NCBI RefSeq assembly: GCF_022568775.1
Contig: NZ_JAKZHW010000001.1
Coordinates: forward strand, 868,001 to 932,000
DNA length: 64,000 nucleotides
From: Sphingomonas telluris
GTDB taxonomy: Bacteria > Pseudomonadota > Alphaproteobacteria > Sphingomonadales > Sphingomonadaceae
Reading direction: 5' to 3'
In this document: one piece after another, positions 1 through 64,000 of the stretch
How positions within the stretch are numbered: the first letter of the stretch is position 1
Layout: every line of letters begins with the position of its first letter
The notes under the pieces: generated by a model
Seen by the model: only the letters and a program-made list of their open reading frames with translations
Databases searched by the model: none
What the model was told of the DNA's origin: nothing
Program-made: the position numbers and the translations under genes

Positions 1-2
1 CC

Positions 3-26
3 TCGAAGGCCGAACCGGTCGCCTAA
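3..26 (+). CDS. 3' end of an upstream gene (possibly tsf)
   Basis: Only the last seven codons (SKAEPVA) and a TAA at 24-26 are inside the window. The position just before a terminator hairpin and pyrH matches elongation factor Ts in the usual rpsB-tsf-pyrH-frr order, but seven residues cannot identify the protein. The tsf identity is inferred from context only. Confidence 0.3.
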   Translation, partial: SKAEPVA

Positions 27-51
27 GACACAGGTTCGCTGTTGGAAAATG

Positions 52-84
52 GGGCGGGCGCGCTAAAGCGTGTCCGCCCTTTCC
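52..84 (+). terminator. Intrinsic terminator-like hairpin before pyrH
   Basis: An 11-bp GC-rich stem (52-62 with 69-79, two G-T pairs) encloses a 6-nt loop and is followed by TTT. It probably ends the upstream transcript. It also argues against the GTG at 70 as the pyrH start, because that codon lies inside the stem. Confidence 0.55.
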
Positions 85-108
85 ATATCTCAAGGACGTG
101 CCCACCGC

Positions 109-834
109 ATGACCCGCCCTCGCTTCAACCGGATCCTGCTGAAACTCTCGGGCGAAGCGCTGATGGGGCAGGGGCAGTTCGGCATCGATCCGGAAGCGGC
201 CGCCGGGCTAGCGAGCGAGATCGCGGCCGCCAAGGGCAAGGGCCATGAGCTCTGCCTGGTGGTCGGCGGCGGCAACATCTTCCGCGGCATGGCGGCGGCA
301 GCACGGGGCTTCGACCGCGCCACGGCCGACTACATGGGCATGCTTGCGACGGTGATGAATGCGCTGGCGCTGCAGAACGCACTCGAGAAGCAGGGTGTCG
401 ACACGCGGGTGATGTCCGCAATTCCGATGGCGAGCGTGTCGGAGCCCTACATTCGCCGGCGTGCTCTTCGGCACTTAGAGAAGGGGCGCATCGTCCTGTT
501 CGCGGCGGGCACCGGCAATCCGTACTTCACCACGGACACGGCAGCGGCGCTTCGTGCGGCAGAGATGGGTTGCGACGCGCTCTTCAAGGGCACCAGCGTC
601 GACGGCATCTACACGGCCGACCCCAAGAAGGCGGCGGACGCCCAGCGGTATGACAAGCTCAGCTTCAACAAGGTGTTGAGCGACGACCTTAAGGTCATGG
701 ATGCGGCGGCGGTTGCGCTTTGCCGCGACAATAATATTCCGATCGTGGTCTTCAACATCCGTCAGACGGGCAACCTCGCAGAGGTGATCGAGGGCGGTGG
801 AACGGCCACCATCGTGCAAGGGGAGCAAGCATGA
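109..834 (+). CDS. pyrH: Uridylate kinase (UMP kinase)
   Basis: A 241-residue amino-acid-kinase-fold protein that phosphorylates UMP to UDP with ATP in pyrimidine nucleotide synthesis (cytosol, hexameric in the family). Seen in the sequence: the KLSGEAL loop near residue 11, [10 protein letters not shown] near residue 50, the [16 protein letters not shown] helix and the [13 protein letters not shown] nucleotide-binding segment. The ATG at 109 is preferred over the in-frame GTG at 70, which falls in a terminator stem; AAGGA at 92-96 is a weak ribosome binding site. The stop overlaps the frr start (ATGA), so the two genes are probably translationally coupled. Confidence 0.95.
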
Positions 835-1391
835 CGACGACCATGGACAAATCCGACATCCAGCGCCGGATGCATGGCGCGGTGGAAGCGCTAAAGCACG
901 ACCTCGGGGGCCTGCGCACGGGCCGCGCGTCGACTGCTCTGCTCGATCCCATTCAGGTCGAGGTTTACGGCTCCAACATGCCGCTAAACCAGGTCGCGAC
1001 CGTTGCCGTGCCGGAGCCGCGGATGCTCTCCGTGCAGGTTTGGGACCGCTCGAACGTGAGCCCGGTCGAGAAGGCCATCCGTTCCGCGGGTCTCGGGCTG
1101 AATCCGATCACCGACGGGCAGACGATCCGTCTGCCAATCCCGGAGCTGACGGAAGAGCGCCGCAAAGAGCTCGCAAAGCTTGTCGGCCAATACGCTGAGA
1201 AGGCGAAAATTGCGGTCCGCAACGTCCGCCGCGACGGCATGGAGCATCTCAAGGCCGACGAGAAGAAGCACGAGATCAGCGAGGACGAGCGCAAGCGCCT
1301 CGAGAATGAGGTGCAGAAGCTAACGGACGACACGATCAAGGAGATCGACGAAGCCGCTCAGACGAAGGAAAAGGAAATCCTCGGCAAGTGA
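831..1391 (+). CDS. frr: Ribosome recycling factor
   Basis: A 186-residue protein of the usual RRF length. RRF splits the post-termination ribosome together with EF-G. The family pattern is clear: an N-terminal helix with [15 protein letters not shown], the beta domain with [11 protein letters not shown] and LSVQVWDRS, and a C-terminal helix with RRDGMEHLK and the [16 protein letters not shown] stretch. The ATG at 831 overlaps the pyrH stop; a second in-frame ATG at 843 is an alternative start. The stop overlaps the GTG start of uppS, continuing a chain of overlapping genes. Confidence 0.96.
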
Positions 1392-2137
1392 GCCCTGCCG
1401 CCGCGCCGAAGGACGCTGGGCGGGCGGCCAACCAAGGTGGCTCGCCGCCGCGCCACGTCGCCATCATCATGGATGGCAATGGCCGCTGGGCGAAGCAGCG
1501 CGGCCTGCCGCGCGTCGCCGGGCACAAGGCGGGGGCGGAGGCTGTTCGCCGGACGCTGCGGGCAGCCGTCAAGAACGGCATTGAAGTCCTTACGCTCTAT
1601 GCCTTTTCTTCCGAGAACTGGCGGCGGACGGAGGAGGAGGTTTCCGACCTCAAGGGCCTGCTCGGCTATTATTTGGAGCGCGAGCTGGATTCGCTTGCGA
1701 AGGAAGGCGTGCAGCTTCGGCTGATCGGCGATTATCGCGCTTTCGGGCCTGATCTCAGCCAACGGCTCGAGCGGGCCGTGGAAAAGCTGAAGGGGAACAG
1801 CCGGCTGACGCTGGTCGTGGCGTTGAACTACGGATCGCGCGCCGAAATTGCCGAGGCGGCTCGAAATCTCGCAGGCAAAGCTGCCGCTGGTGAGATCGAC
1901 CCGGTGTCGATCGACGAACACTTGCTTGGCGAGCAGTTGCAGACGCACGACCTTCCGGAACTGGACCTCCTCATCAGGACTTCTGGAGAAGTGCGCCTCT
2001 CGAACTTCCTGCTGTGGCAGGCCGCCTATGCCGAGCTTGTGTTCACGCCGACGCTGTGGCCGGACTTCGGCGAGGAGGGACTTGTAGAGGCCATCCACCA
2101 GTTCGCCGCGCGGGAACGGCGCTTCGGAGGCCGGTGA
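1388..2137 (+). CDS. uppS: Undecaprenyl diphosphate synthase (isoprenyl transferase)
   Basis: A 249-residue cis-prenyltransferase that makes undecaprenyl diphosphate, the lipid carrier precursor for peptidoglycan and polysaccharides, from farnesyl diphosphate and IPP. Seen: [13 protein letters not shown] with the catalytic Asp of MDGNGRW, the [10 protein letters not shown] helix, the FSSENWRR segment, and the C-terminal [19 protein letters not shown] block. The usual RTSGE-R-SNF motif is intact. Start is GTG at 1388, overlapping the frr stop, and its own stop overlaps the GTG of cdsA. It feeds on the isoprenoid pathway to which dxr, two genes downstream, also belongs. Confidence 0.95.
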
Positions 2138-2769
2138 ACGAACTGACTACCCGCATCGTCTCCGGCGTCGTCATGATCGCGATCGCGCTCATGGCGGCGA
2201 TCGTGGGCGGCTATTACTTCGCCGTGATGGTGGCCGCGCTCGCCACGGGCATGTTCTACGAATGGATGCGGATAACCCGCGGCTGGGGTTTTGGCTGGTC
2301 GGTAGCCGGCTTCGTCTACTGCCTGCTTCCGGCACTGGCGCTCCTCTGGATCCGCGACCGCAGCGGGGACCAAGGACTTAACCTCCTGCTCTGGGTTTTC
2401 ATCGTGACCTGGTCGACGGACATCGGGGCCTATTTTGCGGGACGTCGCTTCGGCAAGCGCAAGCTCGCGCCCACGATCAGTCCCAATAAGACCGTCGAGG
2501 GCTTATGGGGTGGAGTTGCGGCGGCGGCATTGCTCGGAGGGGCCTGGGTCTGGGCGACCGGTCTGCATCCAGCGTTCCTGGTTCTTGCGCCGATCCTCGC
2601 TGCCGCGGCGCAGGGAGGTGATCTGTTCGAGAGTGGTCTCAAGCGCAGGGCAGGAGTGAAGGACTCCGGCGACTGGCTTCCCGGGCATGGCGGCCTTCTG
2701 GACCGGCTTGACGGGCTCGTGCCGGTGGCAGTCCTGACCTCTGTCGCCGTGCTTGCAGGGGCGGTGTGA
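2134..2769 (+). CDS. cdsA: Phosphatidate cytidylyltransferase
   Basis: A 211-residue polytopic inner-membrane enzyme that makes CDP-diacylglycerol from phosphatidate and CTP. The C-terminal signature is present: KRRAGVKDSGDWLPGHGG followed by LLDRLDGL. Several hydrophobic segments precede it. The open frame extends upstream to 2014 but that part is antisense-like shadow of uppS; the GTG at 2134 overlaps the uppS stop and starts [10 protein letters not shown], matching the family. At 211 residues it is shorter than E. coli CdsA (about 285), which is normal for compact versions. The stop overlaps the GTG of dxr. Confidence 0.93.
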   Translation: MNELTTRIVSGVVMIAIALMAAIVGGYYFAVMVAALATGMFYEWMRITRGWGFGWSVAGFVYCLLPALALLWIRDRSGDQGLNLLLWVFIVTWSTDIGAYFAGRRFGKRKLAPTISPNKTVEGLWGGVAAAALLGGAWVWATGLHPAFLVLAPILAAAAQGGDLFESGLKRRAGVKDSGDWLPGHGGLLDRLDGLVPVAVLTSVAVLAGAV

Positions 2770-3923
2770 AGAAGCTTTCCATCCTCGGCGCGACGGGGTC
2801 GATCGGGAAATCGACGCTCGATCTGGTTGAGCGCTCCCCTGAGGACTTTGAAGTCGTTGCACTGACGGCGGCTTCGAACGTCGCAGCATTGGCGGATGCG
2901 GCGCGTCGGACCAGTGCCAAGCTCGCGGTGATTGCCGACGGGGGCCGCCTGCAGGACCTGGATGACGCCCTTCGGGGCAGCGGCTGCCGCACCGCCGCTG
3001 GGCAGGAGGGCTTGGTTGAAGCGGCGACAGGCGAAGCTGAGCTGGTCATGGCGGCCATCGTCGGTTGTGCCGGACTGATGCCGACCATGGCCGCGGTTGA
3101 GGCCGGAAAGACCGTTGCACTCGCCAACAAGGAAGCACTCGTGACTGCCGGTGCCCTGATGACCGAGGCGGCTGCTCGTCACAATGCGACCTTGCTGCCT
3201 GTCGACAGCGAACATAACGCGATTTTCCAGTGTCTTGCCGGTAGCTCCAGCAATCACGTGGCAAGGATCATCCTGACCGCCAGCGGCGGCCCCTTCCTCT
3301 CCACGACCGCTGAGCAGATGCGTTCGGTCACGCCGGCGCAGGCGGTTGCACACCCTAAGTGGACCATGGGCGCGAAGATCTCCGTCGATTCCGCGACGCT
3401 GATGAACAAGGGCCTCGAGTTGATAGAGGCGCATTATCTGTTCGGCCTTCCGTCGGAGCGGATCGACGTTCTGGTGCACCCGCAGTCGGTCGTTCATTCG
3501 CTCGTCGAATTCGTGGACGGATCAGTGCTGGCGCAGCTGGGTTCGCCGGACATGCGCATTCCCATCGCCCATGCGCTGGCTTGGCCCGAAAGGATAGCCA
3601 CGCCCGCCCAGCGCCTCGACCTCGCAGCGATCGCGCGACTGGACTTCGAAGCGCCGGACCTCGAGCGTTTTCCTGCCCTGCGCCTGGCTCGTGAGGCGCT
3701 GGAGGCTGGCGGCTCCGCGCCGATTGTTCTGAACGCCGCCAACGAGGTCGCTGTTGCGAGCTTCCTCGATGGCCGTATTCCGTTCCCGGACATCGCTCGT
3801 CTCGTCGAGTCCGCTCTTGAGGGGAACCGCAGGAATGGGCCATCGTCGCTGCGGGATGTCATCGAAATCGACGGCGAAGTGCGTGGTGCCGTGAGCATGC
3901 AAATCGAGGAACGCTGCGTCTGA
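2766..3923 (+). CDS. dxr: 1-deoxy-D-xylulose 5-phosphate reductoisomerase
   Basis: A 385-residue NADPH enzyme that converts DXP to MEP, the second step of the non-mevalonate isoprenoid pathway. Seen: the dinucleotide loop LGATGSIGKSTLDL at the start, ANKEALVTAG, the metal and substrate segment VDSEHNAIFQCL, SGGPFL, and PKWTMGAKISVDSATLMNKG. Start is GTG at 2766, overlapping the cdsA stop; the stop overlaps the rseP ATG (TGATG). The ispDF fusion at 43537 in this window supplies later steps of the same pathway. Confidence 0.96.
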   Translation: MKKLSILGATGSIGKSTLDLVERSPEDFEVVALTAASNVAALADAARRTSAKLAVIADGGRLQDLDDALRGSGCRTAAGQEGLVEAATGEAELVMAAIVGCAGLMPTMAAVEAGKTVALANKEALVTAGALMTEAAARHNATLLPVDSEHNAIFQCLAGSSSNHVARIILTASGGPFLSTTAEQMRSVTPAQAVAHPKWTMGAKISVDSATLMNKGLELIEAHYLFGLPSERIDVLVHPQSVVHSLVEFVDGSVLAQLGSPDMRIPIAHALAWPERIATPAQRLDLAAIARLDFEAPDLERFPALRLAREALEAGGSAPIVLNAANEVAVASFLDGRIPFPDIARLVESALEGNRRNGPSSLRDVIEIDGEVRGAVSMQIEERCV

Positions 3924-5053
3924 TGCTTTCGCAACCGCCCGTCTGGTTCATCGTCATCGCCTTCATCTGCGCGCTCGGGCCGCTGGTGTTCATTCACGAG
4001 ATGGGCCACTACCTCGTCGCCCGCTGGTTCGGCGTCGGCGCCGAGAGTTTCTCCATCGGATTCGGCCATGAGATCGCGGGTTGGACCGACAAGCGTGGGA
4101 CGCGCTGGAAGGTCGGCTGGCTGCCTTTGGGCGGCTATGTGAAGTTCATCGGTGACGAGGACGTTGCGAGCGCCGCGGGGGAGAACGACAAACTCAGCGC
4201 TGAAGACAAGGCGCGGAGCTTCCACCTGCGTCCGATCTACCAGCGGTTCCTGATCGTTCTCGCGGGCCCTGTTTCCAATTTCCTTCTCGCGATCGCGATC
4301 TTTGCCGCCTTCTTCGCGACCATCGGAGCGCCGCGAACACCACCGGTTGTCGGCGCGGTCGAGAAGACGAGCGCAGCTTACGGCGCGGGCGTTCAGCCGG
4401 GCGATCGCATCGTGTCGATCGGCGGGCGCGAGATTGGGACGTTCGAGGAATTGCGGAACTACGTGTTCTTGCGTCCGGGCGAAACGGTGCCGCTGCAGAT
4501 CGAGAGATCGAGCCAGACCCGGACCATCCAGGTGAAGTTGGGCGTGGACGAAGAGGTCGATCGTTTCGGTCAGAAGTATCGCCGCGGCCTGCTTGGAGTA
4601 ACTCCCGCGGGGCTAGTTTACGAAAGGCCTTCGGCCCTCGAGCTGATCCCGGCTGCCGCGAGCTACACGTGGGACATCACGCGAACGACGCTTGATGCAC
4701 TCTGGCAGATGCTCAGCGGACGACGTTCAGTGAAGGAGCTCGGCGGCTTCCTGAAGATCGCCCAGGTGGCCGGTCAGCAGGCGAGCACCGGGCCGATCGC
4801 CTTCATCAGCCTCATCGCTTTGCTCTCAATTAATCTCGGATTCATCAACCTCTTGCCAGTCCCGATGCTGGATGGTGGACATCTCCTATTCTATTCCATC
4901 GAGGCCGTTCAGCAGCGTCCCGTCAGCGCGCGAGCGCAGGACTGGGCTTTTCGGGGTGGCCTGGCCGTCATTCTCGCCCTTTTCCTTTTCACGACCGTCA
5001 ACGATCTGGGGTCGTTCGGCCTGTGGGAAAGGCTTGGGCGCTTGATTGGCTAG
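3923..5053 (+). CDS. rseP: RIP metalloprotease RseP (site-2 protease)
   Basis: A 376-residue intramembrane zinc protease that cleaves membrane-bound anti-sigma factors or leftover signal peptides. The zinc motif HEMGH is at residues 25-29 in the first membrane segment. A single PDZ domain follows at about residues 120-200 (VQPGDRIVSIGGREI), and the third zinc ligand lies in NLLPVPMLDGGHLLF near the C terminus. E. coli RseP has two PDZ domains, so this is the one-PDZ form common in alphaproteobacteria. It lies between dxr and bamA, the usual place. Confidence 0.95.
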   Translation: MLSQPPVWFIVIAFICALGPLVFIHEMGHYLVARWFGVGAESFSIGFGHEIAGWTDKRGTRWKVGWLPLGGYVKFIGDEDVASAAGENDKLSAEDKARSFHLRPIYQRFLIVLAGPVSNFLLAIAIFAAFFATIGAPRTPPVVGAVEKTSAAYGAGVQPGDRIVSIGGREIGTFEELRNYVFLRPGETVPLQIERSSQTRTIQVKLGVDEEVDRFGQKYRRGLLGVTPAGLVYERPSALELIPAAASYTWDITRTTLDALWQMLSGRRSVKELGGFLKIAQVAGQQASTGPIAFISLIALLSINLGFINLLPVPMLDGGHLLFYSIEAVQQRPVSARAQDWAFRGGLAVILALFLFTTVNDLGSFGLWERLGRLIG

Positions 5054-5084
5054 GTCGGTTAGGGCAGGGCTGCACACCATCTTC

Positions 5085-5106
5085 GCGGACCGCTAGGAGC
5101 GGCCGC
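5085..5106 (+). other. Hairpin between rseP and bamA
   Basis: A 9-bp stem with one bulged A (85-94 with 98-106 of the 5000s) lies 30 bp before bamA. It has no T-run behind it, so it may be an attenuating or processing hairpin and not a full terminator. The 83-bp gap around it is the only break in the pyrH-to-fabZ chain of overlapping or nearly adjacent genes. Confidence 0.4.
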
Positions 5107-5136
5107 TGATTCTTGCACAAAAAGGGCGGGGAGCTC

Positions 5137-7935
5137 GTGGTTTCAAAGCGTCGGAATATTGGAAATCGCGCAAGCGCGGTCTTCCTGGTCGGAACCATCC
5201 TCGGTGGCTGGTCTGCGCCCCTCCTTGCCCAGCAAGCTGACCCGCTCGCTGCACAGCCGGAGCAAGGCGCTCCCGCACCAGCTCAAACGCCGCCTGCGGC
5301 GCCGACGCCCGCGCAGACTGCGCCAGCGCAGGGCCAAGCTCCGGCGGCCGGCCAGCCTGCCCCGCTTCCGCCCGCTCCCGTGGCGCGGCCGGCAGCGTCT
5401 GGGGTCATACGCTCCATCGCGGTGCGCGGAAGCCAGCGGCTCGAGCCGGAAACGATCCGCGCCTATGCGAACCTTGCTCCGGGCCAGACCTATACGGCTG
5501 AGACGCTCGATGCCGCGCTGAAAGACCTCTACGCGACGGAGCTTTTCTCCGACGTCGTCATCACCGGCGCCGAGACTGGTGCGATCGTGATCACCGTCCA
5601 GGAAAATCCGGTCATCAACCGCATCATCCTGGAAGGGAACAAGCGGATCAAGGACGACAAGATCGTCCCCGAGATCAAGCTGAAGCCGCGCGAGATCTTT
5701 ACGCGGTCGAAGGTGCGCGCGGACGTCGACCGCATCATCGAGCTGTACAAGCGCCAGGGCCGTTTCGCCGCGCGCGTCGAGCCCAAGATCGTCAACCTCG
5801 AGCAGAACCGCGTCGACCTCGTCTTCGAGATCTACGAAGGCGACAAGTCCAAGGTTCGCAGCATCAACATCATCGGAAACAACGCCTTCGGAGACGATCG
5901 TCTGCGCAAGGAGATGTTCACTCGCCAGGCCGGCGGCCCGCTCGGCTTCCTAAAGTCCAACGATAGCTACGATCCTGACCGGCTCGCAGCCGACCAGCAG
6001 AAGCTTCGCGCGTTCTACCTGACGCAGGGCTATGCCGATTTCCGCGTCGTTTCGGCTCTTGCCGAGCTGACCCCGGATCGCCGCGACTTTGTCATCACCT
6101 ACGTGATCGAGGAAGGTCCGCGGTACAAGTTCGGTACGGTGCAGGCGGAGAGCGCCCTTCGCGACCTCCCGAACGAGCGGATCGTCGAGGGCGTGAAGAT
6201 CAAGTCGGGCGACTGGTTCAACGCCAAGCAGGTCGAGGACGCAGTCACCAAGCTGAGCGAAGAAGCGGGCAACCTCGGTTACGCGTTCGCCGACATCAAT
6301 CCGTCGTACGACCGCGATGCCGAGAAGCGCTTGATGAATATCACGTTCCGCGTCGGCGAAACCCCGCGTGTCTACGTCGAGCGCATCGACATTCAGGGCA
6401 ACACCGCGACCCGCGACAAGGTCATTCGCCGCGAGTTCCGCATCAACGAAGGCGACGCCTTTAACGCCCTGAAGGTAAAGCGCTCACAGGACCGACTTCA
6501 GTCGCTCGGCTTCTTCCAGGAAAATCTGGAGATCAAGCAGACCGAAGGCTCGACGCCCGATCGCGTCGTCCTGGGCGTCAACGTCGAAGAGAAATCGACG
6601 GGCGAATTGCAGCTGTCAGCAGGCTATTCGAGCCTCGAACAGTTCATTCTGTCCGCCTCGATCGCCCAGCGCAATTTCATGGGCAAGGGCCAGATCCTTC
6701 AGGCCGGCGTGAACTGGTCGCGCTATTCGAAGTCGATCCAGCTCGGCATCGACGAGCCTTACTTCCTCGACAAGAACATCCTCGTAGGCGGCGACATCTT
6801 CCGTCAGGATTACAACAGCTTCAACTATATCGGTAACGACCGAAACACGACCTACTCGCAGACGAGCACGGGTACGCGGCTCCGCCTCGGTTTCCCGGTC
6901 AACGAATATGTGTCGTTCGGGACCCGCTACTCCCTCGTCATGGACAATATCACGCTCGACGAGAGCACGTTCTTCACCGACCCGGACCTGGTCACCGATC
7001 CTGACGGCTCTGGACCGCTCACGGGCAGCAACGGACCGCTCCCGCCGGTCTGCGACCCGCGCAAGGCCGGTACGTACCTTTGCAACGAGCTCGGCAAGCG
7101 CCTGACTTCGGCGGTTGGCTACTCGGTCATCTTCAACAATGCGAACGGCATCCATCCGACGCAGGGCCAGGTTGCCTCGTTCTCGCAGGACTTCGCGGGC
7201 CTCGGCGGCGACGTGAAGTACATCCGTACCCGCGTGAACGGCACCAAGTACTGGTCGCTCGGACTGCTGGGCGGGGGATGGGTGTTCTCGGCGCACGCTG
7301 AAGGCGGGTACATCCACCCGCTGGAGAAGGCGCCGGGTGTGAACGAGGACGCCGTCCGGATCACGGACCGCTTCTTCGGAACGCAGCTACGCGGCTTCGA
7401 CATTCGCGGCATCGGTCCGCGCGTCATCCGCGAGCAGTACAATTCCGACGGCACCATCAACACGGACTCCAATGTCGTGAGCGATGCCCTCGGCGGCCGG
7501 GCCTATTACATGGGCCGGCTCGAACTCGAGTTCCCGGTCAGCTCGACGCTCAAGAGCTTCGGGTTAAGACCGTCCGCCTTCATCGATGTCGGTTCGGTGT
7601 GGAACCTGGTTAAGCCAACCACACTCGACATCCTGAAGTTCTGCTCGGCAGCAGGACAGCCGGTGCGCAGCATCTTCGGGAGCAACAGCAATACAAGCTG
7701 CACGCAGTTCAACACGGGCGGCGCGACGGGATATGCGGATGACGCAACTCATGCCGCGCCGGGCTATCGGGAGAGCTTCGTTGGCAACTCCGCCAGGCCG
7801 CGTCTCTCCGTCGGTATTGGCGTCAACTGGGTTTCGCCATTCGGCCCGCTTCGGATCGACCTCGCAAAGGCGCTCATGAAGCAGGATGGCGACGAAACAA
7901 AATTGTTCAGCTTCAACGTAGGAACACAATTCTGA
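5137..7935 (+). CDS. bamA: Outer membrane protein assembly factor BamA
   Basis: A 932-residue outer-membrane protein, the core of the BAM complex that folds beta-barrel proteins into the outer membrane. It has a signal peptide (SKRRN, then a hydrophobic core ending SAPLLAQQ), an unusual Pro/Ala/Gln-rich linker at about residues 30-90, five POTRA repeats, and a C-terminal 16-strand barrel ending in FNVGTQF with terminal Phe. GTG at 5137 is chosen because GGCGGGGAG stands directly upstream; a TTG at 5113 is in frame but has no such site. The length is above E. coli BamA (810) because of the linker and barrel loops. skp follows with a one-base overlap. Confidence 0.95.
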   Translation: MVSKRRNIGNRASAVFLVGTILGGWSAPLLAQQADPLAAQPEQGAPAPAQTPPAAPTPAQTAPAQGQAPAAGQPAPLPPAPVARPAASGVIRSIAVRGSQRLEPETIRAYANLAPGQTYTAETLDAALKDLYATELFSDVVITGAETGAIVITVQENPVINRIILEGNKRIKDDKIVPEIKLKPREIFTRSKVRADVDRIIELYKRQGRFAARVEPKIVNLEQNRVDLVFEIYEGDKSKVRSINIIGNNAFGDDRLRKEMFTRQAGGPLGFLKSNDSYDPDRLAADQQKLRAFYLTQGYADFRVVSALAELTPDRRDFVITYVIEEGPRYKFGTVQAESALRDLPNERIVEGVKIKSGDWFNAKQVEDAVTKLSEEAGNLGYAFADINPSYDRDAEKRLMNITFRVGETPRVYVERIDIQGNTATRDKVIRREFRINEGDAFNALKVKRSQDRLQSLGFFQENLEIKQTEGSTPDRVVLGVNVEEKSTGELQLSAGYSSLEQFILSASIAQRNFMGKGQILQAGVNWSRYSKSIQLGIDEPYFLDKNILVGGDIFRQDYNSFNYIGNDRNTTYSQTSTGTRLRLGFPVNEYVSFGTRYSLVMDNITLDESTFFTDPDLVTDPDGSGPLTGSNGPLPPVCDPRKAGTYLCNELGKRLTSAVGYSVIFNNANGIHPTQGQVASFSQDFAGLGGDVKYIRTRVNGTKYWSLGLLGGGWVFSAHAEGGYIHPLEKAPGVNEDAVRITDRFFGTQLRGFDIRGIGPRVIREQYNSDGTINTDSNVVSDALGGRAYYMGRLELEFPVSSTLKSFGLRPSAFIDVGSVWNLVKPTTLDILKFCSAAGQPVRSIFGSNSNTSCTQFNTGGATGYADDATHAAPGYRESFVGNSARPRLSVGIGVNWVSPFGPLRIDLAKALMKQDGDETKLFSFNVGTQF

Positions 7936-8528
7936 TGAAGACAATTGCTTTGGCTGCGGCTTTCGCAGCGACGATTCTCACTCCGACTGTCGCCAGTGCC
8001 CAGGCTATTCCGGGTGCGGTGGTCGCGGTCGTGGACCTCGAGAAGGTCACCGGACAGTGCACCGCCTGCAAGACGGCAACTGCCGCTCTTCAGGGCCAGG
8101 TCAATGCGCTGAAGGCTCGCGAGCAGGCGCTTGCGGCTCCGCTGCAGACCGAAGGCAAGGCCATTCAGGCGTCGATCGATGCTCTGAAGGGTGCCGAGCC
8201 CGACGCAGCCCTCCAGGCTCGCGTGAAGGCCTTCCAGACCAAGCAACAGACCGGAGCCCAGGAGCTCCAGCGCCAGCAGGTCCAGATCCAGCGCAACCAA
8301 GCCTACATCTCGCAGCAGATCCAGACCAAGCTCGGCCCGATCTACCAGCAGGTGATGCAGCGCCGTGGCGCCAACGTCATGGTCGAAGTCGGCAACACGC
8401 TTGCGACGGGCGCCGCGCTCGACGTCAGCAACGACGTCCTCGCCGCGCTGAACGCCGCTCTGCCGAGCGTTTCGACGACGGCTCCGGCGCAGGCTGCTCC
8501 TGCGCAGCAGCAGCCGCAGGGCCGCTAA
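7935..8528 (+). CDS. OmpH/Skp family periplasmic chaperone
   Basis: A 197-residue secreted protein with a clear signal peptide ([24 protein letters not shown]). The central part, about residues 60-150, is a long Gln/Lys/Ala-rich coiled coil as in Skp, which forms the tentacles that hold unfolded outer-membrane proteins. A short Ala/Pro/Gln tail ends the protein. It overlaps the bamA stop by one base and precedes fabZ, the standard bamA-skp order, so it most likely delivers substrates to BamA. Sequence similarity within this family is weak, so the call rests on architecture and position. Confidence 0.85.
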
Positions 8529-8532
8529 GCGA

Positions 8533-9000
8533 ATGACGGACAGCGCCGCCATCGGCCCGCTCGATATCAAGCGAGTGATGGCGGCGCTTCCGCATCGTTA
8601 CCCGATGCTGTTGGTCGATCGGGTCGAAAGCATCGTCCCCGACCAATCTATCACAGCCATCAAGGCGGTGACGATCAATGAGAGCTTCTTCCAGGGGCAC
8701 TTCCCGGGACGGCCGATCATGCCTGGCGTGCTGATCGTGGAAGCCCTGGCTCAAGCCGCAGGCGTGCTAGCGGTCGAGTCCCTCGGCCTCGCGAACTCGG
8801 GGAAGCTCGTTTACTTCATGGCGATCGAAGGCGCTAAGTTCCGCCAGCCGGTGGAGCCCGGCGTTCTTCTCAAGCTCGACGTCGAATTCACCCAAAAGCG
8901 CGCCAGCGTGTGCAAGTTCGCGGGCCGCGCCAGCATCGAGGGCAAGCTGGCCGCCGAAGCGCAATTCACCGCGATGATCGCCGATCCGCCGCAGGGCTGA
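8533..9000 (+). CDS. fabZ: 3-hydroxyacyl-ACP dehydratase FabZ
   Basis: A 155-residue hotdog-fold enzyme that dehydrates beta-hydroxyacyl-ACP in fatty acid elongation. Seen: [16 protein letters not shown] near residue 16 and the active-site segment [19 protein letters not shown], which carries the catalytic His and Glu. The order bamA-skp-fabZ is the usual one, although lpxD and lpxA, common neighbours, are absent here. The 3' end overlaps the convergent btuD gene by 35 bp. Confidence 0.95.
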
Positions 9001-9694
9001 TCCGCCAACCCTCTCCGCTGCTTTCGATCCGGAACGCATCCGCCAGCTCAGGTGAGTGCATCAGCTCCATTGGTGTGCGGTCCGCGGCGACAGTTCCCTC
9101 GTTGACCAGGATCGCGCGATCGAACGCTCGCATTTGCGCGAGATCGTGGAGCGAGGCGAGAACCGCGCAGCCGTATACCGTGGCCTCACGAACGATCTGC
9201 AGCGTCTTGATCACCCAATAGGGATCTAGGTTTGAGAGCGGCTCGTCGAGCAGCAAGACCTGTGGCTTGGCCGCGAGGGCGCGGGCTAGCAACACTCGCG
9301 ACCGCTCGCCGGTGGAGAGCGAGTTCACGGGCCGGTTGGCCAGAGGATCGAGTTCGAGAAGCTCGATCAATTCGTCCACGCGCTCCGGATCGCGAGTGGG
9401 TAGGCCTAGTCCGATCACGTCGCGCGCGTTGATGGGCCAGACGAGGCCCCGCGTCGCGGGCAGGAACGACAAGAGATGCATCCGGCGTGCCGGACTTGCC
9501 GACGCAATATCCTCGCCGTCGATACTCACCCCGCCACTGTCCAGTTCGATCCCGGCGAGCGCCCGCAAGAGGCTCGTCTTGCCCGCGCCATTGGGTCCGA
9601 CGACCGCAACCATTTGCCCAGCGTCGACCTCAAGGTCCGCCGGGCTCAGGCGCCCGTCGATCGCCACTTGCTGCGCCTTGAGCAGGGGCGTCAT
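8966..9694 (-). CDS. btuD: Cobalamin-type ABC transporter ATP-binding protein
   Basis: A 242-residue ATPase of the iron-siderophore/B12 (FecE/BtuD) family. Walker A is [10 protein letters not shown] near residue 31, the signature is [15 protein letters not shown], Walker B is [12 protein letters not shown] and the switch His is in ASLHDLAQ. It overlaps the permease gene by 4 bp (9691-9694). The B12 assignment rests on the riboswitch and the BtuF/BtuB genes in the same operon. The 3' end runs 35 bp into the convergent fabZ gene. Confidence 0.88.
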
Positions 9695-10653
9695 GACGTC
9701 ACGCTTCGGCGCATCCGAACGACGATCCAGATGAACAGCGGGGTTCCCAGCACCGTCGTCACGACCCCGACCGGAATGATGCGCCCCGCAGGACCAGTCC
9801 GCACCAGCAGGTCGGCAAGCAAGAGAAGCAGCGCTCCGACCGCGGCTGCCGGCGCTAAAGCCTTACCGGGATGTCCGCGCGTCATCTGCCTGGCGACGTA
9901 CGGCGCGATCAGGCCGACGAAAGCGAGGGCGCCGCACACGGACACGCAGGCGCCGACAGCGATTGCGCTCAGCGCCACGACCTCCAGCGCGAGCCGGCGC
10001 GGATGGTAGCCCACGGAGGCGGCGACATCGTCGCCAAGCGCGAGCATATCGAGCGGGCCTCCAAGCCGCGCCAGGAACAGGCATGAAGTCGCTGCAGGCA
10101 CGAGCGCCACTGCCGCCTGCGGCAGGCTACGATCGACGAAGCTGCCCATCAGCCATTCGAAGCTGTCGTAGAAAGCGAACGGAGAGGGGGCGAGCGCCAG
10201 CAGGAGGCTTGTTCCAGCGCCTGCTGCCAGCGCGATGGCAATCCCTGCGAGCAGAAGTGTTGCGGGATCGCTTCGGCGCCCTGCAAGCGCGAACAGCGCG
10301 AGAAGCGCCAATGCCGCGCCCGCCGCCCCGCACGCGGCCAACGTCAGTGGACTAGTGACGCCTAGCCAATAGCTGCCCGCGACGGCTCCAAGCGCGGCCC
10401 CGCTGCTGCTTCCAGTAATGTCAGGCGAAGCGAGCGGATTGGCGAACGTCGCCTGCAGAGCCGCGCCGGTCATTCCGAGCACCGCACCATACCCCACGGC
10501 GAGGAGGGTTCGGGGCAGGCGCAATTGCTCGATCAACTGCCAGGCGAGGTTCGGATCGGCGCGCTTCAGCTCGAGGATGCTCTCGAGAGGCAGCAGGAGA
10601 TGAAGAACTGCGGCCAGCGCGAGAGCGCAAAGGAGGAGCCAGGTGCTTTTCAC
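9691..10653 (-). CDS. btuC: Cobalamin-type ABC transporter permease (FecCD family)
   Basis: A 320-residue inner-membrane protein with about nine or ten hydrophobic segments. Family landmarks: RLPRTLLAVGYGAVLGMTGAALQATFANPLASPDITG, read here as RLPRTLLAVGYG, then GAALQATFANPLASPD, and later GALAFVGLIAPYVARQ before HPGKALAPAAAVGALLLLLAD. It forms the membrane channel with the ATPase downstream and receives ligand from the binding protein upstream. It overlaps both neighbours by 4 bp, so the operon is tightly coupled. Confidence 0.88.
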   Translation of the reverse strand: MKSTWLLLCALALAAVLHLLLPLESILELKRADPNLAWQLIEQLRLPRTLLAVGYGAVLGMTGAALQATFANPLASPDITGSSSGAALGAVAGSYWLGVTSPLTLAACGAAGAALALLALFALAGRRSDPATLLLAGIAIALAAGAGTSLLLALAPSPFAFYDSFEWLMGSFVDRSLPQAAVALVPAATSCLFLARLGGPLDMLALGDDVAASVGYHPRRLALEVVALSAIAVGACVSVCGALAFVGLIAPYVARQMTRGHPGKALAPAAAVGALLLLLADLLVRTGPAGRIIPVGVVTTVLGTPLFIWIVVRMRRSVTS

Positions 10654-11393
10654 CGCAATTGCGCTCTCAGCCGCTCGACTTCACCGATCAAAAGAGGCCC
10701 CATGCAGGTCCAGGCCCGGCCATCGGCCGAAACGCGTTTGGCCTTTACATTCCGTACGATGGGATGATTGAGCCACACAGCCCCTCGCGACATTTGGGCG
10801 GAGCGATATCGGCTTTCGACCAAGACAGAGGGCGGCCGAACGAGGAGCGTCTCGAGCGACACACGGTCGCCGCTCAACGCGCGCTGACGGATGCCGGCGA
10901 GGCGCAGCCATTCTGACCCCGCAGACGGCACCGACAGGGTCGACCCGCCGCTTCCAAGCCAAATGCCGTCCGTGAACGCTTTCGGCGCCGTGGCCCGCAG
11001 GCGAGTGAGCCGCGACTGCCAGGCAGCCGCTCGGCTCGGGTCGCCCAAAGCCTGAGCAACCCTCGCGAGGTTGGCGGACACGTCGTTGACCGACATCGCC
11101 GGCGGAAGGTCCACTACCTTCATCCCCAGCCGCCCTGCGATCAGAGACGTGGCGCGTCCGCCGCCGCCCACCGTCAGTACGACGTCCGGCTTTGCGGCGA
11201 GAACGTCTTCCAGCGACCCGCGGTTGGGTCGATGGCCTCGTGCGAGCCTCCACAAGGGCGATTCCTGCGGATCCTGCGACAGGAAGCTGACGCTGGCGAT
11301 CTCCTGTGGCCTGGCGAGCAACAAGAGATATTCGTCCGTGCACAGGTTCAGGGAGGCGACGCTAAGAGCGGCTGCCAAGGCGGATGCCGGCAT
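10650..11393 (-). CDS. btuF: Periplasmic cobalamin-binding protein (BtuF-like)
   Basis: A 247-residue substrate-binding protein of the helical-backbone (TroA-like) class. The start at 11393 (MPASALAAALSVASLNLCTDE) gives a short signal sequence followed by the family opening SLNLCTDEYLL; the longer frame upstream is shadow of btuB. Further landmarks are RGHRPNRGSLEDVLAAKPDVVLT and the C-terminal GPLLIGEVERL. It overlaps the 3' end of btuB by 32 bp. The signal segment is short, so export is likely but not certain. Confidence 0.8.
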   Translation of the reverse strand: MPASALAAALSVASLNLCTDEYLLLLARPQEIASVSFLSQDPQESPLWRLARGHRPNRGSLEDVLAAKPDVVLTVGGGGRATSLIAGRLGMKVVDLPPAMSVNDVSANLARVAQALGDPSRAAAWQSRLTRLRATAPKAFTDGIWLGSGGSTLSVPSAGSEWLRLAGIRQRALSGDRVSLETLLVRPPSVLVESRYRSAQMSRGAVWLNHPIVRNVKAKRVSADGRAWTCMGPLLIGEVERLRAQLR

Positions 11394-13200
11394 AGAGGCT
11401 CCTTCCTTCCGTGCGATAGCCCAAGGCATCCTGATACTTCGCGTCGAAGGCATTGGCTGCACGCGCGAACAGCTGCACCCCGGGATGCACTTCATAAGCA
11501 ATCCGCGCGCCGGCCAACCAGTAGGCGCCCAGCTTGACCCGCTGGAACGGGAACACCTCGAAGTCGGTGTCGGCCCGCTCGCCCGTGTAGGCAATCGAAG
11601 CGCCGTAGAGGACATGGCCGACTTGCCCATCGGCGGTTACCGAGCCGCTGTGCTTGGGCCGGCGAGCCTCGCGCACATTGGACCGGAGATCGCTGCGCTC
11701 TGTGGCCTTCAGGTAAGCATAGTTGGCCGAGAGCCGAAGTTCCGAGCCCAGAGTCCAGTCCGCAGCCGCTTCGATGCCCGAGCGATTGCTTTTCTCCGAA
11801 CGGTTGATGGTGCTCGACAGGAAGGTGGCCGGATCGAACACGTCGACGATCTCGTCCCGCAGGCGCTGGCGATAGGCAGTCAACGAAGTTCCGAACGCGC
11901 CCTTCCGAAATCGCACCGAACCTTCGAATCCGCGAGAACTCTCCGGCTTAAGCGACGGATTTCCGACAAAGGAGTTGGGAAAGAAGCCGTACAGGTCGAA
12001 GAAGGTGGGCTGTGCAATCCCTTCGCCGTAGGAGGCCGCGATCGAGAAGCCCCCGCCGACTTTCGCGAGCACAGAGGCCCGAACAGTGGTGGCGTCCTCA
12101 AACCGGTTGAACCAGTCACGTCGCAGGGCGAGGTCGGTGACTACCGGGCCCGCGTCCGTGCGCCACTCCAGCGTTCCCGCCTGGTGCTTGCGGTCACGGT
12201 CCTGGTTGGTGGCTCCGCCGTAGATGGTGTCGCTGGCCTTGAAGTCCTCCGACTCATGGTCGAACGCGAGGATCAGCCGATGATGAAGCTTGCCCGTCTG
12301 GAAGACATGCTCGACCTGAGCATCTACCGTCGCCCTGCGACCGGACGTGAGGTTGATCTCGTCCTCATCGAGGAAGTTGCGGTTCCGCGATTCGAGCAAC
12401 GATACGCCCAGCCGCGCATGCCAGTCCGATTGCCGCGAACCGTACTCGCCCCACACCCGGCCCGCGAGGAGGCGATTGCGACTGTTGTCGAGCGTGTCGT
12501 CGTGACGGCCGAAGTCATCGAAACCATCGAAGTCGCTCCGACCTGACAGCGCAAAGCCTGCGACACCCAGCTGCAGGCCTGGCGCGGCGTTCCAGGTGCC
12601 GCGGGCACGTCCAGAGAGGTTACGATACCCATCCTTGTCCCCCGGACCGTTGACCGCGTTGATGCCATCGGCCCGCTGCCATCCGACCGCAGCGGCGAGA
12701 TTGGTGCGATCGTTGGCAAGCGCTCCCGAGGTCGAAGCACGGCGAAAGCCGAAGGAACCCAGCTCGGCGGTACCGTCGCCGCCCGTGTCCGGCGCCTGCA
12801 CGCCATCGATGGCGATCACGCCGCCGACGGCCTCCGATCCCCACAGGGCCGATTGCGGGCCTCTCACGACCTCGATGCGAGACGCGAGGTCGGCGTTCAG
12901 AAGCTCATAGCGGGGCTGGTTGCCCGTCGCGGGATCGTTGGCCCGGATGCCATCTATGAATAATAGGGTGTGGTTGTTCTCCGCGCCCCGGATACGAACT
13001 TCCGTCAGTGATCCCGCAGGCCCCGACGTCGCGACGGAGACGGATGGGGTGAGGCGCAGGACCGAAGAGACCAGTGGGTCGCCCAGCAGCTCGACTTGCT
13101 GGCCGTCGATTACGCTCACGCTGGCTGGCGTGTCTGCCGCGTTCTCCGGCGCGCGCTCGGCCGTAACGACGATCTCGGTGGGTGGAACTGCGTCGATCAT
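11362..13200 (-). CDS. btuB: TonB-dependent cobalamin receptor (BtuB-like)
   Basis: A 612-residue outer-membrane receptor. Plug domain: TonB-box-like TEIVVTAER at residues 8-16, the TPASVSVIDGQQ segment, RIRGAENNHTLLFIDG and IEVVRGPQSALWGSEAVGGVI. A barrel follows, ending LYAGIRLGSRS. The ATG at 13200 has AAGGAGG five bases upstream. No signal peptide precedes the TonB box, and the frame is closed by a stop at 13231-13233, which is odd for an exported receptor. It heads the btuB-F-C-D operon and lies behind a cobalamin riboswitch, which supports B12 as ligand. The residues between the riboswitch and the start may have lost the signal peptide. Confidence 0.85.
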   Translation of the reverse strand: MIDAVPPTEIVVTAERAPENAADTPASVSVIDGQQVELLGDPLVSSVLRLTPSVSVATSGPAGSLTEVRIRGAENNHTLLFIDGIRANDPATGNQPRYELLNADLASRIEVVRGPQSALWGSEAVGGVIAIDGVQAPDTGGDGTAELGSFGFRRASTSGALANDRTNLAAAVGWQRADGINAVNGPGDKDGYRNLSGRARGTWNAAPGLQLGVAGFALSGRSDFDGFDDFGRHDDTLDNSRNRLLAGRVWGEYGSRQSDWHARLGVSLLESRNRNFLDEDEINLTSGRRATVDAQVEHVFQTGKLHHRLILAFDHESEDFKASDTIYGGATNQDRDRKHQAGTLEWRTDAGPVVTDLALRRDWFNRFEDATTVRASVLAKVGGGFSIAASYGEGIAQPTFFDLYGFFPNSFVGNPSLKPESSRGFEGSVRFRKGAFGTSLTAYRQRLRDEIVDVFDPATFLSSTINRSEKSNRSGIEAAADWTLGSELRLSANYAYLKATERSDLRSNVREARRPKHSGSVTADGQVGHVLYGASIAYTGERADTDFEVFPFQRVKLGAYWLAGARIAYEVHPGVQLFARAANAFDAKYQDALGYRTEGRSLYAGIRLGSRS

Positions 13201-13203
13201 GTC

Positions 13204-13241
13204 ATCCTCCTTGCTGTGACGAACCTGTCGTCACGGAGGAT
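13204..13241 (-). promoter_or_regulatory. Hairpin hiding the btuB ribosome binding site
   Basis: In the transcript, ATCCTCC (13241-13235) and GTGACGA (13234-13228) pair with TCGTCAC (13222-13216) and GGAGGAT (13210-13204), giving two perfect 7-bp helices split by AGCAA on one side. The second helix contains the Shine-Dalgarno GGAGG, five bases before the btuB ATG. This is a natural expression platform for the cobalamin riboswitch just upstream: with the helix formed, btuB translation would be blocked. Confidence 0.7.
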
Positions 13242-13297
13242 GCGCGGCCGCGGATGCGGTCCCATCCACGCTCCATGGCTGGGCCCGGCCAGGGAAA

Positions 13298-13440
13298 CGG
13301 ACGACGGACCAAGGCAAGTGTCTGACTTCCGCCTTCGCGAAGGCGGCTACAGTTGCGGGCACAGCGCCGGCTTCTCACCGGCTTCCTTCTTGGCCGGCGG
13401 CCGTAACCGCCGGACCTCGATCCGGCCCGCTGGCTAGGGT
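13298..13440 (-). promoter_or_regulatory. Cobalamin riboswitch
   Basis: Read on the minus strand the region holds the conserved B12-element pieces in order: GAAGCCGGTGAGAAGCCGG, then the B12 box GCCCGCAACTGT (13360-13349), a hairpin GCCGCCTTCGCGAAGGCGG, and the closing AAGTCAGACACTTGCC (13328-13313). Riboswitches of this class bind adenosylcobalamin or other cobalamins and switch off uptake genes. It is followed by btuB at 13200, so it controls the whole uptake operon. Ends are approximate. Confidence 0.9.
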
Positions 13441-13538
13441 CCGGCGATCAGCCTTGTCAAGAAGCGCTGCGTCCCTTAAGTGCCCGCGACACTCCCGGCA
13501 GCTGGTCGGAAACCAGCGCCATTCCAAGGAACTTAGAC

Positions 13539-13769
13539 ATGAAATCCGGTACCCATCCCGATTATCACACGATCACCGTTCAGATGACGGACGGAACGAC
13601 CTTCCAGACGCGCTCCACCTGGGGCAAGGAAGGCGACACGCTCCACCTCGAGATCGATCCGACCTCGCACCCGGCATGGACCGGTGGCTCGCAGCGGATG
13701 CTCGACGCGGGCGGCCAGGTTGCGCGCTTCAACAAGCGCTTCGGCGGACTGACCCTCGGCAAGAAGTAA
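13539..13769 (+). CDS. rpmE: 50S ribosomal protein L31
   Basis: A 76-residue bL31. Seen: [17 protein letters not shown] near the N terminus and the [16 protein letters not shown] block typical of the family. The zinc-binding Cys pairs of the C+ form are absent, so this is the zinc-independent type. AAGGAA stands 8 bases before the ATG. A small hairpin (13501-13517, GCTGGT with ACCAGC) lies in the leader. Confidence 0.95.
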
Positions 13770-13848
13770 GCGGGCACCCCACCTGCTTCCGTTTCATGAC
13801 TCGGCACACCGTTTTCGGTCCGCCCCGCGGATCGAAACGGAGCGCCTT

Positions 13849-14334
13849 GTGCTGCGCGACTTCGAGCTGCGCGACCTCGATTATTTCCTGAGCTTTTTCG
13901 AGAACGCCGACGCCAGCCAGCACGTGGGCGGGCCGAGCGGTACGGAAGACACCTGGCGCCGAATGCTTGCCGGCGCCGGGCTATGGCAACTGACCGGCAT
14001 AGGCATGTGGGCAGTTGCCGAGCGAAATGGCGGTCCGGCAATTGGCCACGTCGGCTTTTTCGACTTCCTTCGCGGTTCTGAGCCCTCAATCGCCGGTGAA
14101 GCCGAAATGGGATGGATTCTTGCCCCGTCCGCTCACGGCAAGGGCTACGCGCGGGAAGCTTGCGAGGGGATACTCAACTGGTTCGATGCGCAGTTCGGCA
14201 AGCGGGCGATCTGGGCCCTCATCTCCCCAGGCAACGACCCCTCGATGAAGCTCGCATCCAAGCTCGGTTTCATACGGCAGCCCGACGGAACCTATCGAGA
14301 AAAGCCGCAGACCATCTGGCTGCGCCCGGCCTGA
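13849..14334 (+). CDS. GNAT N-acetyltransferase (RimJ/RimL-like), start uncertain
   Basis: A 161-residue acetyltransferase-like protein. The acetyl-CoA fold is seen in GEAEMGWILAPSAHGKGYAREA with the GKGYA loop, and ALISPGNDPSMKLASKLGF, typical of RimJ/RimL-type enzymes that modify protein N termini or small amines. The only standard start in frame is the GTG at 13849, yet the family opening RIETERL is encoded just upstream in the same frame (13828-13848) with no start codon before it. An ATG at 13796 reads MTRHTVFGPPR in another frame; two extra bases in CCCCGCGG near 13825 would explain the break. The substrate is unknown. Confidence 0.75.
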   Translation: MLRDFELRDLDYFLSFFENADASQHVGGPSGTEDTWRRMLAGAGLWQLTGIGMWAVAERNGGPAIGHVGFFDFLRGSEPSIAGEAEMGWILAPSAHGKGYAREACEGILNWFDAQFGKRAIWALISPGNDPSMKLASKLGFIRQPDGTYREKPQTIWLRPA

Positions 14335-14337
14335 TTT

Positions 14338-16242
14338 TCACCAGCCACCGCCGCCACCGCCGCCACTGCCGCCACCGGACGAACCCCCTCCGCCCGAGCC
14401 ACTGCTCGATCCAGGTGCAGTGGACGCTGAGCTGATGGTGCTCGCGAGCGAGGAACCGACGTCATCGGCGAAGCGCCCGGGATCCGACCACGGATTGCCG
14501 GAGCCGGAATACCATCCGAAGCCTTGCTGACCGCCTTGGGCCGCAGCCGCCGCGAGGACGCCGGCAAACCGGTCAGCCCAACGATTCTCCACTCCCAGCG
14601 CGATCGCGTAGGGGAGATAGCGCTCGAAAATCTCCGGAGTGTCCTCGGGCGGGTGCATGCGGTCGAAGCGCTCGCGCTCCGTGACTGAGAGATACTGCTT
14701 GAAACCGGCGATTCGGTCGAGAACGGCGCGGCCTTGTCTGGTAGGCGCGGCGATCCACCAGAAGGCGCTGACGACCACGGGCAGAGCGAGCGCGGGCAGG
14801 AACATCGGGAAGAGCCAGCCGCTCTCAAGTGCTTCGCCCATGATAGGCAAGCCAAAGGCGAAGGCTACGGCCGCCGCGATGAAAGAGCAGAGGATCAACA
14901 GCCATTTCATGGCCATTTGAAACCCGGGCGCGAGGACCAGAAGGACTGCCGCGAGCGCCAGAGATCCGACGGCGAAACCGACCTGCCAAATCCTGCCCGT
15001 ATCCGTGACGGCAACCACTGCCGCGGCGGGCAACCACACCGCCGCGGCGAAGAGGAGAACGCCGGCACCTGCCCATCCCCAGTTGCGGAGGAACAGCTTG
15101 CCTTCGTATTTCTCCTTCAGGACATCCCGCAAGCTGCTGAGTGCAGACGAGAACTTCTCGTGGTTCTTCTGCTCCATCATGATCGCCTCGCCCGTTCCGG
15201 CGAGCTCGCGCAGCGCGGCCTCTTCCTCGGGCGGGAGGGCGGTCTCGCTCGAAAGGCGATCGAGCCGCGTCTTGTCGCTGGAGAACCAGCCGCCTTCTTC
15301 CTCGGATAGCTTGATATGGCCGCGCACGCCCATGTCCACGAGCGCGGCCGCGAAGGCGCGGTTGTCGGCGCCCATTTTCGTGATGTAGCGCATGCCCGCC
15401 GGTGAAAGCTCATCGGGTGGTGAGAAGATCGGGACGATCGTCCCGGCTCGCGGATTCCGGCCTGCCCGAAGCCAGGCGTAGAAATAGAAGCCGATGATGC
15501 CGATCAGAGCCGCGAGGCCGACAAACGGCGGACCATAGTCGGTCAGCCACCAGGCCGACGGATTGGCCTGGGCGGCATCGGCGACGATCCCCTTGGGAAA
15601 GGCAACGGCGACGGTCAGGCCTTCATTGGCCTGCAGCGGCTGCGTCGTCTGGAAGGTGATGTCTCCGGGCTTTTCCTCAACGACCCGGGCGTTGCCCGAC
15701 GTGGAGCCCTGGGGGCCGCTGTAAACCGCGCGCTGACCGTACGCCGCAGGCTGCGGCAAGCGGATGCGTGCTTCGGCAATGTCGATCGGGAAGATCCAGC
15801 CGCTGCCAGTCGCGTTCCAGTAAATCTCGTCATAGTCTTTGAAATGCCCGACCTGGCGCGTGGTGCGGTAGTGGAGTACGTAGCGATGCTCGCCAACCGG
15901 CACGATCTTGTCGGGATCGCCGATCTTGATGCGAATGCCGTTGGCATGCGCGCCCGTGCTCGCCGGTACGGGCTTTCCGTCCAGCGTGGCGCCTTTGAAG
16001 GTGAAGCCGACGTTGACGCGGCTCCCGTTTCGGCCGCGATAGCGTGTCGGAAAGTCGCGATAGATGCCGTGGTTGATCCGCTCGTTCTCGGCGCGGATGT
16101 CGATGGTCTCGGTGACCTCGAGCGACGCGTCCGGCTGGATCCGAACATCGTTCCAGAAATGCGAGATCCGCTCCTCCGCCTGCGCGGCGGCAGGCGTGAG
16201 AAGGAGGGCCAGGAAGGGGAGGGCGCGAAGCGCGCTCTTCAC
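14338..16242 (-). CDS. DUF2207 family membrane protein
   Basis: A 634-residue protein of unknown function. The GTG at 16242, directly after the lemA stop, begins a signal peptide (KSALRALPFLALLLTPAAAQA). The extracytoplasmic DUF2207 domain follows (about residues 25-230, with INHGIYRDFPTRYRGRNG), then a membrane segment (PPFVGLAALIGIIGFYFYAW), a cytoplasmic part, two or three more membrane segments, and a tail rich in Ser and Gly ending GGGGGGGW. It pairs with lemA upstream, a frequent combination. An alternative start at 16281 would overlap lemA by 38 bp. Confidence 0.8.
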   Translation of the reverse strand: MKSALRALPFLALLLTPAAAQAEERISHFWNDVRIQPDASLEVTETIDIRAENERINHGIYRDFPTRYRGRNGSRVNVGFTFKGATLDGKPVPASTGAHANGIRIKIGDPDKIVPVGEHRYVLHYRTTRQVGHFKDYDEIYWNATGSGWIFPIDIAEARIRLPQPAAYGQRAVYSGPQGSTSGNARVVEEKPGDITFQTTQPLQANEGLTVAVAFPKGIVADAAQANPSAWWLTDYGPPFVGLAALIGIIGFYFYAWLRAGRNPRAGTIVPIFSPPDELSPAGMRYITKMGADNRAFAAALVDMGVRGHIKLSEEEGGWFSSDKTRLDRLSSETALPPEEEAALRELAGTGEAIMMEQKNHEKFSSALSSLRDVLKEKYEGKLFLRNWGWAGAGVLLFAAAVWLPAAAVVAVTDTGRIWQVGFAVGSLALAAVLLVLAPGFQMAMKWLLILCSFIAAAVAFAFGLPIMGEALESGWLFPMFLPALALPVVVSAFWWIAAPTRQGRAVLDRIAGFKQYLSVTERERFDRMHPPEDTPEIFERYLPYAIALGVENRWADRFAGVLAAAAAQGGQQGFGWYSGSGNPWSDPGRFADDVGSSLASTISSASTAPGSSSGSGGGGSSGGGSGGGGGGGW

Positions 16243-16243
16243 T

Positions 16244-16816
16244 TTAGGCAGCCGGACGGGCGAACGACACCTTCGGAGCACTTTGGATGGCGGGATCGTC
16301 GTCCTGGTAGAACGGCTCCTCCGTGAAGCCCATCGGACGCGCGATCAGCACCGGTGGGAAGCTCTGGATGGTCGAGTTCAGGTCGCGGACCGTCGCGTTG
16401 TAATAGCGTCGCGCGCTCTGCAGCTCGCCCTCAATGTTCGCGAGCTGATCCTGGAGCTGCAGGAAGTTCGTATTGGCCTTGAGCTCGGGATAGGCCTCGG
16501 CGACCGCGAACAGGCGGCTCAGCAGCCCGGTCATGTGCGCATCAGCCGCAGCAGTAGCCTCGACGCTGCCGGCGCTCGTCGCTTCCGCGCGCCGGGCAGT
16601 GACCTCGTCGAAGACTTCGCGCTCGTGCGTCGCGTAGCCCTGCACGCTCTCGACAAGGTTCGGGATGAGGTCGGCGCGGCGGCGCAACTGGACGGTGATT
16701 CCGCTGAACGCTTCCTTCGCCAAGGCCCGAAGGCGAACCAGCCGATTGTAGATGCCCACCGCCAACACCAGCAGCAGAACGACCGCTGCCAGGATGATCC
16801 AGACGCCGATTCCCAT
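16244..16816 (-). CDS. LemA family protein
   Basis: A 190-residue protein with one N-terminal membrane anchor (IGVWIILAAVVLLLVLAVGI) and a helical LemA domain: YNRLVRLRALAKEAFSGI, RRRADLIPNLVESVQGY, and the AYPELKANTNFLQLQDQLANIE signature. LemA proteins form a helical bundle at the membrane; their exact role is not known. It is followed two bases later by the DUF2207 gene, so the two proteins probably act together at the envelope. Confidence 0.9.
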   Translation of the reverse strand: MGIGVWIILAAVVLLLVLAVGIYNRLVRLRALAKEAFSGITVQLRRRADLIPNLVESVQGYATHEREVFDEVTARRAEATSAGSVEATAAADAHMTGLLSRLFAVAEAYPELKANTNFLQLQDQLANIEGELQSARRYYNATVRDLNSTIQSFPPVLIARPMGFTEEPFYQDDDPAIQSAPKVSFARPAA

Positions 16817-16871
16817 GGAAGTGCCCCCTTACTGTCCCCGTGGAGACCATAAGGGGGAAGGCACGTCTGTG

Positions 16872-18092
16872 CTAGAAGGCAGGGATCCCCGTGATCGCGC
16901 GGCCCAGGATGAGCGCATGGACATCGTGCGTCCCCTCGTAGGTGTTCACGGTCTCAAGATTGGCCGCATGCCGGATGACCTGGAATTCCGCACTGATGCC
17001 GTTGCCGCCGTGCATGTCGCGCGCGACCCGAGCGATATCGAGCGCCTTGCCGCAATTGTTGCGCTTCAGGAGGCTGATCGTCTCCGGGATCAACGTGCCT
17101 TCCTCGAGCCGGCGGCCGACGCGAAGGGCGGCCTGCAGGCCGAGCGTGATCTCGGTCACCATATTCGCCAGCTTCAGCTGCACCAACTGGTTGGCGGCGA
17201 GCGGCTTGCCGAACTGCTTTCGGTCGAGCGTGTACTGACGCGATGCCGCGTAGCAGGCCTCGGCGGCGCCCATTGACCCCCAGCCGATACCGTATCGGGC
17301 GCGGTTAAGGCAGCCGAACGGCCCCTTGAGGCCCTCGACGTTGGGAAGCAGCGCGTCCTCGCCGACTTCCACATTGTCCATCACGATTTCGCCGGTGATG
17401 GAGGCGCGGAGCGACAGCTTTTCCTTGATCTTGGGAGCGCTAAGGCCCGGCATGCCCTTTTCGAGCACGAAACCGCGGATCTTGCCGCCGTGCGCGTCCG
17501 ATTTCGCCCAGACGACAAACACGTCGGCGATGGGGGAATTGGTGATCCACATCTTGGTGCCCGTCAGTCGGTAACCGTTCGCGGTCTTCTCCGCGCGGGT
17601 ACGCATGCTGCCCGGATCGGAGCCTGAGTCCGGCTCCGTCAGGCCGAAGCAGCCGACGAACTCGCCCCGCGCGAGCTTCGGAAGATACTTCCGGCGCTGC
17701 TCCTCGGAGCCGTATGCATAAATCGGGTACATCACGAGGCTCGATTGCACCGAGCAGGCGGAGCGGTAACCGCTGTCCACTCGCTCCACCGCGCGGGCGA
17801 TCAGGCCATAGCTGACGTAGCCGAGGCCGGCTCCGCCATATTCTTCGGGCACGGTCGCACCGAGCAGGCCGAGCTCGCCCATTTCGCTCATGATCTCGCG
17901 GTCGAAGCGCTCTTCGAGATAGGCGCTGGTCACCCGCGGCTGGAGGTTCTCCTGCGCGTAATTTTCCGCAGTATCGCGGACGAGGCGTTCCTCCTCAGTG
18001 AGCTGATGCTCAAGGTCGTACGGATCCGCCCAGTCGAACGGCAGGATGGCGGGCTCATGAGAGTGAGCGTCCGCCTTGAGTGAAGTGGCCAC
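16872..18092 (-). CDS. gcdH: Glutaryl-CoA dehydrogenase (acyl-CoA dehydrogenase family)
   Basis: A 406-residue FAD enzyme. It oxidises and decarboxylates glutaryl-CoA to crotonyl-CoA in lysine and tryptophan breakdown. Seen: the acyl-CoA dehydrogenase core with [35 protein letters not shown], and the C-terminal [20 protein letters not shown], where the Glu of YEGT is the family catalytic base. The segment [19 protein letters not shown] is typical of the glutaryl-CoA branch. It stands alone between a TonB receptor and the lemA pair, so the neighbourhood gives no extra clue. Confidence 0.9.
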
Positions 18093-18137
18093 GGGATGTT
18101 CCCTGCGATGGAAGAGGTCGCGGGCTCCTTACCCCTC

Positions 18138-20330
18138 TCAGTTCTTGCTGGCCACCCCACTGCTGCTCCCGCCGCCGAAGCTCTGCTTTAGGGTGAGGCC
18201 GACACTGATGTGACGGTTGCGCTCGCGCAACTCGTGAACGATGTCCTCCGGCGTCGCCCGGTTAGGGGAGAACAGGATGCGCTCGCGGTTGCCGCTCGTC
18301 TCGAAAGCATTGTCCACATTGAAGCTAATCGCAGTGCGAGCAGTCGGACGATATTCAACGAAAGCAGTGCCATAGGGGCCGCCGTTGAAGTTCGTATCGA
18401 ACTCGTCGGTTCGGTAGAAGGTGAAGCGCTGGTTGTCGCCGACGTTGAAGCCGTAGGACCATTTCCCGATGTCACGGCGGACGTCGACGTTCCACTGCCA
18501 GGCGGGGAAAAAGCCGCTGAACTTGCGCGGATCACCGGTGATGGGGTCGTCGACCCGCGTCCGCTGAAGCGTCCCGTCGAACTTGATACGGAGGCCGTTC
18601 CAGATCCGCGACAGCGGCGCGTCGAGGGTGAGCGTCGCGAATGCCCGCTTTCCGGTGCCGATGTTGCCAGGCGCGTCGAAGCAGGTCTCGGGATCCGTCG
18701 GATCTTCGGGGTCGCAGATGAGGATCCGGTCCTGGAGCATGGTGATGAGGTCGTAGCCGAGATCGAGCTTGACCAGGCCGTCGCCCAGGATCGGGTGCTC
18801 GGCCATCGCGCGGAACTCCCACGTGCGCTGGGGTTGCAAATTCTCATTGCCGGCATTGACCCGATCAGTTGATAGCTCTGCGACGCTTATGAAATCGTAG
18901 AAGTCGAGCTGGGCGACGACGCGGCGGATCGAGACACGCGTGTGCCATTTTCCGCCCGGTTTCCAGTCGACTGCGAGGTTCGGCTTCCAGAACTTGAGAG
19001 TTCGGTCCGCAAATGCGTCGCCGCGAACTTTTAGGTTCGAGAACTCGTAGTTCATGCCGCCGTCTATGCGCAGGTCGGGCGAGAGGTTCTTGCCCATACT
19101 GAAGTAGATCTCGCCGCGCTTCTCCTTCACGGTCGCATCGTCCAGCGGCAGGTTAATCTGCACCCGGTCGCCGTTCTCGTCGAACTCGAACAGGTCCACG
19201 GTGCTGTCGAGCGTGTTCAGCGCCGCCTCTGCACCGGCCTCGAAGGAGAAGCCCGCTAGATTCGCACGCGTCCACGTCAGGCGGCCGATCGTCTCGTTCC
19301 GATGCGCTTTCACCGTCTGCTCGAAGCCGCCGACGACCATCGCATTGTTCTCGATGAGCCCGTCGCGCTGCAGGTAGGTGTCCATGTCGTCGCGCTTCCG
19401 GCGCGTCGCTAGCCCAACGAACTTGAGCGCGCCGCCCGCGAGCGGACGCGTGACGTCACCGCCAAGCTCCAACACCGGATCGCGATACTTCTGGAACAGA
19501 TTGTCGTCGTGCTGCGGCCCGTCGGCGGGCGTGACGCGATTGTCCTGGGTCAGGTCGAAGCGGCTCGGCTGCCAGCGCGCATTCAGGCGAAACGCGCTGT
19601 CGGAGGACTGTTCGAGCGCCCAGCTTCCCGCGAGGAAGGGGTCGCGGTTGAAATAACTGTTGTGCTTGCGCCTGAATTCGACCGGTTCGCCCGTGATCTC
19701 GTCGGTCAGCGTGTCCGTGCCTTCCTCGAGCTGCTTGTTACGGCCCGTGCCTGCGGACAGGTTGATAGTGTGCTGCCCCTTGCGAATGAGGGCGGAGCCC
19801 TGAAGGTCGGTGTTGATGTAGCCGGTGTAGCGACGCATCGTCGCGGCGGTGAGGTTGGCATCGAAGCCCGAGGCCTCCGACAGGATGACGTTCAAGACCT
19901 GGCTTTTGCCCGCGTAATCGGAACCGTAGAGATCGCCGGGCCCGACCTCGACGCGAACGACGCGTTGTGCGGGAATTCGCGAGAGGGTGTCCTGAAGGTT
20001 CTCGGCTTTCGAGCTGGGGCGAGCGCCATTGAAGACGACGTTTCCCGCCGTTCCGGAGAAGCCGCGAACGTCGACGGCGCCGAGATCGGATTGCGTCACG
20101 CCTAGGTCGAGCTGGAAGCCCGGAACTCGGCGCGCGATATCGAGAGCCGTTCGAGGCGCGAACTGCGAAAAATACGCGGCGTCGTAGGTCGTCGTACGCG
20201 ATGCCGTTCCGTTCGAAGGCACAGCGGCCGTTGACTGCGGATCGCTTGGGCTAGGTGTTTGCGCGGCAGCGGCCTGCGAAAACGCGACCGCACTCGCGGC
20301 AATCCCACCTAACCAAAGCGCACGCGCCAT
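18138..20330 (-). CDS. TonB-dependent receptor
   Basis: A 730-residue outer-membrane receptor, ligand unknown. The start at 20330 gives a clear signal peptide (MARALWLGGIAASAVAFSQ, then AAAAQ) and has AGGAGGGG upstream; the longer frame to 20474 does not. The plug carries the segments FAPRTALDIARRVPGFQL, VDVRGFSG and RIPAQRVVRVEVGPGDLYGSDYAGK. The barrel ends with a divergent LKQSFGGGSSSGVASKN in place of a terminal Phe. It lies 213 bp downstream of a SARP-type regulator in the same direction, which may control it. Confidence 0.85.
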   Translation of the reverse strand: MARALWLGGIAASAVAFSQAAAAQTPSPSDPQSTAAVPSNGTASRTTTYDAAYFSQFAPRTALDIARRVPGFQLDLGVTQSDLGAVDVRGFSGTAGNVVFNGARPSSKAENLQDTLSRIPAQRVVRVEVGPGDLYGSDYAGKSQVLNVILSEASGFDANLTAATMRRYTGYINTDLQGSALIRKGQHTINLSAGTGRNKQLEEGTDTLTDEITGEPVEFRRKHNSYFNRDPFLAGSWALEQSSDSAFRLNARWQPSRFDLTQDNRVTPADGPQHDDNLFQKYRDPVLELGGDVTRPLAGGALKFVGLATRRKRDDMDTYLQRDGLIENNAMVVGGFEQTVKAHRNETIGRLTWTRANLAGFSFEAGAEAALNTLDSTVDLFEFDENGDRVQINLPLDDATVKEKRGEIYFSMGKNLSPDLRIDGGMNYEFSNLKVRGDAFADRTLKFWKPNLAVDWKPGGKWHTRVSIRRVVAQLDFYDFISVAELSTDRVNAGNENLQPQRTWEFRAMAEHPILGDGLVKLDLGYDLITMLQDRILICDPEDPTDPETCFDAPGNIGTGKRAFATLTLDAPLSRIWNGLRIKFDGTLQRTRVDDPITGDPRKFSGFFPAWQWNVDVRRDIGKWSYGFNVGDNQRFTFYRTDEFDTNFNGGPYGTAFVEYRPTARTAISFNVDNAFETSGNRERILFSPNRATPEDIVHELRERNRHISVGLTLKQSFGGGSSSGVASKN

Positions 20331-20543
20331 CCAGCAGCCCCTCCTGTTGTGAGAGGGGGAGCTAAGGGACGGGGCACAGACCCGCGATTTGGGTTCGATC
20401 AATCGACGAACGGTTCGATGAGCGCTTTTCGTGCACTTACCGGTGGTCGAATGGGGGAATTGAGGACGCGACACTCGGAGCTCCGTGGCTTGAGGAACGC
20501 CACGGCCTCGATCGCGCCTGTGAAAGCGCGCGTGGGAGGATCG

Positions 20544-23195
20544 TCAATTCTTCGTCAAAAGTGATTTGGGATCGCCGACCCACGCTTCGTTGCTAATCGG
20601 CGGGACGCCGGCTTTCCCGCGTTCGGCATTCACAGCCGCACGAACGCGCTCATCGCTAGCCAGGAGACGAGGATCGTCCTTTAGGCCGGCAAGGATCGGG
20701 TTGTTGACCAGAGACATGGCCGGGAGGGAGCCGACGGCGACCGGATTGCCGCGGGTGAGCGCATCCAGACGGTTCAGCGCATCGTCATTGCGGCCCCTCA
20801 GCGCTGCGAAAGAGATCAGGTCGAGCTCGCGCTGGATATGCCCAACGCCGCGGGGAGGGAGCTTCGCGGAGGCCTTCTCCGCAGCCACAAGAACCGCATT
20901 TGCGTCGGCGTCGCGTCCGACGGTCCGAAGAGCCAGCACCGTGTCGGGCGTGTAAATCAGCGCGGGATCGATCGCACCGAAACGAATGAACGGTACCGCC
21001 TGGTCATAGAGTCGCACGACGACGTCCGAGCGGCCGGAAGCGATAAGGAGCTTCTCGGTGTTCCAGAGCGTCGCTCTTTCCCAATAGTCCCGGCCCAGGC
21101 CCTCGGCCCTTTTCGCAAGCTCAACCCAGTTCCCGGTCAGTGCCGCATGGGCAATGGGCTCCGACGACATCAGCTCCGCCGCTTCGCGGTTCTCACCCAG
21201 CAGGGATAGAGGCGAAGCCAGCCAGAACTTCATGATCCGTTCCTGCGGATAGGCGGCATAAAGCGCGCGCGCGTAGCGGAGGTTGTCGGCGGCTCGGCTC
21301 TCGTCGTTGGCCATCGAACGCAGCAGCTGCAGCTTGCCCCGCTGATCGCTGCTCAGCGCCAGGAAGCGGCGAGCGACCTCGTTCGCTTCGGCGTCCCGCC
21401 CGATGAAATGCAGCTGGCCGGTCAGATGCTCGTAATTGATACCCCAGAGTGGATCGATCTCGATCGCTCGGCGATACTCTGCAATCGCCTCGTCGTAGCG
21501 GTTGAGCAGCCAGAGCGACTGGGCGAGCCATCGGTGGTACTCCGAGCGCTGCGGGCTGAGCGCGACGGCCTTCTGATAATAAGGCGTTGCCCGCTTATCG
21601 TAGAGATAGAGGAAGCCAAGCGCCGCGTAGGCGTCTCCGAGGTTCGGATCGAGTGCGATCGCCTTGCGTGCCAGCGTCTCGGCTTCCGCCCGCGCCTGCC
21701 GGAAAGGCAGGGTCCCGTACGACGTCGGATGGTCCGAGCGCAGGATCAGGACCTGGGATAGCTCGGCGTAGGCGGGCGCATAATTCGGGTCGAGCCGGAT
21801 CGCCTCCCTGAGCAACCGGTCGGCCTCCTTGAGAGTGACCTCCCGGCGATCACGCAGCAGCTGCCGTGCGGCGAGGTAGCGGTCGTAGACTTCCGGCGTG
21901 GTCGTCTGGTTGACGGACGACCCGAACGAGCGGGACAGGCGTGATGCCACCGTGGAGGCAATCTCGCTCTGGACCGCGAAGATGTCGCCCAGCTTTCGCT
22001 CGTATTTCTCGGACCACATCTGCGCGCCGTCTGAAACACGCGTGAGGGTCACAATAACGAGCACACGATCGCCCGCTGTCTGAACGCTCCCGTCGAGCAG
22101 GTGCGAGATGCCGAGCTTCTGGGCAGCCTCGAGCGAATTCGGCCGCCCCGCTATTTCTGCTGCCGAGACGCGACCGATCACTCGGACGCTTCGTTCGTGC
22201 GAGAGCAGGTTCAGGATCTCGTCCGATACGCCCGACGCAAAATATCCCTGCGTCCGCTGTCCGGCCTCATGGAAAGGCAGGACCGCCACGCTGGGATTGG
22301 CTGCCGCGGCCCCGCCGCGCCAGTAGACAAGTGCCGCCCCGGCAAGGAGGAGCGCGAGGGCAGCAACACACGCAAGGATGACGCGGCGCGATATTCGGCC
22401 GCCGACAGCAACCGGCCGTTGCTCGAGCCCTTTAGGCGCCTCGACGCGACCCGGCGCTTCGCTGAGCAGTGCCCGTGTTTCAGGCGCCGGCTCCAGTCCA
22501 AGCTCCTCGAGAAGTTTCTGCTCCAGCCGGCCGACCCGTCGGTGCGCGGCTGCACGATCGCCAGTCGCAAGATCGGCCCTGGCGCCGACGCGCACCGCCC
22601 GTTCGTCTATCGGGTCCATCCGCTCGAGGCAGTCCGCGATCCGGCGAGCCGAGGCCGCATCGCCGCTTGAAAGGGCGATCTCTGCCTGCTCCGCTCCTCG
22701 CTGGACGATAAGCGTCACGATCCGGCTGCGTTCTTCACGCAGCCATTCGTCGAGCTCCGGTGTGACGTCATCCAGGTCAGACAGGACAGGCCAGCCGGCC
22801 TCCTGCAGAGCGTCGGCGAAGTCCGCCGGCTGCCCCTTGGCGACCAGGTCTTCGATCTCGCCCAAATCCGTCGAAAGCCTCTTCGGGCCGATGGCAACGA
22901 AGCCGCGCTCTACCGTCAGGAATCCGGCAGTTCCGAGATCGCGGAGCTCGTAGAGCGCCTGGCGCAGGCTGGCCTTCGCCTGCTCCTCGCCGCGATCGCC
23001 CCAAAGGAGGTCGGCTAGGCGGCCCCGCGGCACGGGCCCTTTGGCAAGAGCGACGATCGCGAGCAGGGCGCGCGTCTTGCGTGGCTTCGGCGTGAGATCC
23101 TCTCCCGCACGGCCAAACAGCCGCAGCGGACCGAGCAGCGAGAGCGACGCCTCGCTGGCCCACAAATTGTGGCGGCTCTTCCCCTCGTCAGCCAT
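20544..23195 (-). CDS. SARP-type regulator with TolB/FlgO-like and TPR regions
   Basis: An 883-residue composite protein. Residues 17-105 are an OmpR-like winged helix (LGPLRLFGRAG, KTRALLAIVALAKG, RGRLADLLWGDRGEEQAKASLRQALYELR with the last part split by loop), and 105-245 match the bacterial transcriptional activator (BTAD) domain. A single membrane segment follows at 271-292, then a FlgO/TolB-like domain (PSVAVLPFHEAGQ, LGISHLLDGSVQ, AQMWSEKYERKLGDIFAVQ) and TPR repeats to the C terminus. DNA-binding inside, sensing outside is a reasonable guess. The signal and targets are unknown; the downstream TonB receptor is a candidate target. Confidence 0.8.
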   Translation of the reverse strand: MADEGKSRHNLWASEASLSLLGPLRLFGRAGEDLTPKPRKTRALLAIVALAKGPVPRGRLADLLWGDRGEEQAKASLRQALYELRDLGTAGFLTVERGFVAIGPKRLSTDLGEIEDLVAKGQPADFADALQEAGWPVLSDLDDVTPELDEWLREERSRIVTLIVQRGAEQAEIALSSGDAASARRIADCLERMDPIDERAVRVGARADLATGDRAAAHRRVGRLEQKLLEELGLEPAPETRALLSEAPGRVEAPKGLEQRPVAVGGRISRRVILACVAALALLLAGAALVYWRGGAAAANPSVAVLPFHEAGQRTQGYFASGVSDEILNLLSHERSVRVIGRVSAAEIAGRPNSLEAAQKLGISHLLDGSVQTAGDRVLVIVTLTRVSDGAQMWSEKYERKLGDIFAVQSEIASTVASRLSRSFGSSVNQTTTPEVYDRYLAARQLLRDRREVTLKEADRLLREAIRLDPNYAPAYAELSQVLILRSDHPTSYGTLPFRQARAEAETLARKAIALDPNLGDAYAALGFLYLYDKRATPYYQKAVALSPQRSEYHRWLAQSLWLLNRYDEAIAEYRRAIEIDPLWGINYEHLTGQLHFIGRDAEANEVARRFLALSSDQRGKLQLLRSMANDESRAADNLRYARALYAAYPQERIMKFWLASPLSLLGENREAAELMSSEPIAHAALTGNWVELAKRAEGLGRDYWERATLWNTEKLLIASGRSDVVVRLYDQAVPFIRFGAIDPALIYTPDTVLALRTVGRDADANAVLVAAEKASAKLPPRGVGHIQRELDLISFAALRGRNDDALNRLDALTRGNPVAVGSLPAMSLVNNPILAGLKDDPRLLASDERVRAAVNAERGKAGVPPISNEAWVGDPKSLLTKN

Positions 23196-23350
23196 CAGGT
23201 GTGCTGGATAGCTAAAACAGCTGGGATTAGCGAGGCGAACCTAGCGCGAAGACGTGCAAAGAGATTTCACTGTTGTAAGATCACTCGGTGAACTTGCGGG
23301 TTCATCAAGTGCACCGCGTGAACTGCCGTACGGAAAATCGGGGGAACGCG

Positions 23351-24025
23351 ATGTCCTTGGCCGCCCGAGTTGCGAAACTACGTGAGCTTGCGAACGACGA
23401 CTCGCCACGACTGCGCAGAATTCTTCATCAGCCGCAGTTCACGCGGAAGGAAGTGATCGAGGTCACCGGCGTCGCAGAGCACCAGCTTCACAACTGGGTT
23501 TCCCGAAGGTGGATCACTCTTTCTGGCGAGCAGCATCCGGGGAAGGGTAGGAGGCGCCTTTACACGGGCCAGGATGCGATCAGCATCGCTTTCGGCCTTC
23601 AGCTTCAGCCATTCGGCATGATGCAAGTGGCGAATCGCTTGTCACATGCTCGTCACATGTCCAAGCGCGCATCCAGCATCCTGCTCGACAGGACGTTCCA
23701 GTGGGGCAGGGCGATCGCAATCATGCCTTCACCGGAAGAGGGGAAGTGGCTCTACGTGCCCTTTGGTCCAGGTACTGCGAGAGAGGGGCACGACTTTCGC
23801 GCCGCAGTGATCCTCGATATCGACCGGCTCATCCTAGAAACGCTGGAGCGGCTTGCGATCGTCGTTCAGGGTGGAGGTTTGACGCCGCTCACACCCGAAA
23901 TGCAGAAAGAGAACGCGGGCAATGGCAAGGCGAAGTGGAGCGAAGAATTGCTCGACGACGACGAGGGAGACGAATATCTCGTCTCAACTTCGGCAACCAA
24001 GCCACGAGAACAACGGTATTTTTAG
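23351..24025 (+). CDS. MerR-like helix-turn-helix protein
   Basis: A 224-residue protein of uncertain role. An N-terminal MerR-type helix-turn-helix is seen at about residues 25-70: QFTRKEVIEVTGVAEHQLHN, then WVSRRWITLSGEQ and the wing RRLYTGQDAISIAF. The rest has no motif I recognise; the C terminus is acidic (ELLDDDEGDEY). The ATG at 23351 has GGGGGAA just upstream and is preferred over the upstream start at 23288. It is divergent from the SARP gene with 155 bp between them and ends 5 bp before a convergent tRNA-Ser gene. Confidence 0.65.
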   Translation: MSLAARVAKLRELANDDSPRLRRILHQPQFTRKEVIEVTGVAEHQLHNWVSRRWITLSGEQHPGKGRRRLYTGQDAISIAFGLQLQPFGMMQVANRLSHARHMSKRASSILLDRTFQWGRAIAIMPSPEEGKWLYVPFGPGTAREGHDFRAAVILDIDRLILETLERLAIVVQGGGLTPLTPEMQKENAGNGKAKWSEELLDDDEGDEYLVSTSATKPREQRYF

Positions 24026-24030
24026 GAAAA

Positions 24031-24120
24031 TGGCGGATGGGGTGGGATTCGAACCCACGGTGGGCTTGCACCCACGGCGGTTTTCAAGACCGCTGCCTTA
24101 AACCACTCGGCCACCCATCC
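24031..24120 (-). tRNA. tRNA-Ser (anticodon UGA)
   Basis: On the minus strand the gene begins GGATGGGTGGCCGAGTGG and ends CCCACCCCATCCGCCA, with the CCA tail encoded (24033-24031). The anticodon loop is CTTGAAA, giving anticodon TGA for UCA codons. The long variable arm between the anticodon and T arms (CGTGGGTGCAAGCCCACCG) is the class II mark of tRNA-Ser. The T loop is GTTCGAATC. Confidence 0.97.
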
Positions 24121-24234
24121 AACGTTCAGATTTGACCGCTATCGCGGCTCGCGACGGGACGTGCAAGGCTCGGGGTGAGCCCGGATGGTCTTCATCAACG
24201 TTTGTTCTGTAGCCTCGCGTATTGGAGGAGCTTG

Positions 24235-25320
24235 GTGTTGCGAATTTGGGGTGCAGGGGCTGCGGCGATCTTGGCCGGCATTGGGGCAGGGAGTGCAAAT
24301 GCCCAGGTCGATCCTCTCGCGCCAATGGCGCAACCGGCCGCCGCGACTTACGCGCAATATGCCGCTCCCACGAGCTTCGAAGGCTACAAGTATCAGCTGA
24401 TGGCACGAGCGCGACGCGAAGGCGTCCGCGAATCGACGATCCAGGCTTACGTGCCGCCGATCAGCCTCAACCGGCGCGTGATGGAGCTCGATCGCTCCCA
24501 GCCGGGCGGACCCCCGAACAGCAGCTACATCCCGCCATTCTCGCCCTATCGGCGGCAGCATGTGACGGCCGACCTCATTCGCCGCGGTCAGGCACGCTAC
24601 ACGTCCACGTACAGCAGCCTGAACCGCATCCAGGCGCGCTATGGGGTCGATCCGGGGGTCCTGTTGGCGATCTACGGCCACGAGACGAGCTTCGGTGCCG
24701 TCACCGGCGGCTTTGACCTGCTCGAAGCTCTGGCGAGCCTTGCCTACGAAGGCCGCCGCCGCGAGATGTTCGAGAGCGAGTTTGTTTCCGCGCTCAAGCT
24801 CATCGACCTCGGTGTTCCGCGCTGGCGCTTGAAAGGCAGCTATGCGGGAGCGACCGGATATCCGCAGTTCATGCCATCGGTCGTCGTTCGCCTTCGTGCG
24901 GACGGCGACGGCGACGGTTACGCCGACATCTGGGGGAGCGAGGCGGACGGTTTGGCCTCCATCGCCAATTATCTTCGCAACGCGGGATGGAAGCCCGGTC
25001 TGACCTGGGGCGTCGTGGTGCGGGTACCATCGACGCTCAATCGCGCGGCCATCCGCTCAACCCTGCAGGCTCCGCGCTGCCAACGCGTCTACGCGCGGCA
25101 CAGCCGCTGGCTGACGGTCGGTCAGTGGCGCGCGCTTGGCGTGGTCCCGGTGCAGAGCGGGCTGACGGACAGGGACGTCGCAACGTTGATGGAGCCTGAC
25201 GGTCCCGACGGCGGCGGTTTCCTTCTGACGAACAATTACCGCGCGATTCTCGATTACAATTGCTCGAATTTCTACGCCCTGTCCGTCGGCTTGCTCGCAA
25301 ACGCGATTACGCGTCGCTAA
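24235..25320 (+). CDS. Lytic murein transglycosylase (MltB-like)
   Basis: A 361-residue periplasmic enzyme that cleaves peptidoglycan glycan strands. After a signal peptide (LRIWGAGAAAILAGIGAGSANA) comes a family 3 lytic transglycosylase domain: RIQARYGVDPGVLLAIYGHETSFG with catalytic Glu at about residue 150, split here as YGVDPGVLLAIYGHETSFG, then GSYAGATGYPQFMPS and DGDGDGYADIWG. ATTGGAGGAG stands four bases before the GTG at 24235; TTG codons at 24232 and 24238 are close alternatives. It may be a membrane lipoprotein in E. coli, but no lipobox Cys is seen here. dacC follows 71 bp downstream. Confidence 0.88.
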   Translation: MLRIWGAGAAAILAGIGAGSANAQVDPLAPMAQPAAATYAQYAAPTSFEGYKYQLMARARREGVRESTIQAYVPPISLNRRVMELDRSQPGGPPNSSYIPPFSPYRRQHVTADLIRRGQARYTSTYSSLNRIQARYGVDPGVLLAIYGHETSFGAVTGGFDLLEALASLAYEGRRREMFESEFVSALKLIDLGVPRWRLKGSYAGATGYPQFMPSVVVRLRADGDGDGYADIWGSEADGLASIANYLRNAGWKPGLTWGVVVRVPSTLNRAAIRSTLQAPRCQRVYARHSRWLTVGQWRALGVVPVQSGLTDRDVATLMEPDGPDGGGFLLTNNYRAILDYNCSNFYALSVGLLANAITRR

Positions 25321-25391
25321 GCCTCTCGCGCCCGGCGCGGACCGTCGATAGACAGGCAGTTCAATTCCTCAGCAGGGTCGCATCCGATTCG

Positions 25392-26570
25392 ATGAAACGC
25401 GTCATTCTCTTCGCTTCCGCCGCCGCCGTTCTCGCCACCACCACAGCCGCCCCTGCGGCCGCGCCGCCGTTCGAAACGCCGGCTCGGGTCGCGTACCTGA
25501 TCGACCTCTCGTCGGGAGCCGTGCTGCTGTCCAAGAATGCGGACGTCCGCATGCCGCCGGCCTCGATGGCGAAGATGATGACGACCAATGTCGCCTTCGA
25601 GCTCGTGAAAAAGGGCGACCTAAGCCTCGACAAAAAGTGCACCGTGCGCCCGGAGACCTGGCAGAAGTGGCACGGTCCTCAGGCGGGCTCGACCATGTTC
25701 CTGAGCCCCAATGAGCAGGTCAGCGTCGATGAGCTGCTCAAGGGCATTATCACTTTGTCGGGCAATGACGCCTCGGTCGTGCTGGCCGAATGTATCGCCG
25801 GCACCGAGGAGGCCTTCGCAAACGTCATGAACGACAATGCGAAGCGTCTCGGCCTCACGAATAGCCATTTTGGCAATTCCAACGGCTGGCCGGACGAGGG
25901 CAAGACCTATGTCAGCGCCCGCGATCTCGCCACGCTTGCTCGAGCGGAGATCGAAAACTATCCGGACCTGTACAAGAAATATTACAGCCTCACCGAATAC
26001 ACCCACGGTCAGACGCTGGGATCGGGCGCTGCAATCACCCAGGCCAACCGCAACCCGCTGCTCGGCCGCGTTCCCGGCGCGGACGGCTTGAAGACCGGTC
26101 ATACTGATGAAGCGGGCTACGGCTTCACCGGCTCCGCTGAGCAGAACGGCCGCCGCCTCATCATGGTCGTCGCCGGTCTCGACAGCTTCAATCAGCGCAT
26201 CGAGGAGTCGGTGCGGCTCATGCAGTGGGGCTTCAACGCCTGGCAGTCGAAGCCGCTTTTCAAGTCCGGCACGAACGTCGGCTCGGCCAAGGTGCAGATG
26301 GGCAGCAGCAGCGAGGTGCCGCTCGTAGCACCCCGAGATCTTGCTCTGACGATTCCCGCTGGGGTGCTTTCCAAGACCGGCGCGATGAAGATCCGCTACC
26401 AGGGTCCGGTCAAGGCGCCGATCACCAAGGGGCAGCACATTGCCGACCTCGTCGTGACGATGCCGGACGGCGAGCAGGTCATGCCGCTCGTCGCGGGTGA
26501 AGCCGTCGGCGAGGCAGGCTTCTTCACGCGTGTCTGGATCGGCCTCAAGCAGCTGTTCGGGATGGCGTGA
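25392..26570 (+). CDS. dacC: D-alanyl-D-alanine carboxypeptidase (PBP5/6 type)
   Basis: A 392-residue low-molecular-weight penicillin-binding protein that trims the fifth D-Ala from peptidoglycan stems. Signal peptide at 1-24. Active-site motifs are all present: SxxK as SMAK at residues 57-60, SGN in TLSGNDASVVL, and KTG in LKTGHTDEAGYG. The PBP5 C-terminal domain follows, and the end (FFTRVWIGLKQLFGMA) is the amphipathic membrane anchor. ATG at 25392 is chosen because the upstream frame has no signal. The stop overlaps the tmk GTG. Confidence 0.93.
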   Translation: MKRVILFASAAAVLATTTAAPAAAPPFETPARVAYLIDLSSGAVLLSKNADVRMPPASMAKMMTTNVAFELVKKGDLSLDKKCTVRPETWQKWHGPQAGSTMFLSPNEQVSVDELLKGIITLSGNDASVVLAECIAGTEEAFANVMNDNAKRLGLTNSHFGNSNGWPDEGKTYVSARDLATLARAEIENYPDLYKKYYSLTEYTHGQTLGSGAAITQANRNPLLGRVPGADGLKTGHTDEAGYGFTGSAEQNGRRLIMVVAGLDSFNQRIEESVRLMQWGFNAWQSKPLFKSGTNVGSAKVQMGSSSEVPLVAPRDLALTIPAGVLSKTGAMKIRYQGPVKAPITKGQHIADLVVTMPDGEQVMPLVAGEAVGEAGFFTRVWIGLKQLFGMA

Positions 26571-27190
26571 GCGCCGAACCGCGCTTCATCACGCTTGAGG
26601 GCGGTGAGGGGGTCGGCAAGTCGACCCAGCTCAAGAACCTCCACTCTGCCTTGGCTGCACGTGGGATCCATTGCGAGATCACGCGTGAGCCCGGCGGAAG
26701 CGAGGGCGCCGAGTCAATTCGCTCTCTCCTGCTCGATGGTGATGATTCGCGCTGGTCGGCCGAGGCGGAAGCTCTGCTGTTCGCCGCCGCACGCGCCGAC
26801 CACGTCGAAAAGACGATCCGCCCCGCTCTTGAGCAGGGACACTGGGTCCTTAGCGACCGGTTCCTCGACTCTTCGCTTGCCTACCAGGGCGGAGCGCTAG
26901 GCCTCGGGATCGAGCGGGTGAGAGATATCTATCGCTTCGCCTGTGGTGACTTTCTTCCCGATCGCACGCTCGTGCTTGCCCTGGCGGAAGGGGGTGCGCG
27001 CGCCCGTGCTCGCGACAATGAGGGAAGCGACCGGATTGGCGGGCGGCCCGAAGGCTATCACCAGAAGGTAGACCTGGCGTTTCGCCTGATCGCCGCGGAA
27101 GAGCCCGATCGCGTTCGCATTGTCGATGGTTCGGGAACCCCTGAAGAAGTCACCCAGCGCCTCTTCGATAATCTGTCGGACCTGTTCTGA
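26567..27190 (+). CDS. tmk: Thymidylate kinase
   Basis: A 207-residue P-loop kinase that phosphorylates dTMP to dTDP. The P-loop is EGGEGVGKSTQ near residue 9; the DR[FY] motif is LSDRFLDSSLAYQG and the TREPGGSEGAESIR loop is that of the family. GTG at 26567 overlaps the dacC stop, and the stop overlaps the holB ATG (TGATG). The tmk-holB-metG-tatD order is typical and gives replication and nucleotide genes one transcript. Confidence 0.95.
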   Translation: MSAEPRFITLEGGEGVGKSTQLKNLHSALAARGIHCEITREPGGSEGAESIRSLLLDGDDSRWSAEAEALLFAAARADHVEKTIRPALEQGHWVLSDRFLDSSLAYQGGALGLGIERVRDIYRFACGDFLPDRTLVLALAEGGARARARDNEGSDRIGGRPEGYHQKVDLAFRLIAAEEPDRVRIVDGSGTPEEVTQRLFDNLSDLF

Positions 27191-28158
27191 TGTTCGTCGG
27201 ACAGGATCGGGCGGTCGAGCAATTTTCCGAGGCGTGGAAGCGCGGGACCCTGCATCACGCCTGGCTGCTCGCCGGCCCGAAGGGCGTCGGGAAAGCCACG
27301 TTTGCTCGCGAAGCGGCCACCCGGGTGCTGGCGGACGCCGCGGGGCCCGCGGTCGACGCGCCGGGTCTCGCAACGCCTGAGGAGCATCGCATCGCCAAGC
27401 TGGTGGAGGCGGGTAGCCATCCCGACCTTCGCTGGCTTGAGCGTCTCGTGAACACCAAAACCGAGAACCTCGCTCGGAACATCACAGTCGATCAGGTGCG
27501 CTCGCTGAGCGATTTGTTCGATCTGACGCCTGCCCTGTCGGATTGGCGCGTGGTCGTCATCGATTCCATTGACGATCTTGAGAAGTCCGCGGCAAACGCA
27601 CTCTTAAAGATGCTTGAGGAGCCGCCGGCCAACTGTCTCTTCCTGCTCGTGACCCACGCTCCGGGCCGCTTGCTCCCGACGATCCGCTCCCGCTGTAGAC
27701 GGCTGGATTTCCAGACGCTTAGCGATGACGCCATGGCGTCAATTCTGGCGCAGCACGTCGAACTCAGCGATCGCGAACGCAACCAGGTTATCGCTGCTGC
27801 CGGGGGTTCGGCGGGGCGGGCCTTGGCGCTGGCGCAATTGAACCTGATCGGCCTGGAAGAAGCGGCTGTCGCCATCCTGAGGGAGGGCGATCCCACCAAT
27901 CGTCGCCGCTCCGGCCTCGCGTCGGAGCTCGGCAAACGTGGGGCAGGCGACCGCTACGCGGCATTTCTGGAGATGCTGCCGTCGGTGGTCGCGCGAGAGG
28001 CTCGCAGCTTAAGCGGAGCGTCGCGCCAGCGTGCCGTCGAGGCTTATGCGAAGGCCCGCGAGCTAACGGCCGTCGCGCCGCGTCTTTCGCTCGATCCTGC
28101 GTCCACCGTGTTCCAGCTCGGCGGATTCCTTGCCTCGGTTGCCGCGCCGCTTCCTTGA
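27190..28158 (+). CDS. holB: DNA polymerase III subunit delta'
   Basis: A 322-residue clamp-loader subunit of the AAA+ fold. The P-loop-like AGPKGVGKATFAREAA is near residue 28, and the segment VDSIDDLEKSAANALLKMLEEPP is the family's characteristic. The SRC motif appears in TIRSRCRRLDF. Delta' helps the gamma/tau complex (dnaX at 54131) load the beta clamp. It overlaps tmk by one base; metG starts 32 bp later. Confidence 0.93.
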   Translation: MFVGQDRAVEQFSEAWKRGTLHHAWLLAGPKGVGKATFAREAATRVLADAAGPAVDAPGLATPEEHRIAKLVEAGSHPDLRWLERLVNTKTENLARNITVDQVRSLSDLFDLTPALSDWRVVVIDSIDDLEKSAANALLKMLEEPPANCLFLLVTHAPGRLLPTIRSRCRRLDFQTLSDDAMASILAQHVELSDRERNQVIAAAGGSAGRALALAQLNLIGLEEAAVAILREGDPTNRRRSGLASELGKRGAGDRYAAFLEMLPSVVAREARSLSGASRQRAVEAYAKARELTAVAPRLSLDPASTVFQLGGFLASVAAPLP

Positions 28159-28189
28159 AGCGCCAAACCGCCGCCGCTAGGGCGGGGGC

Positions 28190-29698
28190 ATGGGCGAGCC
28201 GTTCTACATCACCACCGCAATCAGCTACCCGAACGGGAAGCCCCACATCGGTCACGCCTATGAGGCGATTGCCGCGGATGTGATCGCACGCTTCCGGCGC
28301 TCGCAAGGGCGAGACGTCCGTTTCCAGACCGGCACGGACGAGCATGGGCTGAAGATGGCGCAGACCGCCCGCGCCGAAGGTGTCGAGCCCCGCGCCTTCG
28401 CAGACAAAATGTCGCGGCTTTTCCAAGAGATGTGCGACATTCTTAACGTCTCTTACGACCGGTTCATCCGGACCTCGCAGCCCGATCACTACCGGGCGAG
28501 CCAGGCGATCTGGACGGCGATGGAGGAGAGGGGAGACCTCTATCTCGGCCGCTACGAGGGTTGGTACTCGGTTCGAGACGAAGCCTATTACGAGCCCGAG
28601 GAGCTGACCGAGCCCGAAGACGGGACGAAACTCTCGCCTCAAGGCACGCCGGTTCAGTGGACAGTCGAGGAAAGCTGGTTCTTCCGCCTGTCGAATTATC
28701 AGCAGCCGCTGCTCGACCTGTACGTGTCCAACCCGGACTTCATTCAGCCAGAGAGCCGCCGCAACGAGGTCGTTCGCTTCGTGGAGGGCGGTCTCAAGGA
28801 CCTTAGCATCTCGCGCACCAGCTTCGACTGGGGCGTGCCGGCGCCGGCCAGCGACAATCATGTGATGTACGTCTGGCTCGACGCGCTGACCAACTACATC
28901 ACGGGTCTCGGGTATCCTGACAAAACGGAGCTCTGGGAACGCTATTGGCCCGCCGATATCCATCTGATCGGCAAGGATGTGGTCCGCTTCCACGCGGTCT
29001 ACTGGCCGGCGTTCCTGATGTCCGCGGGTATCGAGCTTCCGAAGATGGTCTACGGGCATGGCTTCCTGCTGAGCCGCGGTGAGAAAATGTCGAAGAGCGT
29101 CGGCAATGTCGTCGACCCACTCTCGCTCGCGGAGACCTTCGGCGTGGACCAGCTTCGTTACTTCCTCATGCGTGAGGTCACGTTCGGGCAGGACGGCAGC
29201 TATAGTGCAGAAGCGATCGTCAATCGCGTGAACGCTGAGCTTGCCAACAGCTTCGGCAACCTCGCCCAGCGTAGCCTGTCGATGATCTTCAAGAATCTCG
29301 ACGGCGTTCTTCCGCCACCGGGTGAGGCCGCGGAGGACAAGGAATTGCTGGAGCGCGTCGCCGCTGCCTGTTCCGAACTCGACCAGCGCTTCGGCGAATA
29401 TGCGTTCTCTGCAGGCCTGGAGGCCTGGATGGGCGCCGTGTTCGCCTGCAACGCCTACATTGACGCACAGGCACCCTGGACGCTGCGGAAGACGGATCCC
29501 GAGCGGATGGCGGCGGTGCTGGGCACGCTAGTGGCAGCCGTGCGGCGATTGGCCGAGGCCGTGGTCCCCGTCATCCCTGACTCAGCCGAGAAGCTTCTTG
29601 CGGTGATCGCGAGCGGAGACGGCGGGCAGCCGATCGCCCAGCCGCAGCCGCTGTTCCCGCGCCTGGAACTCTCGGAGGATGCGGAGGCAGCGGCGTGA
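28190..29698 (+). CDS. metG: Methionyl-tRNA synthetase
   Basis: A 502-residue class I synthetase that charges tRNA-Met. HIGH-type motif: PNGKPHIGHAYEA near residue 14; KMSKS at about residues 299-303 in GEKMSKSVGNVVDP. The protein is of the short type with no C-terminal dimer domain, and no zinc Cys cluster is evident in the connective peptide region. Its stop overlaps the GTG of tatD. Confidence 0.95.
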   Translation: MGEPFYITTAISYPNGKPHIGHAYEAIAADVIARFRRSQGRDVRFQTGTDEHGLKMAQTARAEGVEPRAFADKMSRLFQEMCDILNVSYDRFIRTSQPDHYRASQAIWTAMEERGDLYLGRYEGWYSVRDEAYYEPEELTEPEDGTKLSPQGTPVQWTVEESWFFRLSNYQQPLLDLYVSNPDFIQPESRRNEVVRFVEGGLKDLSISRTSFDWGVPAPASDNHVMYVWLDALTNYITGLGYPDKTELWERYWPADIHLIGKDVVRFHAVYWPAFLMSAGIELPKMVYGHGFLLSRGEKMSKSVGNVVDPLSLAETFGVDQLRYFLMREVTFGQDGSYSAEAIVNRVNAELANSFGNLAQRSLSMIFKNLDGVLPPPGEAAEDKELLERVAAACSELDQRFGEYAFSAGLEAWMGAVFACNAYIDAQAPWTLRKTDPERMAAVLGTLVAAVRRLAEAVVPVIPDSAEKLLAVIASGDGGQPIAQPQPLFPRLELSEDAEAAA

Positions 29699-30474
29699 AG
29701 CTGATCGATAGCCACTGCCACCTCAACTACGCGGGCTTGGCCGAGCGCCAGGACGAGGTCCTCGCCAATGCGCGGGCGAGGGGAGTCGCCGGTTTCCTCA
29801 ATATCTCCACCCGAAGGAGCGAGTGGGATGACGTTCTTGGCGCGGCAGAGCGTAACCAGGACGTCTGGGCGACCGTAGGCGTTCACCCGCACGAAGCGGA
29901 TGCGCACCCGGATCTCGGCTCGGCCGCGCTCATCGAGGCCGCATCACATTCGCGTGTGATCGGAATTGGCGAGTGCGGGCTCGACTATCACTACGACAAG
30001 AGCGACCGCGCCGCTCAGCGAGAGCGGTTAGAGGCACATATCGATGCCGCCCGCCAGACTGGACTGCCGCTGATCGTTCACACTCGAGACGCAGAGGACG
30101 ATACGGCGGAGATTCTCGGCCGCGCCGTGCGGGAAGGGGGCGTCACCGGCGTGCTCCACTGCTTTACGGGTACGGCGGGTCTTGCTCGGAAGGCGCTCGA
30201 TTTCGGCTTCTACATCTCTCTCTCGGGCATCGTGACGTTCAAGAACGCCAGGGACCTTCAGGACACCGCCAAGTGGGTGCCTGCCGACCGCATGCTGGTC
30301 GAAACGGATTCGCCATTCCTGGCACCGGTCCCGCACCGCGGCCAGACCTGCGAGCCGGCATTTGTGGCCGATACGGCGAACTTTGTAGCCGGTCTTCGCG
30401 AGGAAGAGCCTCTCGCCCTCGCTGAAGCTACGACCGCCAACTTCTTCCGGCTGTTTTCCCGGGCCGCTGCGTGA
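29695..30474 (+). CDS. tatD: TatD family metal-dependent DNase
   Basis: A 259-residue TIM-barrel hydrolase. Metal ligands seen: HxH in DSHCHLNY (residues 6-8), a Glu in GIGECGLDYHY, His in PLIVHTRDAEDD, His in VLHCFTG, and Asp in VETDSPFLAP. The family are DNA exonucleases or deacylases of D-aminoacyl-tRNA; the exact substrate here is unknown. GTG at 29695 overlaps metG; the stop overlaps the GTG of the next gene. Confidence 0.93.
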   Translation: MKLIDSHCHLNYAGLAERQDEVLANARARGVAGFLNISTRRSEWDDVLGAAERNQDVWATVGVHPHEADAHPDLGSAALIEAASHSRVIGIGECGLDYHYDKSDRAAQRERLEAHIDAARQTGLPLIVHTRDAEDDTAEILGRAVREGGVTGVLHCFTGTAGLARKALDFGFYISLSGIVTFKNARDLQDTAKWVPADRMLVETDSPFLAPVPHRGQTCEPAFVADTANFVAGLREEEPLALAEATTANFFRLFSRAAA

Positions 30475-31238
30475 AGATTCGAATTCTCGGGTGCGGGACG
30501 TCATTCGGTGTCCCGCGCATCGGGAATGATTGGGGCGAATGCGATCCGAACGAGCCGCGCAATCGTCGCACGCGCTCATCGATCCTGATCGAGAGCGACG
30601 GCGAAAGGCTGCTCGTCGACTGTGGACCAGATCTTCGAGAACAGTTGCTGGCCGCAGAGATCGGCAAGTTGGACGGCGTGATCGTCACCCACGACCATGC
30701 CGACCATTGCCACGGTATCGACGAGCTACGCGCCATCGAGCAGCGTCGGGGAGAGCCCGTTCCGCTTCATGCGCGTGCCCAGGTTCTAGAAAGCCTGCAG
30801 AAGCGCTTCAGCTACATCTTCAGCAGCCGGGCCATTTATCGCACCGTCGCCGAAGCGGTCGAGCTGGCGGCCATGCTCGACCTCGGCAAGGCGCAGCTTC
30901 GCTTCGTCGACCAGCCCCACGGCGGCATCACGTCCGTGGGCATGCGCATCGAAGAAGAGGGGCGATCGGCTGTTTACGCCATCGATTTCAGCGACCTCAC
31001 GGACGAAATGAGGAGCCTGTACGAAGGCGCGGACGTGTGGATCAGCGACTGCCTGAGCCGGCGTCCTCATCCGACGCACGCGCATCTCGATGCCGTGCTT
31101 GGCTGGGCGCGAGAGATGAACGTCGGGCAGCTCTACCTGTCACACCTCAACAACAGCATGGACTATCGCTCTCTCTTGGCGGAGCTTCCGGACTGGGCCG
31201 CGCCTGCGCATGACGGCCTGGAGATCGTGCTTTCATGA
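30471..31238 (+). CDS. MBL-fold metallo-hydrolase (PhnP-like)
   Basis: A 255-residue metallo-beta-lactamase-fold protein. HxHxDH is THDHADHCHGIDEL near residue 68; a further metal Asp lies in AIDFSD and His residues in HAHLDAVLGW and SHLNNSMDY. Similarity in shape is closest to the PhnP/RNase Z side of the fold, typical for the gene after metG-tatD. Its substrate is not known. It overlaps both neighbours by 4 bp, within a five-gene chain. Confidence 0.88.
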   Translation: MKIRILGCGTSFGVPRIGNDWGECDPNEPRNRRTRSSILIESDGERLLVDCGPDLREQLLAAEIGKLDGVIVTHDHADHCHGIDELRAIEQRRGEPVPLHARAQVLESLQKRFSYIFSSRAIYRTVAEAVELAAMLDLGKAQLRFVDQPHGGITSVGMRIEEEGRSAVYAIDFSDLTDEMRSLYEGADVWISDCLSRRPHPTHAHLDAVLGWAREMNVGQLYLSHLNNSMDYRSLLAELPDWAAPAHDGLEIVLS

Positions 31239-31816
31239 ACGACAACGGGCCGTACATCCTCTTCTATCTGGTCGCGGTCGTCTTCCTCGTGAGTTCCTTC
31301 ATCGGAAGGCGGGAGCCGTTGGGCAAAACGATGAAGTTGCTGCTGGCCTGGTTGGCAATTTTCGCCGTCGTCTTTGCTCTGTTCGCTTTCCGGAGCGAGT
31401 TCACCAGCTTCGGTCAGCGGCTGCGAGCCGAAGCGACCGGCAATCCGATCGCCGAGGGCAAGATCATCCGTATCCCGATCAGCGAGGACGGACATTTCTG
31501 GGTCGACGCCAAGCTCAACGGTCAGTCCGTGCGTTTTATGGTCGATAGCGGAGCAACGATCACGACGGTGTCACGCAGGACTGCCCAAGCTGCCGGTATG
31601 GACATGGACGGCTTCCCAGCGGTCGTGAGCACCGCCAATGGTTCGGCCCGCGTGAAGCAGAGCTCCGCAGACCGGTTCGAAGTGGCCTCGATAGAGCGCA
31701 GCGACTTCCCAATCGACGTAAACGAGCAGGATGACCTGAACCTGCTTGGCATGAACTTCCTGAGGTCGCTGAGCAGCTGGCGTGTCGAGGGCAATTATCT
31801 GGTGCTGCAGCCGTGA
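31235..31816 (+). CDS. Membrane-anchored retropepsin-like aspartic protease (first copy)
   Basis: A 193-residue protein. Two N-terminal membrane segments (YILFYLVAVVFLVSSFIG and LLLAWLAIFAVVFALFAF) lead to a single retropepsin domain with the active-site FMVDSGATITTV (Asp of DSGAT) and the later LNLLGMNFLRSLSSWRVEG. Such bacterial single-domain enzymes (TIGR02281-type) are expected to act as homodimers outside the inner membrane. Substrate unknown. It overlaps the previous gene and the next copy by 4 bp. Confidence 0.85.
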   Translation: MNDNGPYILFYLVAVVFLVSSFIGRREPLGKTMKLLLAWLAIFAVVFALFAFRSEFTSFGQRLRAEATGNPIAEGKIIRIPISEDGHFWVDAKLNGQSVRFMVDSGATITTVSRRTAQAAGMDMDGFPAVVSTANGSARVKQSSADRFEVASIERSDFPIDVNEQDDLNLLGMNFLRSLSSWRVEGNYLVLQP

Positions 31817-32400
31817 CGAACAGCCTGATGCTGGGCGGCGTCTATCTTCTGATGGCGATGATGCTCGTGCTCGGCTCACTCATGGCCCGGCGGGAGCCGT
31901 TCGCGCGCGCTTTGACCATGGCGCTCGCCTGGATCGCCATTTTCGCCGGCGGGTTCGTGCTGTTCACGTTTCGCGACGATCTCGGATACGTCGCGCAGCG
32001 CCTTCGTGCCGAAGCTACGGGCCAGCCCGTGGTACAGGGCCGCGAGATCCGCATCCCGATGGCCATCGACGGGCATTTTTGGGTCGACGGCCGCTTGAAC
32101 GGCAAGGAGGTCAAGTTTCTCATCGACAGCGGCGCGACGATGACGACCGTCGGACGCGACACGGCGGCGAGGGTCGGAATGCCGGTCAGCCCGACGCGCA
32201 ATCAGATCGTGCGCACCGGCAACGGCTTTATCCGCGTCGCAACTGGAACGGCGCACACGCTGCAGGTGGGCTCAATCGAGCGAAATAATATTCCGATGCA
32301 CGTTGCGGACGGCGACGATCTCAATGTTCTTGGAATGAACTTCCTGTCGTCGCTTCAGCGTTGGGGCGTCGAGGGGAGATGGCTGATCCTGGTGCCATGA
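31813..32400 (+). CDS. Membrane-anchored retropepsin-like aspartic protease (second copy)
   Basis: A 195-residue paralogue of the previous gene with the same layout: two N-terminal membrane segments, IPMAIDGHFWVDGRLNG, the active-site FLIDSGATMTTV, and NVLGMNFLSSLQRWGVEG. Start GTG at 31813 overlaps the first copy, suggesting a tandem duplication. A possible heterodimer is an inference. Its stop is 10 bp before the dif-like site at 32411. Confidence 0.85.
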   Translation: MTNSLMLGGVYLLMAMMLVLGSLMARREPFARALTMALAWIAIFAGGFVLFTFRDDLGYVAQRLRAEATGQPVVQGREIRIPMAIDGHFWVDGRLNGKEVKFLIDSGATMTTVGRDTAARVGMPVSPTRNQIVRTGNGFIRVATGTAHTLQVGSIERNNIPMHVADGDDLNVLGMNFLSSLQRWGVEGRWLILVP

Positions 32401-32410
32401 CTATGACAAA

Positions 32411-32438
32411 ACTTTACATAATACATATTATCATACTT
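32411..32438 (-). other. dif-like XerCD recombination site (left junction)
   Basis: Read on the minus strand the site is AAGTATGATAA, TATGTA, TTATGTAAAGT: two 11-bp arms around a 6-bp centre. The last arm matches the E. coli XerD arm TTATGTTAAAT at 9 of 11 bases and the first has the xATAA end of the XerC arm. Seventeen bases (32422-32438) recur at 36150-36166. The left junction keeps both arms, so it could serve as a working chromosomal dif site. Confidence 0.65.
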
Positions 32439-32494
32439 GCGCGCCGATCGTCGGAGTCGACGCGTATTGCGCTACCACCTTCACCAATGCGGAT

Positions 32495-33298
32495 TTGCTT
32501 TATGCGGAGCTGTTCGGCCTCCTAACGGCATCCGGTGCCTCTCCGCGGTGCATGTTGGGGCCAAAGGTCCCTCACTATGGCCGAAACCTGTTGTTGATGG
32601 ATCCGACCGGCCACCGGCTTGTGCAAGTCCGCTCACCGGGATCCAACCCGCATCCCTTTGTCGAGTGCAAAGGCGAAACCTCGGCGCTTATCGCCAGCTA
32701 CCTCCGGCAAGCTCACGACCACCGCCCATCACGCATCGACATCGCGCGGGATATGCGTGCACCTGGCCTGTTCCAGCGCCTGCATCGACTATCCAAACGG
32801 ATCGCCAAGAAGCACGGCGTTCGTTGGGAGCCGACAGGCGATTGGCTTACACCGGACGCCGGCCGCACGATCTACGTCGGATCGCGGCATTCTCAGACCT
32901 TCATCCGCATCTACGAAAAGGGTCTCAAATACGCGCACGATCTCGGAATTCCTCTGACCGACGAACTTCGGGAATGGGTCCGCGTCGAGGTAGAGTACAA
33001 GCCGCAAAACCCTCGCTCGAAAAGCATTGCGCGCTGCATCACACCGGATGCAATATGGGGAACCGCGCAGTGGCTTCAGCATTTCGCGGCAGAGGCGTTT
33101 TCCATGAACGTGCAGCGCATCAACATCAGCCAACGCCGCGAGAGCGACCGCGACCGCGCTTTGCGCGCCGCCTGCACGCAGTATCAGCGCCATCTTCAAT
33201 CTCTTTTCGACGATTGCGGTCACGATCCGGCGCAGTTCGGCACTGCCCTGATCAGACTCGCTAACTTGGCAGGTGGCGAAGCGGCTCAGGCCGCCTGA
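32495..33298 (+). CDS. Replication initiation protein (Rep_trans family), body of split gene
   Basis: A 267-residue open frame from a TTG at 32495. It matches rolling-circle replication initiation factors of the Rep_trans family (as in filamentous phages and pT181-type plasmids): SRIDIARDM, GRTIYVGSRHSQTFIRIYEK and EWVRVEVEYKPQN in the usual order. The frame is open upstream through CAPIVGVDAYCATTF to the 17-bp repeat at 32422 but has no start codon there. The missing start lies at 36043 across the attachment site. In the integrated state this copy is therefore probably not translated in full. Confidence 0.8.
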   Translation: MLYAELFGLLTASGASPRCMLGPKVPHYGRNLLLMDPTGHRLVQVRSPGSNPHPFVECKGETSALIASYLRQAHDHRPSRIDIARDMRAPGLFQRLHRLSKRIAKKHGVRWEPTGDWLTPDAGRTIYVGSRHSQTFIRIYEKGLKYAHDLGIPLTDELREWVRVEVEYKPQNPRSKSIARCITPDAIWGTAQWLQHFAAEAFSMNVQRINISQRRESDRDRALRAACTQYQRHLQSLFDDCGHDPAQFGTALIRLANLAGGEAAQAA

Positions 33299-33683
33299 AC
33301 CTCTTGGGCCTAACGGCCCGTCAGCCTCACCAGCCAAAAAATGTCAGAATAGACGTTACTATAATACCCGTCGGCCTCGGATTCCGACGCAGCCACACCC
33401 CGATAATGTCGCGAGCTATGAGGCGTATCGAAAGCTTTATCCTGCGAAGATCGATGTTCGGGCTCTCCTACGACAAAGGATTGCCGAGCTGCGATCTGCG
33501 CTTAGCCGCATCAGTCCCTACAGCTGGTTCGGTTGGGATAATCTTTGGCAAGAGACGATCTGCCGAATAGCCACCGCGCGAAGGCAGAGTGCGTCCTGCC
33601 CAATTACTAGCGAAACGCTCGGCGAACTTGACCGAGTTATGGAACGGGTACGGAAAGAGTTGGACGACACTCGCCCCTGCTAA
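33273..33683 (+). CDS. Hypothetical protein overlapping rep
   Basis: A 136-residue open frame from a GTG at 33273, overlapping the rep end by 26 bp. No motif is recognised. The second half (about residues 60-130) is charged and likely helical (ALLRQRIAELRSALSR, GELDRVMERVRKELDD), which is more protein-like than the competing frame at 33304-33570. It may be a small accessory protein or a decayed gene. Most of it lies between the two arms of a 12-bp inverted repeat. Confidence 0.35.
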   Translation: MAKRLRPPEPLGPNGPSASPAKKCQNRRYYNTRRPRIPTQPHPDNVASYEAYRKLYPAKIDVRALLRQRIAELRSALSRISPYSWFGWDNLWQETICRIATARRQSASCPITSETLGELDRVMERVRKELDDTRPC

Positions 33684-33717
33684 CCAGTGTTGACGTTCGC
33701 AGAGTGTCTATTCTGAC
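33343..33717. repeat. 12-bp inverted repeat pair
   Basis: GTCAGAATAGAC at 33343-33354 is repeated perfectly in inverse orientation (GTCTATTCTGAC) at 33706-33717. The right arm lies 26 bp before the start of the membrane-protein gene at 33743. It could be a pair of operator sites or the ends of a 375-bp miniature insertion; no target duplication is evident. Confidence 0.5.
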
Positions 33718-33742
33718 GCTTTGATGCTGGTAGAGTAACGGC

Positions 33743-34378
33743 ATGGACAGCTCGTCGAATTCCAGCGCCAACAAAGCTCTCGAGTGGGGCATATTGGGCG
33801 TCATTGTGGTGGGAATGATTATCTCCACCGCTGCTCTGTACCTGATGATATTGACGATAGTTGGCAGCGCCATCGCTTTGGCCGCCACCTTCCTCGGAGA
33901 CACGTTAGCCGCGAGCATACACCAACATGGCGTGCGCCCATCGGTGCAGGTCAGCTATCTTCAGCTCATTATCTACGCTTCGGCGCCAGAAATCATCGTG
34001 GTCACCTTGACGTTGGCAAGCCTCGGCAAAGACAAGCGGGAGCTACTACGAGTTGCTGTCGACCAAGGCAGTGATTGGCTCGTAAGGTTCGGAGAGCTGC
34101 TCCTCCTCGCATGCGTGTTCCAGTACGCCGCTCAAAAGATACAGTTTTGGGCTATCCAAGCTCTGGCGTTCCTAATGTTCTTATGTCTCGCCTGGCACGC
34201 GATGAAGCCCATTTGGGCGCTGGCTCGCTGGCCCGACACACAGGCACCCGCCAAGAAGCGGAACCGGGTGCTTATGCTCGCCTCGTTCGCGTTTATCATT
34301 GCGCTGACTTTCATCACATTCCTTTCGCTCAACTCCGGCCTAACGGCCCTGATCGATGCGGGAGTCGTTAGCCCCTAG
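33743..34378 (+). CDS. Polytopic membrane protein of the element
   Basis: A 211-residue protein with about five hydrophobic segments: ILGVIVVGMIISTAALYLMI, ILTIVGSAIALAATFLG, LQLIIYASAPEIIVVTLTLA, LLACVFQYAAQ to AFLMFLCLAWHA, and VLMLASFAFIIALTFITFL. No family is recognised. Its stop codon lies inside the first hairpin repeat (34375-34408). Base use is less GC-rich than in flanking chromosomal genes, in line with recent transfer. A role in phage-like assembly or in the host envelope is possible but unsupported. Confidence 0.6.
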   Translation: MDSSSNSSANKALEWGILGVIVVGMIISTAALYLMILTIVGSAIALAATFLGDTLAASIHQHGVRPSVQVSYLQLIIYASAPEIIVVTLTLASLGKDKRELLRVAVDQGSDWLVRFGELLLLACVFQYAAQKIQFWAIQALAFLMFLCLAWHAMKPIWALARWPDTQAPAKKRNRVLMLASFAFIIALTFITFLSLNSGLTALIDAGVVSP

Positions 34379-34408
34379 TGGCAGGAATGGGTGGAAAGCT
34401 GCCACTAG
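34375..34408. repeat. Hairpin repeat copy 1
   Basis: A perfect 10-bp stem, CTAGTGGCAG with CTGCCACTAG, encloses the 14-nt loop GAATGGGTGGAAAG. The core matches three other copies in the element (34863, 35181, 35489). It begins at the stop codon of the membrane-protein gene and can act as a transcription or RNA-stability hairpin. Confidence 0.65.
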
Positions 34409-34463
34409 CATTTCCAGCAGGTTCTTCGCATCGTGGTTTCATGATGAGGCCGGCGACGGGCTG

Positions 34464-34592
34464 ATGGGCACTGAGAGCTCGCTGGCAATCCTGCTCTTGC
34501 TGCTGCCTTGGATTCTGTTTCTAGGCATTGGCGGCTATGTCGTTGTGCTGACTATCCGCTTATTGAGCGGCGACGACGAGGAAGCGCCCTAG
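34464..34592 (+). CDS. Small single-pass membrane protein
   Basis: A 42-residue protein from the ATG at 34464: a short polar start (MGTESS), one membrane segment (LAILLLLLPWILFLGIGGYVVVL read as two halves), and an acidic tail (SGDDEEAP). A longer frame from 34356 runs through the hairpin repeat and is unlikely. Its size and shape recall small phage membrane or coat proteins, but this is only a resemblance. Confidence 0.45.
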   Translation: MGTESSLAILLLLLPWILFLGIGGYVVVLTIRLLSGDDEEAP

Positions 34593-34626
34593 ACTTCTGG
34601 CAATGTGTCGAAAGCGGCATTGCTCT

Positions 34627-34836
34627 CTACCTTTTAGGCCGCTCCAGAAACCTGAAGAACTTGGGCGGGTGCAGGTGCAGCGAAAGCATTGAGGCCGGTA
34701 ACAAGGTGAGCGTCATGAAGGCGAAGAGCGAAAGCGCCCAGCCGCCTTTCGGTTCAAAGACCAAGTTCGCGATGAACCCTGCCGCGAACATCAGCATGAG
34801 TAGCCATCGCGCAATTTGGAGGCGTCGCCGTGACAT
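34627..34836 (-). CDS. Small two-pass membrane protein
   Basis: A 69-residue protein with a basic N terminus (MSRRRLQIAR), two hydrophobic segments (WLLMLMFAAGFIANLVF and WALSLFAFMTLTLLPASML) and a basic C terminus (FRFLERPKR). No family is recognised. It is convergent with the preceding small gene and lies between hairpin repeats 1 and 2. Confidence 0.45.
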   Translation of the reverse strand: MSRRRLQIARWLLMLMFAAGFIANLVFEPKGGWALSLFAFMTLTLLPASMLSLHLHPPKFFRFLERPKR

Positions 34837-34862
34837 GATCTGTGAGAATGGCCGCGACGCCC

Positions 34863-34893
34863 AATGTCCGCAATGGGTGGAAAGCTGCCACTA
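34863..34893. repeat. Hairpin repeat copy 2
   Basis: The core CAATGGGTGGAAAGCTGCC followed by ACTA recurs, preceded by AATGTCCG, which is shared with copy 3. The left stem arm of copies 1 and 4 is not kept here. The last three bases form the stop codon of the minus-strand gene at 34891-35157. Confidence 0.6.
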
Positions 34894-35157
34894 CGGAGCA
34901 ACCATCTCGTTCTGGCAAACCGGGCACTTGTCGATGACAGAGACGTCCCAGAACCGCAGTAGCTTCAGGCGCTGGTTTACCCGCTGGTCCCTGAATGATG
35001 TGCCGCAATGCGTGCACTTGAGCGTCAGCAGGTACCCTACGGCTATGAACGCCGGAACCACTACAAGTTGGCTACGCGTAACAAGGTAGCCGAGCAAAAT
35101 TACGAATGACGATGCCTGCGCAGTTACAAGAGCAGACTTGGCTAGCACTCGTCTCAT
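34891..35157 (-). CDS. Membrane protein with zinc-ribbon-like Cys pairs
   Basis: An 88-residue protein with two hydrophobic segments (SSFVILLGYLVTRSQLVVVPA and the part ending AVGYLLTL) followed by two CxxC pairs, CTHCGTSF and CPVCQNE, about 30 residues apart. The spacing suggests one zinc ribbon on the cytoplasmic side. No known family is recognised. The stop lies in hairpin repeat 2 and the start lies 24 bp before repeat 3, so the gene sits as a unit between repeats. Confidence 0.55.
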   Translation of the reverse strand: MRRVLAKSALVTAQASSFVILLGYLVTRSQLVVVPAFIAVGYLLTLKCTHCGTSFRDQRVNQRLKLLRFWDVSVIDKCPVCQNEMVAP

Positions 35158-35180
35158 CCTTTAAGCGTAGCTGCCATTCC

Positions 35181-35208
35181 AATGTCCGCAATCGGTCGAA
35201 AGCTGACG
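35181..35208. repeat. Hairpin repeat copy 3
   Basis: AATGTCCGCAATCGGTCGAA followed by AGCTGACG matches copy 2 in its left half and copy 4 in its core, with two changes (ATCGG and GACG). It separates the zinc-ribbon gene from the gene at 35214. Confidence 0.55.
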
Positions 35209-35213
35209 CAACT

Positions 35214-35447
35214 TCAGACCTCGATCATTACCTCGGTCACGCCATGCTGGGCGGCCCAACTTAGCGCCTCCATCTCTGCCTGATCGGCGTTCTCAAACTC
35301 AGGGTCACTTCCGCCAAAGACCGCGCGGCCATCAATCTCAATCGCGCCAGACCACGCGTAAAGGCCACATGCGCTTCGATGGACCGCAAGTCGGTCAGCT
35401 GTGTCGGGAGCTTCATCCTTGCCGACACGCACGATCTTGATCGCCAA
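35214..35447 (-). CDS. Hypothetical small protein
   Basis: A 77-residue frame from a TTG at 35447 with GAGGGAGG six bases upstream. The protein (AIKIVRVGKDEAPDTADRLA, ending HGVTEVMIEV) has no motif I know; it contains a segment LYAWSGAIEIDGRAVFGGSD that looks like a small beta domain. The longer frame to 35705 runs through hairpin repeat 4 and is rejected. It lies between repeats 3 and 4. Confidence 0.5.
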   Translation of the reverse strand: MAIKIVRVGKDEAPDTADRLAVHRSACGLYAWSGAIEIDGRAVFGGSDPEFENADQAEMEALSWAAQHGVTEVMIEV

Positions 35448-35488
35448 CCTGGCCTCCCTCGCAATCAGCCATGCTACATCGGAATGCC

Positions 35489-35521
35489 TAATGGCAGAAA
35501 TGGGTCGAAAGCTGCCACTAG
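35489..35521. repeat. Hairpin repeat copy 4
   Basis: Stem TAATGGCAG (35489-35497) pairs with CTGCCACTA (35512-35520) with one T-G-type mismatch, around the 14-nt loop AAATGGGTCGAAAG, the same loop length as copy 1. It stands between the gene at 35214 and the ribbon-helix-helix gene; 35522-35698 holds no gene that I can support. Confidence 0.65.
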
Positions 35522-35698
35522 CCCGTTCCTGCTTCGATGGGTGGCACGAGGGTCGCGGAGCGACCGCCCGGACCGAGTGACTGCCCTTCTCGTCTGCACC
35601 CCCTGCCAAGCCAGCAACATAGCCATTGCACCACCCGTCCGGTGTGTTACACCTTAGGCTCTTAGGAACACCGGCTCGAAGTGAGGCATCGCCTGCAA

Positions 35699-36046
35699 AT
35701 GCCAACGCGTAAACCCCGTGTGAACGTCGTCGTCACCGAGGAACAACACGCGCTCCTCTTCGAGCTAGCGCGCCTTGATCCCGCCTCCGTGCCGTCGGCC
35801 TCGGCCTTCCTGCGCACTATGCTTGATCAGGTGACGCCCCTCCTTCGTAAAACAGTGCCGCTTATGCGCGCCGCTGCGGAGGAGCTGGACATGCATCGTA
35901 GCGATGCACGCGAGAAACTGCGCGGTCCGCTCGCGGAACTCCTACGGGAAATGGATCAGCTGGATTTGTTGGACGCGGCACCTGGCGCGCCCGAACCGCA
36001 GCGCAGCGAGGACGGACGCGCCAAGCGCCGCGCACCGCGCAAATGA
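35699..36046 (+). CDS. Ribbon-helix-helix DNA-binding protein
   Basis: A 115-residue protein. The N-terminal part (KPRVNVVVTEEQHALLFELA, then SVPSASAFLRTMLDQV) has the beta strand and two helices of a CopG/Arc-type ribbon-helix-helix domain; the rest is helical and ends in a basic tail (KRRAPRK). The ATG at 35699 is preferred over a GTG at 35681. Its stop overlaps the ATG at 36043 that starts the rep frame (ATGA), so in the circular element it would lead a two-gene operon with rep, probably as its copy-control or regulator. That role is inferred. Confidence 0.65.
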   Translation: MPTRKPRVNVVVTEEQHALLFELARLDPASVPSASAFLRTMLDQVTPLLRKTVPLMRAAAEELDMHRSDAREKLRGPLAELLREMDQLDLLDAAPGAPEPQRSEDGRAKRRAPRK

Positions 36047-36149
36047 CGTACACAGCTACCGAGGTAGGCGGAGCCGACCCCCATACTCTAATAGGGGGGT
36101 CTACCCCCCCCGAGGGGGCTCATCTCGCCCCAGCTATTGAGAGAGGTAG
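36043..36149 (+). CDS. 5' part of the split rep gene
   Basis: The ATG at 36043 begins MTYTATEVGGADPHTLIGG and runs in frame into the 17-bp repeat (STYYHT). At the left junction the same repeat is read in the same frame (TYYHT, then CAPIVGVDA). Joining 36043-36149 to 32422-33298 gives 984 nt, exactly 328 codons with the stop. Here the frame instead continues across the right junction into mazG. The assignment to rep rests on this frame match and on the overlap with the ribbon-helix-helix gene. Confidence 0.65.
36094..36118. other. G6/C8/G5 homopolymer hairpin within rep start
   Basis: GGGGGG (36094-36099), TCTA, CCCCCCCC (36104-36111), GA, GGGGG (36114-36118): the C-run can pair with either G-run. 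It lies in the coding start of rep, 32 bp before the attachment repeat. Rep_trans plasmids of the pT181 type have their nicking hairpin inside rep, so this may be the origin; the runs could also slip. Confidence 0.4.
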
Positions 36150-36166
36150 TACATATTATCATACTT
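36150..36166. repeat. Right attachment repeat (attR half-site)
   Basis: TACATATTATCATACTT, identical to 32422-32438. Only the centre and the XerC-like arm of the dif-like site are kept; the bases before it (GAGAGAGGTAG) do not resemble the XerD arm. CTX-type phages show the same pattern of one good and one degenerate arm. Confidence 0.65.
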
Positions 36167-36204
36167 CCGGATATGAGAGACGCATCGCTTTCCGGAGACC
36201 CCAG

Positions 36205-36957
36205 GTGACCCTGGATCGGCTGGTTGCCATCATGAAGCGGCTTCGCGACCCCAAGACCGGTTGCGAATGGGACAGCGTGCAGACCTTCTCGACGATCGCG
36301 CCGTACACGATCGAGGAAGCCTATGAGGTGGCCGACGCGATCGCGCGCGACGACATGGACGCGCTCGCGGATGAGCTTGGCGATCTGCAGCTCCAGGTCG
36401 TCTTTCACTCGCGCATGGCCGAAGAAGCCGGCAAGTTTACGCTCGAAGATGTCCTCGATCGCATCTGCGACAAGATGGAACGACGCCACCCGCACATCTT
36501 CGGCGATGCGGAGCATGGCGGCCATCATCTGTGGGAAATCATCAAGGCCGAGGAACGCTCGGCCAACCCGGACAAGAGCGCATTGGCCGGTGTGGCGTTG
36601 GCGCTGCCGGCCCTGGAACGTGCAGCGAAGCTTCAACGACGGGCAGCCCGCGTTGGCTTCGACTGGCCAAATGCGACGGGCCCACGCGCGAAGATCGACG
36701 AGGAACTGGCCGAACTGGAGCGAGAAAGCGATCACCCACGGATGCTGGAAGAGATGGGAGACCTTCTTTTCGCCGTCGTGAACCTCGCACGGCATCTTAA
36801 CATTGAACCCGAAGCCGCTCTGCGTGAGGCCAATCGAAAGTTCGAGCGGCGTTTCCGCACCATCGAGCAGGCGCCCGGCTTCGCAGACCTGTCTCTCGAG
36901 GAAAAAGAACAGCTTTGGCAGCAGGCCAAGGCCGCTCAGGCGGACTCGGTCGCCTGA
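36205..36957 (+). CDS. mazG: Nucleoside triphosphate pyrophosphohydrolase MazG
   Basis: A 250-residue house-cleaning enzyme that hydrolyses NTPs to NMP and pyrophosphate. Two MazG domains are visible: IEEAYEVADAIARDDMDALA with ELGDLQLQVVFH, and later DEELAELERES with MLEEMGDLLFAVVNLARH; both hold the Glu/Asp metal ligands. The GTG at 36205 (VTLDRLVAIMKRLRDP) matches the family start and has CGGAGA upstream. The frame is open to 36043 in the integrated element, so a 304-residue fusion could also be made. The 3' end overlaps hflX by 22 bp. Confidence 0.92.
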   Translation: MTLDRLVAIMKRLRDPKTGCEWDSVQTFSTIAPYTIEEAYEVADAIARDDMDALADELGDLQLQVVFHSRMAEEAGKFTLEDVLDRICDKMERRHPHIFGDAEHGGHHLWEIIKAEERSANPDKSALAGVALALPALERAAKLQRRAARVGFDWPNATGPRAKIDEELAELERESDHPRMLEEMGDLLFAVVNLARHLNIEPEAALREANRKFERRFRTIEQAPGFADLSLEEKEQLWQQAKAAQADSVA

Positions 36958-38237
36958 AAACGCGCCCAATTGTCGGGCGACAGGCGCACGGAAAGCTCTA
37001 GCTGGTCTCCATCCATACGCTGCTCGATCACCTCGCCGCGGGAATGGAGCCAGGCCAGCCGGCTTCCTTCGGCAGGGTTCAGGCGGATGCGATGAATTTC
37101 GGTGCCGCGCTGAAGAACCTGGGCAACCCGCTCGCGCAGGTGATCCACGCCCCAGCCCGTTATCGCTGAGATCGGCACGACATTTTCTCGTCTATCGGCC
37201 TCCGCCAGCAGCGCCTGCCGCTCATCGTCCTTGAGAAGATCGATCTTATTCCAGGCTTCGAGACGCTGCGGCCCCTCGCCCTCGTCAATCCCGAGCGATT
37301 TCAGCACGTCTTCAACGTCTTCGGCCTGCGCGTCCCGATCCGGATGCGCCATGTCGCGCACGTGGATCAGCACGTCGGCCGACGCGACCTCCTCCAGGGT
37401 AGCTCGGAATGCAGCGATCAACTCCGTCGGCAGGTCGGAAACGAACCCAACCGTGTCGGACAGGATCGCCTTGTCGAAGCCCGGAATCCGCACGTTGCGC
37501 ATCGTCGGGTCGAGCGTGGCGAACAGCATGTCCTCGGCAAGTACGCCATCGCCCGTCAGATAATTGAAAAGCGTCGACTTCCCAGCGTTCGTGTATCCGA
37601 CTAGCGCAATGACCGGCCACGGAGCGCGCTGCCTTCGGCCGCGATGCAGTGCGCGGGTGCGCTTTACTTGCTCCAGTTCGCGCCGAATGCGGGCCATCCG
37701 GTCGCGGATGAGCCGACGGTCGGCCTCGATCTGCGTTTCACCAGGACCTCCGAGGAAGCCGAAACCGCCGCGCTGCCGTTCGAGGTGGGTCCAGGTCCTG
37801 ACCAGGCGTCCCGCCTGATAGTCCAGATGGGCCAGCTCGACCTGCAGCCGCCCTTCCGCGGTGGCTGCGCGTTCGCCGAAAATCTCTAGGATCAGGCTGG
37901 TCCGGTCGATGACCTTCGCCTTGACCTCTTCTTCCAGCGACTTCTGCTGGACCGGCGTCAGCTGCGCATCGACGATGAGAAGCCCCGCTTCATTCTCGCG
38001 CGCGGCCTCGGCGATCTCCTCCACCTGACCCTTTCCGAGCAAGGTCGCAGGCCGGATTTGGCGCAGGCGAAAGGCGCGTTTCGCGATGACATCGAGACCG
38101 ATCGCCCTCGCCAATCCCTCGGCCTCGTCCAGTCGAGCCTCTGTCGAGCGGCGTGCGCCCTCCCCTACTCTCTCGGGGACGACGACGAGCGCCCGTTCGC
38201 CGCGAGTGACGTCATTGTTCGGATCGTAGAAGGTCAC
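36936..38237 (-). CDS. hflX: GTPase HflX
   Basis: A 433-residue ribosome-associated GTPase that splits stalled ribosomes under stress. G1 is [18 protein letters not shown]3 [10 protein letters not shown], and G4 AWNKIDLL. The N-terminal HflX domain has [17 protein letters not shown] and [15 protein letters not shown]. It follows hfq with a 4-bp overlap, the conserved hfq-hflX order of alphaproteobacteria. Confidence 0.94.
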
Positions 38238-38728
38238 GCGTCTTCCTCATGGGGTCCGCCGCCTTCCCCCAGATCGAGGGCGTGCGGCGGTTGCAGCGTC
38301 GAAATCGCATGCTTGTAGACGAGTTGAAGCTGCTCATCGCGCTCGAGGATCACGCAGAACTGATCGAAGCCTGCCACATGACCCTGCAGCATCACGCCGT
38401 TTACCAGGAAGAGCGTCATCGCCGCCTGCTCGCGAGCAGCTGCCGCGAGAAACACGTCCTGCAGGCCTGCGCGGGAACCGCCTGGCGCAGGTGCAGCAAA
38501 ATCCTTCACCACATCGAGCGGTGGGCGCTGCGGCATGATGGTGGAGATCGCATGCTTGTAGATGAGCTGGGAGGATGAATCGCGGCGCAGCAGCATGGAA
38601 AAGGCGTCAAACCAGGTAATTACGCCCTGAAGCTTCACGCCCTTCACAAGAAACACCGTCGCCGGCGACTTCGATTTGCGAACGCTGTTCAGGAATTGGT
38701 CCTGCAGGCTTAGCGGCTTGTCCGGCAT
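38234..38728 (-). CDS. hfq: RNA chaperone Hfq, tandem two-domain form
   Basis: A 164-residue protein with two Hfq (Sm) domains in tandem. Domain 1 has [11 protein letters not shown] at 27-37 and YKHAIST at 57-63; domain 2 has [11 protein letters not shown] at 108-118 and YKHAIST at 138-144. Ordinary Hfq is about 80-100 residues and forms a hexamer; a double-domain chain could build the ring from three chains. Domain 1 keeps the N-terminal [19 protein letters not shown]; domain 2 is more divergent ([20 protein letters not shown]). It lies between ntrX and hflX, the usual place, so it is the main hfq gene. Confidence 0.95.
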
Positions 38729-38740
38729 GCTTCTCCCGGC

Positions 38741-40126
38741 TCACTCTTCTCCGTCGCGTTTGTCGGCGATGCCGAGAGCCTTGAGCTTCCGGTGCAGCGC
38801 CGACCTTTCCATGCCGATGAACGATGCCGTTCGCGAGATGTTGCCGGAGAAGCGACGGATCTGGATTTTCAGATACTCACGCTCGAAGGACTCGCGAGCT
38901 TCCCTCAGCGGACTGCCCATGATCGTCAGGGTCGCGCTCGACATGCCCACGGAACCCTGGTTGTCGATCACTTCGCTAGGAAGCAGATCGACATCGATGG
39001 AGGACACGCGATCGCCGGGCGCAAGGATGATCGTGCGCTCGATGATGTTCTTGAGCTGGCGCACGTTCCCGGGCCAGTCATGCGCCTGTAGCGCGGCAAT
39101 CGCTTCGTCCGAGAATGTGGGAGGCGGAATGCGCCGGTCGACGGCGAAGCGCGTCAGGAAGTGGTTCGCAAGCTCCGCAATGTCCTCCCGGCGCTCACGT
39201 AGCGCCGGGATCCGAACCGGAACGACGTTCAGGCGGTAATAGAGGTCCTCGCGGAACCGGCCCTCGGTGATCTCGTCCGCGAGATTGCGCGACGTGGCCG
39301 ACAGCACGCGCACGTCGACCTTGATCGGGCGCTGCCCGCCGACGCGGTGATAGCTCTGGTCGGTCAGGACTCGCAAGATCTTCGCCTGCGTCGTCAGCGG
39401 CATGTCCGCGATCTCGTCGAGGAACAAGGTGCCGCCATGCGCCTGTTCCAGCAGGCCTGGGCGCGCAACACCGTCCGCCTCGCTGCCGAAGAGCTCTTCC
39501 TCGACGCGATCCGGGCTCATCATGGCCGCGGAAACGACGATGAAGGGCGCTCTCGCACGCGGGCTCCACTGGTGGATCATGCGCGCGGCGATTTCCTTGC
39601 CGACGCCTGCGGGCCCGGTGATCAGGACACGGCTTCCGGTCGGCGCCACACGCTTCAGCGTGGCACGGACATTGTTTATGGCGACGGACGTTCCGTCGAG
39701 CTGGTCGTCGTGACCGACCTGCTGGCGCAGCGTCTCATTCTCGCGACGAAGACGATCTGTTTCGGTCGCGCGGGCGACGAGATGGACGAGGCGCTCGGCC
39801 TCGAACGGCTTTTCGATGAAGTCGACGGCGCCTTCACGGATAGCCGCAACGGCGGTGTCGAGATTGCCGTGGCCCGAGATCATCAGCACCGGCAGACTCG
39901 GATCGCGGCGCTTCACCTCCTGCAGCATCTCGAGCCCATCCATCCGCGAGCCCTGCAGCCATACGTCGAGAAGCACGAGCGAGGGCCGGCGGTCCTCGAT
40001 CGCGTCGAGCGCCGACGTGCTGTCGGCCGCGGCGCGAACCGCATAGCCCTCGTCTTCCAGGACTCCGCTCACCAATTCGCGGATGTCCGCCTCATCGTCC
40101 ACAACCAGCACTTCAAGCGCCATCAA
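38741..40126 (-). CDS. ntrX: Response regulator NtrX
   Basis: A 461-residue response regulator. The receiver has the phospho-acceptor Asp in LVLLDVWLQGSRMDG; the AAA+ domain has GPAGVGKEIAARMI and the Walker B GGTLFLDEIADMPL; a Fis-type helix-turn-helix is at the end (GNISRTASFIGMERSALHRK). The GAFTGA loop that contacts sigma-54 is not present: the region reads FGSEADGVARPGLLEQ. So it probably acts without sigma-54, as reported for some NtrX proteins. It overlaps ntrY by 14 bp and is partner to it, in nitrogen, redox or envelope control. Confidence 0.93.
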   Translation of the reverse strand: MMALEVLVVDDEADIRELVSGVLEDEGYAVRAAADSTSALDAIEDRRPSLVLLDVWLQGSRMDGLEMLQEVKRRDPSLPVLMISGHGNLDTAVAAIREGAVDFIEKPFEAERLVHLVARATETDRLRRENETLRQQVGHDDQLDGTSVAINNVRATLKRVAPTGSRVLITGPAGVGKEIAARMIHQWSPRARAPFIVVSAAMMSPDRVEEELFGSEADGVARPGLLEQAHGGTLFLDEIADMPLTTQAKILRVLTDQSYHRVGGQRPIKVDVRVLSATSRNLADEITEGRFREDLYYRLNVVPVRIPALRERREDIAELANHFLTRFAVDRRIPPPTFSDEAIAALQAHDWPGNVRQLKNIIERTIILAPGDRVSSIDVDLLPSEVIDNQGSVGMSSATLTIMGSPLREARESFEREYLKIQIRRFSGNISRTASFIGMERSALHRKLKALGIADKRDGEE

Positions 40127-42410
40127 CTACTCCACCGTCGCTGTCGCCCTGTTGATCCCCACCCGCATCCGCTTCGGCTAGCGGCGCGGCATCATGCGTT
40201 TCCAGACCGGAAAGCCGTTCGGCATCGAAGGCGATGCGCACATGCGTGCCGCCCCCTGGCCGATCCAGGAACGCAATCTCGCCGAGGTGCTCCTCGACGA
40301 TCTTCTTGACGATCGCGAGGCCTAGCCCCGTGCCGCGGACCCGCGTCGTCATATAAGGTTCCGTCAGCCGCTCCCGGTCCTCCGGAAGGCCGACGCCCGT
40401 GTCGGTCACGTCGATGACCAACTGCCCCTCTTCGTAGTGCAGCTTGAGCTCGACGCGATCGCCGGCGAGGCTGTGCTCGCCGCGGCTCCGCCTGGCCTCA
40501 ATGGCTTCCACGGCGTTCTTCACCACGTTGCTGAGCGCCTGGCCCAGTTGCCGCCGGTCGGAGACCATCTTGAACTCGCCCTGCTGCGGCTGAAGCGCGA
40601 ACGTAATCCCAGGATGTGCGACTTCGTGAAGGAAGAGCGCCTGGCGGGCAATGTCGTAGACGTTCTCCAGCCGGAAGATCGGCTTGGGCATGCGCGCGAA
40701 GTTCGAAAACTCGTCGACCATCCTGCGAAGGTCGCCGACCTGCCGCACGATGGTGCCCGTCAGTCGTTCGAACGTCTCTGAATCCGACGAAATTTCCTTG
40801 CCGAAGCGACGCTGGAGCCGCTCGGCGGCAAGCTGGATCGGCGTAAGCGGATTCTTGATCTCATGCGCGATGCGCCGCGCGATGTCCGACCATGCCGCGC
40901 GCCGTTGGTCGCTGAGCTGGTCTGTGATGTCGTCGAAGGTGATGACCGCGCCACCCTCGTAGCGGACGCGCTTCACCGCGAGCGTGCGCTGGCCCGTACC
41001 AGCGATGACCGAAACGTCCGCCTCGCGTTGTTCGCCCAGCATGAACTCGTCGAGTTCCGAGGTGACGTCAGCCAGCGCGACGCCCTCGAGCGGCTCTTGC
41101 TCGTGCTGCAGAAGGCTTTCGGCCGAACGGTTGATGAGCAGGATGCGGTTGCTCGCATCGAGCGCGATCACGCCAGCGGTAACGCTGGAAAGGACTGCCT
41201 CGGTAAACGCGCGCCGCGCCTCGAGCTGGGTGTTCGCCGACCGGAGAGCGCCGGTCTGCTCTTCCAGGCGTCCGGACATGCGGTTGAATGCGCTCGCCAG
41301 AGTCTGGATCTCATCCTCGGTCTTGGTGGCCTTCACCCTAGCCGAGAAGTCGCCTTCCTCGATCCGCCCGGCGGCCGTCACCAGCTGACCGAGCGGACGA
41401 ACGAGGCGATCCGCCATCTTCAAGGCAGCAAGGATCGCGAGGCCAACGATGACGAGCGCACCAAGCAGCAGAGCGGCATTGAACCTGAATTGATTGATCC
41501 GCGATCGGGCGAGCAGCGATTGGTAGTCCCCGAGCACCTCGTTGGCGCGGTTGATCTGCAATGCAATCTCGGGGTCTACGTGCCGCGCGACGTAGAGGAA
41601 GCTGTTGGGACCGTAGTTCAGCCGGGTCAGGACCGAGATGCGGTCGGGCGTTCCCACATCCACCACTTGGTCGGGCGGAGCATTCTTCAGCTTCGTGACG
41701 GCGGCGTTGATCCGCTTGTCGTTGATCATGCCGTCGTAGCCGTTGACGACGCCGAATGTTTGAACCTGTCCGTTGGGGCGAATCTCAAGGATCGCCGCCT
41801 CGTTCAGCGAGCGAAGATAGACCTGATACGCGAGTGCTTCATTGAAGCGAGGGTCGTCCTGCGTAACCTTCTGCAACATCTCCGCCACGTTGCCCGACAT
41901 CGCCGTTGCTTCGGCGCCTACCCGGCCAAGCTCGTAACGATAGGTCGCCCGTGCGACCTGAACCGTGTTCTCCAGCATGCTGCGCGCCCGGTCGGAGAAC
42001 CAGAACTCTAGCCCGCTCTGGAAGAGCAGCGATGCGAAGATCACGACGAAGACGGTCGGAACGGACGCCAGCACCGAGAACAAGGTAACCAGCCGCGCGT
42101 GCAGCCGACCGCTTCCGAGGCCTTCGCGCGCTGCCCGATACCGAGCGACCCTGCGCGAATAAAGGACCATCAGCGCAATCGCCGGGATCAGGTTCGCGAC
42201 GAGGAGGACCGCAATAAGTGGCGGCGATAGCAACGAGCCAGGCTCCGCCGTTCGCCTCAGCACCCAGAAACTGAACGCCACTGTGGCAATGAGGACTGCC
42301 GCGACGCCCCACGTCGCATAGCGCGACACCCTGCCGTTCGCCCGGTTACGAGCGAGCCAGTCTGAGAGCGAGCTATTGTTCAATCGCGATTCGGCGGCAG
42401 GCGCGTCCAC
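40113..42410 (-). CDS. ntrY: Sensor histidine kinase NtrY
   Basis: A 765-residue membrane kinase. Three or more N-terminal membrane segments (TWGVAAVLIATVAFSFWVL, LIAVLLVANLIPAIALMVLY, LVTLFSVLASVPTVFVVIF) are followed by an extracytoplasmic part, another segment near LLLGALVIVGLAILAAL, a HAMP linker, a PAS domain (AVLSSVTAGVIALDASNRIL), HisKA (RRIAHEIKNPLTPIQLAAER, phospho-His in AHEI) and the ATPase end (DVTDTGVGLPEDRERL, GTGLGLAIVKKIV). It is the partner of NtrX; the gene follows dusB by 62 bp with no ntrB or ntrC between them. Confidence 0.94.
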   Translation of the reverse strand: MDAPAAESRLNNSSLSDWLARNRANGRVSRYATWGVAAVLIATVAFSFWVLRRTAEPGSLLSPPLIAVLLVANLIPAIALMVLYSRRVARYRAAREGLGSGRLHARLVTLFSVLASVPTVFVVIFASLLFQSGLEFWFSDRARSMLENTVQVARATYRYELGRVGAEATAMSGNVAEMLQKVTQDDPRFNEALAYQVYLRSLNEAAILEIRPNGQVQTFGVVNGYDGMINDKRINAAVTKLKNAPPDQVVDVGTPDRISVLTRLNYGPNSFLYVARHVDPEIALQINRANEVLGDYQSLLARSRINQFRFNAALLLGALVIVGLAILAALKMADRLVRPLGQLVTAAGRIEEGDFSARVKATKTEDEIQTLASAFNRMSGRLEEQTGALRSANTQLEARRAFTEAVLSSVTAGVIALDASNRILLINRSAESLLQHEQEPLEGVALADVTSELDEFMLGEQREADVSVIAGTGQRTLAVKRVRYEGGAVITFDDITDQLSDQRRAAWSDIARRIAHEIKNPLTPIQLAAERLQRRFGKEISSDSETFERLTGTIVRQVGDLRRMVDEFSNFARMPKPIFRLENVYDIARQALFLHEVAHPGITFALQPQQGEFKMVSDRRQLGQALSNVVKNAVEAIEARRSRGEHSLAGDRVELKLHYEEGQLVIDVTDTGVGLPEDRERLTEPYMTTRVRGTGLGLAIVKKIVEEHLGEIAFLDRPGGGTHVRIAFDAERLSGLETHDAAPLAEADAGGDQQGDSDGGVVDGA

Positions 42411-42472
42411 GCGCTCGGCCTAGCACGGTAGTTGCACGAAAAACACAGTAGCTGATGCGTTGCCGCTGTTTT

Positions 42473-43471
42473 TCACGCCGCAGCGCGCGAGAGCCATGGC
42501 GAATAGAATTCGCGCAGCATGGAGACGACGGTCGCCGGGTCGTCCCGCTGGTTGATCTTATTACGAAGGTCAGCCGATCCCGGCAGGCCCTTAGTGTACC
42601 AGCCGATGTGCTTGCGAGCGAGATTGACGCCTGTGTGCGTGCCGTAGAGCGAGAGCATCTCGTCATACTGCTCGAGCATCGTCGTCAGCTGTTCGTCGAG
42701 GTCCGGGTCGGGTTTGGCCCCTCCCCCGCAAAGCGCTGACATCGTCTGGCCGAGAAGCCACGGCTTTCCGTAGGCGCCGCGACCGATCATCACGCCGTCG
42801 GCGCCCGATTGCTCAAGCGCCGTTTGAGCGTCCTCGATCGAGCAGATATCACCGTTGACGATGACCGGTACCGAGACCGCGTCCTTCACCTCGCGGACGA
42901 AGGCCCAGTCGGCGCTACCCTTATACATCTGGCACCGCGTGCGGCCGTGGACGGTGATCATCTTGATCCCAAGGTCCTCGGCGATGCGCGCAAGCTCGGG
43001 GGCATTGAGGGTGGAATTGTCCCAGCCCATGCGCATCTTGAGCGTGACCGGTACCGAAACCGCCTTCACCGTCGCATCGATCAGTGCCGAGGCAAGCGGC
43101 AAGTCCCGCATGAGCGCGGATCCAGCGTCACCGTTGACGACCTTCCGGACGGGGCAGCCCATGTTGATGTCGATGATCGCCGCGCCGCGTTGCTCATTGA
43201 GCTTTGCGGCCTCGGCCATGACGCGCGGCTCGCAACCGGCCAGCTGGAGCGACACCGGCTCTTCGATCGGGTCCCACAGCGCCTTCTGCAGCGACTGGCG
43301 CGTTTCCCGGATCATCGCCTGGCTGGCGATCATCTCGCTGACCGTGAGACCCGCCCCGAAACGCTTCACCACCCGCCGGAACGGCAAGTCGGTGACGCCC
43401 GTCATCGGCGCCAGAATCACCGGCGTGGCGATGGTCACCGGACCGATCGAGATGGGCTTCAGCACTGTCAT
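42473..43471 (-). CDS. dusB: tRNA-dihydrouridine synthase DusB
   Basis: A 332-residue FMN enzyme that reduces uridines in tRNA D-loops. Seen: [14 protein letters not shown] at the start, the catalytic Cys in [34 protein letters not shown], and [18 protein letters not shown] at 43471 ([12 protein letters not shown]) is chosen; the longer frame to 43510 lacks similarity. This is the nifR3 gene that usually leads ntrBC-ntrYX; here ntrYX follows directly. Confidence 0.94.
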
Positions 43472-43536
43472 GGGTCCGGCGCATGTAGGGGAACAGCCCT
43501 TGGCGGACAAGGCGAGCCGCCCTAAGTCCCCGCGGA

Positions 43537-44679
43537 ATGTCCGTTACTGCACTCATCGTAGCCGCCGGCAAGGGCGAACGCCTGGGCGGCGACATCCCGA
43601 AGCAATACTTGCCGATCGGCGGCAAGCCGGCGCTCCGCTGGGCGGTGGAGGCACTTGCCGGCCATCCGTCGATCGACGCCGTGCGTGTGGTAGTTGGAGC
43701 TGGGCAGCAGGATCTGGCGAGCGCGGCGCTGCACGGCATGAACGTCGGCGACCCGATCGAGGGCGGTCCGGAGCGATCCGACAGCGTTCTCAACGGTCTT
43801 GAAGCGATCAGCGAAGGTGCGGTCCTGGTCCACGACGCTGCCCGGCCCTTCTGCCCGCCCGAGGTCGTCGATCGGTTGATCGCGGCCCTCGACAAGGCCG
43901 ATGGCGCGGTGCCCGTACTCGCCGTCGCCGACACGCTCGCACAAGGCGCAGCTTTCCTCGACTCTCCCGTCGACCGGAAGCGCCTCCTCCGCGTCCAGAC
44001 GCCGCAAGCCTTTCATGTGGAAGACCTAATCTATGCCTATGAGGAAGCCGGGCGAAGCGCTGCAACGGATGAGTCCACGGTCATGCTGGCTGCAGGACTG
44101 AAGGTGGCGACGGTCGAGGGCGATCCGATGCTCGAGAAGCTGACGACGCCGGGGGACTGGGCCCGAGCCGAAGCCATTCTCTCGTCTCGGCTGGTGCCGC
44201 GCACGGGCATGGGCTTCGACGTCCATGCCTTCGCTGGCGATGGGCCGATCATGCTTGGAGGGGTCGCCGTTCCGCACAGCCGCGGATTGGCGGGCCACAG
44301 CGACGCCGATGTCGTCCTGCATGCAATCACCGATGCCCTGCTGGGCGCGGGAGGTTTAGGAGACATCGGTGAGCATTTCCCGCCTTCGGATCCGCAGTGG
44401 AAGGGTGCCGCTTCGCACCTATTCCTCGCCCACACTGCTCGCCTCGTGCGCGACGGAGGCGGCATCGTCGACCATGTCGACGCGACGATCATTGCGGAGG
44501 AGCCTAAGGTGGGTCCGCATCGTTCTGCCATCCGCATGCGCGTTGCGGAGATTCTTCAATTGAAGCCGGACCAGGTGAGCATCAAGGCGACCACGACGGA
44601 GGGCCTGGGCTTCACCGGTCGCCGCGAGGGCATGGCAGCACAGGCAGTCGTCAGCATCAGGATGCCTGCAAGTGCCTGA
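43537..44679 (+). CDS. ispDF: Bifunctional IspD/IspF
   Basis: A 380-residue fusion enzyme of the MEP isoprenoid pathway. Residues 1-220: cytidylyltransferase IspD ([43 protein letters not shown]). Residues 222-380: MEcPP synthase IspF ([53 protein letters not shown]). The fusion is common in alphaproteobacteria. It starts 66 bp from the divergent dusB and overlaps the cinA-family gene by 8 bp. Confidence 0.95.
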
Positions 44680-45175
44680 GACACTCCTTCCCTCCGCGCT
44701 GGTGGACAAGGCACGCGAGGTCGTCGAGGCCAATCGCGTAGCGGGCAAGCGCATCGCGGTCGCTGAAAGCTGCACGGGCGGTCTCGTCAGCGCGGCTATC
44801 ACGGAGATCGCCGGCGCATCCGACGTGTTCGAAGCCGGCTACGTCACCTATTCCAACGCAGCGAAAATCGAGGACCTCCACGTAAGCCAGGAAGTCGTCG
44901 AGACCTTCGGAGCGGTGAGCGTAGCCACGGCTTGGGCGATGGCGAGAGGTGCTTTGATGGCGTCCGATGCGGACATCGCCGTGGCCATTACGGGTGTCGC
45001 CGGTCCGGGCGGCGGTACTCCGACCAAACCCGTCGGAACGGTTGTCTTCGCTCGCGCAGAGCGTGGCAAAGACCCGTCGCAAATCTCTGCCGACCAAAGA
45101 CATTTTGATGCCGAAGGCCGCGGCGGGGTCCGCCTTCAGGCGGCGCTTTGCGCGCTTGAACTGTTGATGCCGTAA
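44672..45175 (+). CDS. CinA family protein (nicotinamide-nucleotide amidase)
   Basis: A 167-residue stand-alone CinA C-terminal domain (PncC-like), which deamidates nicotinamide mononucleotide in NAD recycling. Seen: AVAESCTGGLVSAAITE with the catalytic Ser, TYSNAAKIEDLHV, and AITGVAGPGGGTPTKPVGTV. The start GTG at 44672 overlaps ispDF. Its 3' end overlaps the convergent coq10-like gene by 40 bp. Confidence 0.92.
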   Translation: MPETLLPSALVDKAREVVEANRVAGKRIAVAESCTGGLVSAAITEIAGASDVFEAGYVTYSNAAKIEDLHVSQEVVETFGAVSVATAWAMARGALMASDADIAVAITGVAGPGGGTPTKPVGTVVFARAERGKDPSQISADQRHFDAEGRGGVRLQAALCALELLMP

Positions 45176-45597
45176 AGGACCGCCGCCCGCTCCTCGAAGG
45201 CGCGGGTCATTCGGCGCAGAGCTCGGTCGAACATCTGGCCAGCCAGCGTCTCGAAAATGCGCGAGCGGAATGCAAAGTCCACGGAGAAGCAGAGGTTCGT
45301 TCCGCCGTCCGGCGCAGGATCGAACTTCCACTCGTTGTGCAGATACTTCAGCGGGCCCTCGACATAGTCGACGCATATCCGGTTCGGCCGCTCCTTCTCT
45401 ACCCGGCTGGTGAAGCGCTCCTTGAACGCGTTGAAGCCAACAACAAGGTCGGCGACGGTCTCTTCAGGCGTCGATGAGCGGATACGGACGGCCACGACCC
45501 AGGGCAGGAATTCGTCGTAGCGGGCAACGTCCGCGACCAGGTCGAAGAGCTGTTCAGGCGTATAGGGGAGATGCTTCGTCTCGGTGTGACGCGGCAT
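45136..45597 (-). CDS. Coq10/RatA-like START-domain protein
   Basis: A 153-residue protein of the SRPBCC lipid-binding fold. Seen: PYTPEQLFDLVADVARYDEF, LPWVVAVRI, and LNGWKF-type region as LKYLHNEWKFDP, then FETLAGQMFDRALRRMTRAF at the end. Family members bind ubiquinone (Coq10) or act on ribosomes (RatA); the ubiquinone role is favoured in alphaproteobacteria. Start ATG 45597 overlaps the lipA stop. The gene overlaps the convergent cinA-family gene by 40 bp. Confidence 0.88.
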   Translation of the reverse strand: MPRHTETKHLPYTPEQLFDLVADVARYDEFLPWVVAVRIRSSTPEETVADLVVGFNAFKERFTSRVEKERPNRICVDYVEGPLKYLHNEWKFDPAPDGGTNLCFSVDFAFRSRIFETLAGQMFDRALRRMTRAFEERAAVLYGINSSSAQSAA

Positions 45598-46514
45598 TAG
45601 CCGTTCGCCCGCTCCAGCTGTGCATTCCGGTTGGCCTGCATCTTCTTGAAGTCGTCGCCGGCGTGATAGCTCGAACGCGTCAGCGGCGATGCCGCTACGA
45701 GCAGGAAACCCTTCGCCCGCGCGATCGAGGCATAGGCGTCGAACGCCTGCGGGGTCACGAACTCCTCCACCTTCGCATGGCGTGGCGTCGGCTGCAGGTA
45801 CTGGCCCATGGTCAGGAAATCGACGCCGGCGGAGCGCATGTCGTCCATCACCTGATGGACTTCGAGGCGCTGCTCGCCGAGACCGACCATCACGCCGGAC
45901 TTGGTGAAAATGTGAGGCGCCTGGCGCTTGACACTTTCGAGCAGGCGGAGCGAGGCATAGTAGCGGGCACCCGGACGGATCGTCGGATATAGCCTCGGCA
46001 CAGTCTCGAGGTTGTGATTGTAAACGTCGGGACCTGCCTCGACGATCGCGGCGACCGCCGTTTCGCTCTTGTTGCGGAAGTCGGGGGTCAGGATCTCGAT
46101 CGTCGTATTCGGCGTGTTCCGGCGGAGCGCCTGGATTACCTTCACGAACTGCGAAGCGCCGCCATCCGGCAGATCGTCCCGATCGACCGAGGTCACGACG
46201 ATATGCTCGAGGCCAAGCTCCGCGGCCGCCACCGCGACATTCTCCGGCTCCATCGGATCGACGGACTGGGGCATGCCGGTCTTCACATTGCAGAAGGCGC
46301 AGGCACGGGTGCACGTGTCGCCGAGGATCATCACGGTCGCGTGCTTCTTCGTCCAGCACTCGCCGATATTCGGACAGGCCGCTTCCTCACACACCGTCGC
46401 AAGACCGAGGTCGCGCATCAGGCGACGCGTTGAGTGGTAGCCGGGGCTGGTAGGCGCCTTCACCCGGATCCAGTCCGGCTTGCGCTGCCTCGGAACGGCG
46501 ATGGGAGCGTTCAT
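45597..46514 (-). CDS. lipA: Lipoyl synthase
   Basis: A 305-residue radical SAM enzyme that inserts sulfurs into octanoyl groups to make lipoyl cofactors. Two iron-sulfur sites are visible: [12 protein letters not shown] (auxiliary cluster) and the SAM-cluster CTRACAFC. Further marks are [15 protein letters not shown] and [12 protein letters not shown]. The ATG at 46514 is chosen; the frame upstream overlaps the promoter region of the divergent carbonic anhydrase. It overlaps the Coq10-like gene by one base. Confidence 0.95.
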
Positions 46515-46578
46515 GCGCGCCAGATAGCGACTGGATCCGCCGCTTGCCACCCCTCCCCCGCTGCGGCTAGCGGACCTC

Positions 46579-47214
46579 ATGCCCTACCTTAACCGGCTCA
46601 TCGAAGGTTATCACCGCTTCCGCGAAAAGGATTGGGAGCATGAGCGAGAGCGTTGGTCGGAGCTCGCCGAGGGCCAGAGCCCCCGGGTGATGATCCTGTC
46701 CTGCGCAGATAGCCGCGTCGATCCTGCGCAGATCTTCGACGCTCGTCCCGGCGAGATGTTCGTGGTGCGCAACATCGCGGCGCTGGCACCGCCTTACGAA
46801 ACCAGCCGCGGCTTTCACGGCGTGTCCGCCGCGCTGGAGTTCGCGGTGACGCAGCTGAAGGTCAGCGAAATCCTGGTGATGGGGCATGGGCTCTGCGGCG
46901 GCTGCGCGGCCGCGCTGACCGGCCAGTTCGACGAAACGGAACCCGGGGAAGGTCATTTCATCGCCGACTGGGTGCGGATGCTCAGTGGTGCTCGCGACGA
47001 GGTCAAAGCGCGTCACGAGGCGCTGGACCGCGCTGCGTTTCTCGAAATGGAGCGGGAAGCGGTGAAGGTCAGCCTTGCCAACCTGCGCACATTTCCGTGG
47101 ATCGCAGAACGCGAACGCGCCGGCGAGCTGAAGCTCCACGGCGCGCACTTCTCGATTTCAGAAGGTAAGCTGTACGTGCTCGACGAGGCGGAAGCGGAGT
47201 TCCGCCCCGTCTAG
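46579..47214 (+). CDS. can: Beta-class carbonic anhydrase
   Basis: A 211-residue zinc enzyme that interconverts carbon dioxide and bicarbonate. Zinc ligands are seen in [10 protein letters not shown] (Cys, Asp) and [11 protein letters not shown] (His, Cys). The ATG at 46579 is divergent from lipA with 64 bp between them. The C-terminal part, [21 protein letters not shown], is typical. Its neighbours give no further clue. Confidence 0.93.
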
Positions 47215-47228
47215 CGTTTGCCGCCGCT

Positions 47229-47567
47229 CTAGCAGCGCGTGTTGTAGTCGTAGACCGGACGGCCGTACTGGTCGACGTAGTAGCAGTAGCCGCGCGTATC
47301 GCGATAATACTGCTTGCCCTTGATGACCGCGCCCAGGACGCCGCCAAGGACTGCACCGGCAACGGCACCCTCGACGGGGCTGACACCGCCGACGACGGCG
47401 CCAACCGCCGCGCCGCCTGCAGCGCCGAGCGCCGCACCCGTCGCCGCGCGACGAGCCTGGTCGTTATTGTTGCCGTAATAAGGGTCATTGTACCCGTACG
47501 GGTTCGTGGCGCAGCCGCTAACCGCTACGCTTGCGGCGAGAGCTGCCGTGATTGCAAACTTCTTCAT
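47229..47567 (-). CDS. Glycine-zipper lipoprotein-like protein
   Basis: A 112-residue secreted lipoprotein. Signal and lipobox: MKKFAITAALAASVAVSGC. A Gly/Ala-rich zipper follows (ATGAALGAAGGAAVGAVVGG, then VEGAVAGAVLGGVLGAVI), which in this class spans the membrane twice, and a Tyr-rich end with YCYYVDQYGRPVYDYNTRC. GGAGG stands 9 bases before the ATG at 47567. The family (17-kDa surface-antigen type) has no known function. Confidence 0.8.
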   Translation of the reverse strand: MKKFAITAALAASVAVSGCATNPYGYNDPYYGNNNDQARRAATGAALGAAGGAAVGAVVGGVSPVEGAVAGAVLGGVLGAVIKGKQYYRDTRGYCYYVDQYGRPVYDYNTRC

Positions 47568-47676
47568 AGAAACATCCTCCAAGCCCGTTATTCCTCCCAA
47601 TGCGGGTTCAATTGCTCGAACAGCGTTTCGTTCCCGGGCGATCATTACGGCAAGCTAACATGAATGGATTCCGAAC

Positions 47677-48408
47677 ATGAATGACAGGCACGACGAGCGC
47701 GAAGACAACATTGCGCTGCTCATCGACGCCGACAATGCCAGTCCCGACCATTTCGATGAAGTATTGCTGGTGCTTGGCGAGCTCGGCACGATCAACATCC
47801 GGCGCGCATACGGCAACTGGGCGAAGGCAAGTCTGAAAGGTTGGGGAAACTTGACCGGCATCCACTCGATCGTGCCGATGCAGCAGTTCGACGTCGCCAA
47901 GGGCAAGAGCGCAACCGACATGCGCATGACCATCGATGCAATGGACCTGCTTTACCGCGGCCATGTCGACGGCTTCGGGATCATGTCGAGCGACAGCGAC
48001 TTCCTCCCCCTCGCCCAGCGCATCCGGGAGGAGGGCCTGCCCGTCTATGGATTTGGAACCGCCAAGACGCCCCTCGGCTTCCGCCAGGCCTGCACGCGCT
48101 TCTTCGACATTGCAGCCTTGCAGTTGGACGACGAGGAGCAATCCACGGGCAATGCCGACGAACTCACGCTGCATCGCACCGTGGACGATGAGCTGATCGA
48201 TCTGTTGGGCTCGGCCTACAAGGCCTCGAAGCGCGATGACGAGGGATATGCGTCGCTATCGGAGATGGGGCAGCGCGCCACTGCGGTCTCCAGCTTTGCA
48301 GCCCGCAACTACGGGTTCACTCGACTTTCGGACCTCATCAGGGCGATTCCCAACTTCGAGGTGAAGCCGGCGACGGATGGAAGCCTGCTCGTAAAGCGGC
48401 TGCGTTAG
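47677..48408 (+). CDS. NYN-domain (LabA-like) protein with OST-HTH end
   Basis: A 243-residue protein. The N-terminal NYN domain, a PIN-like RNase fold, has the acidic residues in ALLIDADNASPDHFDEV, GKSATDMRMTIDAMDLLY and FGIMSSDSDFLPLAQ. The C-terminal part (about 165-240: DLLGSAYKASKRDDEGYASL, FTRLSDLIRAIPNFEVK) fits an OST-HTH/LOTUS domain. It is probably an RNA-processing enzyme; substrate unknown. Confidence 0.88.
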   Translation: MNDRHDEREDNIALLIDADNASPDHFDEVLLVLGELGTINIRRAYGNWAKASLKGWGNLTGIHSIVPMQQFDVAKGKSATDMRMTIDAMDLLYRGHVDGFGIMSSDSDFLPLAQRIREEGLPVYGFGTAKTPLGFRQACTRFFDIAALQLDDEEQSTGNADELTLHRTVDDELIDLLGSAYKASKRDDEGYASLSEMGQRATAVSSFAARNYGFTRLSDLIRAIPNFEVKPATDGSLLVKRLR

Positions 48409-48480
48409 GGGTTCCTCCGTAGGCATCTGTGGCTAGCCGAGCACAGAATTCAGCTCCCGACAATTTCTTCACTTAAATCA

Positions 48481-48505
48481 GGAACTACTGCTTCTTGCAG
48501 CAGTT
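48481..48505 (+). promoter_or_regulatory. Candidate EcfG (general stress) promoter
   Basis: GGAAC at 48481-48485 and GTT at 48503-48505, 17 bases apart, fit the GGAAC-N16-NGTT pattern of alphaproteobacterial EcfG promoters. It lies 28 bp before the PAS protein start. Such short motifs occur by chance, so this stays a candidate. Confidence 0.4.
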
Positions 48506-48532
48506 CACCGGGCACGAGAGACCAGAGCGGGC

Positions 48533-49105
48533 GTGCCGAATATCATGCTGGAGTCCAGCAAACCTGAAGACTTGCTCAATACCGCCTTGTCCGCGCTCAA
48601 GAGCGGCAGCGGATATGCTGCGGCGATCGACCGTATCCCCGTGCCCGTTTACACGACTGATGCGGAGGGCCGCGTAACATATTGGAACCAAGCTTGTATC
48701 GATTTCGCCGGGCGTGAGCCCCAGCTTGGGAGCGACCGGTGGTGTGTCACATGGCAGCTCTATACCGCCGACGGCGAACCTTTCCCGGATGGCGAGTGCC
48801 CGATGGCGAGAGCCCTTCGGGAGAAAAGTTCGGTGCGCAATGAGATCGCGATTGCAAAGCGCCCGGATGGCAGCAGGGTCGCGTTCCGAGCCTATCCCAC
48901 GCCGCTGGCGGACGATTCCGGAGCGCTCACGGGAGCCATCAACATGCTCATCGACATCAGCGATGAGCAGTCCGAGATCCTCAAGGAACAGGCGTCACGC
49001 TGCCGCCGGCTGGCGCGTTCCACCAACGATGCCAACACCTCGACGATCTTGAAGGACATGGCGAACGGCTACGAAGAGACGGCTGCGCTGCTCCATCACG
49101 GCTGA
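48533..49105 (+). CDS. PAS-domain protein
   Basis: A 190-residue soluble protein. A PAS domain lies at about residues 25-145 (AAIDRIPVPVYTTDAEGRVTYWNQAC read as two parts, GRVTYWNQACIDFAGREP, then GALTGAINMLIDISDE). The helical end (CRRLARSTNDANTSTILKDM) resembles a short helix seen in many small alphaproteobacterial stress proteins. No output domain is present, so it may act through a partner. Start is GTG at 48533 or ATG at 48545. A possible EcfG promoter precedes it. Confidence 0.78.
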   Translation: MPNIMLESSKPEDLLNTALSALKSGSGYAAAIDRIPVPVYTTDAEGRVTYWNQACIDFAGREPQLGSDRWCVTWQLYTADGEPFPDGECPMARALREKSSVRNEIAIAKRPDGSRVAFRAYPTPLADDSGALTGAINMLIDISDEQSEILKEQASRCRRLARSTNDANTSTILKDMANGYEETAALLHHG

Positions 49106-49117
49106 CTAGCCACTGGC

Positions 49118-49402
49118 TTACAATAGCTTCAGTTCGACCGTGACTTCGTCGCCCTCCACGATGGCGGTCTTCCGACACACATCGATCTTCACGGGCAAGA
49201 AATAGCCGCCGCCTTTCACCGGAAACACCGAGGTGCGCCAGGTGACGTCACCGATGCGCGCCTCAACCTTCACGGAGCGGAAGCCGCGCGGATTTTCCAT
49301 GGCGTGCAAGAAGATCTCGCCGGATTCATCGAGGAGGCTCATGAAGTGAGAGCTGCCCTCCTCTCCCCGCCACAGCTTCAATGGCCCCGTGAAAGTGATC
49401 AT
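49118..49402 (-). CDS. DUF1905 protein
   Basis: A 94-residue protein of the DUF1905 family: MITFTGPLKLWRGEEGSSHF, RGFRSVKVEARIGDVTWRTSVF, and the end EGDEVTVELKLL. The ATG at 49402 overlaps the stop of the EamA gene (ATGA), so it is translated with it; the longer frame is shadow. A small beta-barrel-like domain of unknown function. Confidence 0.85.
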   Translation of the reverse strand: MITFTGPLKLWRGEEGSSHFMSLLDESGEIFLHAMENPRGFRSVKVEARIGDVTWRTSVFPVKGGGYFLPVKIDVCRKTAIVEGDEVTVELKLL

Positions 49403-50316
49403 ACGGCCGAGACCGCTGCCGGCCCTTCTTTCAGCCGCCGCCGGTGTTCGCGCCAAGCCGTGTAGATGCCGCTCGCCGCGATCAGTGCCGCGCCGGTGAT
49501 CGTGTGTGCGCTAGGGACGTCAGAGAAAAGAAGCCAGCCGTAGATGGTCGCTCCGACGATTTGCAGGTAATCGAAGGGCGAAACGACGGAGACCGGGGCG
49601 CGCAGCGAGTTGGTCATGAGCAGCTGACCGATCCCGCCCGCAAGGCCGCCTGCGGCAACAAAGGCGAACGCCTGCACCGGATGCGCATGGCCGAACACGG
49701 GCATCAGTAGTCCTCCCACGAGGATTCCGGCAACTGCAAACCAGAACACAATCGCCGAGATGTTCTCGCTGCGCTGGATTTGGCGCAGGGTCGTCGTCAC
49801 TCCAGCCTGGCCGAGCGCGGCGATCAACGCGATCATGACACCAACTGCCGGGAGGCTCGATCCACCGGGACGAGCGACGATCAGCACGCCGATGAAGCCG
49901 ACGACGACCGCGGCCCAGCGGTGGATTCGCACGTCCTCGCGAAGAATGAGGAAGGATAGGACGGTCGCGAAGATCGGCGCCGTGAAGTTGATTGCCGTGG
50001 CATCCGCCAGCGGCAGCAGAATGAGCGCTTGGAACGTCAGACCCATGGACGTGAGGCCGAGCGCGCTGCGCCACACGTGAGCTAGAGGCCGATTGGGCTT
50101 CAACGCCGCCAGATTCTCGGTCTGGAGCACCCAGAACAGGACGACCGGAAGGCTGAAGATCGAGCGATAGAAGACGAGCTCGGGCGCATTCATCCCGTCC
50201 ATGGACGCGAGCTTCAGAAGCGCGCCCATGGTCGAAAAGCTCAGTCCGGAACCGAGCCGGCAGAGGATGCCGCTGACAACATGATCCTGATCACGTTGAG
50301 CGGCTCCCCTATGCAT
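49399..50316 (-). CDS. EamA/DMT-family transporter
   Basis: A 305-residue polytopic membrane protein with about ten segments in two EamA repeats (GALLKLASMDGMNAPELVFYR, TFQALILLPLADATAINFTAP in the first; LGQAGVTTTLRQIQR and the end of the second with PFDYLQIVGATIYGWLLFSD). DMT members export metabolites such as amino acids. The ATG at 50316 lies 4 bp after the ettA stop. Substrate unknown. Confidence 0.85.
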   Translation of the reverse strand: MHRGAAQRDQDHVVSGILCRLGSGLSFSTMGALLKLASMDGMNAPELVFYRSIFSLPVVLFWVLQTENLAALKPNRPLAHVWRSALGLTSMGLTFQALILLPLADATAINFTAPIFATVLSFLILREDVRIHRWAAVVVGFIGVLIVARPGGSSLPAVGVMIALIAALGQAGVTTTLRQIQRSENISAIVFWFAVAGILVGGLLMPVFGHAHPVQAFAFVAAGGLAGGIGQLLMTNSLRAPVSVVSPFDYLQIVGATIYGWLLFSDVPSAHTITGAALIAASGIYTAWREHRRRLKEGPAAVSAV

Positions 50317-50320
50317 CGGA

Positions 50321-52000
50321 CTACCGCGTCAGCTTGCGGTAGCTCATGCGGTGCGGGCGCGTGGCTTCCTCGCCGAGGTGACGAACCTTGTCTTCTTCGT
50401 AGGCTTCGAAGTTGCCCTCGAACCATTCGACCTGGCTGTCGCCCTCGAACGCCAGGATGTGCGTCGCAAGGCGGTCGAGGAAGAAGCGGTCGTGGCTGAT
50501 AACCACGGCGCAACCGGCGAAGTTCTCGATCGCTTCCTCGAGCGCGCCCAAGGTCTCGACATCGAGATCGTTGGTCGGCTCGTCGAGCAGCAGGACGTTG
50601 CCGCCGCGCTTCAGCATCTTGGCGATGTTGACGCGGTTGCGCTCACCGCCGGACAGCTTGCCGACGTTTTTCTGCTGGTCCTGGCCCTTGAAATTGAAGG
50701 CACCGACATAGGCGCGCGTCGACTGGTCGTGGCCGTTGACCCTCATGTAGTCGAGGCCGTCCGAAATCTCTTCCCAGACGTTGTTCTTGTCGTTCAGGTG
50801 ATCGCGACTCTGGTCGACGTAGCCCAAGTGCACGGTCGGCCCGATGTCGATCTCACCCGCGTCCGGCTTTTCCTGGCCCGTGATCAGCTTGAATAGTGTC
50901 GACTTGCCGGCGCCGTTCGGACCGATGACGCCGACAATGCCGCCCGGCGGAAGGGTGAACGACAGGTCCTCGAACAGCAGCTTGTCGCCATAGGCCTTGG
51001 TGACGTTCTTGACCTCAATGACCTTGCCGCCGAGCCGCTCCGGTACCTGGATGAGGATCTCGGCCTTGCCCGGGACTCGCTTCTCCTGGGAGGCGACGAG
51101 CTGGTCGAACTTGGCGATACGCGCCTTCGACTTGGTCTGACGGCCCTTGGCTCCCTGACGGATCCACTCGAGCTCGTCCTTGATCGCCTTCTGGCGCCCC
51201 GATTCCTCGCGATCCTCCTGTTCGAGGCGCTTGGCCTTCTTCTCCAGGTACGTCGAATAGTTGCCCTCGTACGGGAAGTACTTCCCGCGATCGATCTCGA
51301 GGATCCACTCGACGACATTGTCCAGGAAGTAGCGGTCGTGGGTAATCATCAGCACCGCACCCGCATATTCCTTGAGGTGCTGCTCCAGCCACTGGACACT
51401 CTCCGCGTCGAGGTGGTTGGTCGGCTCGTCTAGAAGCAGGATCGAGGGCTTCTGGATCAGCAGGCGGGTCAGCGCGATGCGGCGCTTTTCACCGCCGGAA
51501 AGGCTTTCGACCGACCAGTCGGACGGCGGACAGCGCAGCGCTTCCATCGCGACTTCCAGCTGGTTGTCCAGCGTCCAGCCGTCGACGGCGTCGATCTTGC
51601 CCTGGAGTTCGCCCATTTCCTCCATCAGCGCGTCGAAGTCGGTGTCTTCCTTCGGATCGCCCATCTCGGCCGAAATAGCGTTGAAGCGGTCGACCATGTC
51701 CGCGACCTCGCGCGCGCCGTCCTTGACGTTCTCGAGCACCGTCTTGCTAGGATCGAGCTGCGGCTCCTGGGGCAGATAGCCGACGGTTACGTTTTCACCC
51801 GGCCAGGCTTCACCCTGGAAGTCCTTGTCTATGCCCGCCATGATCTTCATCAGCGTCGACTTGCCGGCGCCGTTCGGGCCGACGATGCCGATCTTGGCGC
51901 CGTGATAGAACTGCAGGTTGATGTTATTCAGAACCGGCTTCTGGGCGCCGGGGAAGGACTTCGTCATGTCCTTCATCACAAAAGCATATTGGGCGGCCAT
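50321..52000 (-). CDS. ettA: Energy-dependent translational throttle protein EttA (ABC-F)
   Basis: A 559-residue soluble ABC-F protein with two ATP-binding cassettes: Walker [20 protein letters not shown] and GVIGPNGAGKSTLFKLITG, signatures LSGGEKRRIALTRLL and LSGGERNRVNIAKML, and the linker YSTYLEKKAKRLEQEDREES. It binds the ribosomal E site and slows the first elongation step when energy is low. The family end (MSYRKLTR) is present. Confidence 0.95.
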   Translation of the reverse strand: MAAQYAFVMKDMTKSFPGAQKPVLNNINLQFYHGAKIGIVGPNGAGKSTLMKIMAGIDKDFQGEAWPGENVTVGYLPQEPQLDPSKTVLENVKDGAREVADMVDRFNAISAEMGDPKEDTDFDALMEEMGELQGKIDAVDGWTLDNQLEVAMEALRCPPSDWSVESLSGGEKRRIALTRLLIQKPSILLLDEPTNHLDAESVQWLEQHLKEYAGAVLMITHDRYFLDNVVEWILEIDRGKYFPYEGNYSTYLEKKAKRLEQEDREESGRQKAIKDELEWIRQGAKGRQTKSKARIAKFDQLVASQEKRVPGKAEILIQVPERLGGKVIEVKNVTKAYGDKLLFEDLSFTLPPGGIVGVIGPNGAGKSTLFKLITGQEKPDAGEIDIGPTVHLGYVDQSRDHLNDKNNVWEEISDGLDYMRVNGHDQSTRAYVGAFNFKGQDQQKNVGKLSGGERNRVNIAKMLKRGGNVLLLDEPTNDLDVETLGALEEAIENFAGCAVVISHDRFFLDRLATHILAFEGDSQVEWFEGNFEAYEEDKVRHLGEEATRPHRMSYRKLTR

Positions 52001-52075
52001 GGGGTCGCGTCTGTCCTTCAGGAGTACGGGAATTGGACGCGAGTTAGGCGATGGGGCGCCTAATTTCCACCCCGG

Positions 52076-53680
52076 TCAGTCGCGGCCGACCATCTCCTCG
52101 GCATTCGCGAACCTGTAGCCCTTGAACTGCTCGCGCAGGCGAAGCTTGGACAGCTTGCCCGTCGCCGTGTGGGGAAGCTCGTCGACGAATTCGATGGCGT
52201 TGGGCAGCCACCATGACGCGACGTGGCCGCGCAGATGTCCGATGATCTCCTCGGAAGTGACGTCACTGCCGTTCGCTCGGACCACGCAGAGCAGCGGCCG
52301 TTCGTCCCACAGGGGATGCGGGATGCCGATGGCGGCCGCCTCCGCAACCCCCGGGTGACATACCGCGGCATTCTCCAATTCGATGGAGCTGATCCATTCG
52401 CCGCCGGACTTGATGACGTCCTTGGAGCGGTCGGTGATCTGCATGGTCCCATCGGGGTGGATGCAGGCCACGTCGCCGGTATCGAACCATTGCTCGTCGT
52501 CAGTCGCGTCCTGATCGGCCTTGAAGTAGCGCTTGATCACCCATGGTCCGCGGCACTGAAGCCGGCCGGACGACTTGCCGTCGCGCGGCTGGACTACCCC
52601 CTCGTCGTCCACAATGCGAAGCTCGACGCCAAAAGGCGCCCTTCCCTGCATCGCGATGTGATCCACCTGCTCCTCGTCGTTGAGGTCGCTCCAGTTCGTC
52701 GGGCGAGCGCCGCAGGTGCCGATAGGCGACGTCTCGGTCATTCCCCAGGCGTGCGTGACGTCAACACCACGGTCGCGGAGCCAGCGGATCATGGCTCGCG
52801 GAGCGGCCGAGCCGCCGATCGTCACCTTTTTCAGGTCGCCGAGCTCTTCACCGGTACGCTCGATATGGTCGATCATCGTCAGCCACACCGTCGGAACGCC
52901 CGCCGAGTGGGTGACCTTCTCCTCGCGAAAGAGCGCGCACATCGTCTCCGGGCGGTAATCCGCCGAAAGAACCAACTTCGCCCCCGTCGCGGGAGCGGCC
53001 CAGGGCACACCCCAGGCATTGGCGTGAAACATCGGCACGATTGGAAGGACCACGGCTTGCTGTGCGAGGCCCATGATGTCGGGGCCGATCTCAGCCAGCG
53101 TGTGCAGCATGGTAGAGCGATGTTCGTAGAGGACACCCTTTGGGTTGCCCGTCGTTCCGCTGGTATAGCAAAGGCCGATCGGATCGCGTTCGTCGCCATC
53201 CGCCCAGGTGTAATTCCCATCTTCGGCATCGATCCATTCGCGAAAGCCGGGCTGGCCCGGATCGGGATCGAAGCAGATGAAATGCTCGATCGTCGTCCAC
53301 TTCGGTTTCATCCGCTCGACGATCGGCGTGAAGGCGCGATCATAGAGGAGAACGCGGTCCTCCGCGTGGTTCGCGATATATTCCAGCTGGTCGTCGAACA
53401 GGCGCGGATTGATCGTGTGGAGGATCGCGCCCATCCCGGTCGTGCCATACCACGATATCAGGTGATGCTCGTGGTTCATGCCCAGCGTCGCAACGCGATC
53501 CCCGCGCTTGATGCCGAGGCGCTCCAGCGCCTGCGCCATCTTGCGGGCATCGAGGGCAACCTTGCCCCAGGTGGACCGCGTCTTGCGGCCGTCAGCCCAG
53601 GCGGTCACGACCTCGCCGCCCGCATGCTCGCGTTCGGCGTGGTCGATCAGCCGCGTGACGCGCAGCGACCAATCTTGCAT
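52076..53680 (-). CDS. AMP-dependent acyl-CoA synthetase (long- or medium-chain)
   Basis: A 534-residue acyl-activating enzyme. Seen: the P-loop-like [20 protein letters not shown], the A5 region [12 protein letters not shown], and the end [20 protein letters not shown] with the catalytic Lys. ATG at 53680 gives the family start [14 protein letters not shown]. It activates a fatty acid with ATP and CoA; chain length cannot be told from sequence. It lies between ettA and ybaB. Confidence 0.9.
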
Positions 53681-53799
53681 TGCTCCTAGCTGCACCGCTC
53701 TCTCCCCAGCAGGCACTCAACAGTGTGGCTGGGTTCAGTGGCGCAGACAACTCGTTTAAATTTGCTACCCAGCGACGGGGACTAGCGAAACTGTGACAG

Positions 53800-54129
53800 C
53801 TAGAACGGCAGCTTCATTCCCGGCGGCAGAGGCAGGCCGCTGGTGACCTTTTGCATCTCCGTATTCGCGGCCTGATCGGCCTTGCCGCGAGCATCGTTGA
53901 TGGCGGCGGCGATCAGATCCTCGACCATCGTCTTCTCTGACGGCTGAAGCAGGCTCTCGTCGATCGATACACCGAGGATCGTGCCCTTGGCCGTGGCGCG
54001 CACTTTCACGAGACCGCCGCCCGCCAGCCCTTCGACCTCGATGCTTTCGAGGCTTTGCTGGGCCTTTTGAAGCTCGTTTTGCGCGTTCTGCGCCATCTCC
54101 ATGAGCTTGTTGAGGTCTAGGTCGGGCAT
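53800..54129 (-). CDS. YbaB/EbfC nucleoid-associated protein
   Basis: A 109-residue DNA-binding protein. Seen: MAQNAQNELQKAQQSLESIE and the GLVKVRATAKGTILGVSID strand, with the end GLPLPPGMKLPF typical of the family. ATG at 54129 begins 2 bp after the dnaX stop; dnaX-ybaB order is conserved across bacteria. Confidence 0.93.
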   Translation of the reverse strand: MPDLDLNKLMEMAQNAQNELQKAQQSLESIEVEGLAGGGLVKVRATAKGTILGVSIDESLLQPSEKTMVEDLIAAAINDARGKADQAANTEMQKVTSGLPLPPGMKLPF

Positions 54130-54130
54130 C

Positions 54131-55759
54131 TCAGGCGCCTTTCGTGGAAGCAAAGGACTCAAGCGTAGCGTCCGGGAAAGCCTCGAACGCCGCGCGGACC
54201 GCAGGATCCGCGAGTACTTCAGAGCGAACGCGCTCCTCGGCCATTTTCTCCTGATCGAGAAGCGACGGCTCGCCGGCCTCGTCGGAAAGGGACACTTGCC
54301 AGGGCGCCCCGGTCGCCGCTTTGAGAGCGGCTCCGAGGTCTCGCGGCCAATCGCCGCCCAACGGTCGCGTTGGCCTCAGCACCAGCTCTGGCGGGGCGAA
54401 GCGCACCAGTCCAACCTGATCATGGAGTTGGACGGCGATCTGATGCTTCCCATTCTTCTCGAGCAAAGCGATCAGCGCCGGGAAGTCTGAAGGGAGTTGT
54501 GCAGTTGGGCCGGTGAGCTTTGACGAGGCACTTGGCGCGACGGGAGCCGCGGCAGCCTCGCCCGACAGGCGGGACAGAACGGCTGCGGGGTCCGGAAGGT
54601 CGGCTGCGTGAATGAGCCGCAGAAGCGCCATCATCGCAGCTTCGCGCGGGTCGGGAGCGATCTGGACGTCAGCCAGACCCTTCAAGAGCATCTGCCAGAC
54701 GCGGTGGATCTGCCCCCAGCCCAGCTGATCGGCCAAGCGCTCCGCGGCGTCGCGCTGCTCTGCCGGGAGACCTTCGGCGGCCGCACCCGCCTTGGTGCGC
54801 GTGGCGAAATGAAGCTCTTCCATCAGGCCGCGCAGGAGCGCGCTCGGATCCATGCCAAGGTCGTGCGCTTCGTCGAGATCCAGCAAAGTGGAAGCCGCGT
54901 CGCCGGCGAGCGCATGCTCGAGCAACCGCCGGATGCGTCCGCGGTCCGCGAGACCCAACATGTCGCGCACCTGCTCGGCGGTAACGGTCCCGCCACCATG
55001 AGCGATTGCCTGGTCGAGGATCGACAAGCCGTCGCGCGCTGACCCTTCGGCCGCGCGCGCAATCATGCGCAGCGCATCCTCTTCGACCTCGACGCCCTCG
55101 GCTTCGGAAACGTCGGCGAAATGGGCCGCCAGCTTCTCCGCGGGGATGCGCTTGAGGTCGAAGCGCTGTGTCCGAGACAGCACCGTCAGCGGAACCTTGT
55201 CCACCTCGGTCGTTGCGAAGAGGAACTTCACATGCTCAGGCGGCTCCTCAAGAGTTTTCAACAAGGCGTTGAAAGCACTCTTTGAAAGCATGTGGACTTC
55301 GTCGATGATGTAAATCTTGTAGCGGGCGTTGACGGACGCATAACGTACCGCATCGATGATCTCGCGGACGTCGTCCACACCCGTGTGTGATGCGGCGTCC
55401 ATTTCGATCACATCGATGTGTCGTCCCTCGGCGATCGCCTTGCACTGTTCGCAGACGCCGCAGGGCGCGATGGTCGGACCACCCTGCCCGTCCGGGCCGA
55501 CGCAGTTGAGCGCCTTGGCCACGAGACGAGCGGTCGAAGTCTTTCCGACCCCACGAACGCCAGTCAGCAGGAATGCATGCGCAATGCGGCCGCGCGCGAT
55601 CGCATTCGCCAGCGTCTGCACCATCGCGTCCTGGCCGATGAGCTCGGAGAAATTCTGCGGGCGGTACTTGCGGGCAAGCACGCGATAGGGAGAGGCAGCA
55701 GCCTTCTGAGGCACCTCGGGCAGATCGAGGCCGAGGCCAGGCGATTCGGGTTCGTCCAT
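54131..55759 (-). CDS. dnaX: DNA polymerase III subunit gamma/tau
   Basis: A 542-residue clamp-loader ATPase. AAA+ marks: LLTGVRGVGKTSTARLVAKAL, the four-Cys zinc module CVGPDGQGGPTIAPCGVCEQC, VYIIDEVHMLSK-type as IYIIDEVHMLSKSAFNALLK, and the sensor LFATTEVDKVPLTVLSR. The C-terminal part is rather short for tau. The SRP RNA gene lies just upstream in the same direction. Confidence 0.95.
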   Translation of the reverse strand: MDEPESPGLGLDLPEVPQKAAASPYRVLARKYRPQNFSELIGQDAMVQTLANAIARGRIAHAFLLTGVRGVGKTSTARLVAKALNCVGPDGQGGPTIAPCGVCEQCKAIAEGRHIDVIEMDAASHTGVDDVREIIDAVRYASVNARYKIYIIDEVHMLSKSAFNALLKTLEEPPEHVKFLFATTEVDKVPLTVLSRTQRFDLKRIPAEKLAAHFADVSEAEGVEVEEDALRMIARAAEGSARDGLSILDQAIAHGGGTVTAEQVRDMLGLADRGRIRRLLEHALAGDAASTLLDLDEAHDLGMDPSALLRGLMEELHFATRTKAGAAAEGLPAEQRDAAERLADQLGWGQIHRVWQMLLKGLADVQIAPDPREAAMMALLRLIHAADLPDPAAVLSRLSGEAAAAPVAPSASSKLTGPTAQLPSDFPALIALLEKNGKHQIAVQLHDQVGLVRFAPPELVLRPTRPLGGDWPRDLGAALKAATGAPWQVSLSDEAGEPSLLDQEKMAEERVRSEVLADPAVRAAFEAFPDATLESFASTKGA

Positions 55760-55802
55760 CAGCTTTGGTTTAGGGGCGCTGGTGGGTCCGCGCCAAGGGC
55801 TG

Positions 55803-55900
55803 GAGGTGGGAGCCGGAACGACCCGAGACGAAATCGTTGTGGCTGCTTCCTTCCGGATCTGACCAGGTTGGCGACAGCCTCGTCCGCCCGACTCCCGCGG
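55803..55900 (-). ncRNA. ffs: Signal recognition particle 4.5S RNA
   Basis: On the minus strand the invariant SRP core is present: CTGGTCAGATCCGGAAGGAA followed by GCAGCC. The 5' GGGAGTCGG (55896-55888) pairs with the 3' CCGGCTCCC (55816-55808 region), nine base pairs that close the long helix. Length is about 95 nt, as in short bacterial SRP RNAs. It binds Ffh to target membrane proteins. A possible -10 is CATATG at 55908-55903. Ends are approximate. Confidence 0.9.
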
Positions 55901-56011
55901 CGCATATGGGTGAAGAGCTTGGACCGTGCAAGCTTGCCGCTATCCGCGCTCCTTCATTGGCCATTCACGCAGCCCGCCGGATGTCGCATTGGCTGAGCCG
56001 GAGGCGCCCGC

Positions 56012-56728
56012 ATGTTACTTTTCGCTTTGATCCCGTTTCTCGCTGCCGCCGCGCAGGCGAGCGGAGCGCCGTCACCCATCGTCGTCACGGCATATCCTTG
56101 GGCGCCGTTCATCAGCCCGATGGGAGAGCCGTTTCGGTCACGGGCGTCGACTGACGATCCGTTCGCGCGTTGGTTTCGCGAGGCTGACCGCAACCAGGAC
56201 GGGGTGCTGACGTCCGACGAGATGCGTGCCGACGCCGAACGGTTCTTCGCCAGGCTGGACGCCAATCAAGACGGGAGAATCGATTCCGAGGAACGCATGG
56301 CCTACGAAGCGGAAATCGCACCGGAGGTTGAGTCCAACTCAAAGTGGAAACAGACCCGGCAGGAGATCGCCGCGGAGCGTTGGTCAGATGATGATTCGGA
56401 ACGAAGCGACCGAAGACGGCGATGGGCGAAGGATGTCGATGGATATCAACCCGACGGCCTTCAGGGCGCAGCCCGATACGGCTTGCTCAATCTCCCGGAA
56501 CCCGTTGCAGGAGCGGATGCGGATTTCGACCGGTTCGTCTCACTGGACGAATTCAGACGCGCCGCCTCCTATCGATTTCAGCTGCTGGACAGCGACCACA
56601 CAGGCAGGCTCACGTTTGACAGCCTGAAAGATCTTCTACCCTCCCGACCGAAGGAGGGACAGCGCGTCAAACGCCCCAAGAAAACCCACGACACGAGAAT
56701 CGGTCTTCCGCTGCCAGAAGGGAACTAG
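56012..56728 (+). CDS. EF-hand domain protein
   Basis: A 238-residue secreted protein. Signal peptide LLFALIPFLAAAAQASG. Two good EF-hand calcium loops, DRNQDGVLTSDEM and DANQDGRIDSEER, are near residues 58 and 84; a third, weaker pair is seen as DADFDRFVSLDEF and DSDHTGRLTFDSL near the C-terminal part. It may bind calcium in the periplasm. Partner unknown. Confidence 0.8.
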   Translation: MLLFALIPFLAAAAQASGAPSPIVVTAYPWAPFISPMGEPFRSRASTDDPFARWFREADRNQDGVLTSDEMRADAERFFARLDANQDGRIDSEERMAYEAEIAPEVESNSKWKQTRQEIAAERWSDDDSERSDRRRRWAKDVDGYQPDGLQGAARYGLLNLPEPVAGADADFDRFVSLDEFRRAASYRFQLLDSDHTGRLTFDSLKDLLPSRPKEGQRVKRPKKTHDTRIGLPLPEGN

Positions 56729-56764
56729 CTGGCCGCGCGTCCCTCAGTGCGCTCACGACCTTCT

Positions 56765-57100
56765 TCAGCCGTACAGCCAGTTCTTGGACCCGGCGGGAAT
56801 GCGAACGTCGAGCGTCTCCATCCCCTCAGACAGGATGATCTGGCAGGCTAGCCGTGACGTGCGCGTCGCATGAGCGGCGAGATCGAGCAGATCCTCTTCT
56901 TCGTCGCTCGCGCGCGGCAGCTTCGCGAAATCCGATTTGTCGACGATCACGTGGCAGGTCGAACAGGCCATCACGCCTTCGCAGGCGCCTTCGAGTGGCT
57001 GGTCCGCCGCCCAGGCGATATCGAGCAGGCGCGTGCCCGCCTTGGCCTCGACTTCCTTGTCGAGCGTGCCATCCGGCTTGTGAAAGCGCACCTTGATCAC
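56765..57100 (-). CDS. [2Fe-2S] ferredoxin (adrenodoxin type)
   Basis: A 111-residue electron carrier. Cluster ligands follow C-x5-C-x2-C in CEGVMACSTC and a last Cys in LACQI. The length and spacing fit the ISC-type (adrenodoxin-like) ferredoxins that give electrons to iron-sulfur cluster assembly. It overlaps the downstream cysteine desulfurase frame by 4 bp (57097-57100), a natural link to cluster assembly. Confidence 0.92.
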   Translation of the reverse strand: MIKVRFHKPDGTLDKEVEAKAGTRLLDIAWAADQPLEGACEGVMACSTCHVIVDKSDFAKLPRASDEEEDLLDLAAHATRTSRLACQIILSEGMETLDVRIPAGSKNWLYG

Positions 57101-58215
57101 GCGGCGAGCCCCTGTTGGTCGCGAGCAGTGGCGTCAATCCGTCGAACGGCGCTCACGAGCTCTTCCTCGCCGGTGTAACGTCCGAAGCCGAGGCGGATCG
57201 ATGATCGTGCCTCGCGATCGCTGAGCCCGATCGCACGCAACACGTGGCTGGGGCGCCCTGATCCGCTCGCGCAGGCGCTTCCGAGCGAGAAAGCGATGTC
57301 GCGAAGGTCGGAAATGAGACGCGCCGCATCGAGACCTTCACGCCGGATGTTTAGATTGCCGTGGTAACGGGCTTCAGCGCTGCCGTTCACGGTCCAGCCG
57401 GGGCCGAGCTCTGCGACGGCCGCATTCCAAAGGCGCTCCACGTGCTCGTCGTCCCTTTCGCGACGCTCTGACGCCAGCTTCGCCGCAGCGCCGAAGCCGA
57501 CGCACAAAGCCGGCGAAAGCGTTCCGGAGCGAATGCCCATCTCCTGACCACCGCCGTGGATCAGTGGGGTCGGCTGGAGGCCGTCGCGCATCCATAGCGC
57601 GCCGATTGCCTTCAGCCCGTGAATCTTGTGAGCAGACACGGCAAGGAGGTCCGGCCCCTCCGGGATGGTCACCCGGCCCAGCCCCTGGACCGCATCGCAT
57701 AGCATCAACGCTCCGGCGTCGTGCGCGAGCGCTGCAATTTCGGCGATCGGCTGGATGACGCCGATCTCATTGTTCACAAGCATGACGGCCACGATCGCGA
57801 CGTCGTCGCGCAAAGCTGCCTTGACGTCATCGAGGCTCAGCAGGCCGTCGGGACCAACGGGCAAGCGCGTCACTTCGTGGCCCCGACGCTCGAGCCACTC
57901 GCACGTGTCGAGCACTGCGGCATGCTCCGTCCCGACGGTGACGGTGCGAGTCCGGCCCGTGGGCGCTTTCTCCAAGCTGCCCTTCAGCGCCCAGTTCAGG
58001 GCTTCCGTCGCGCCCCCGGTGAAGGCCAGACCTCCGCCCGAAAGGCCGATCGCCCGCTCGACCTGCTTCCGTGCAACCTCGATGACCGCGGCAGCTTCCC
58101 GCCCCGAGCGCGAAGGCGAGTGCGGATTGGCGAACTTCTCCTCCACCCAGGGCGCCATCGCCTCTGCAACCTCGGGAGCCACGGGGGTCGTCGCCTGGTA
58201 ATCGAGGTAGATCAT
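57097..58215 (-). CDS. Cysteine desulfurase (first of pair)
   Basis: A 372-residue PLP enzyme of the NifS/IscS class. Seen: MIYLDYQATTPVAPEVAEAM at the start, ANPHSPSRSGREA, the PLP Lys in AVSAHKIHGLKAIGA, and the Cys loop GSACASGSGRPS near the C terminus. It removes sulfur from cysteine for cluster assembly. ATG at 58215 is chosen. It overlaps ferredoxin and lies 9 bp after a second desulfurase of the same family. Confidence 0.92.
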   Translation of the reverse strand: MIYLDYQATTPVAPEVAEAMAPWVEEKFANPHSPSRSGREAAAVIEVARKQVERAIGLSGGGLAFTGGATEALNWALKGSLEKAPTGRTRTVTVGTEHAAVLDTCEWLERRGHEVTRLPVGPDGLLSLDDVKAALRDDVAIVAVMLVNNEIGVIQPIAEIAALAHDAGALMLCDAVQGLGRVTIPEGPDLLAVSAHKIHGLKAIGALWMRDGLQPTPLIHGGGQEMGIRSGTLSPALCVGFGAAAKLASERRERDDEHVERLWNAAVAELGPGWTVNGSAEARYHGNLNIRREGLDAARLISDLRDIAFSLGSACASGSGRPSHVLRAIGLSDREARSSIRLGFGRYTGEEELVSAVRRIDATARDQQGLAA

Positions 58216-58223
58216 GCTGCTCT

Positions 58224-59288
58224 CTACGAAGCCCTGTCGTGGATGCGCCGCCATTCGCCGAGGAAGCGGTCGACGTCGGCTTCGCCGGTATCTGCCCCGA
58301 AGCTGACCCGAACGAAGCAGGAGGCGATTTCAGCCGGTAGTCCCATCGCTTCGAGCACGACGCTCGGCTTCATACTTCCGGATGAGCAGGCGCTGCCCGC
58401 CGACACGGCAATTCCCGCAAGATCGAACTGCACCAGCTGGCTCGAGCTCGCGACCCCGGGCATCGCGTAGGACCCGATGGTGGCAATGCGGGGACTCTCT
58501 CCGGCGACGATCACCCCGCCCGCGTCGACGATGCCCGTCTCCACGCGCGAACGAAGCGCGGTCAAGCGATCCATGTCGTACGGCTGAGCAGTCAGAGCCG
58601 CGGCAAAGCCAGCCGCACTCGGCGCATCCTGCGTTCCCCGGCGATTTCCCCTCTCTTGCCCGCCGACCGGCTCCAGCGTCGAGGAATCCTTGACCAGGAG
58701 AACGCCGACGCCGGGCGGGCCGCCAAGCTTGTGCGCACAGGCCGCGATGAAGTCAGCGTCGGGAAGCGGCATCTTACCGGCGCTCTGTGCGCAGTCCGCG
58801 AGAAGTAGCGATCCGGCATCGCGAACTCGGGCCGCAATGCGGTCGAGCGGCTGGATGACGCCCGTCTCATTGTTCACCTGCTGGATCGCAACGAGCGCTG
58901 GTCCCGCGGTCAATGCGGTATCGAGAGAGGCTTCGTCGATTAGGCCATCCTGCCGAACGCGCAGGACCTTCGATCCGGGCCCCATCGCATGCGGCACGAT
59001 CGCATGCTCCGTCGCGCCGTGTGCGCGTCCCGAAATCCGCGCCCGCTTCGCGACGATCTCGACCGCCTCGCTGGCGCCCGAAGTGAAGATGACGTCATGG
59101 CGCCAATCGAGCGCTTCGGCGATATCCTGGCGGGCCTTCTCGAGAGTCGATCGGGCAGCTCGCCCTTCCGCGTGAGGAGAGCTGGGATTGGCCCACGTCT
59201 CGAGCGCCTGAGCAATGGCGGCGAGCGCAGCCGGCAGCACCGGTGTCGTCGCTGCGTGGTCGAGATAAAGTCGATTCGAAGCGGTCAA
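58224..59288 (-). CDS. Cysteine desulfurase (second of pair)
   Basis: A 354-residue PLP enzyme like the neighbour: LYLDHAATTPVLPAALAAI, PSSPHAEGRAARSTLEKA, the PLP Lys in AACAHKLGGPPGVGVLL, and the Cys loop SAGSACSSGSMKPS. The likely start is TTG at 59288 with AGGA upstream; no ATG fits. Two adjacent copies may serve different acceptors. The upstream region separates it from the divergent hydrolase by about 113 bp. Confidence 0.88.
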   Translation of the reverse strand: MTASNRLYLDHAATTPVLPAALAAIAQALETWANPSSPHAEGRAARSTLEKARQDIAEALDWRHDVIFTSGASEAVEIVAKRARISGRAHGATEHAIVPHAMGPGSKVLRVRQDGLIDEASLDTALTAGPALVAIQQVNNETGVIQPLDRIAARVRDAGSLLLADCAQSAGKMPLPDADFIAACAHKLGGPPGVGVLLVKDSSTLEPVGGQERGNRRGTQDAPSAAGFAAALTAQPYDMDRLTALRSRVETGIVDAGGVIVAGESPRIATIGSYAMPGVASSSQLVQFDLAGIAVSAGSACSSGSMKPSVVLEAMGLPAEIASCFVRVSFGADTGEADVDRFLGEWRRIHDRAS

Positions 59289-59401
59289 TTCTAGCGGATT
59301 CCTGCAGATTGCCAGTTTGAAGCCCTCGCCTATATAGGACCCGCCGCCGCGGTGCACCCGCACTCGCGGCTGAAGCCGTTATCGCGAACACACGGAATTC
59401 C

Positions 59402-60076
59402 ATGCCCGAAGTCATTTTTCCCGGCCCGGAGGGGCGTCTCGAAGGTCGTTTTCATCCCGGCACGCGTCCCCGCGCGCCTGTCGCCCTGATCCTGCATTCG
59501 CATCCGCAGGCGGGTGGCACGATGAACAACAAGATCGTGCAGCTGCTCTACCAAACCTTTGTGAAGCGCGGCTTTGCGACGCTCCGCTTCAACTTCCGCG
59601 GCGTCGGCAAGAGCCAGGGAACGTTCGACAACGGCATCGGCGAGCTTTCCGACGCAGCCAGCGCGCTCGATTGGGTGCAGCAGATCCATCCCGAGGCCGA
59701 GACGACTTGGGTCGCCGGCGTCAGCTTCGGCGCCTGGATCGGCATGCAGCTGCTCATGCGTCGTCCCGAGATCCGCGGCTTCATTTCGATCGCACCGCCG
59801 GCGAACATGTACGACTTCAGTTTCCTCGCCCCCTGCCCCTCTTCGGGGATCATAATCCAGGGCGAGGCGGACGAAGTCGTAACACCAAGCGCGGTCCAGA
59901 AGCTGGTCGACAAGCTTCGAACGCAGAGGCACATCACCATCCATCACGACCTCATCCCGGGCGCGAACCACTTCTTCGCAAACGAGCTCGATCTGCTGAT
60001 GAAGAGCGTGGACGATTATCTCGACATGCGCCTCGCCACCGACCCGATCCGTCCGGCGACGATCTCCAAGCGCTAG
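59402..60076 (+). CDS. Alpha/beta hydrolase
   Basis: A 224-residue alpha/beta hydrolase-fold protein. Seen: HSHPQAGGTMNNKIV, RFNFRGVGKSQG, the nucleophile elbow GVSFGAWIG with Ser, an Asp in QGEADEVVTP and the His in GANHFFANELD. Similar proteins sit beside iron-sulfur genes in sphingomonads. Substrate unknown. Confidence 0.85.
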   Translation: MPEVIFPGPEGRLEGRFHPGTRPRAPVALILHSHPQAGGTMNNKIVQLLYQTFVKRGFATLRFNFRGVGKSQGTFDNGIGELSDAASALDWVQQIHPEAETTWVAGVSFGAWIGMQLLMRRPEIRGFISIAPPANMYDFSFLAPCPSSGIIIQGEADEVVTPSAVQKLVDKLRTQRHITIHHDLIPGANHFFANELDLLMKSVDDYLDMRLATDPIRPATISKR

Positions 60077-60240
60077 AGCGTCCAGATCAGGACATTGCCG
60101 ATCAAGACCACGGCCGCGGCGAGCATCAGCAGCCCGCGGCCGCGATCGGCCTTGCGCCGCGCGAGCCGGATCCCTCCGATCGCGAGCAGGAGCGCGGCGA
60201 TCATCGCGACCGCCATGACTGCTGACGTCAGATCGCTCAA
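60073..60240 (-). CDS. Small two-pass membrane protein
   Basis: A 55-residue frame from a TTG at 60240 (SDLTSAVMAVAMIAALLLAI), with a basic middle (RLARRKADRGRG) and a second hydrophobic segment (LLMLAAAVVLIGNVLIWTL). Its stop overlaps the end of the convergent hydrolase by 4 bp. The two hydrophobic helices around a positive loop suggest a real membrane protein. Start codon is uncertain; an internal ATG exists 24 bases later. Confidence 0.5.
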   Translation of the reverse strand: MSDLTSAVMAVAMIAALLLAIGGIRLARRKADRGRGLLMLAAAVVLIGNVLIWTL

Positions 60241-60270
60241 AACAGGTTCCCAGTTTCACTAAGGCTTAAC

Positions 60271-60546
60271 ATGTGCTGCCGCATGAAGGCAGGCATGCGC
60301 ATAGAAGAGCAGCAGGCGCGCCTCGAAGAGGCGTTCGACCGGATCGAGGAAACGATCCTGCCGTGCATCGCCATGATGCTGGAATCCCTGCTGGACGCAT
60401 CGAAGAGCATCGCTGAGACCGACCCGAAGGCGCTCGCGGCTGAGCTGCAGATCCTTGCGGCGGAGCTGGAAGAGCTGACCCGCGCCGTGGAGCGCAGCAG
60501 CCCTGTCCATCTCGAGCCCGGCGAGTACAAGACGGCGGCCGCTTAG
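60271..60546 (+). CDS. Hypothetical helical protein
   Basis: A 91-residue protein that looks fully helical: RIEEQQARLEEAFDRIEETI, then LAAELQILAAELEELTRAVE, heptad-like and coiled. No family is recognised. AAGG stands six bases before the ATG at 60271; starts at 60283 and 60295 are possible. It overlaps the convergent dehydratase by 4 bp. Confidence 0.55.
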   Translation: MCCRMKAGMRIEEQQARLEEAFDRIEETILPCIAMMLESLLDASKSIAETDPKALAAELQILAAELEELTRAVERSSPVHLEPGEYKTAAA

Positions 60547-61499
60547 GCTTCGACCGACACGATCTCGGCATGAAGCGCCGGATCGACATTCCCTCCAGAC
60601 AGCACGACGACGGTGCCTTCCTCCGGCGCGACCTTCCCAGCCAGAAGAGCTGCAAGTGCCGCCGCGCCGCCCGGTTCGACAGTCAGCTCGTGCTTCTCCC
60701 AGGCCCAACGAATGGCGTCGCGGACTTCGGCGTCGCTAACGAACAGGGCCTGCGATGCGCGTTCGCGGAGGATACCGAACGTGATCGGCGACACGCGGGG
60801 CGTCTGTAGCGCGTCGCAGAGCGTGGGAGGCGCATCCACGCCAACCGGGACGATCTCACCCCCTTCCAACGAATGCCGCATGTCGTCCCAGCCTTCGGGC
60901 TCGACGATAACGATCTCCGCGTCGGGACAGGCGAGCGCGATCCCAGACGCGAGCCCGCCGCCACCGCACGGAACGATGATGCGTCGAGGCGGCTCGGGCA
61001 TCTGCTCGAGGATCTCCAGGCCTGCAGTACCCTGCCCCGCAACGATAGCGGGATCATCGAAGCTCGGAACGACCGTGGCGCCGCCCTCCGCAGCCAGCTT
61101 CGCAGCGATTTCCTCGCGGCTCTCCCTGTAACGGTCGAAAAAGACGATCTCGGCTCCCTCGGCGCGCGTTCCCTCGATCTTCACGCCCGGGGCGTCCGAC
61201 GGCATGACGATGATCGCACGCATACCCAGCCGACGAGCCGCGATCGCCACTCCGCGGGCGTGATTGCCCGAGGAGAACGCCACCACGCCCCGCTTCCGCT
61301 CGTCTTCGGAAAGCTGGAGCAGCCGGTTGCTCGCGCCCCGAAGCTTGAAGGCCCCGCCGGTCTGAAGGCACTCGCACTTCAGCCAGATTCGTTGTCCTTC
61401 GAAATCCGATTCGATCAGCGGGGTACTTTCCACCGACGCTGAGATGCGTTCCCCGGCAGCGATTACGTCGTCTCTTGTGACGATTGGGGTGGTGCTCAA
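60543..61499 (-). CDS. Threonine/serine dehydratase (PLP)
   Basis: A 318-residue fold type II PLP enzyme. The PLP Lys is in TGGAFKLRGASNRL; the SSGNHARG loop and the glycine loop VPCGGGGLASGIAL are present, and VLSGGNVDP is near the end. The single catalytic domain has no regulatory ACT part, so it is a catabolic-type enzyme for threonine or serine or a related racemase. Start TTG at 61499 is divergent from the ornithine decarboxylase leader. Confidence 0.88.
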   Translation of the reverse strand: MSTTPIVTRDDVIAAGERISASVESTPLIESDFEGQRIWLKCECLQTGGAFKLRGASNRLLQLSEDERKRGVVAFSSGNHARGVAIAARRLGMRAIIVMPSDAPGVKIEGTRAEGAEIVFFDRYRESREEIAAKLAAEGGATVVPSFDDPAIVAGQGTAGLEILEQMPEPPRRIIVPCGGGGLASGIALACPDAEIVIVEPEGWDDMRHSLEGGEIVPVGVDAPPTLCDALQTPRVSPITFGILRERASQALFVSDAEVRDAIRWAWEKHELTVEPGGAAALAALLAGKVAPEEGTVVVLSGGNVDPALHAEIVSVEA

Positions 61500-61584
61500 C
61501 TCTCTGAATTTCCTACCGTTTCGATCAACCGTTGCAGCTCGGCGACAAATGTTCCGACGAATTCACTTGAGGGGGCAAAAAACC

Positions 61585-61613
61585 TTTACTTAACCGGACC
61601 CCCTACATATATC
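61585..61613 (+). promoter_or_regulatory. Candidate promoter of the ornithine decarboxylase
   Basis: TTTACT (61585-61590) and TATATC (61608-61613) are 17 bases apart, 4 of 6 matches each to the -35 and -10 consensus. A start near 61620 would place the upstream ORF (61630) almost at the mRNA 5' end. AGGGGG (61570-61575) and CCCCCT (61599-61604) flank the -35 box and could be an operator. Confidence 0.4.
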
Positions 61614-61629
61614 GCGCCTCCGCTGCCCC

Positions 61630-61689
61630 ATGGGACTTCCAACCGCAAGGCAGCTCTTTCGTCGAACTACCCAGTTGGAGGTCCCTTGA
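61630..61689 (+). CDS. Leader peptide upstream of ornithine decarboxylase
   Basis: A 19-codon ORF, MGLPTARQLFRRTTQLEVP, ending in TGA one base before the TTG start of the decarboxylase. It contains RRTT; the E. coli ornithine-sensing leader peptide SpeFL has HIRRTTH. Its coding bases form both arms of the helix that hides the decarboxylase ribosome binding site, so ribosomes on the leader would open or close it. This is inferred from sequence only. Confidence 0.5.
   Translation: MGLPTARQLFRRTTQLEVP
61632..61685 (+). promoter_or_regulatory. Leader helix hiding the decarboxylase ribosome binding site (speF-like)
   Basis: GGGACTTCCAAC (61632-61643) pairs with GTTGGAGGTCCC (61674-61685), 12 bp with one G-T pair. 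The second arm contains GGAGG, nine bases before the TTG start. Alphaproteobacterial ornithine decarboxylase genes are known to carry a conserved leader (speF RNA motif); I could not align this one to it. Confidence 0.55.
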
Positions 61690-61690
61690 G

Positions 61691-62920
61691 TTGCACAAGC
61701 ACCATAGCGCGCTGGGGCTAGCTGCCACCCCGTCCGGCATCCTGAGCGGTGCCGATATCGCAAAGCTTCGTCCGGTTCAGCCGGTCACTCTCCTGCGTCC
61801 GCATGCCGCGCGTCGCGCTGCCCGTTTCTTCGCCGAGAAGTTTCCAGGCCGCTCGCTCTATGCGGTGAAGGCGAACCCCTCGGCGGACCTGCTGAAGGTG
61901 CTGTGGAACGCGGGTGTGACCCACTACGACGTAGCGTCGATCGGTGAAGTGCGGCTGGTCCATGACACGCTGCCCGAAGCCGTTCTCTGCTTCATGCACC
62001 CGGTGAAGGCGGCTGAGGCGATCGCCGAGGCGTATTTCGAGCATGGCGTGAAGACCTTCAGCCTCGACACGCTCGAGGAGTTGGAGAAAATCGTCGAGGC
62101 GACGTCGAAGGACGGTGTCCCCGCGACCGATCTCAATTTGCTTGTCCGCCTCCAGGTGAACAACGAGCATGCCAAGCTCAGCCTCGGTGCCAAGTTCGGC
62201 GCACAGGCCGAGGACGTGAAGGCGCTTCTCTTCGCGACCCGCCAGGCGGCCGATGCCCTCGGCATCTGCTTCCACGTGGGCAGCCAGGCGATGAGCCCGG
62301 CGGCCTACGCCGAGGCGATGGGCCGCGTTCGCGATGCGATCGTACAGGCCGCGGTCACCGTCGACATCGTCGATGTCGGAGGCGGCTTTCCGTCCTGGTA
62401 TCCGGGCATGGAGCCTCCGCCGCTCGAGAACTACTTCGCCATCATCCACGAGAGCTTCGAGAAACTGCCGATAAGCTACTCGGCCGAGCTGTGGTGCGAG
62501 CCGGGCCGTGCCCTGTGCGCCGAGTACAGCAGCATCGTCGTCCGCGTCGAAAAGCGTCGCGGCAGCGAGCTGTACATCAATGACGGCGCCTATGGTGCGT
62601 TGTTCGACGCTGCGCACATCGGCTGGCGCTATCCGGTGCGGCTGCTACGCGACGAGGAATCGGACGTTCGGCCGATCGAGTTCAGCTTCTACGGCCCGAC
62701 TTGCGACGATCTCGACCATATGGCTGGCCCGTTCGAGCTTCCGGCCGACGTTCAGGCCGGCGACTATATCGAGATCGGCATGCTCGGTGCCTATGGCTGC
62801 GCCATGCGCACCGGCTTCAACGGCTTCGGTACGGAGCGGACGGAAATCGTCCAGGACGAGCCGATGGCCAGCCTTTATGCGGCCGTCGAGCACAGGCGCT
62901 CGAACGTCGTAAAGCTGTAA
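61691..62920 (+). CDS. Ornithine decarboxylase (type III fold)
   Basis: A 409-residue PLP enzyme of the eukaryotic-type (alanine-racemase fold) decarboxylases; makes putrescine from ornithine and possibly cadaverine from lysine. The PLP Lys is in RSLYAVKANPSADLL; HVGSQAMSP, DIVDVGGGFPSWY, EPGRALCA and the substrate-binding YGPTCDDLDHMA with its Cys are seen. TTG at 61691 has GGAGG nine bases upstream. The next gene is a deoxyhypusine-synthase-like enzyme that could use the putrescine. Confidence 0.92.
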   Translation: MHKHHSALGLAATPSGILSGADIAKLRPVQPVTLLRPHAARRAARFFAEKFPGRSLYAVKANPSADLLKVLWNAGVTHYDVASIGEVRLVHDTLPEAVLCFMHPVKAAEAIAEAYFEHGVKTFSLDTLEELEKIVEATSKDGVPATDLNLLVRLQVNNEHAKLSLGAKFGAQAEDVKALLFATRQAADALGICFHVGSQAMSPAAYAEAMGRVRDAIVQAAVTVDIVDVGGGFPSWYPGMEPPPLENYFAIIHESFEKLPISYSAELWCEPGRALCAEYSSIVVRVEKRRGSELYINDGAYGALFDAAHIGWRYPVRLLRDEESDVRPIEFSFYGPTCDDLDHMAGPFELPADVQAGDYIEIGMLGAYGCAMRTGFNGFGTERTEIVQDEPMASLYAAVEHRRSNVVKL

Positions 62921-62926
62921 CCGTTT

Positions 62927-62954
62927 CTCCCCTTCCGTTGCGACGGAAGGGGAG
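62927..62954 (+). terminator. Strong hairpin after ornithine decarboxylase
   Basis: A perfect 12-bp stem, CTCCCCTTCCGT with ACGGAAGGGGAG, and a TGCG tetraloop, 6 bp after the decarboxylase stop. There is no T-run after it, so it may be a processing or attenuating hairpin between the two polyamine genes. Confidence 0.6.
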
Positions 62955-63066
62955 CTAACCGCCGCGCGCGGCATTTTCGGGGTGAGGCTGTCCCCCGCAT
63001 GAAACGACATGCCCTTTTTGCTGAAGCCGGGCTCGACCGCGAGGCCGGCGCCTATTGGAGCATGAA

Positions 63067-64000
63067 ATGACGACCGATACGCTGAACAAGGTTCAGGACG
63101 CCGACCGGATCAACGATACCCGTAAGGCGGAACTGCTCGCGACGCCGATCGAGCACATCGACATCACCAAGTTCGACGCCCGCCCGATCATCGATTCGAT
63201 GGGCAAGATGAGCTTCACCAGCCGCGACCTGTCGCGCGCCACGGGCATCTACAACACGATGCTCGAGGACAAGGATTGCTCGATTATCCTGGTGATCGCG
63301 GGCTCGACCTCCGCCGGTGGCTGCATGGATCTCTACGCAGAGCTCGTGAAGTCCAACATGGTCGACGCGATCGTCGCCACCGGCGCCTCGATCGTCGACA
63401 TGGATTTCTTCGAAGCGCTTGGCCACAAGCACTACCAAGCCAATGAAATTCCTGACGATGATACGCTTCGGTCGCTCTACATCGACCGCATCTACGACAC
63501 GTACATCGACGAGCAGCAGCTTCAGGATTGCGACTTCACGATCGGCAAGATCGCCGACAGCCTGGAGCCGCGCGCCTACTCCAGCCGCGCGTTCATCCGC
63601 GAGATGGGCAAGTGGCTGAGCGAGGGCAACGCCAAGAAGCAGGGCAGCCTCGTGCAGCTCGCCTATGAGCATGACGTGCCGATCTTCTGCCCGGCGTTCG
63701 TCGACAGCTCCGCGGGCTTCGGGCTCGTGAAGCACCAGGTCGACGCCATGAAGCGCGGCGGCCACTACATGGTGCTCGACGCGATCGCGGACTTCCGTGA
63801 GCTGACCGACATCAAGATCAAGGCGGGCACCACTGGCCTGCTGATGATCGGCGGCGGCGTTCCGAAGAACTTCACGCAGGACACGGTCGTCTGCGCCGAG
63901 ATCCTCGGCCACGAGGATGTCGAGGTCCACAAGTATGCGGTGCAGATCACCGTTGCGGACGTCCGCGACGGCGCCTGCTCCTCCTCGACGCTTCAGGAAG
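63067..64000 (+). CDS. Deoxyhypusine synthase-like protein (homospermidine synthase candidate), cut by window end
   Basis: An open frame of at least 311 codons that runs off the window. It matches the deoxyhypusine synthase fold: ILVIAGSTSAGGCMDLYAEL, DAIVATGASIVDMDFFEALG, FVDSSAGFGLV, LMIGGGVPKNFTQDT, and DVRDGACSSSTLQE. Bacteria lack eIF5A, and bacterial members of this family have been shown to make homospermidine from putrescine or spermidine. The ornithine decarboxylase just upstream supports a polyamine role. The active-site Lys region is beyond the window end. Confidence 0.88.
   Translation, partial: MTTDTLNKVQDADRINDTRKAELLATPIEHIDITKFDARPIIDSMGKMSFTSRDLSRATGIYNTMLEDKDCSIILVIAGSTSAGGCMDLYAELVKSNMVDAIVATGASIVDMDFFEALGHKHYQANEIPDDDTLRSLYIDRIYDTYIDEQQLQDCDFTIGKIADSLEPRAYSSRAFIREMGKWLSEGNAKKQGSLVQLAYEHDVPIFCPAFVDSSAGFGLVKHQVDAMKRGGHYMVLDAIADFRELTDIKIKAGTTGLLMIGGGVPKNFTQDTVVCAEILGHEDVEVHKYAVQITVADVRDGACSSSTLQE

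What the first reader, a model, noticed from the sequence alone, without database searches (positions are those of the whole stretch)
36043..36166. rep gene split by its own attachment site and rebuilt in the circle
The frame starting at ATG 36043 enters the 17-bp repeat in the same phase as the frame that leaves the left repeat into the Rep body. Joining them gives 984 nt with no stop, 327 aa, a normal length for such proteins. The ribbon-helix-helix stop overlaps the 36043 ATG. Integration would then switch replication off by cutting the initiator gene in two. I know of no widely described example of this design.
Basis: seen in the sequence. Interest (0 to 1): 0.85.

Follow-up and report, generated by a model that had tools for sequence, protein, structure and literature searches.

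The report
Attachment site inside a replication gene
A small mobile element has slipped into the spot where this bacterium separates its chromosome copies, and doing so appears to cut its own replication gene away from its start codon and replication origin, so that it could copy itself only after popping out as a circle.

Summary
In detail: an exact 17-bp repeat bounds a 3,728-bp element, and the frame from ATG 36043 meets the left-hand Rep frame in phase. The left repeat is part of the host's dif site: a pattern from it hits 57 of 61 same-genus genomes, once each except twice in the window's own. The element's copy keeps one arm and the centre of dif but not the other arm, as in TLC-phage and gonococcal-island sites. 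Rep is a Rep_trans rolling-circle initiator related to small plasmids and inoviruses. In 13 of 14 relatives tested an origin hairpin lies just upstream of the Rep fold. Here it lies at the opposite end of the element, and only the circle brings it to 87 nt. So integration separates Rep from its only usual start codon, its upstream gene and its origin. One correction: the 41 N-terminal residues are origin DNA read as a leader, not a conserved domain; the modelled Rep fold is all in the left piece. The in-phase frame alone is weak evidence (2,056 of 5,000 shuffles). Only one such element was found. Attachment sites inside phage regulator genes are published; I found none inside rep.

The parts
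32411..32438 (-). attL: complete 28-bp dif (on the minus strand, XerC arm AAGTATGATAA, centre TATGTA, XerD arm TTATGTAAAGT; arm names by resemblance)
   Evidence: Same 28-mer in the empty site of G970; pattern in 57 of 61 same-genus genomes; the right arm equals that printed for Caulobacter crescentus and Bordetella pertussis dif in PMC2731167 (passage)
36139..36166 (-). attR: XerC arm and centre identical to dif, XerD arm replaced by CTACCTCTCTC; this arm comes from the element's own attachment site
32438..33298 (+). Rep body (286 codons plus stop), Rep_trans rolling-circle initiator without a usual start codon before its conserved first strand
   Evidence: PF02486 48.2 bits, cut-off 29.6; phrog_453; AlphaFold mean pLDDT 87.5, first strand residues 6-14; Foldseek best hit 4cij rolling-circle initiator, E 2.5e-9
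36043..36166 (+). right-hand piece of the rep frame: ATG and 41-codon leader reading through the origin hairpin and the attachment site
   Evidence: open frame; no protein alignment to the closest relative
36078..36100 (+). conserved origin hairpin CCCCCATACTCTAATAGGGGGGT (candidate double-strand origin)
   Evidence: counterpart upstream of the Rep motif in 13 of 14 relatives tested; forms a hairpin in the fold of 36060-36166, but that stretch as a whole is not unusually stable (z -1.18)
35681..36046 (+). RHH-like upstream ORF, overlapping rep ATG 36043
   Evidence: weak similarity to the ORF upstream of rep in small plasmids (pairwise E 6e-4 and 6e-5; aligned with four of them); lacks their C-terminal tail, which there encodes the hairpin
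32439..36166 (.). the integrated element, 3,728 bp
   Evidence: spacing of the two repeat copies
31813..32400 (+). chromosomal flank: retropepsin-like gene left of dif (name by resemblance, no family search)
   Evidence: its protein hits 28 of 30 same-genus dif loci
36205..36957 (+). chromosomal flank: mazG right of dif (likely native start GTG 36205)
   Evidence: MazG 130.4 bits; hit in 27 of 30 same-genus dif loci
33273..35705 (.). remaining element content: small ORFs of unknown function and four to five palindromic repeats of a dispersed family

Best explanation
The 32439-36166 segment is a small integrative mobile element that exploits the host's Xer system: a rolling-circle replicon (RHH-like gene, origin hairpin, Rep_trans initiator) inserted at chromosomal dif between a retropepsin-like gene and mazG. 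Its attachment site has a dif-identical XerC arm and centre and a degenerate XerD arm, and sits between the origin hairpin and the Rep domain, inside the translated leader of rep. In the circle the order is RHH-like gene, ATG, hairpin, attachment site, Rep domain, read as one 327-codon frame (inferred from phase and relatives). In the chromosome the Rep domain lies at the left end without a start codon, upstream gene or origin, while the start, leader and origin lie at the right end and read on into mazG. Integration would thus silence replication, and Xer excision (or a tandem junction) would restore it. Shown by sequence: site, arms, order, phase, missing start, origin conservation. Inferred: use of ATG 36043, Xer catalysis, excision, silencing.
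For: dif identity: 57 of 61 same-genus genomes, single copy in all but the window's own, reversed control 0 in each; conserved neighbours; identical 28-mer empty site in G970. Arms: orientation from PMC2731167. Rep family. Order: hairpin upstream of the Rep motif in 13 of 14 relatives tested (50-144 nt in 11; 181 and 184 nt from the match start in two inoviruses); the circle gives 87 nt. No left-side start codon. First strand is in the left piece, so TTG 32495 (residue 20) would remove it. Relatives whose rep starts before the hairpin: L061 by its ATG (48% identity over 270 residues; leader residues 1-51 modelled below pLDDT 50) and, as annotated, OR148975 and PP511689.
Against: The leader peptide is not conserved, and the in-phase open frame is reached by 2056 of 5000 shuffles. 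The leader contains C8 and G6 runs, so one sequencing error or slip would change the phase. The peptide frame read through the hairpin in L061 (YSNRGVYP) is not the one used here; in the window that other frame stops at 36138-36140. One relative (L017) has no hairpin found. No relative shows a dif-like site in its rep leader above chance (12 tested), so this is one case. GC skew in the window is only weak support: its cumulative value is highest at 31-32 kb (0.26) but reaches 0.25 at 4-5 kb as well. No reads were available to show a circle.
Confidence: 0.7

Rival explanations
1. Same element, same site, but the in-phase leader is coincidence: Rep was originally translated from a start close to the DAY motif, as in the small plasmids, that start is lost, and the element is a decaying relic. 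The site merely lies between origin and rep.
For: The 8 small-plasmid Reps read and the Erythrobacter inovirus Rep start after the hairpin; leader not conserved; phase is weak statistically; only one such element found.
Against: Rep body is open over 286 codons and shares the 20 columns that are invariant across it and 8 plasmid Reps; ATGA overlap with the upstream gene; L061 and two annotated inovirus Reps start before the hairpin.
Confidence: 0.22
2. Rep is expressed in the integrated state from a non-standard start (ATC 32447) or from chromosomal read-through, so integration does not switch it off.
For: An ATC lies in frame 12 nt before the motif; the left frame is open back to 32387 across attL.
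Against: ATC starts are very rare (general knowledge), no ATG/GTG/TTG lies in that stretch, and the origin hairpin is still 3.6 kb away at the other end.
Confidence: 0.05
3. The 17-bp repeat is not an Xer site but a target duplication or a chance repeat.
For: None found beyond its short length.
Against: The site is a conserved, single-copy sequence of the genus with the neighbour genes preserved.
Confidence: 0.02

Closest known systems
TLC-phage type and gonococcal-island type elements exploiting Xer (IMEX)
   Same: Inserted at dif; XerC arm and centre like dif, XerD arm degenerate (PMC4246890 and PMC5357621, passages); TLC phage is described there as a replication module without virion genes, as here
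   Different: Different host group; the passages read do not say where the site lies relative to the TLC rep gene
Xanthomonas phage XacF1 and Ralstonia phage phiRSS0
   Same: Xer/dif integration with attP inside a phage gene (PMC4076744 section 19 and PMC4471427 section 5, passages)
   Different: There the gene is a putative regulator or repressor, not the replication initiator
Haloarchaeal provirus SNJ2
   Same: Circularisation joins both ends into the replication operon and creates an ORF across attP; stop mutations in it abolish replication (PMC13107129 section 24 read)
   Different: Archaeal, own integrase; the ORF across attP (orf26) is one of several needed ORFs, and I did not read which ORF is the nuclease
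Archaeal suicidal integrases (SSV type) and mycobacteriophage BPs repressor
   Same: Attachment site lies inside the element's own gene, so integration alters that gene (PMC8371274 passages; PMC4557955 abstract)
   Different: Integrase or repressor, not Rep; the BPs protein changes at its C-terminus
Small Rep_trans rolling-circle plasmids (e.g. pRK1-6, pHW80V1, pAYS)
   Same: Upstream RHH-like ORF (four aligned, by eye in all eight), hairpin, Rep_trans Rep in the same order
   Different: Free plasmids; Rep starts after the hairpin; no dif-like site above chance in the rep leader

Membership tests
IMEX, TLC-phage type | Integrated at chromosomal dif | tested here: met
IMEX, TLC-phage type | attP with conserved XerC arm and centre, degenerate XerD arm | tested here: met
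   depends on the arm naming, which follows the right arm printed in PMC2731167 and the recalled E. coli convention
IMEX, TLC-phage type | No recombinase gene of its own | tested here: met
   Tyrosine recombinases: 8 Phage_integrase matches in the genome, none inside C1:900439-904166. No recombinase in the 9 element ORFs or pieces scanned; serine recombinases were not searched over all frames
IMEX, TLC-phage type | Host XerC and XerD present | tested here: inconclusive
   Three genome matches with open frames of 306, 325 and 331 aa, not assigned to XerC or XerD
IMEX, TLC-phage type | Integration and excision depend on XerC/XerD | not testable with these tools
   needs mutants
Rep_trans rolling-circle initiators | Pfam Rep_trans above cut-off and initiator fold | tested here: met
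   48.2 bits against 29.6; 4cij, 4cwc and 4cwe make up the six Foldseek hits at E <= 0.001, TM 0.40-0.51, rmsd 6.7-14.9
Rep_trans rolling-circle initiators | Catalytic tyrosine and nicking at the hairpin | not tested
   needs biochemistry
Inovirus (filamentous phage) | Zot, coat, adsorption and secretion genes | tested here: not met
   None in the 9 element ORFs or pieces scanned, while the relative L062 has Zot, secretin and coat-like matches
Element whose integration splits its own gene | Attachment site inside the coding frame | tested here: inconclusive
   In phase and open, supported by leader-bearing relatives, but use of ATG 36043 is not shown

The most novel reading that the evidence does not exclude
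A replication switch built into the attachment site: the Xer site is part of the initiator's own translated leader, next to its origin, so a single integrated copy cannot make Rep and cannot nick its chromosomal origin, while a circle, or the junction of two tandem copies, regains start codon, Rep and origin at once, with no repressor needed. In addition the leader drives an in-frame fusion to the host's mazG while integrated.
Probability: 0.45. Interest if true: 0.7.

Novelty: new variant of a known kind. Interest (0 to 1): 0.5.

Why it matters
A rolling-circle initiator that stays active beside an integrated origin should nick and damage the chromosome. Placing the host's dif sequence inside the initiator's leader would solve this with no regulator: the element is silent when integrated and active when free. 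It would extend the known cases of attP inside regulators and integrases to the initiator itself, and it is directly testable in one strain.

Tried and rejected
Rejected: Rep starting at TTG 32495, because it would remove the conserved DAY motif and the first beta-strand. Rejected: the 41 residues as a conserved N-terminal domain (plasmid Reps start at the motif; leader of L061 disordered). Rejected: a complete inovirus. I first assigned the XerC and XerD arms the other way round and changed this with the published dif table. Led nowhere: single-protein scans of viral contigs and genome contigs found no relative among 3 and 27 pattern matches; viral contigs with alignments gave 2 and 1 distant relatives; PDB by sequence gave nothing useful. 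Five of 30 same-genus dif loci have mazG further from dif; the two whose gap I listed hold a membrane-protein ORF, not a second element. Relatives not usable for the hairpin test: L016, whose contig begins inside rep, and L063, where the motif was not found; the weak hits L003, L005, L065-L067 were not examined. Papers: in 10 searches (listings) and passages, one section or one abstract of 12 papers I saw no attachment site inside a rolling-circle rep gene; the library holds open-licence papers only, so this is weak evidence of absence.

Full report
WHAT IS THERE. The window lies at C1:868001-932000 of a 3.03-Mb genome in 3 contigs. An exact 17-bp direct repeat, 3,728 bp apart, occurs at 32422-32438 and 36150-36166 and nowhere else in the window with up to 3 mismatches. 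Left of it is a retropepsin-like gene (my naming), right of it mazG. The ORF from ATG 36043 is open through the right repeat, and the upstream ORF stops at TGA 36044-36046. The left frame is open from 32387 through 33295, and the ATG frame reaches the repeat in the same phase.

THE SITE IS dif. The left copy extends to a 28-mer, 32411-32438. A 22-base pattern from it, with up to 3 mismatches, is present in 57 of 61 same-genus genomes (own included), one copy each except two in the window's own; 4 genomes had none; the reversed control pattern gave 0 in each. Loci were fetched for 30 of the matches: the retropepsin-like protein hit 28 of 30 and mazG 27 of 30; in 25 of 30 mazG lies within about half a kilobase of the site, and in 5 it lies further off. 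Genome G970 has the identical 28-mer with mazG next to it, an empty site. GC skew is weak support only: within the window the cumulative value is highest at 31-32 kb (0.26) and falls to -0.45 after it, but it also reaches 0.25 at 4-5 kb. On the minus strand the site reads AAGTATGATAA - TATGTA - TTATGTAAAGT. The last arm is identical to the last 11 bases printed for dif of Caulobacter crescentus and Bordetella pertussis in PMC2731167 (passages); by the recalled E. coli convention that is the XerD arm.

THE ELEMENT'S OWN SITE. attR shares the XerC arm and centre with dif, but its XerD arm is CTACCTCTCTC, 3 of 11 against E. coli. attL is a complete dif. This is the pattern described for TLC phage and for the gonococcal island: conserved XerC arm and centre, divergent XerD arm, with one wild-type dif at the other end of the island (PMC4246890, PMC5357621, PMC9765430; passages). 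No tyrosine recombinase lies in the element: of 8 Phage_integrase matches in the genome none falls within it.

REP AND ITS RELATIVES. The left piece, 286 codons, is Rep_trans (48.2 bits) and PHROG 453. Its AlphaFold model (mean pLDDT 87.5) is closest to solved rolling-circle initiators, 4cij at E 2.5e-9, TM about 0.5. In phages, 2 records match, both inoviruses. In plasmids, 19 records match; I fetched 8 of the 19, all of them 1.6-2.5 kb. In genomes, the single protein hit 2 of 298 and 2 of 385 (own plus one weak match each), Pfam Rep_trans hit 1 of 298 (own only), and alignments hit 4 of 396 and 5 of 397, own genome included; samples overlap, and three of the hits are weak. The close ones are L022/L061 (Porphyrobacter sp. 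SLTP, 48% identity over 270 residues) on a roughly 7.06-kb element flanked by 55-bp repeats at tRNA-Met with its own integrase, and L023/L062 (Erythrobacter ani, a 7,490-bp contig with Zot, secretin and coat-like genes, that is, an inovirus).

ORIGIN. A hairpin CCCCCAT-loop-GGGGGGT lies at 36078-36100. Tested for its loop and 3' arm, 13 of 14 relatives have a counterpart upstream of the Rep motif: 11 (8 plasmids, L061, L062, L024) at 50-144 nt, and the inoviruses L006 and L007 at 184 and 181 nt from the start of the protein match. L017 has none. L016 begins inside rep and L063 could not be placed. The window matches L061 over 23 identical nt there. In the chromosome this hairpin is at the far end from Rep; the circle would place it 67 + 20 = 87 nt upstream. 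This gene-order argument does not depend on the reading frame and is the strongest support for the circle. The fold of the whole stretch 36060-36166 is not unusually stable (z -1.18).

IS THE LEADER REAL? For: no ATG, GTG or TTG lies between the upstream stop and the motif on the left; the first beta-strand is residues 6-14, so later starts would break the fold; L061 has its only ATG before the hairpin (its two TTG alternatives lie further upstream), the annotated Rep genes of L006 (2830-4155) and L007 (3264-4511) include the hairpin (2926 and 3285), and L024 may do so, although it also has an ATG inside the hairpin; the ATG overlaps the upstream stop, as tight or overlapping spacing does in plasmids L008 and L013. 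Against: the peptide has no alignment to L061; the 8 plasmid Reps and L062 start after the hairpin; 752 of 5000 shuffles are open in the fixed frame and 2056 of 5000 give some start; C8 and G6 runs lie in the leader; the peptide frame read through the hairpin in L061 differs from the one used here. The leader of L061 is modelled as disordered (residues 1-51). I read it as a gene boundary that lies on the other side of the origin than in the plasmids, so that origin and attachment site became leader codons; the upstream ORF is correspondingly shorter than in the four plasmids aligned.

IS THE SITE IN REP SHARED? Not in what I could see. In the rep leaders of 12 relatives the best match to a generic dif is 8-11 of 16 core positions, reached by 13 to 100 of 100 shuffles; the window's left copy scores 13. 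The exact 16-mer is in no non-own locus among the first 15.

MECHANISM. Most likely: Xer integration at dif parts Rep from start codon, upstream gene and origin; the integrated element is silent and cannot nick the chromosome; excision or a tandem junction restores all at once. Shown by sequence: site, arms, order, phase, missing start. Inferred: translation from ATG 36043, Xer catalysis, excision, silencing.

PRECEDENTS. attP in a putative regulator gene, expected to be split on integration: XacF1 (PMC4076744 section 19, passage). dif inside the repressor-like ORF13 of phiRSS0 (PMC4471427, passage). attP inside a repressor gene: mycobacteriophage BPs (PMC4557955, abstract). Integrases split by their own site (PMC8371274, passages). 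Circularisation that builds the replication operon: SNJ2 (PMC13107129, section 24 read). In 10 searches I saw no attachment site inside a rolling-circle rep gene. I therefore call it a new variant of a known kind, resting on one element.

Noticed in passing
window 34374-34409, 34602-34618, 34860-34895, 35178-35213, 35487-35522: Imperfect palindromic repeats around AATGGGTSGAAAGCTG lie between possible small ORFs of the element; the core occurs 73 times in the genome with up to 1 mismatch (reversed control 0), often in clusters, like a dispersed repeat family or cassette-like array.
   Followed up: partly
window 36043-36957: The rep leader frame runs in phase across attR into mazG, giving a 304-aa ORF, so integration may put mazG behind the element's translation start.
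   Followed up: partly
L062 1-7490: A 7,490-bp contig of Erythrobacter ani carries Zot, secretin, coat-like and Rep_trans-type genes: an inovirus in a sphingomonad relative.
   Followed up: partly
L022 5374-12486: Roughly 7.06-kb element at tRNA-Met of Porphyrobacter sp. SLTP with a tyrosine integrase, a small DNA-binding protein (both named by eye), inovirus-type Rep and unrelated cargo.
   Followed up: partly
L006 2926-2948, L007 3285-3307: In two inovirus records the annotated Rep gene contains the same kind of origin hairpin near its 5' end.
   Followed up: partly
L055 1685-2938, L056 2040-3305: In some same-genus genomes a membrane-protein ORF of about 420 aa lies between dif and mazG; looks like an ordinary chromosomal gene.
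   Followed up: partly
window 36104-36111: A C8 run (and G6 at 36094) inside the rep leader could change the reading phase by slippage.
   Followed up: no
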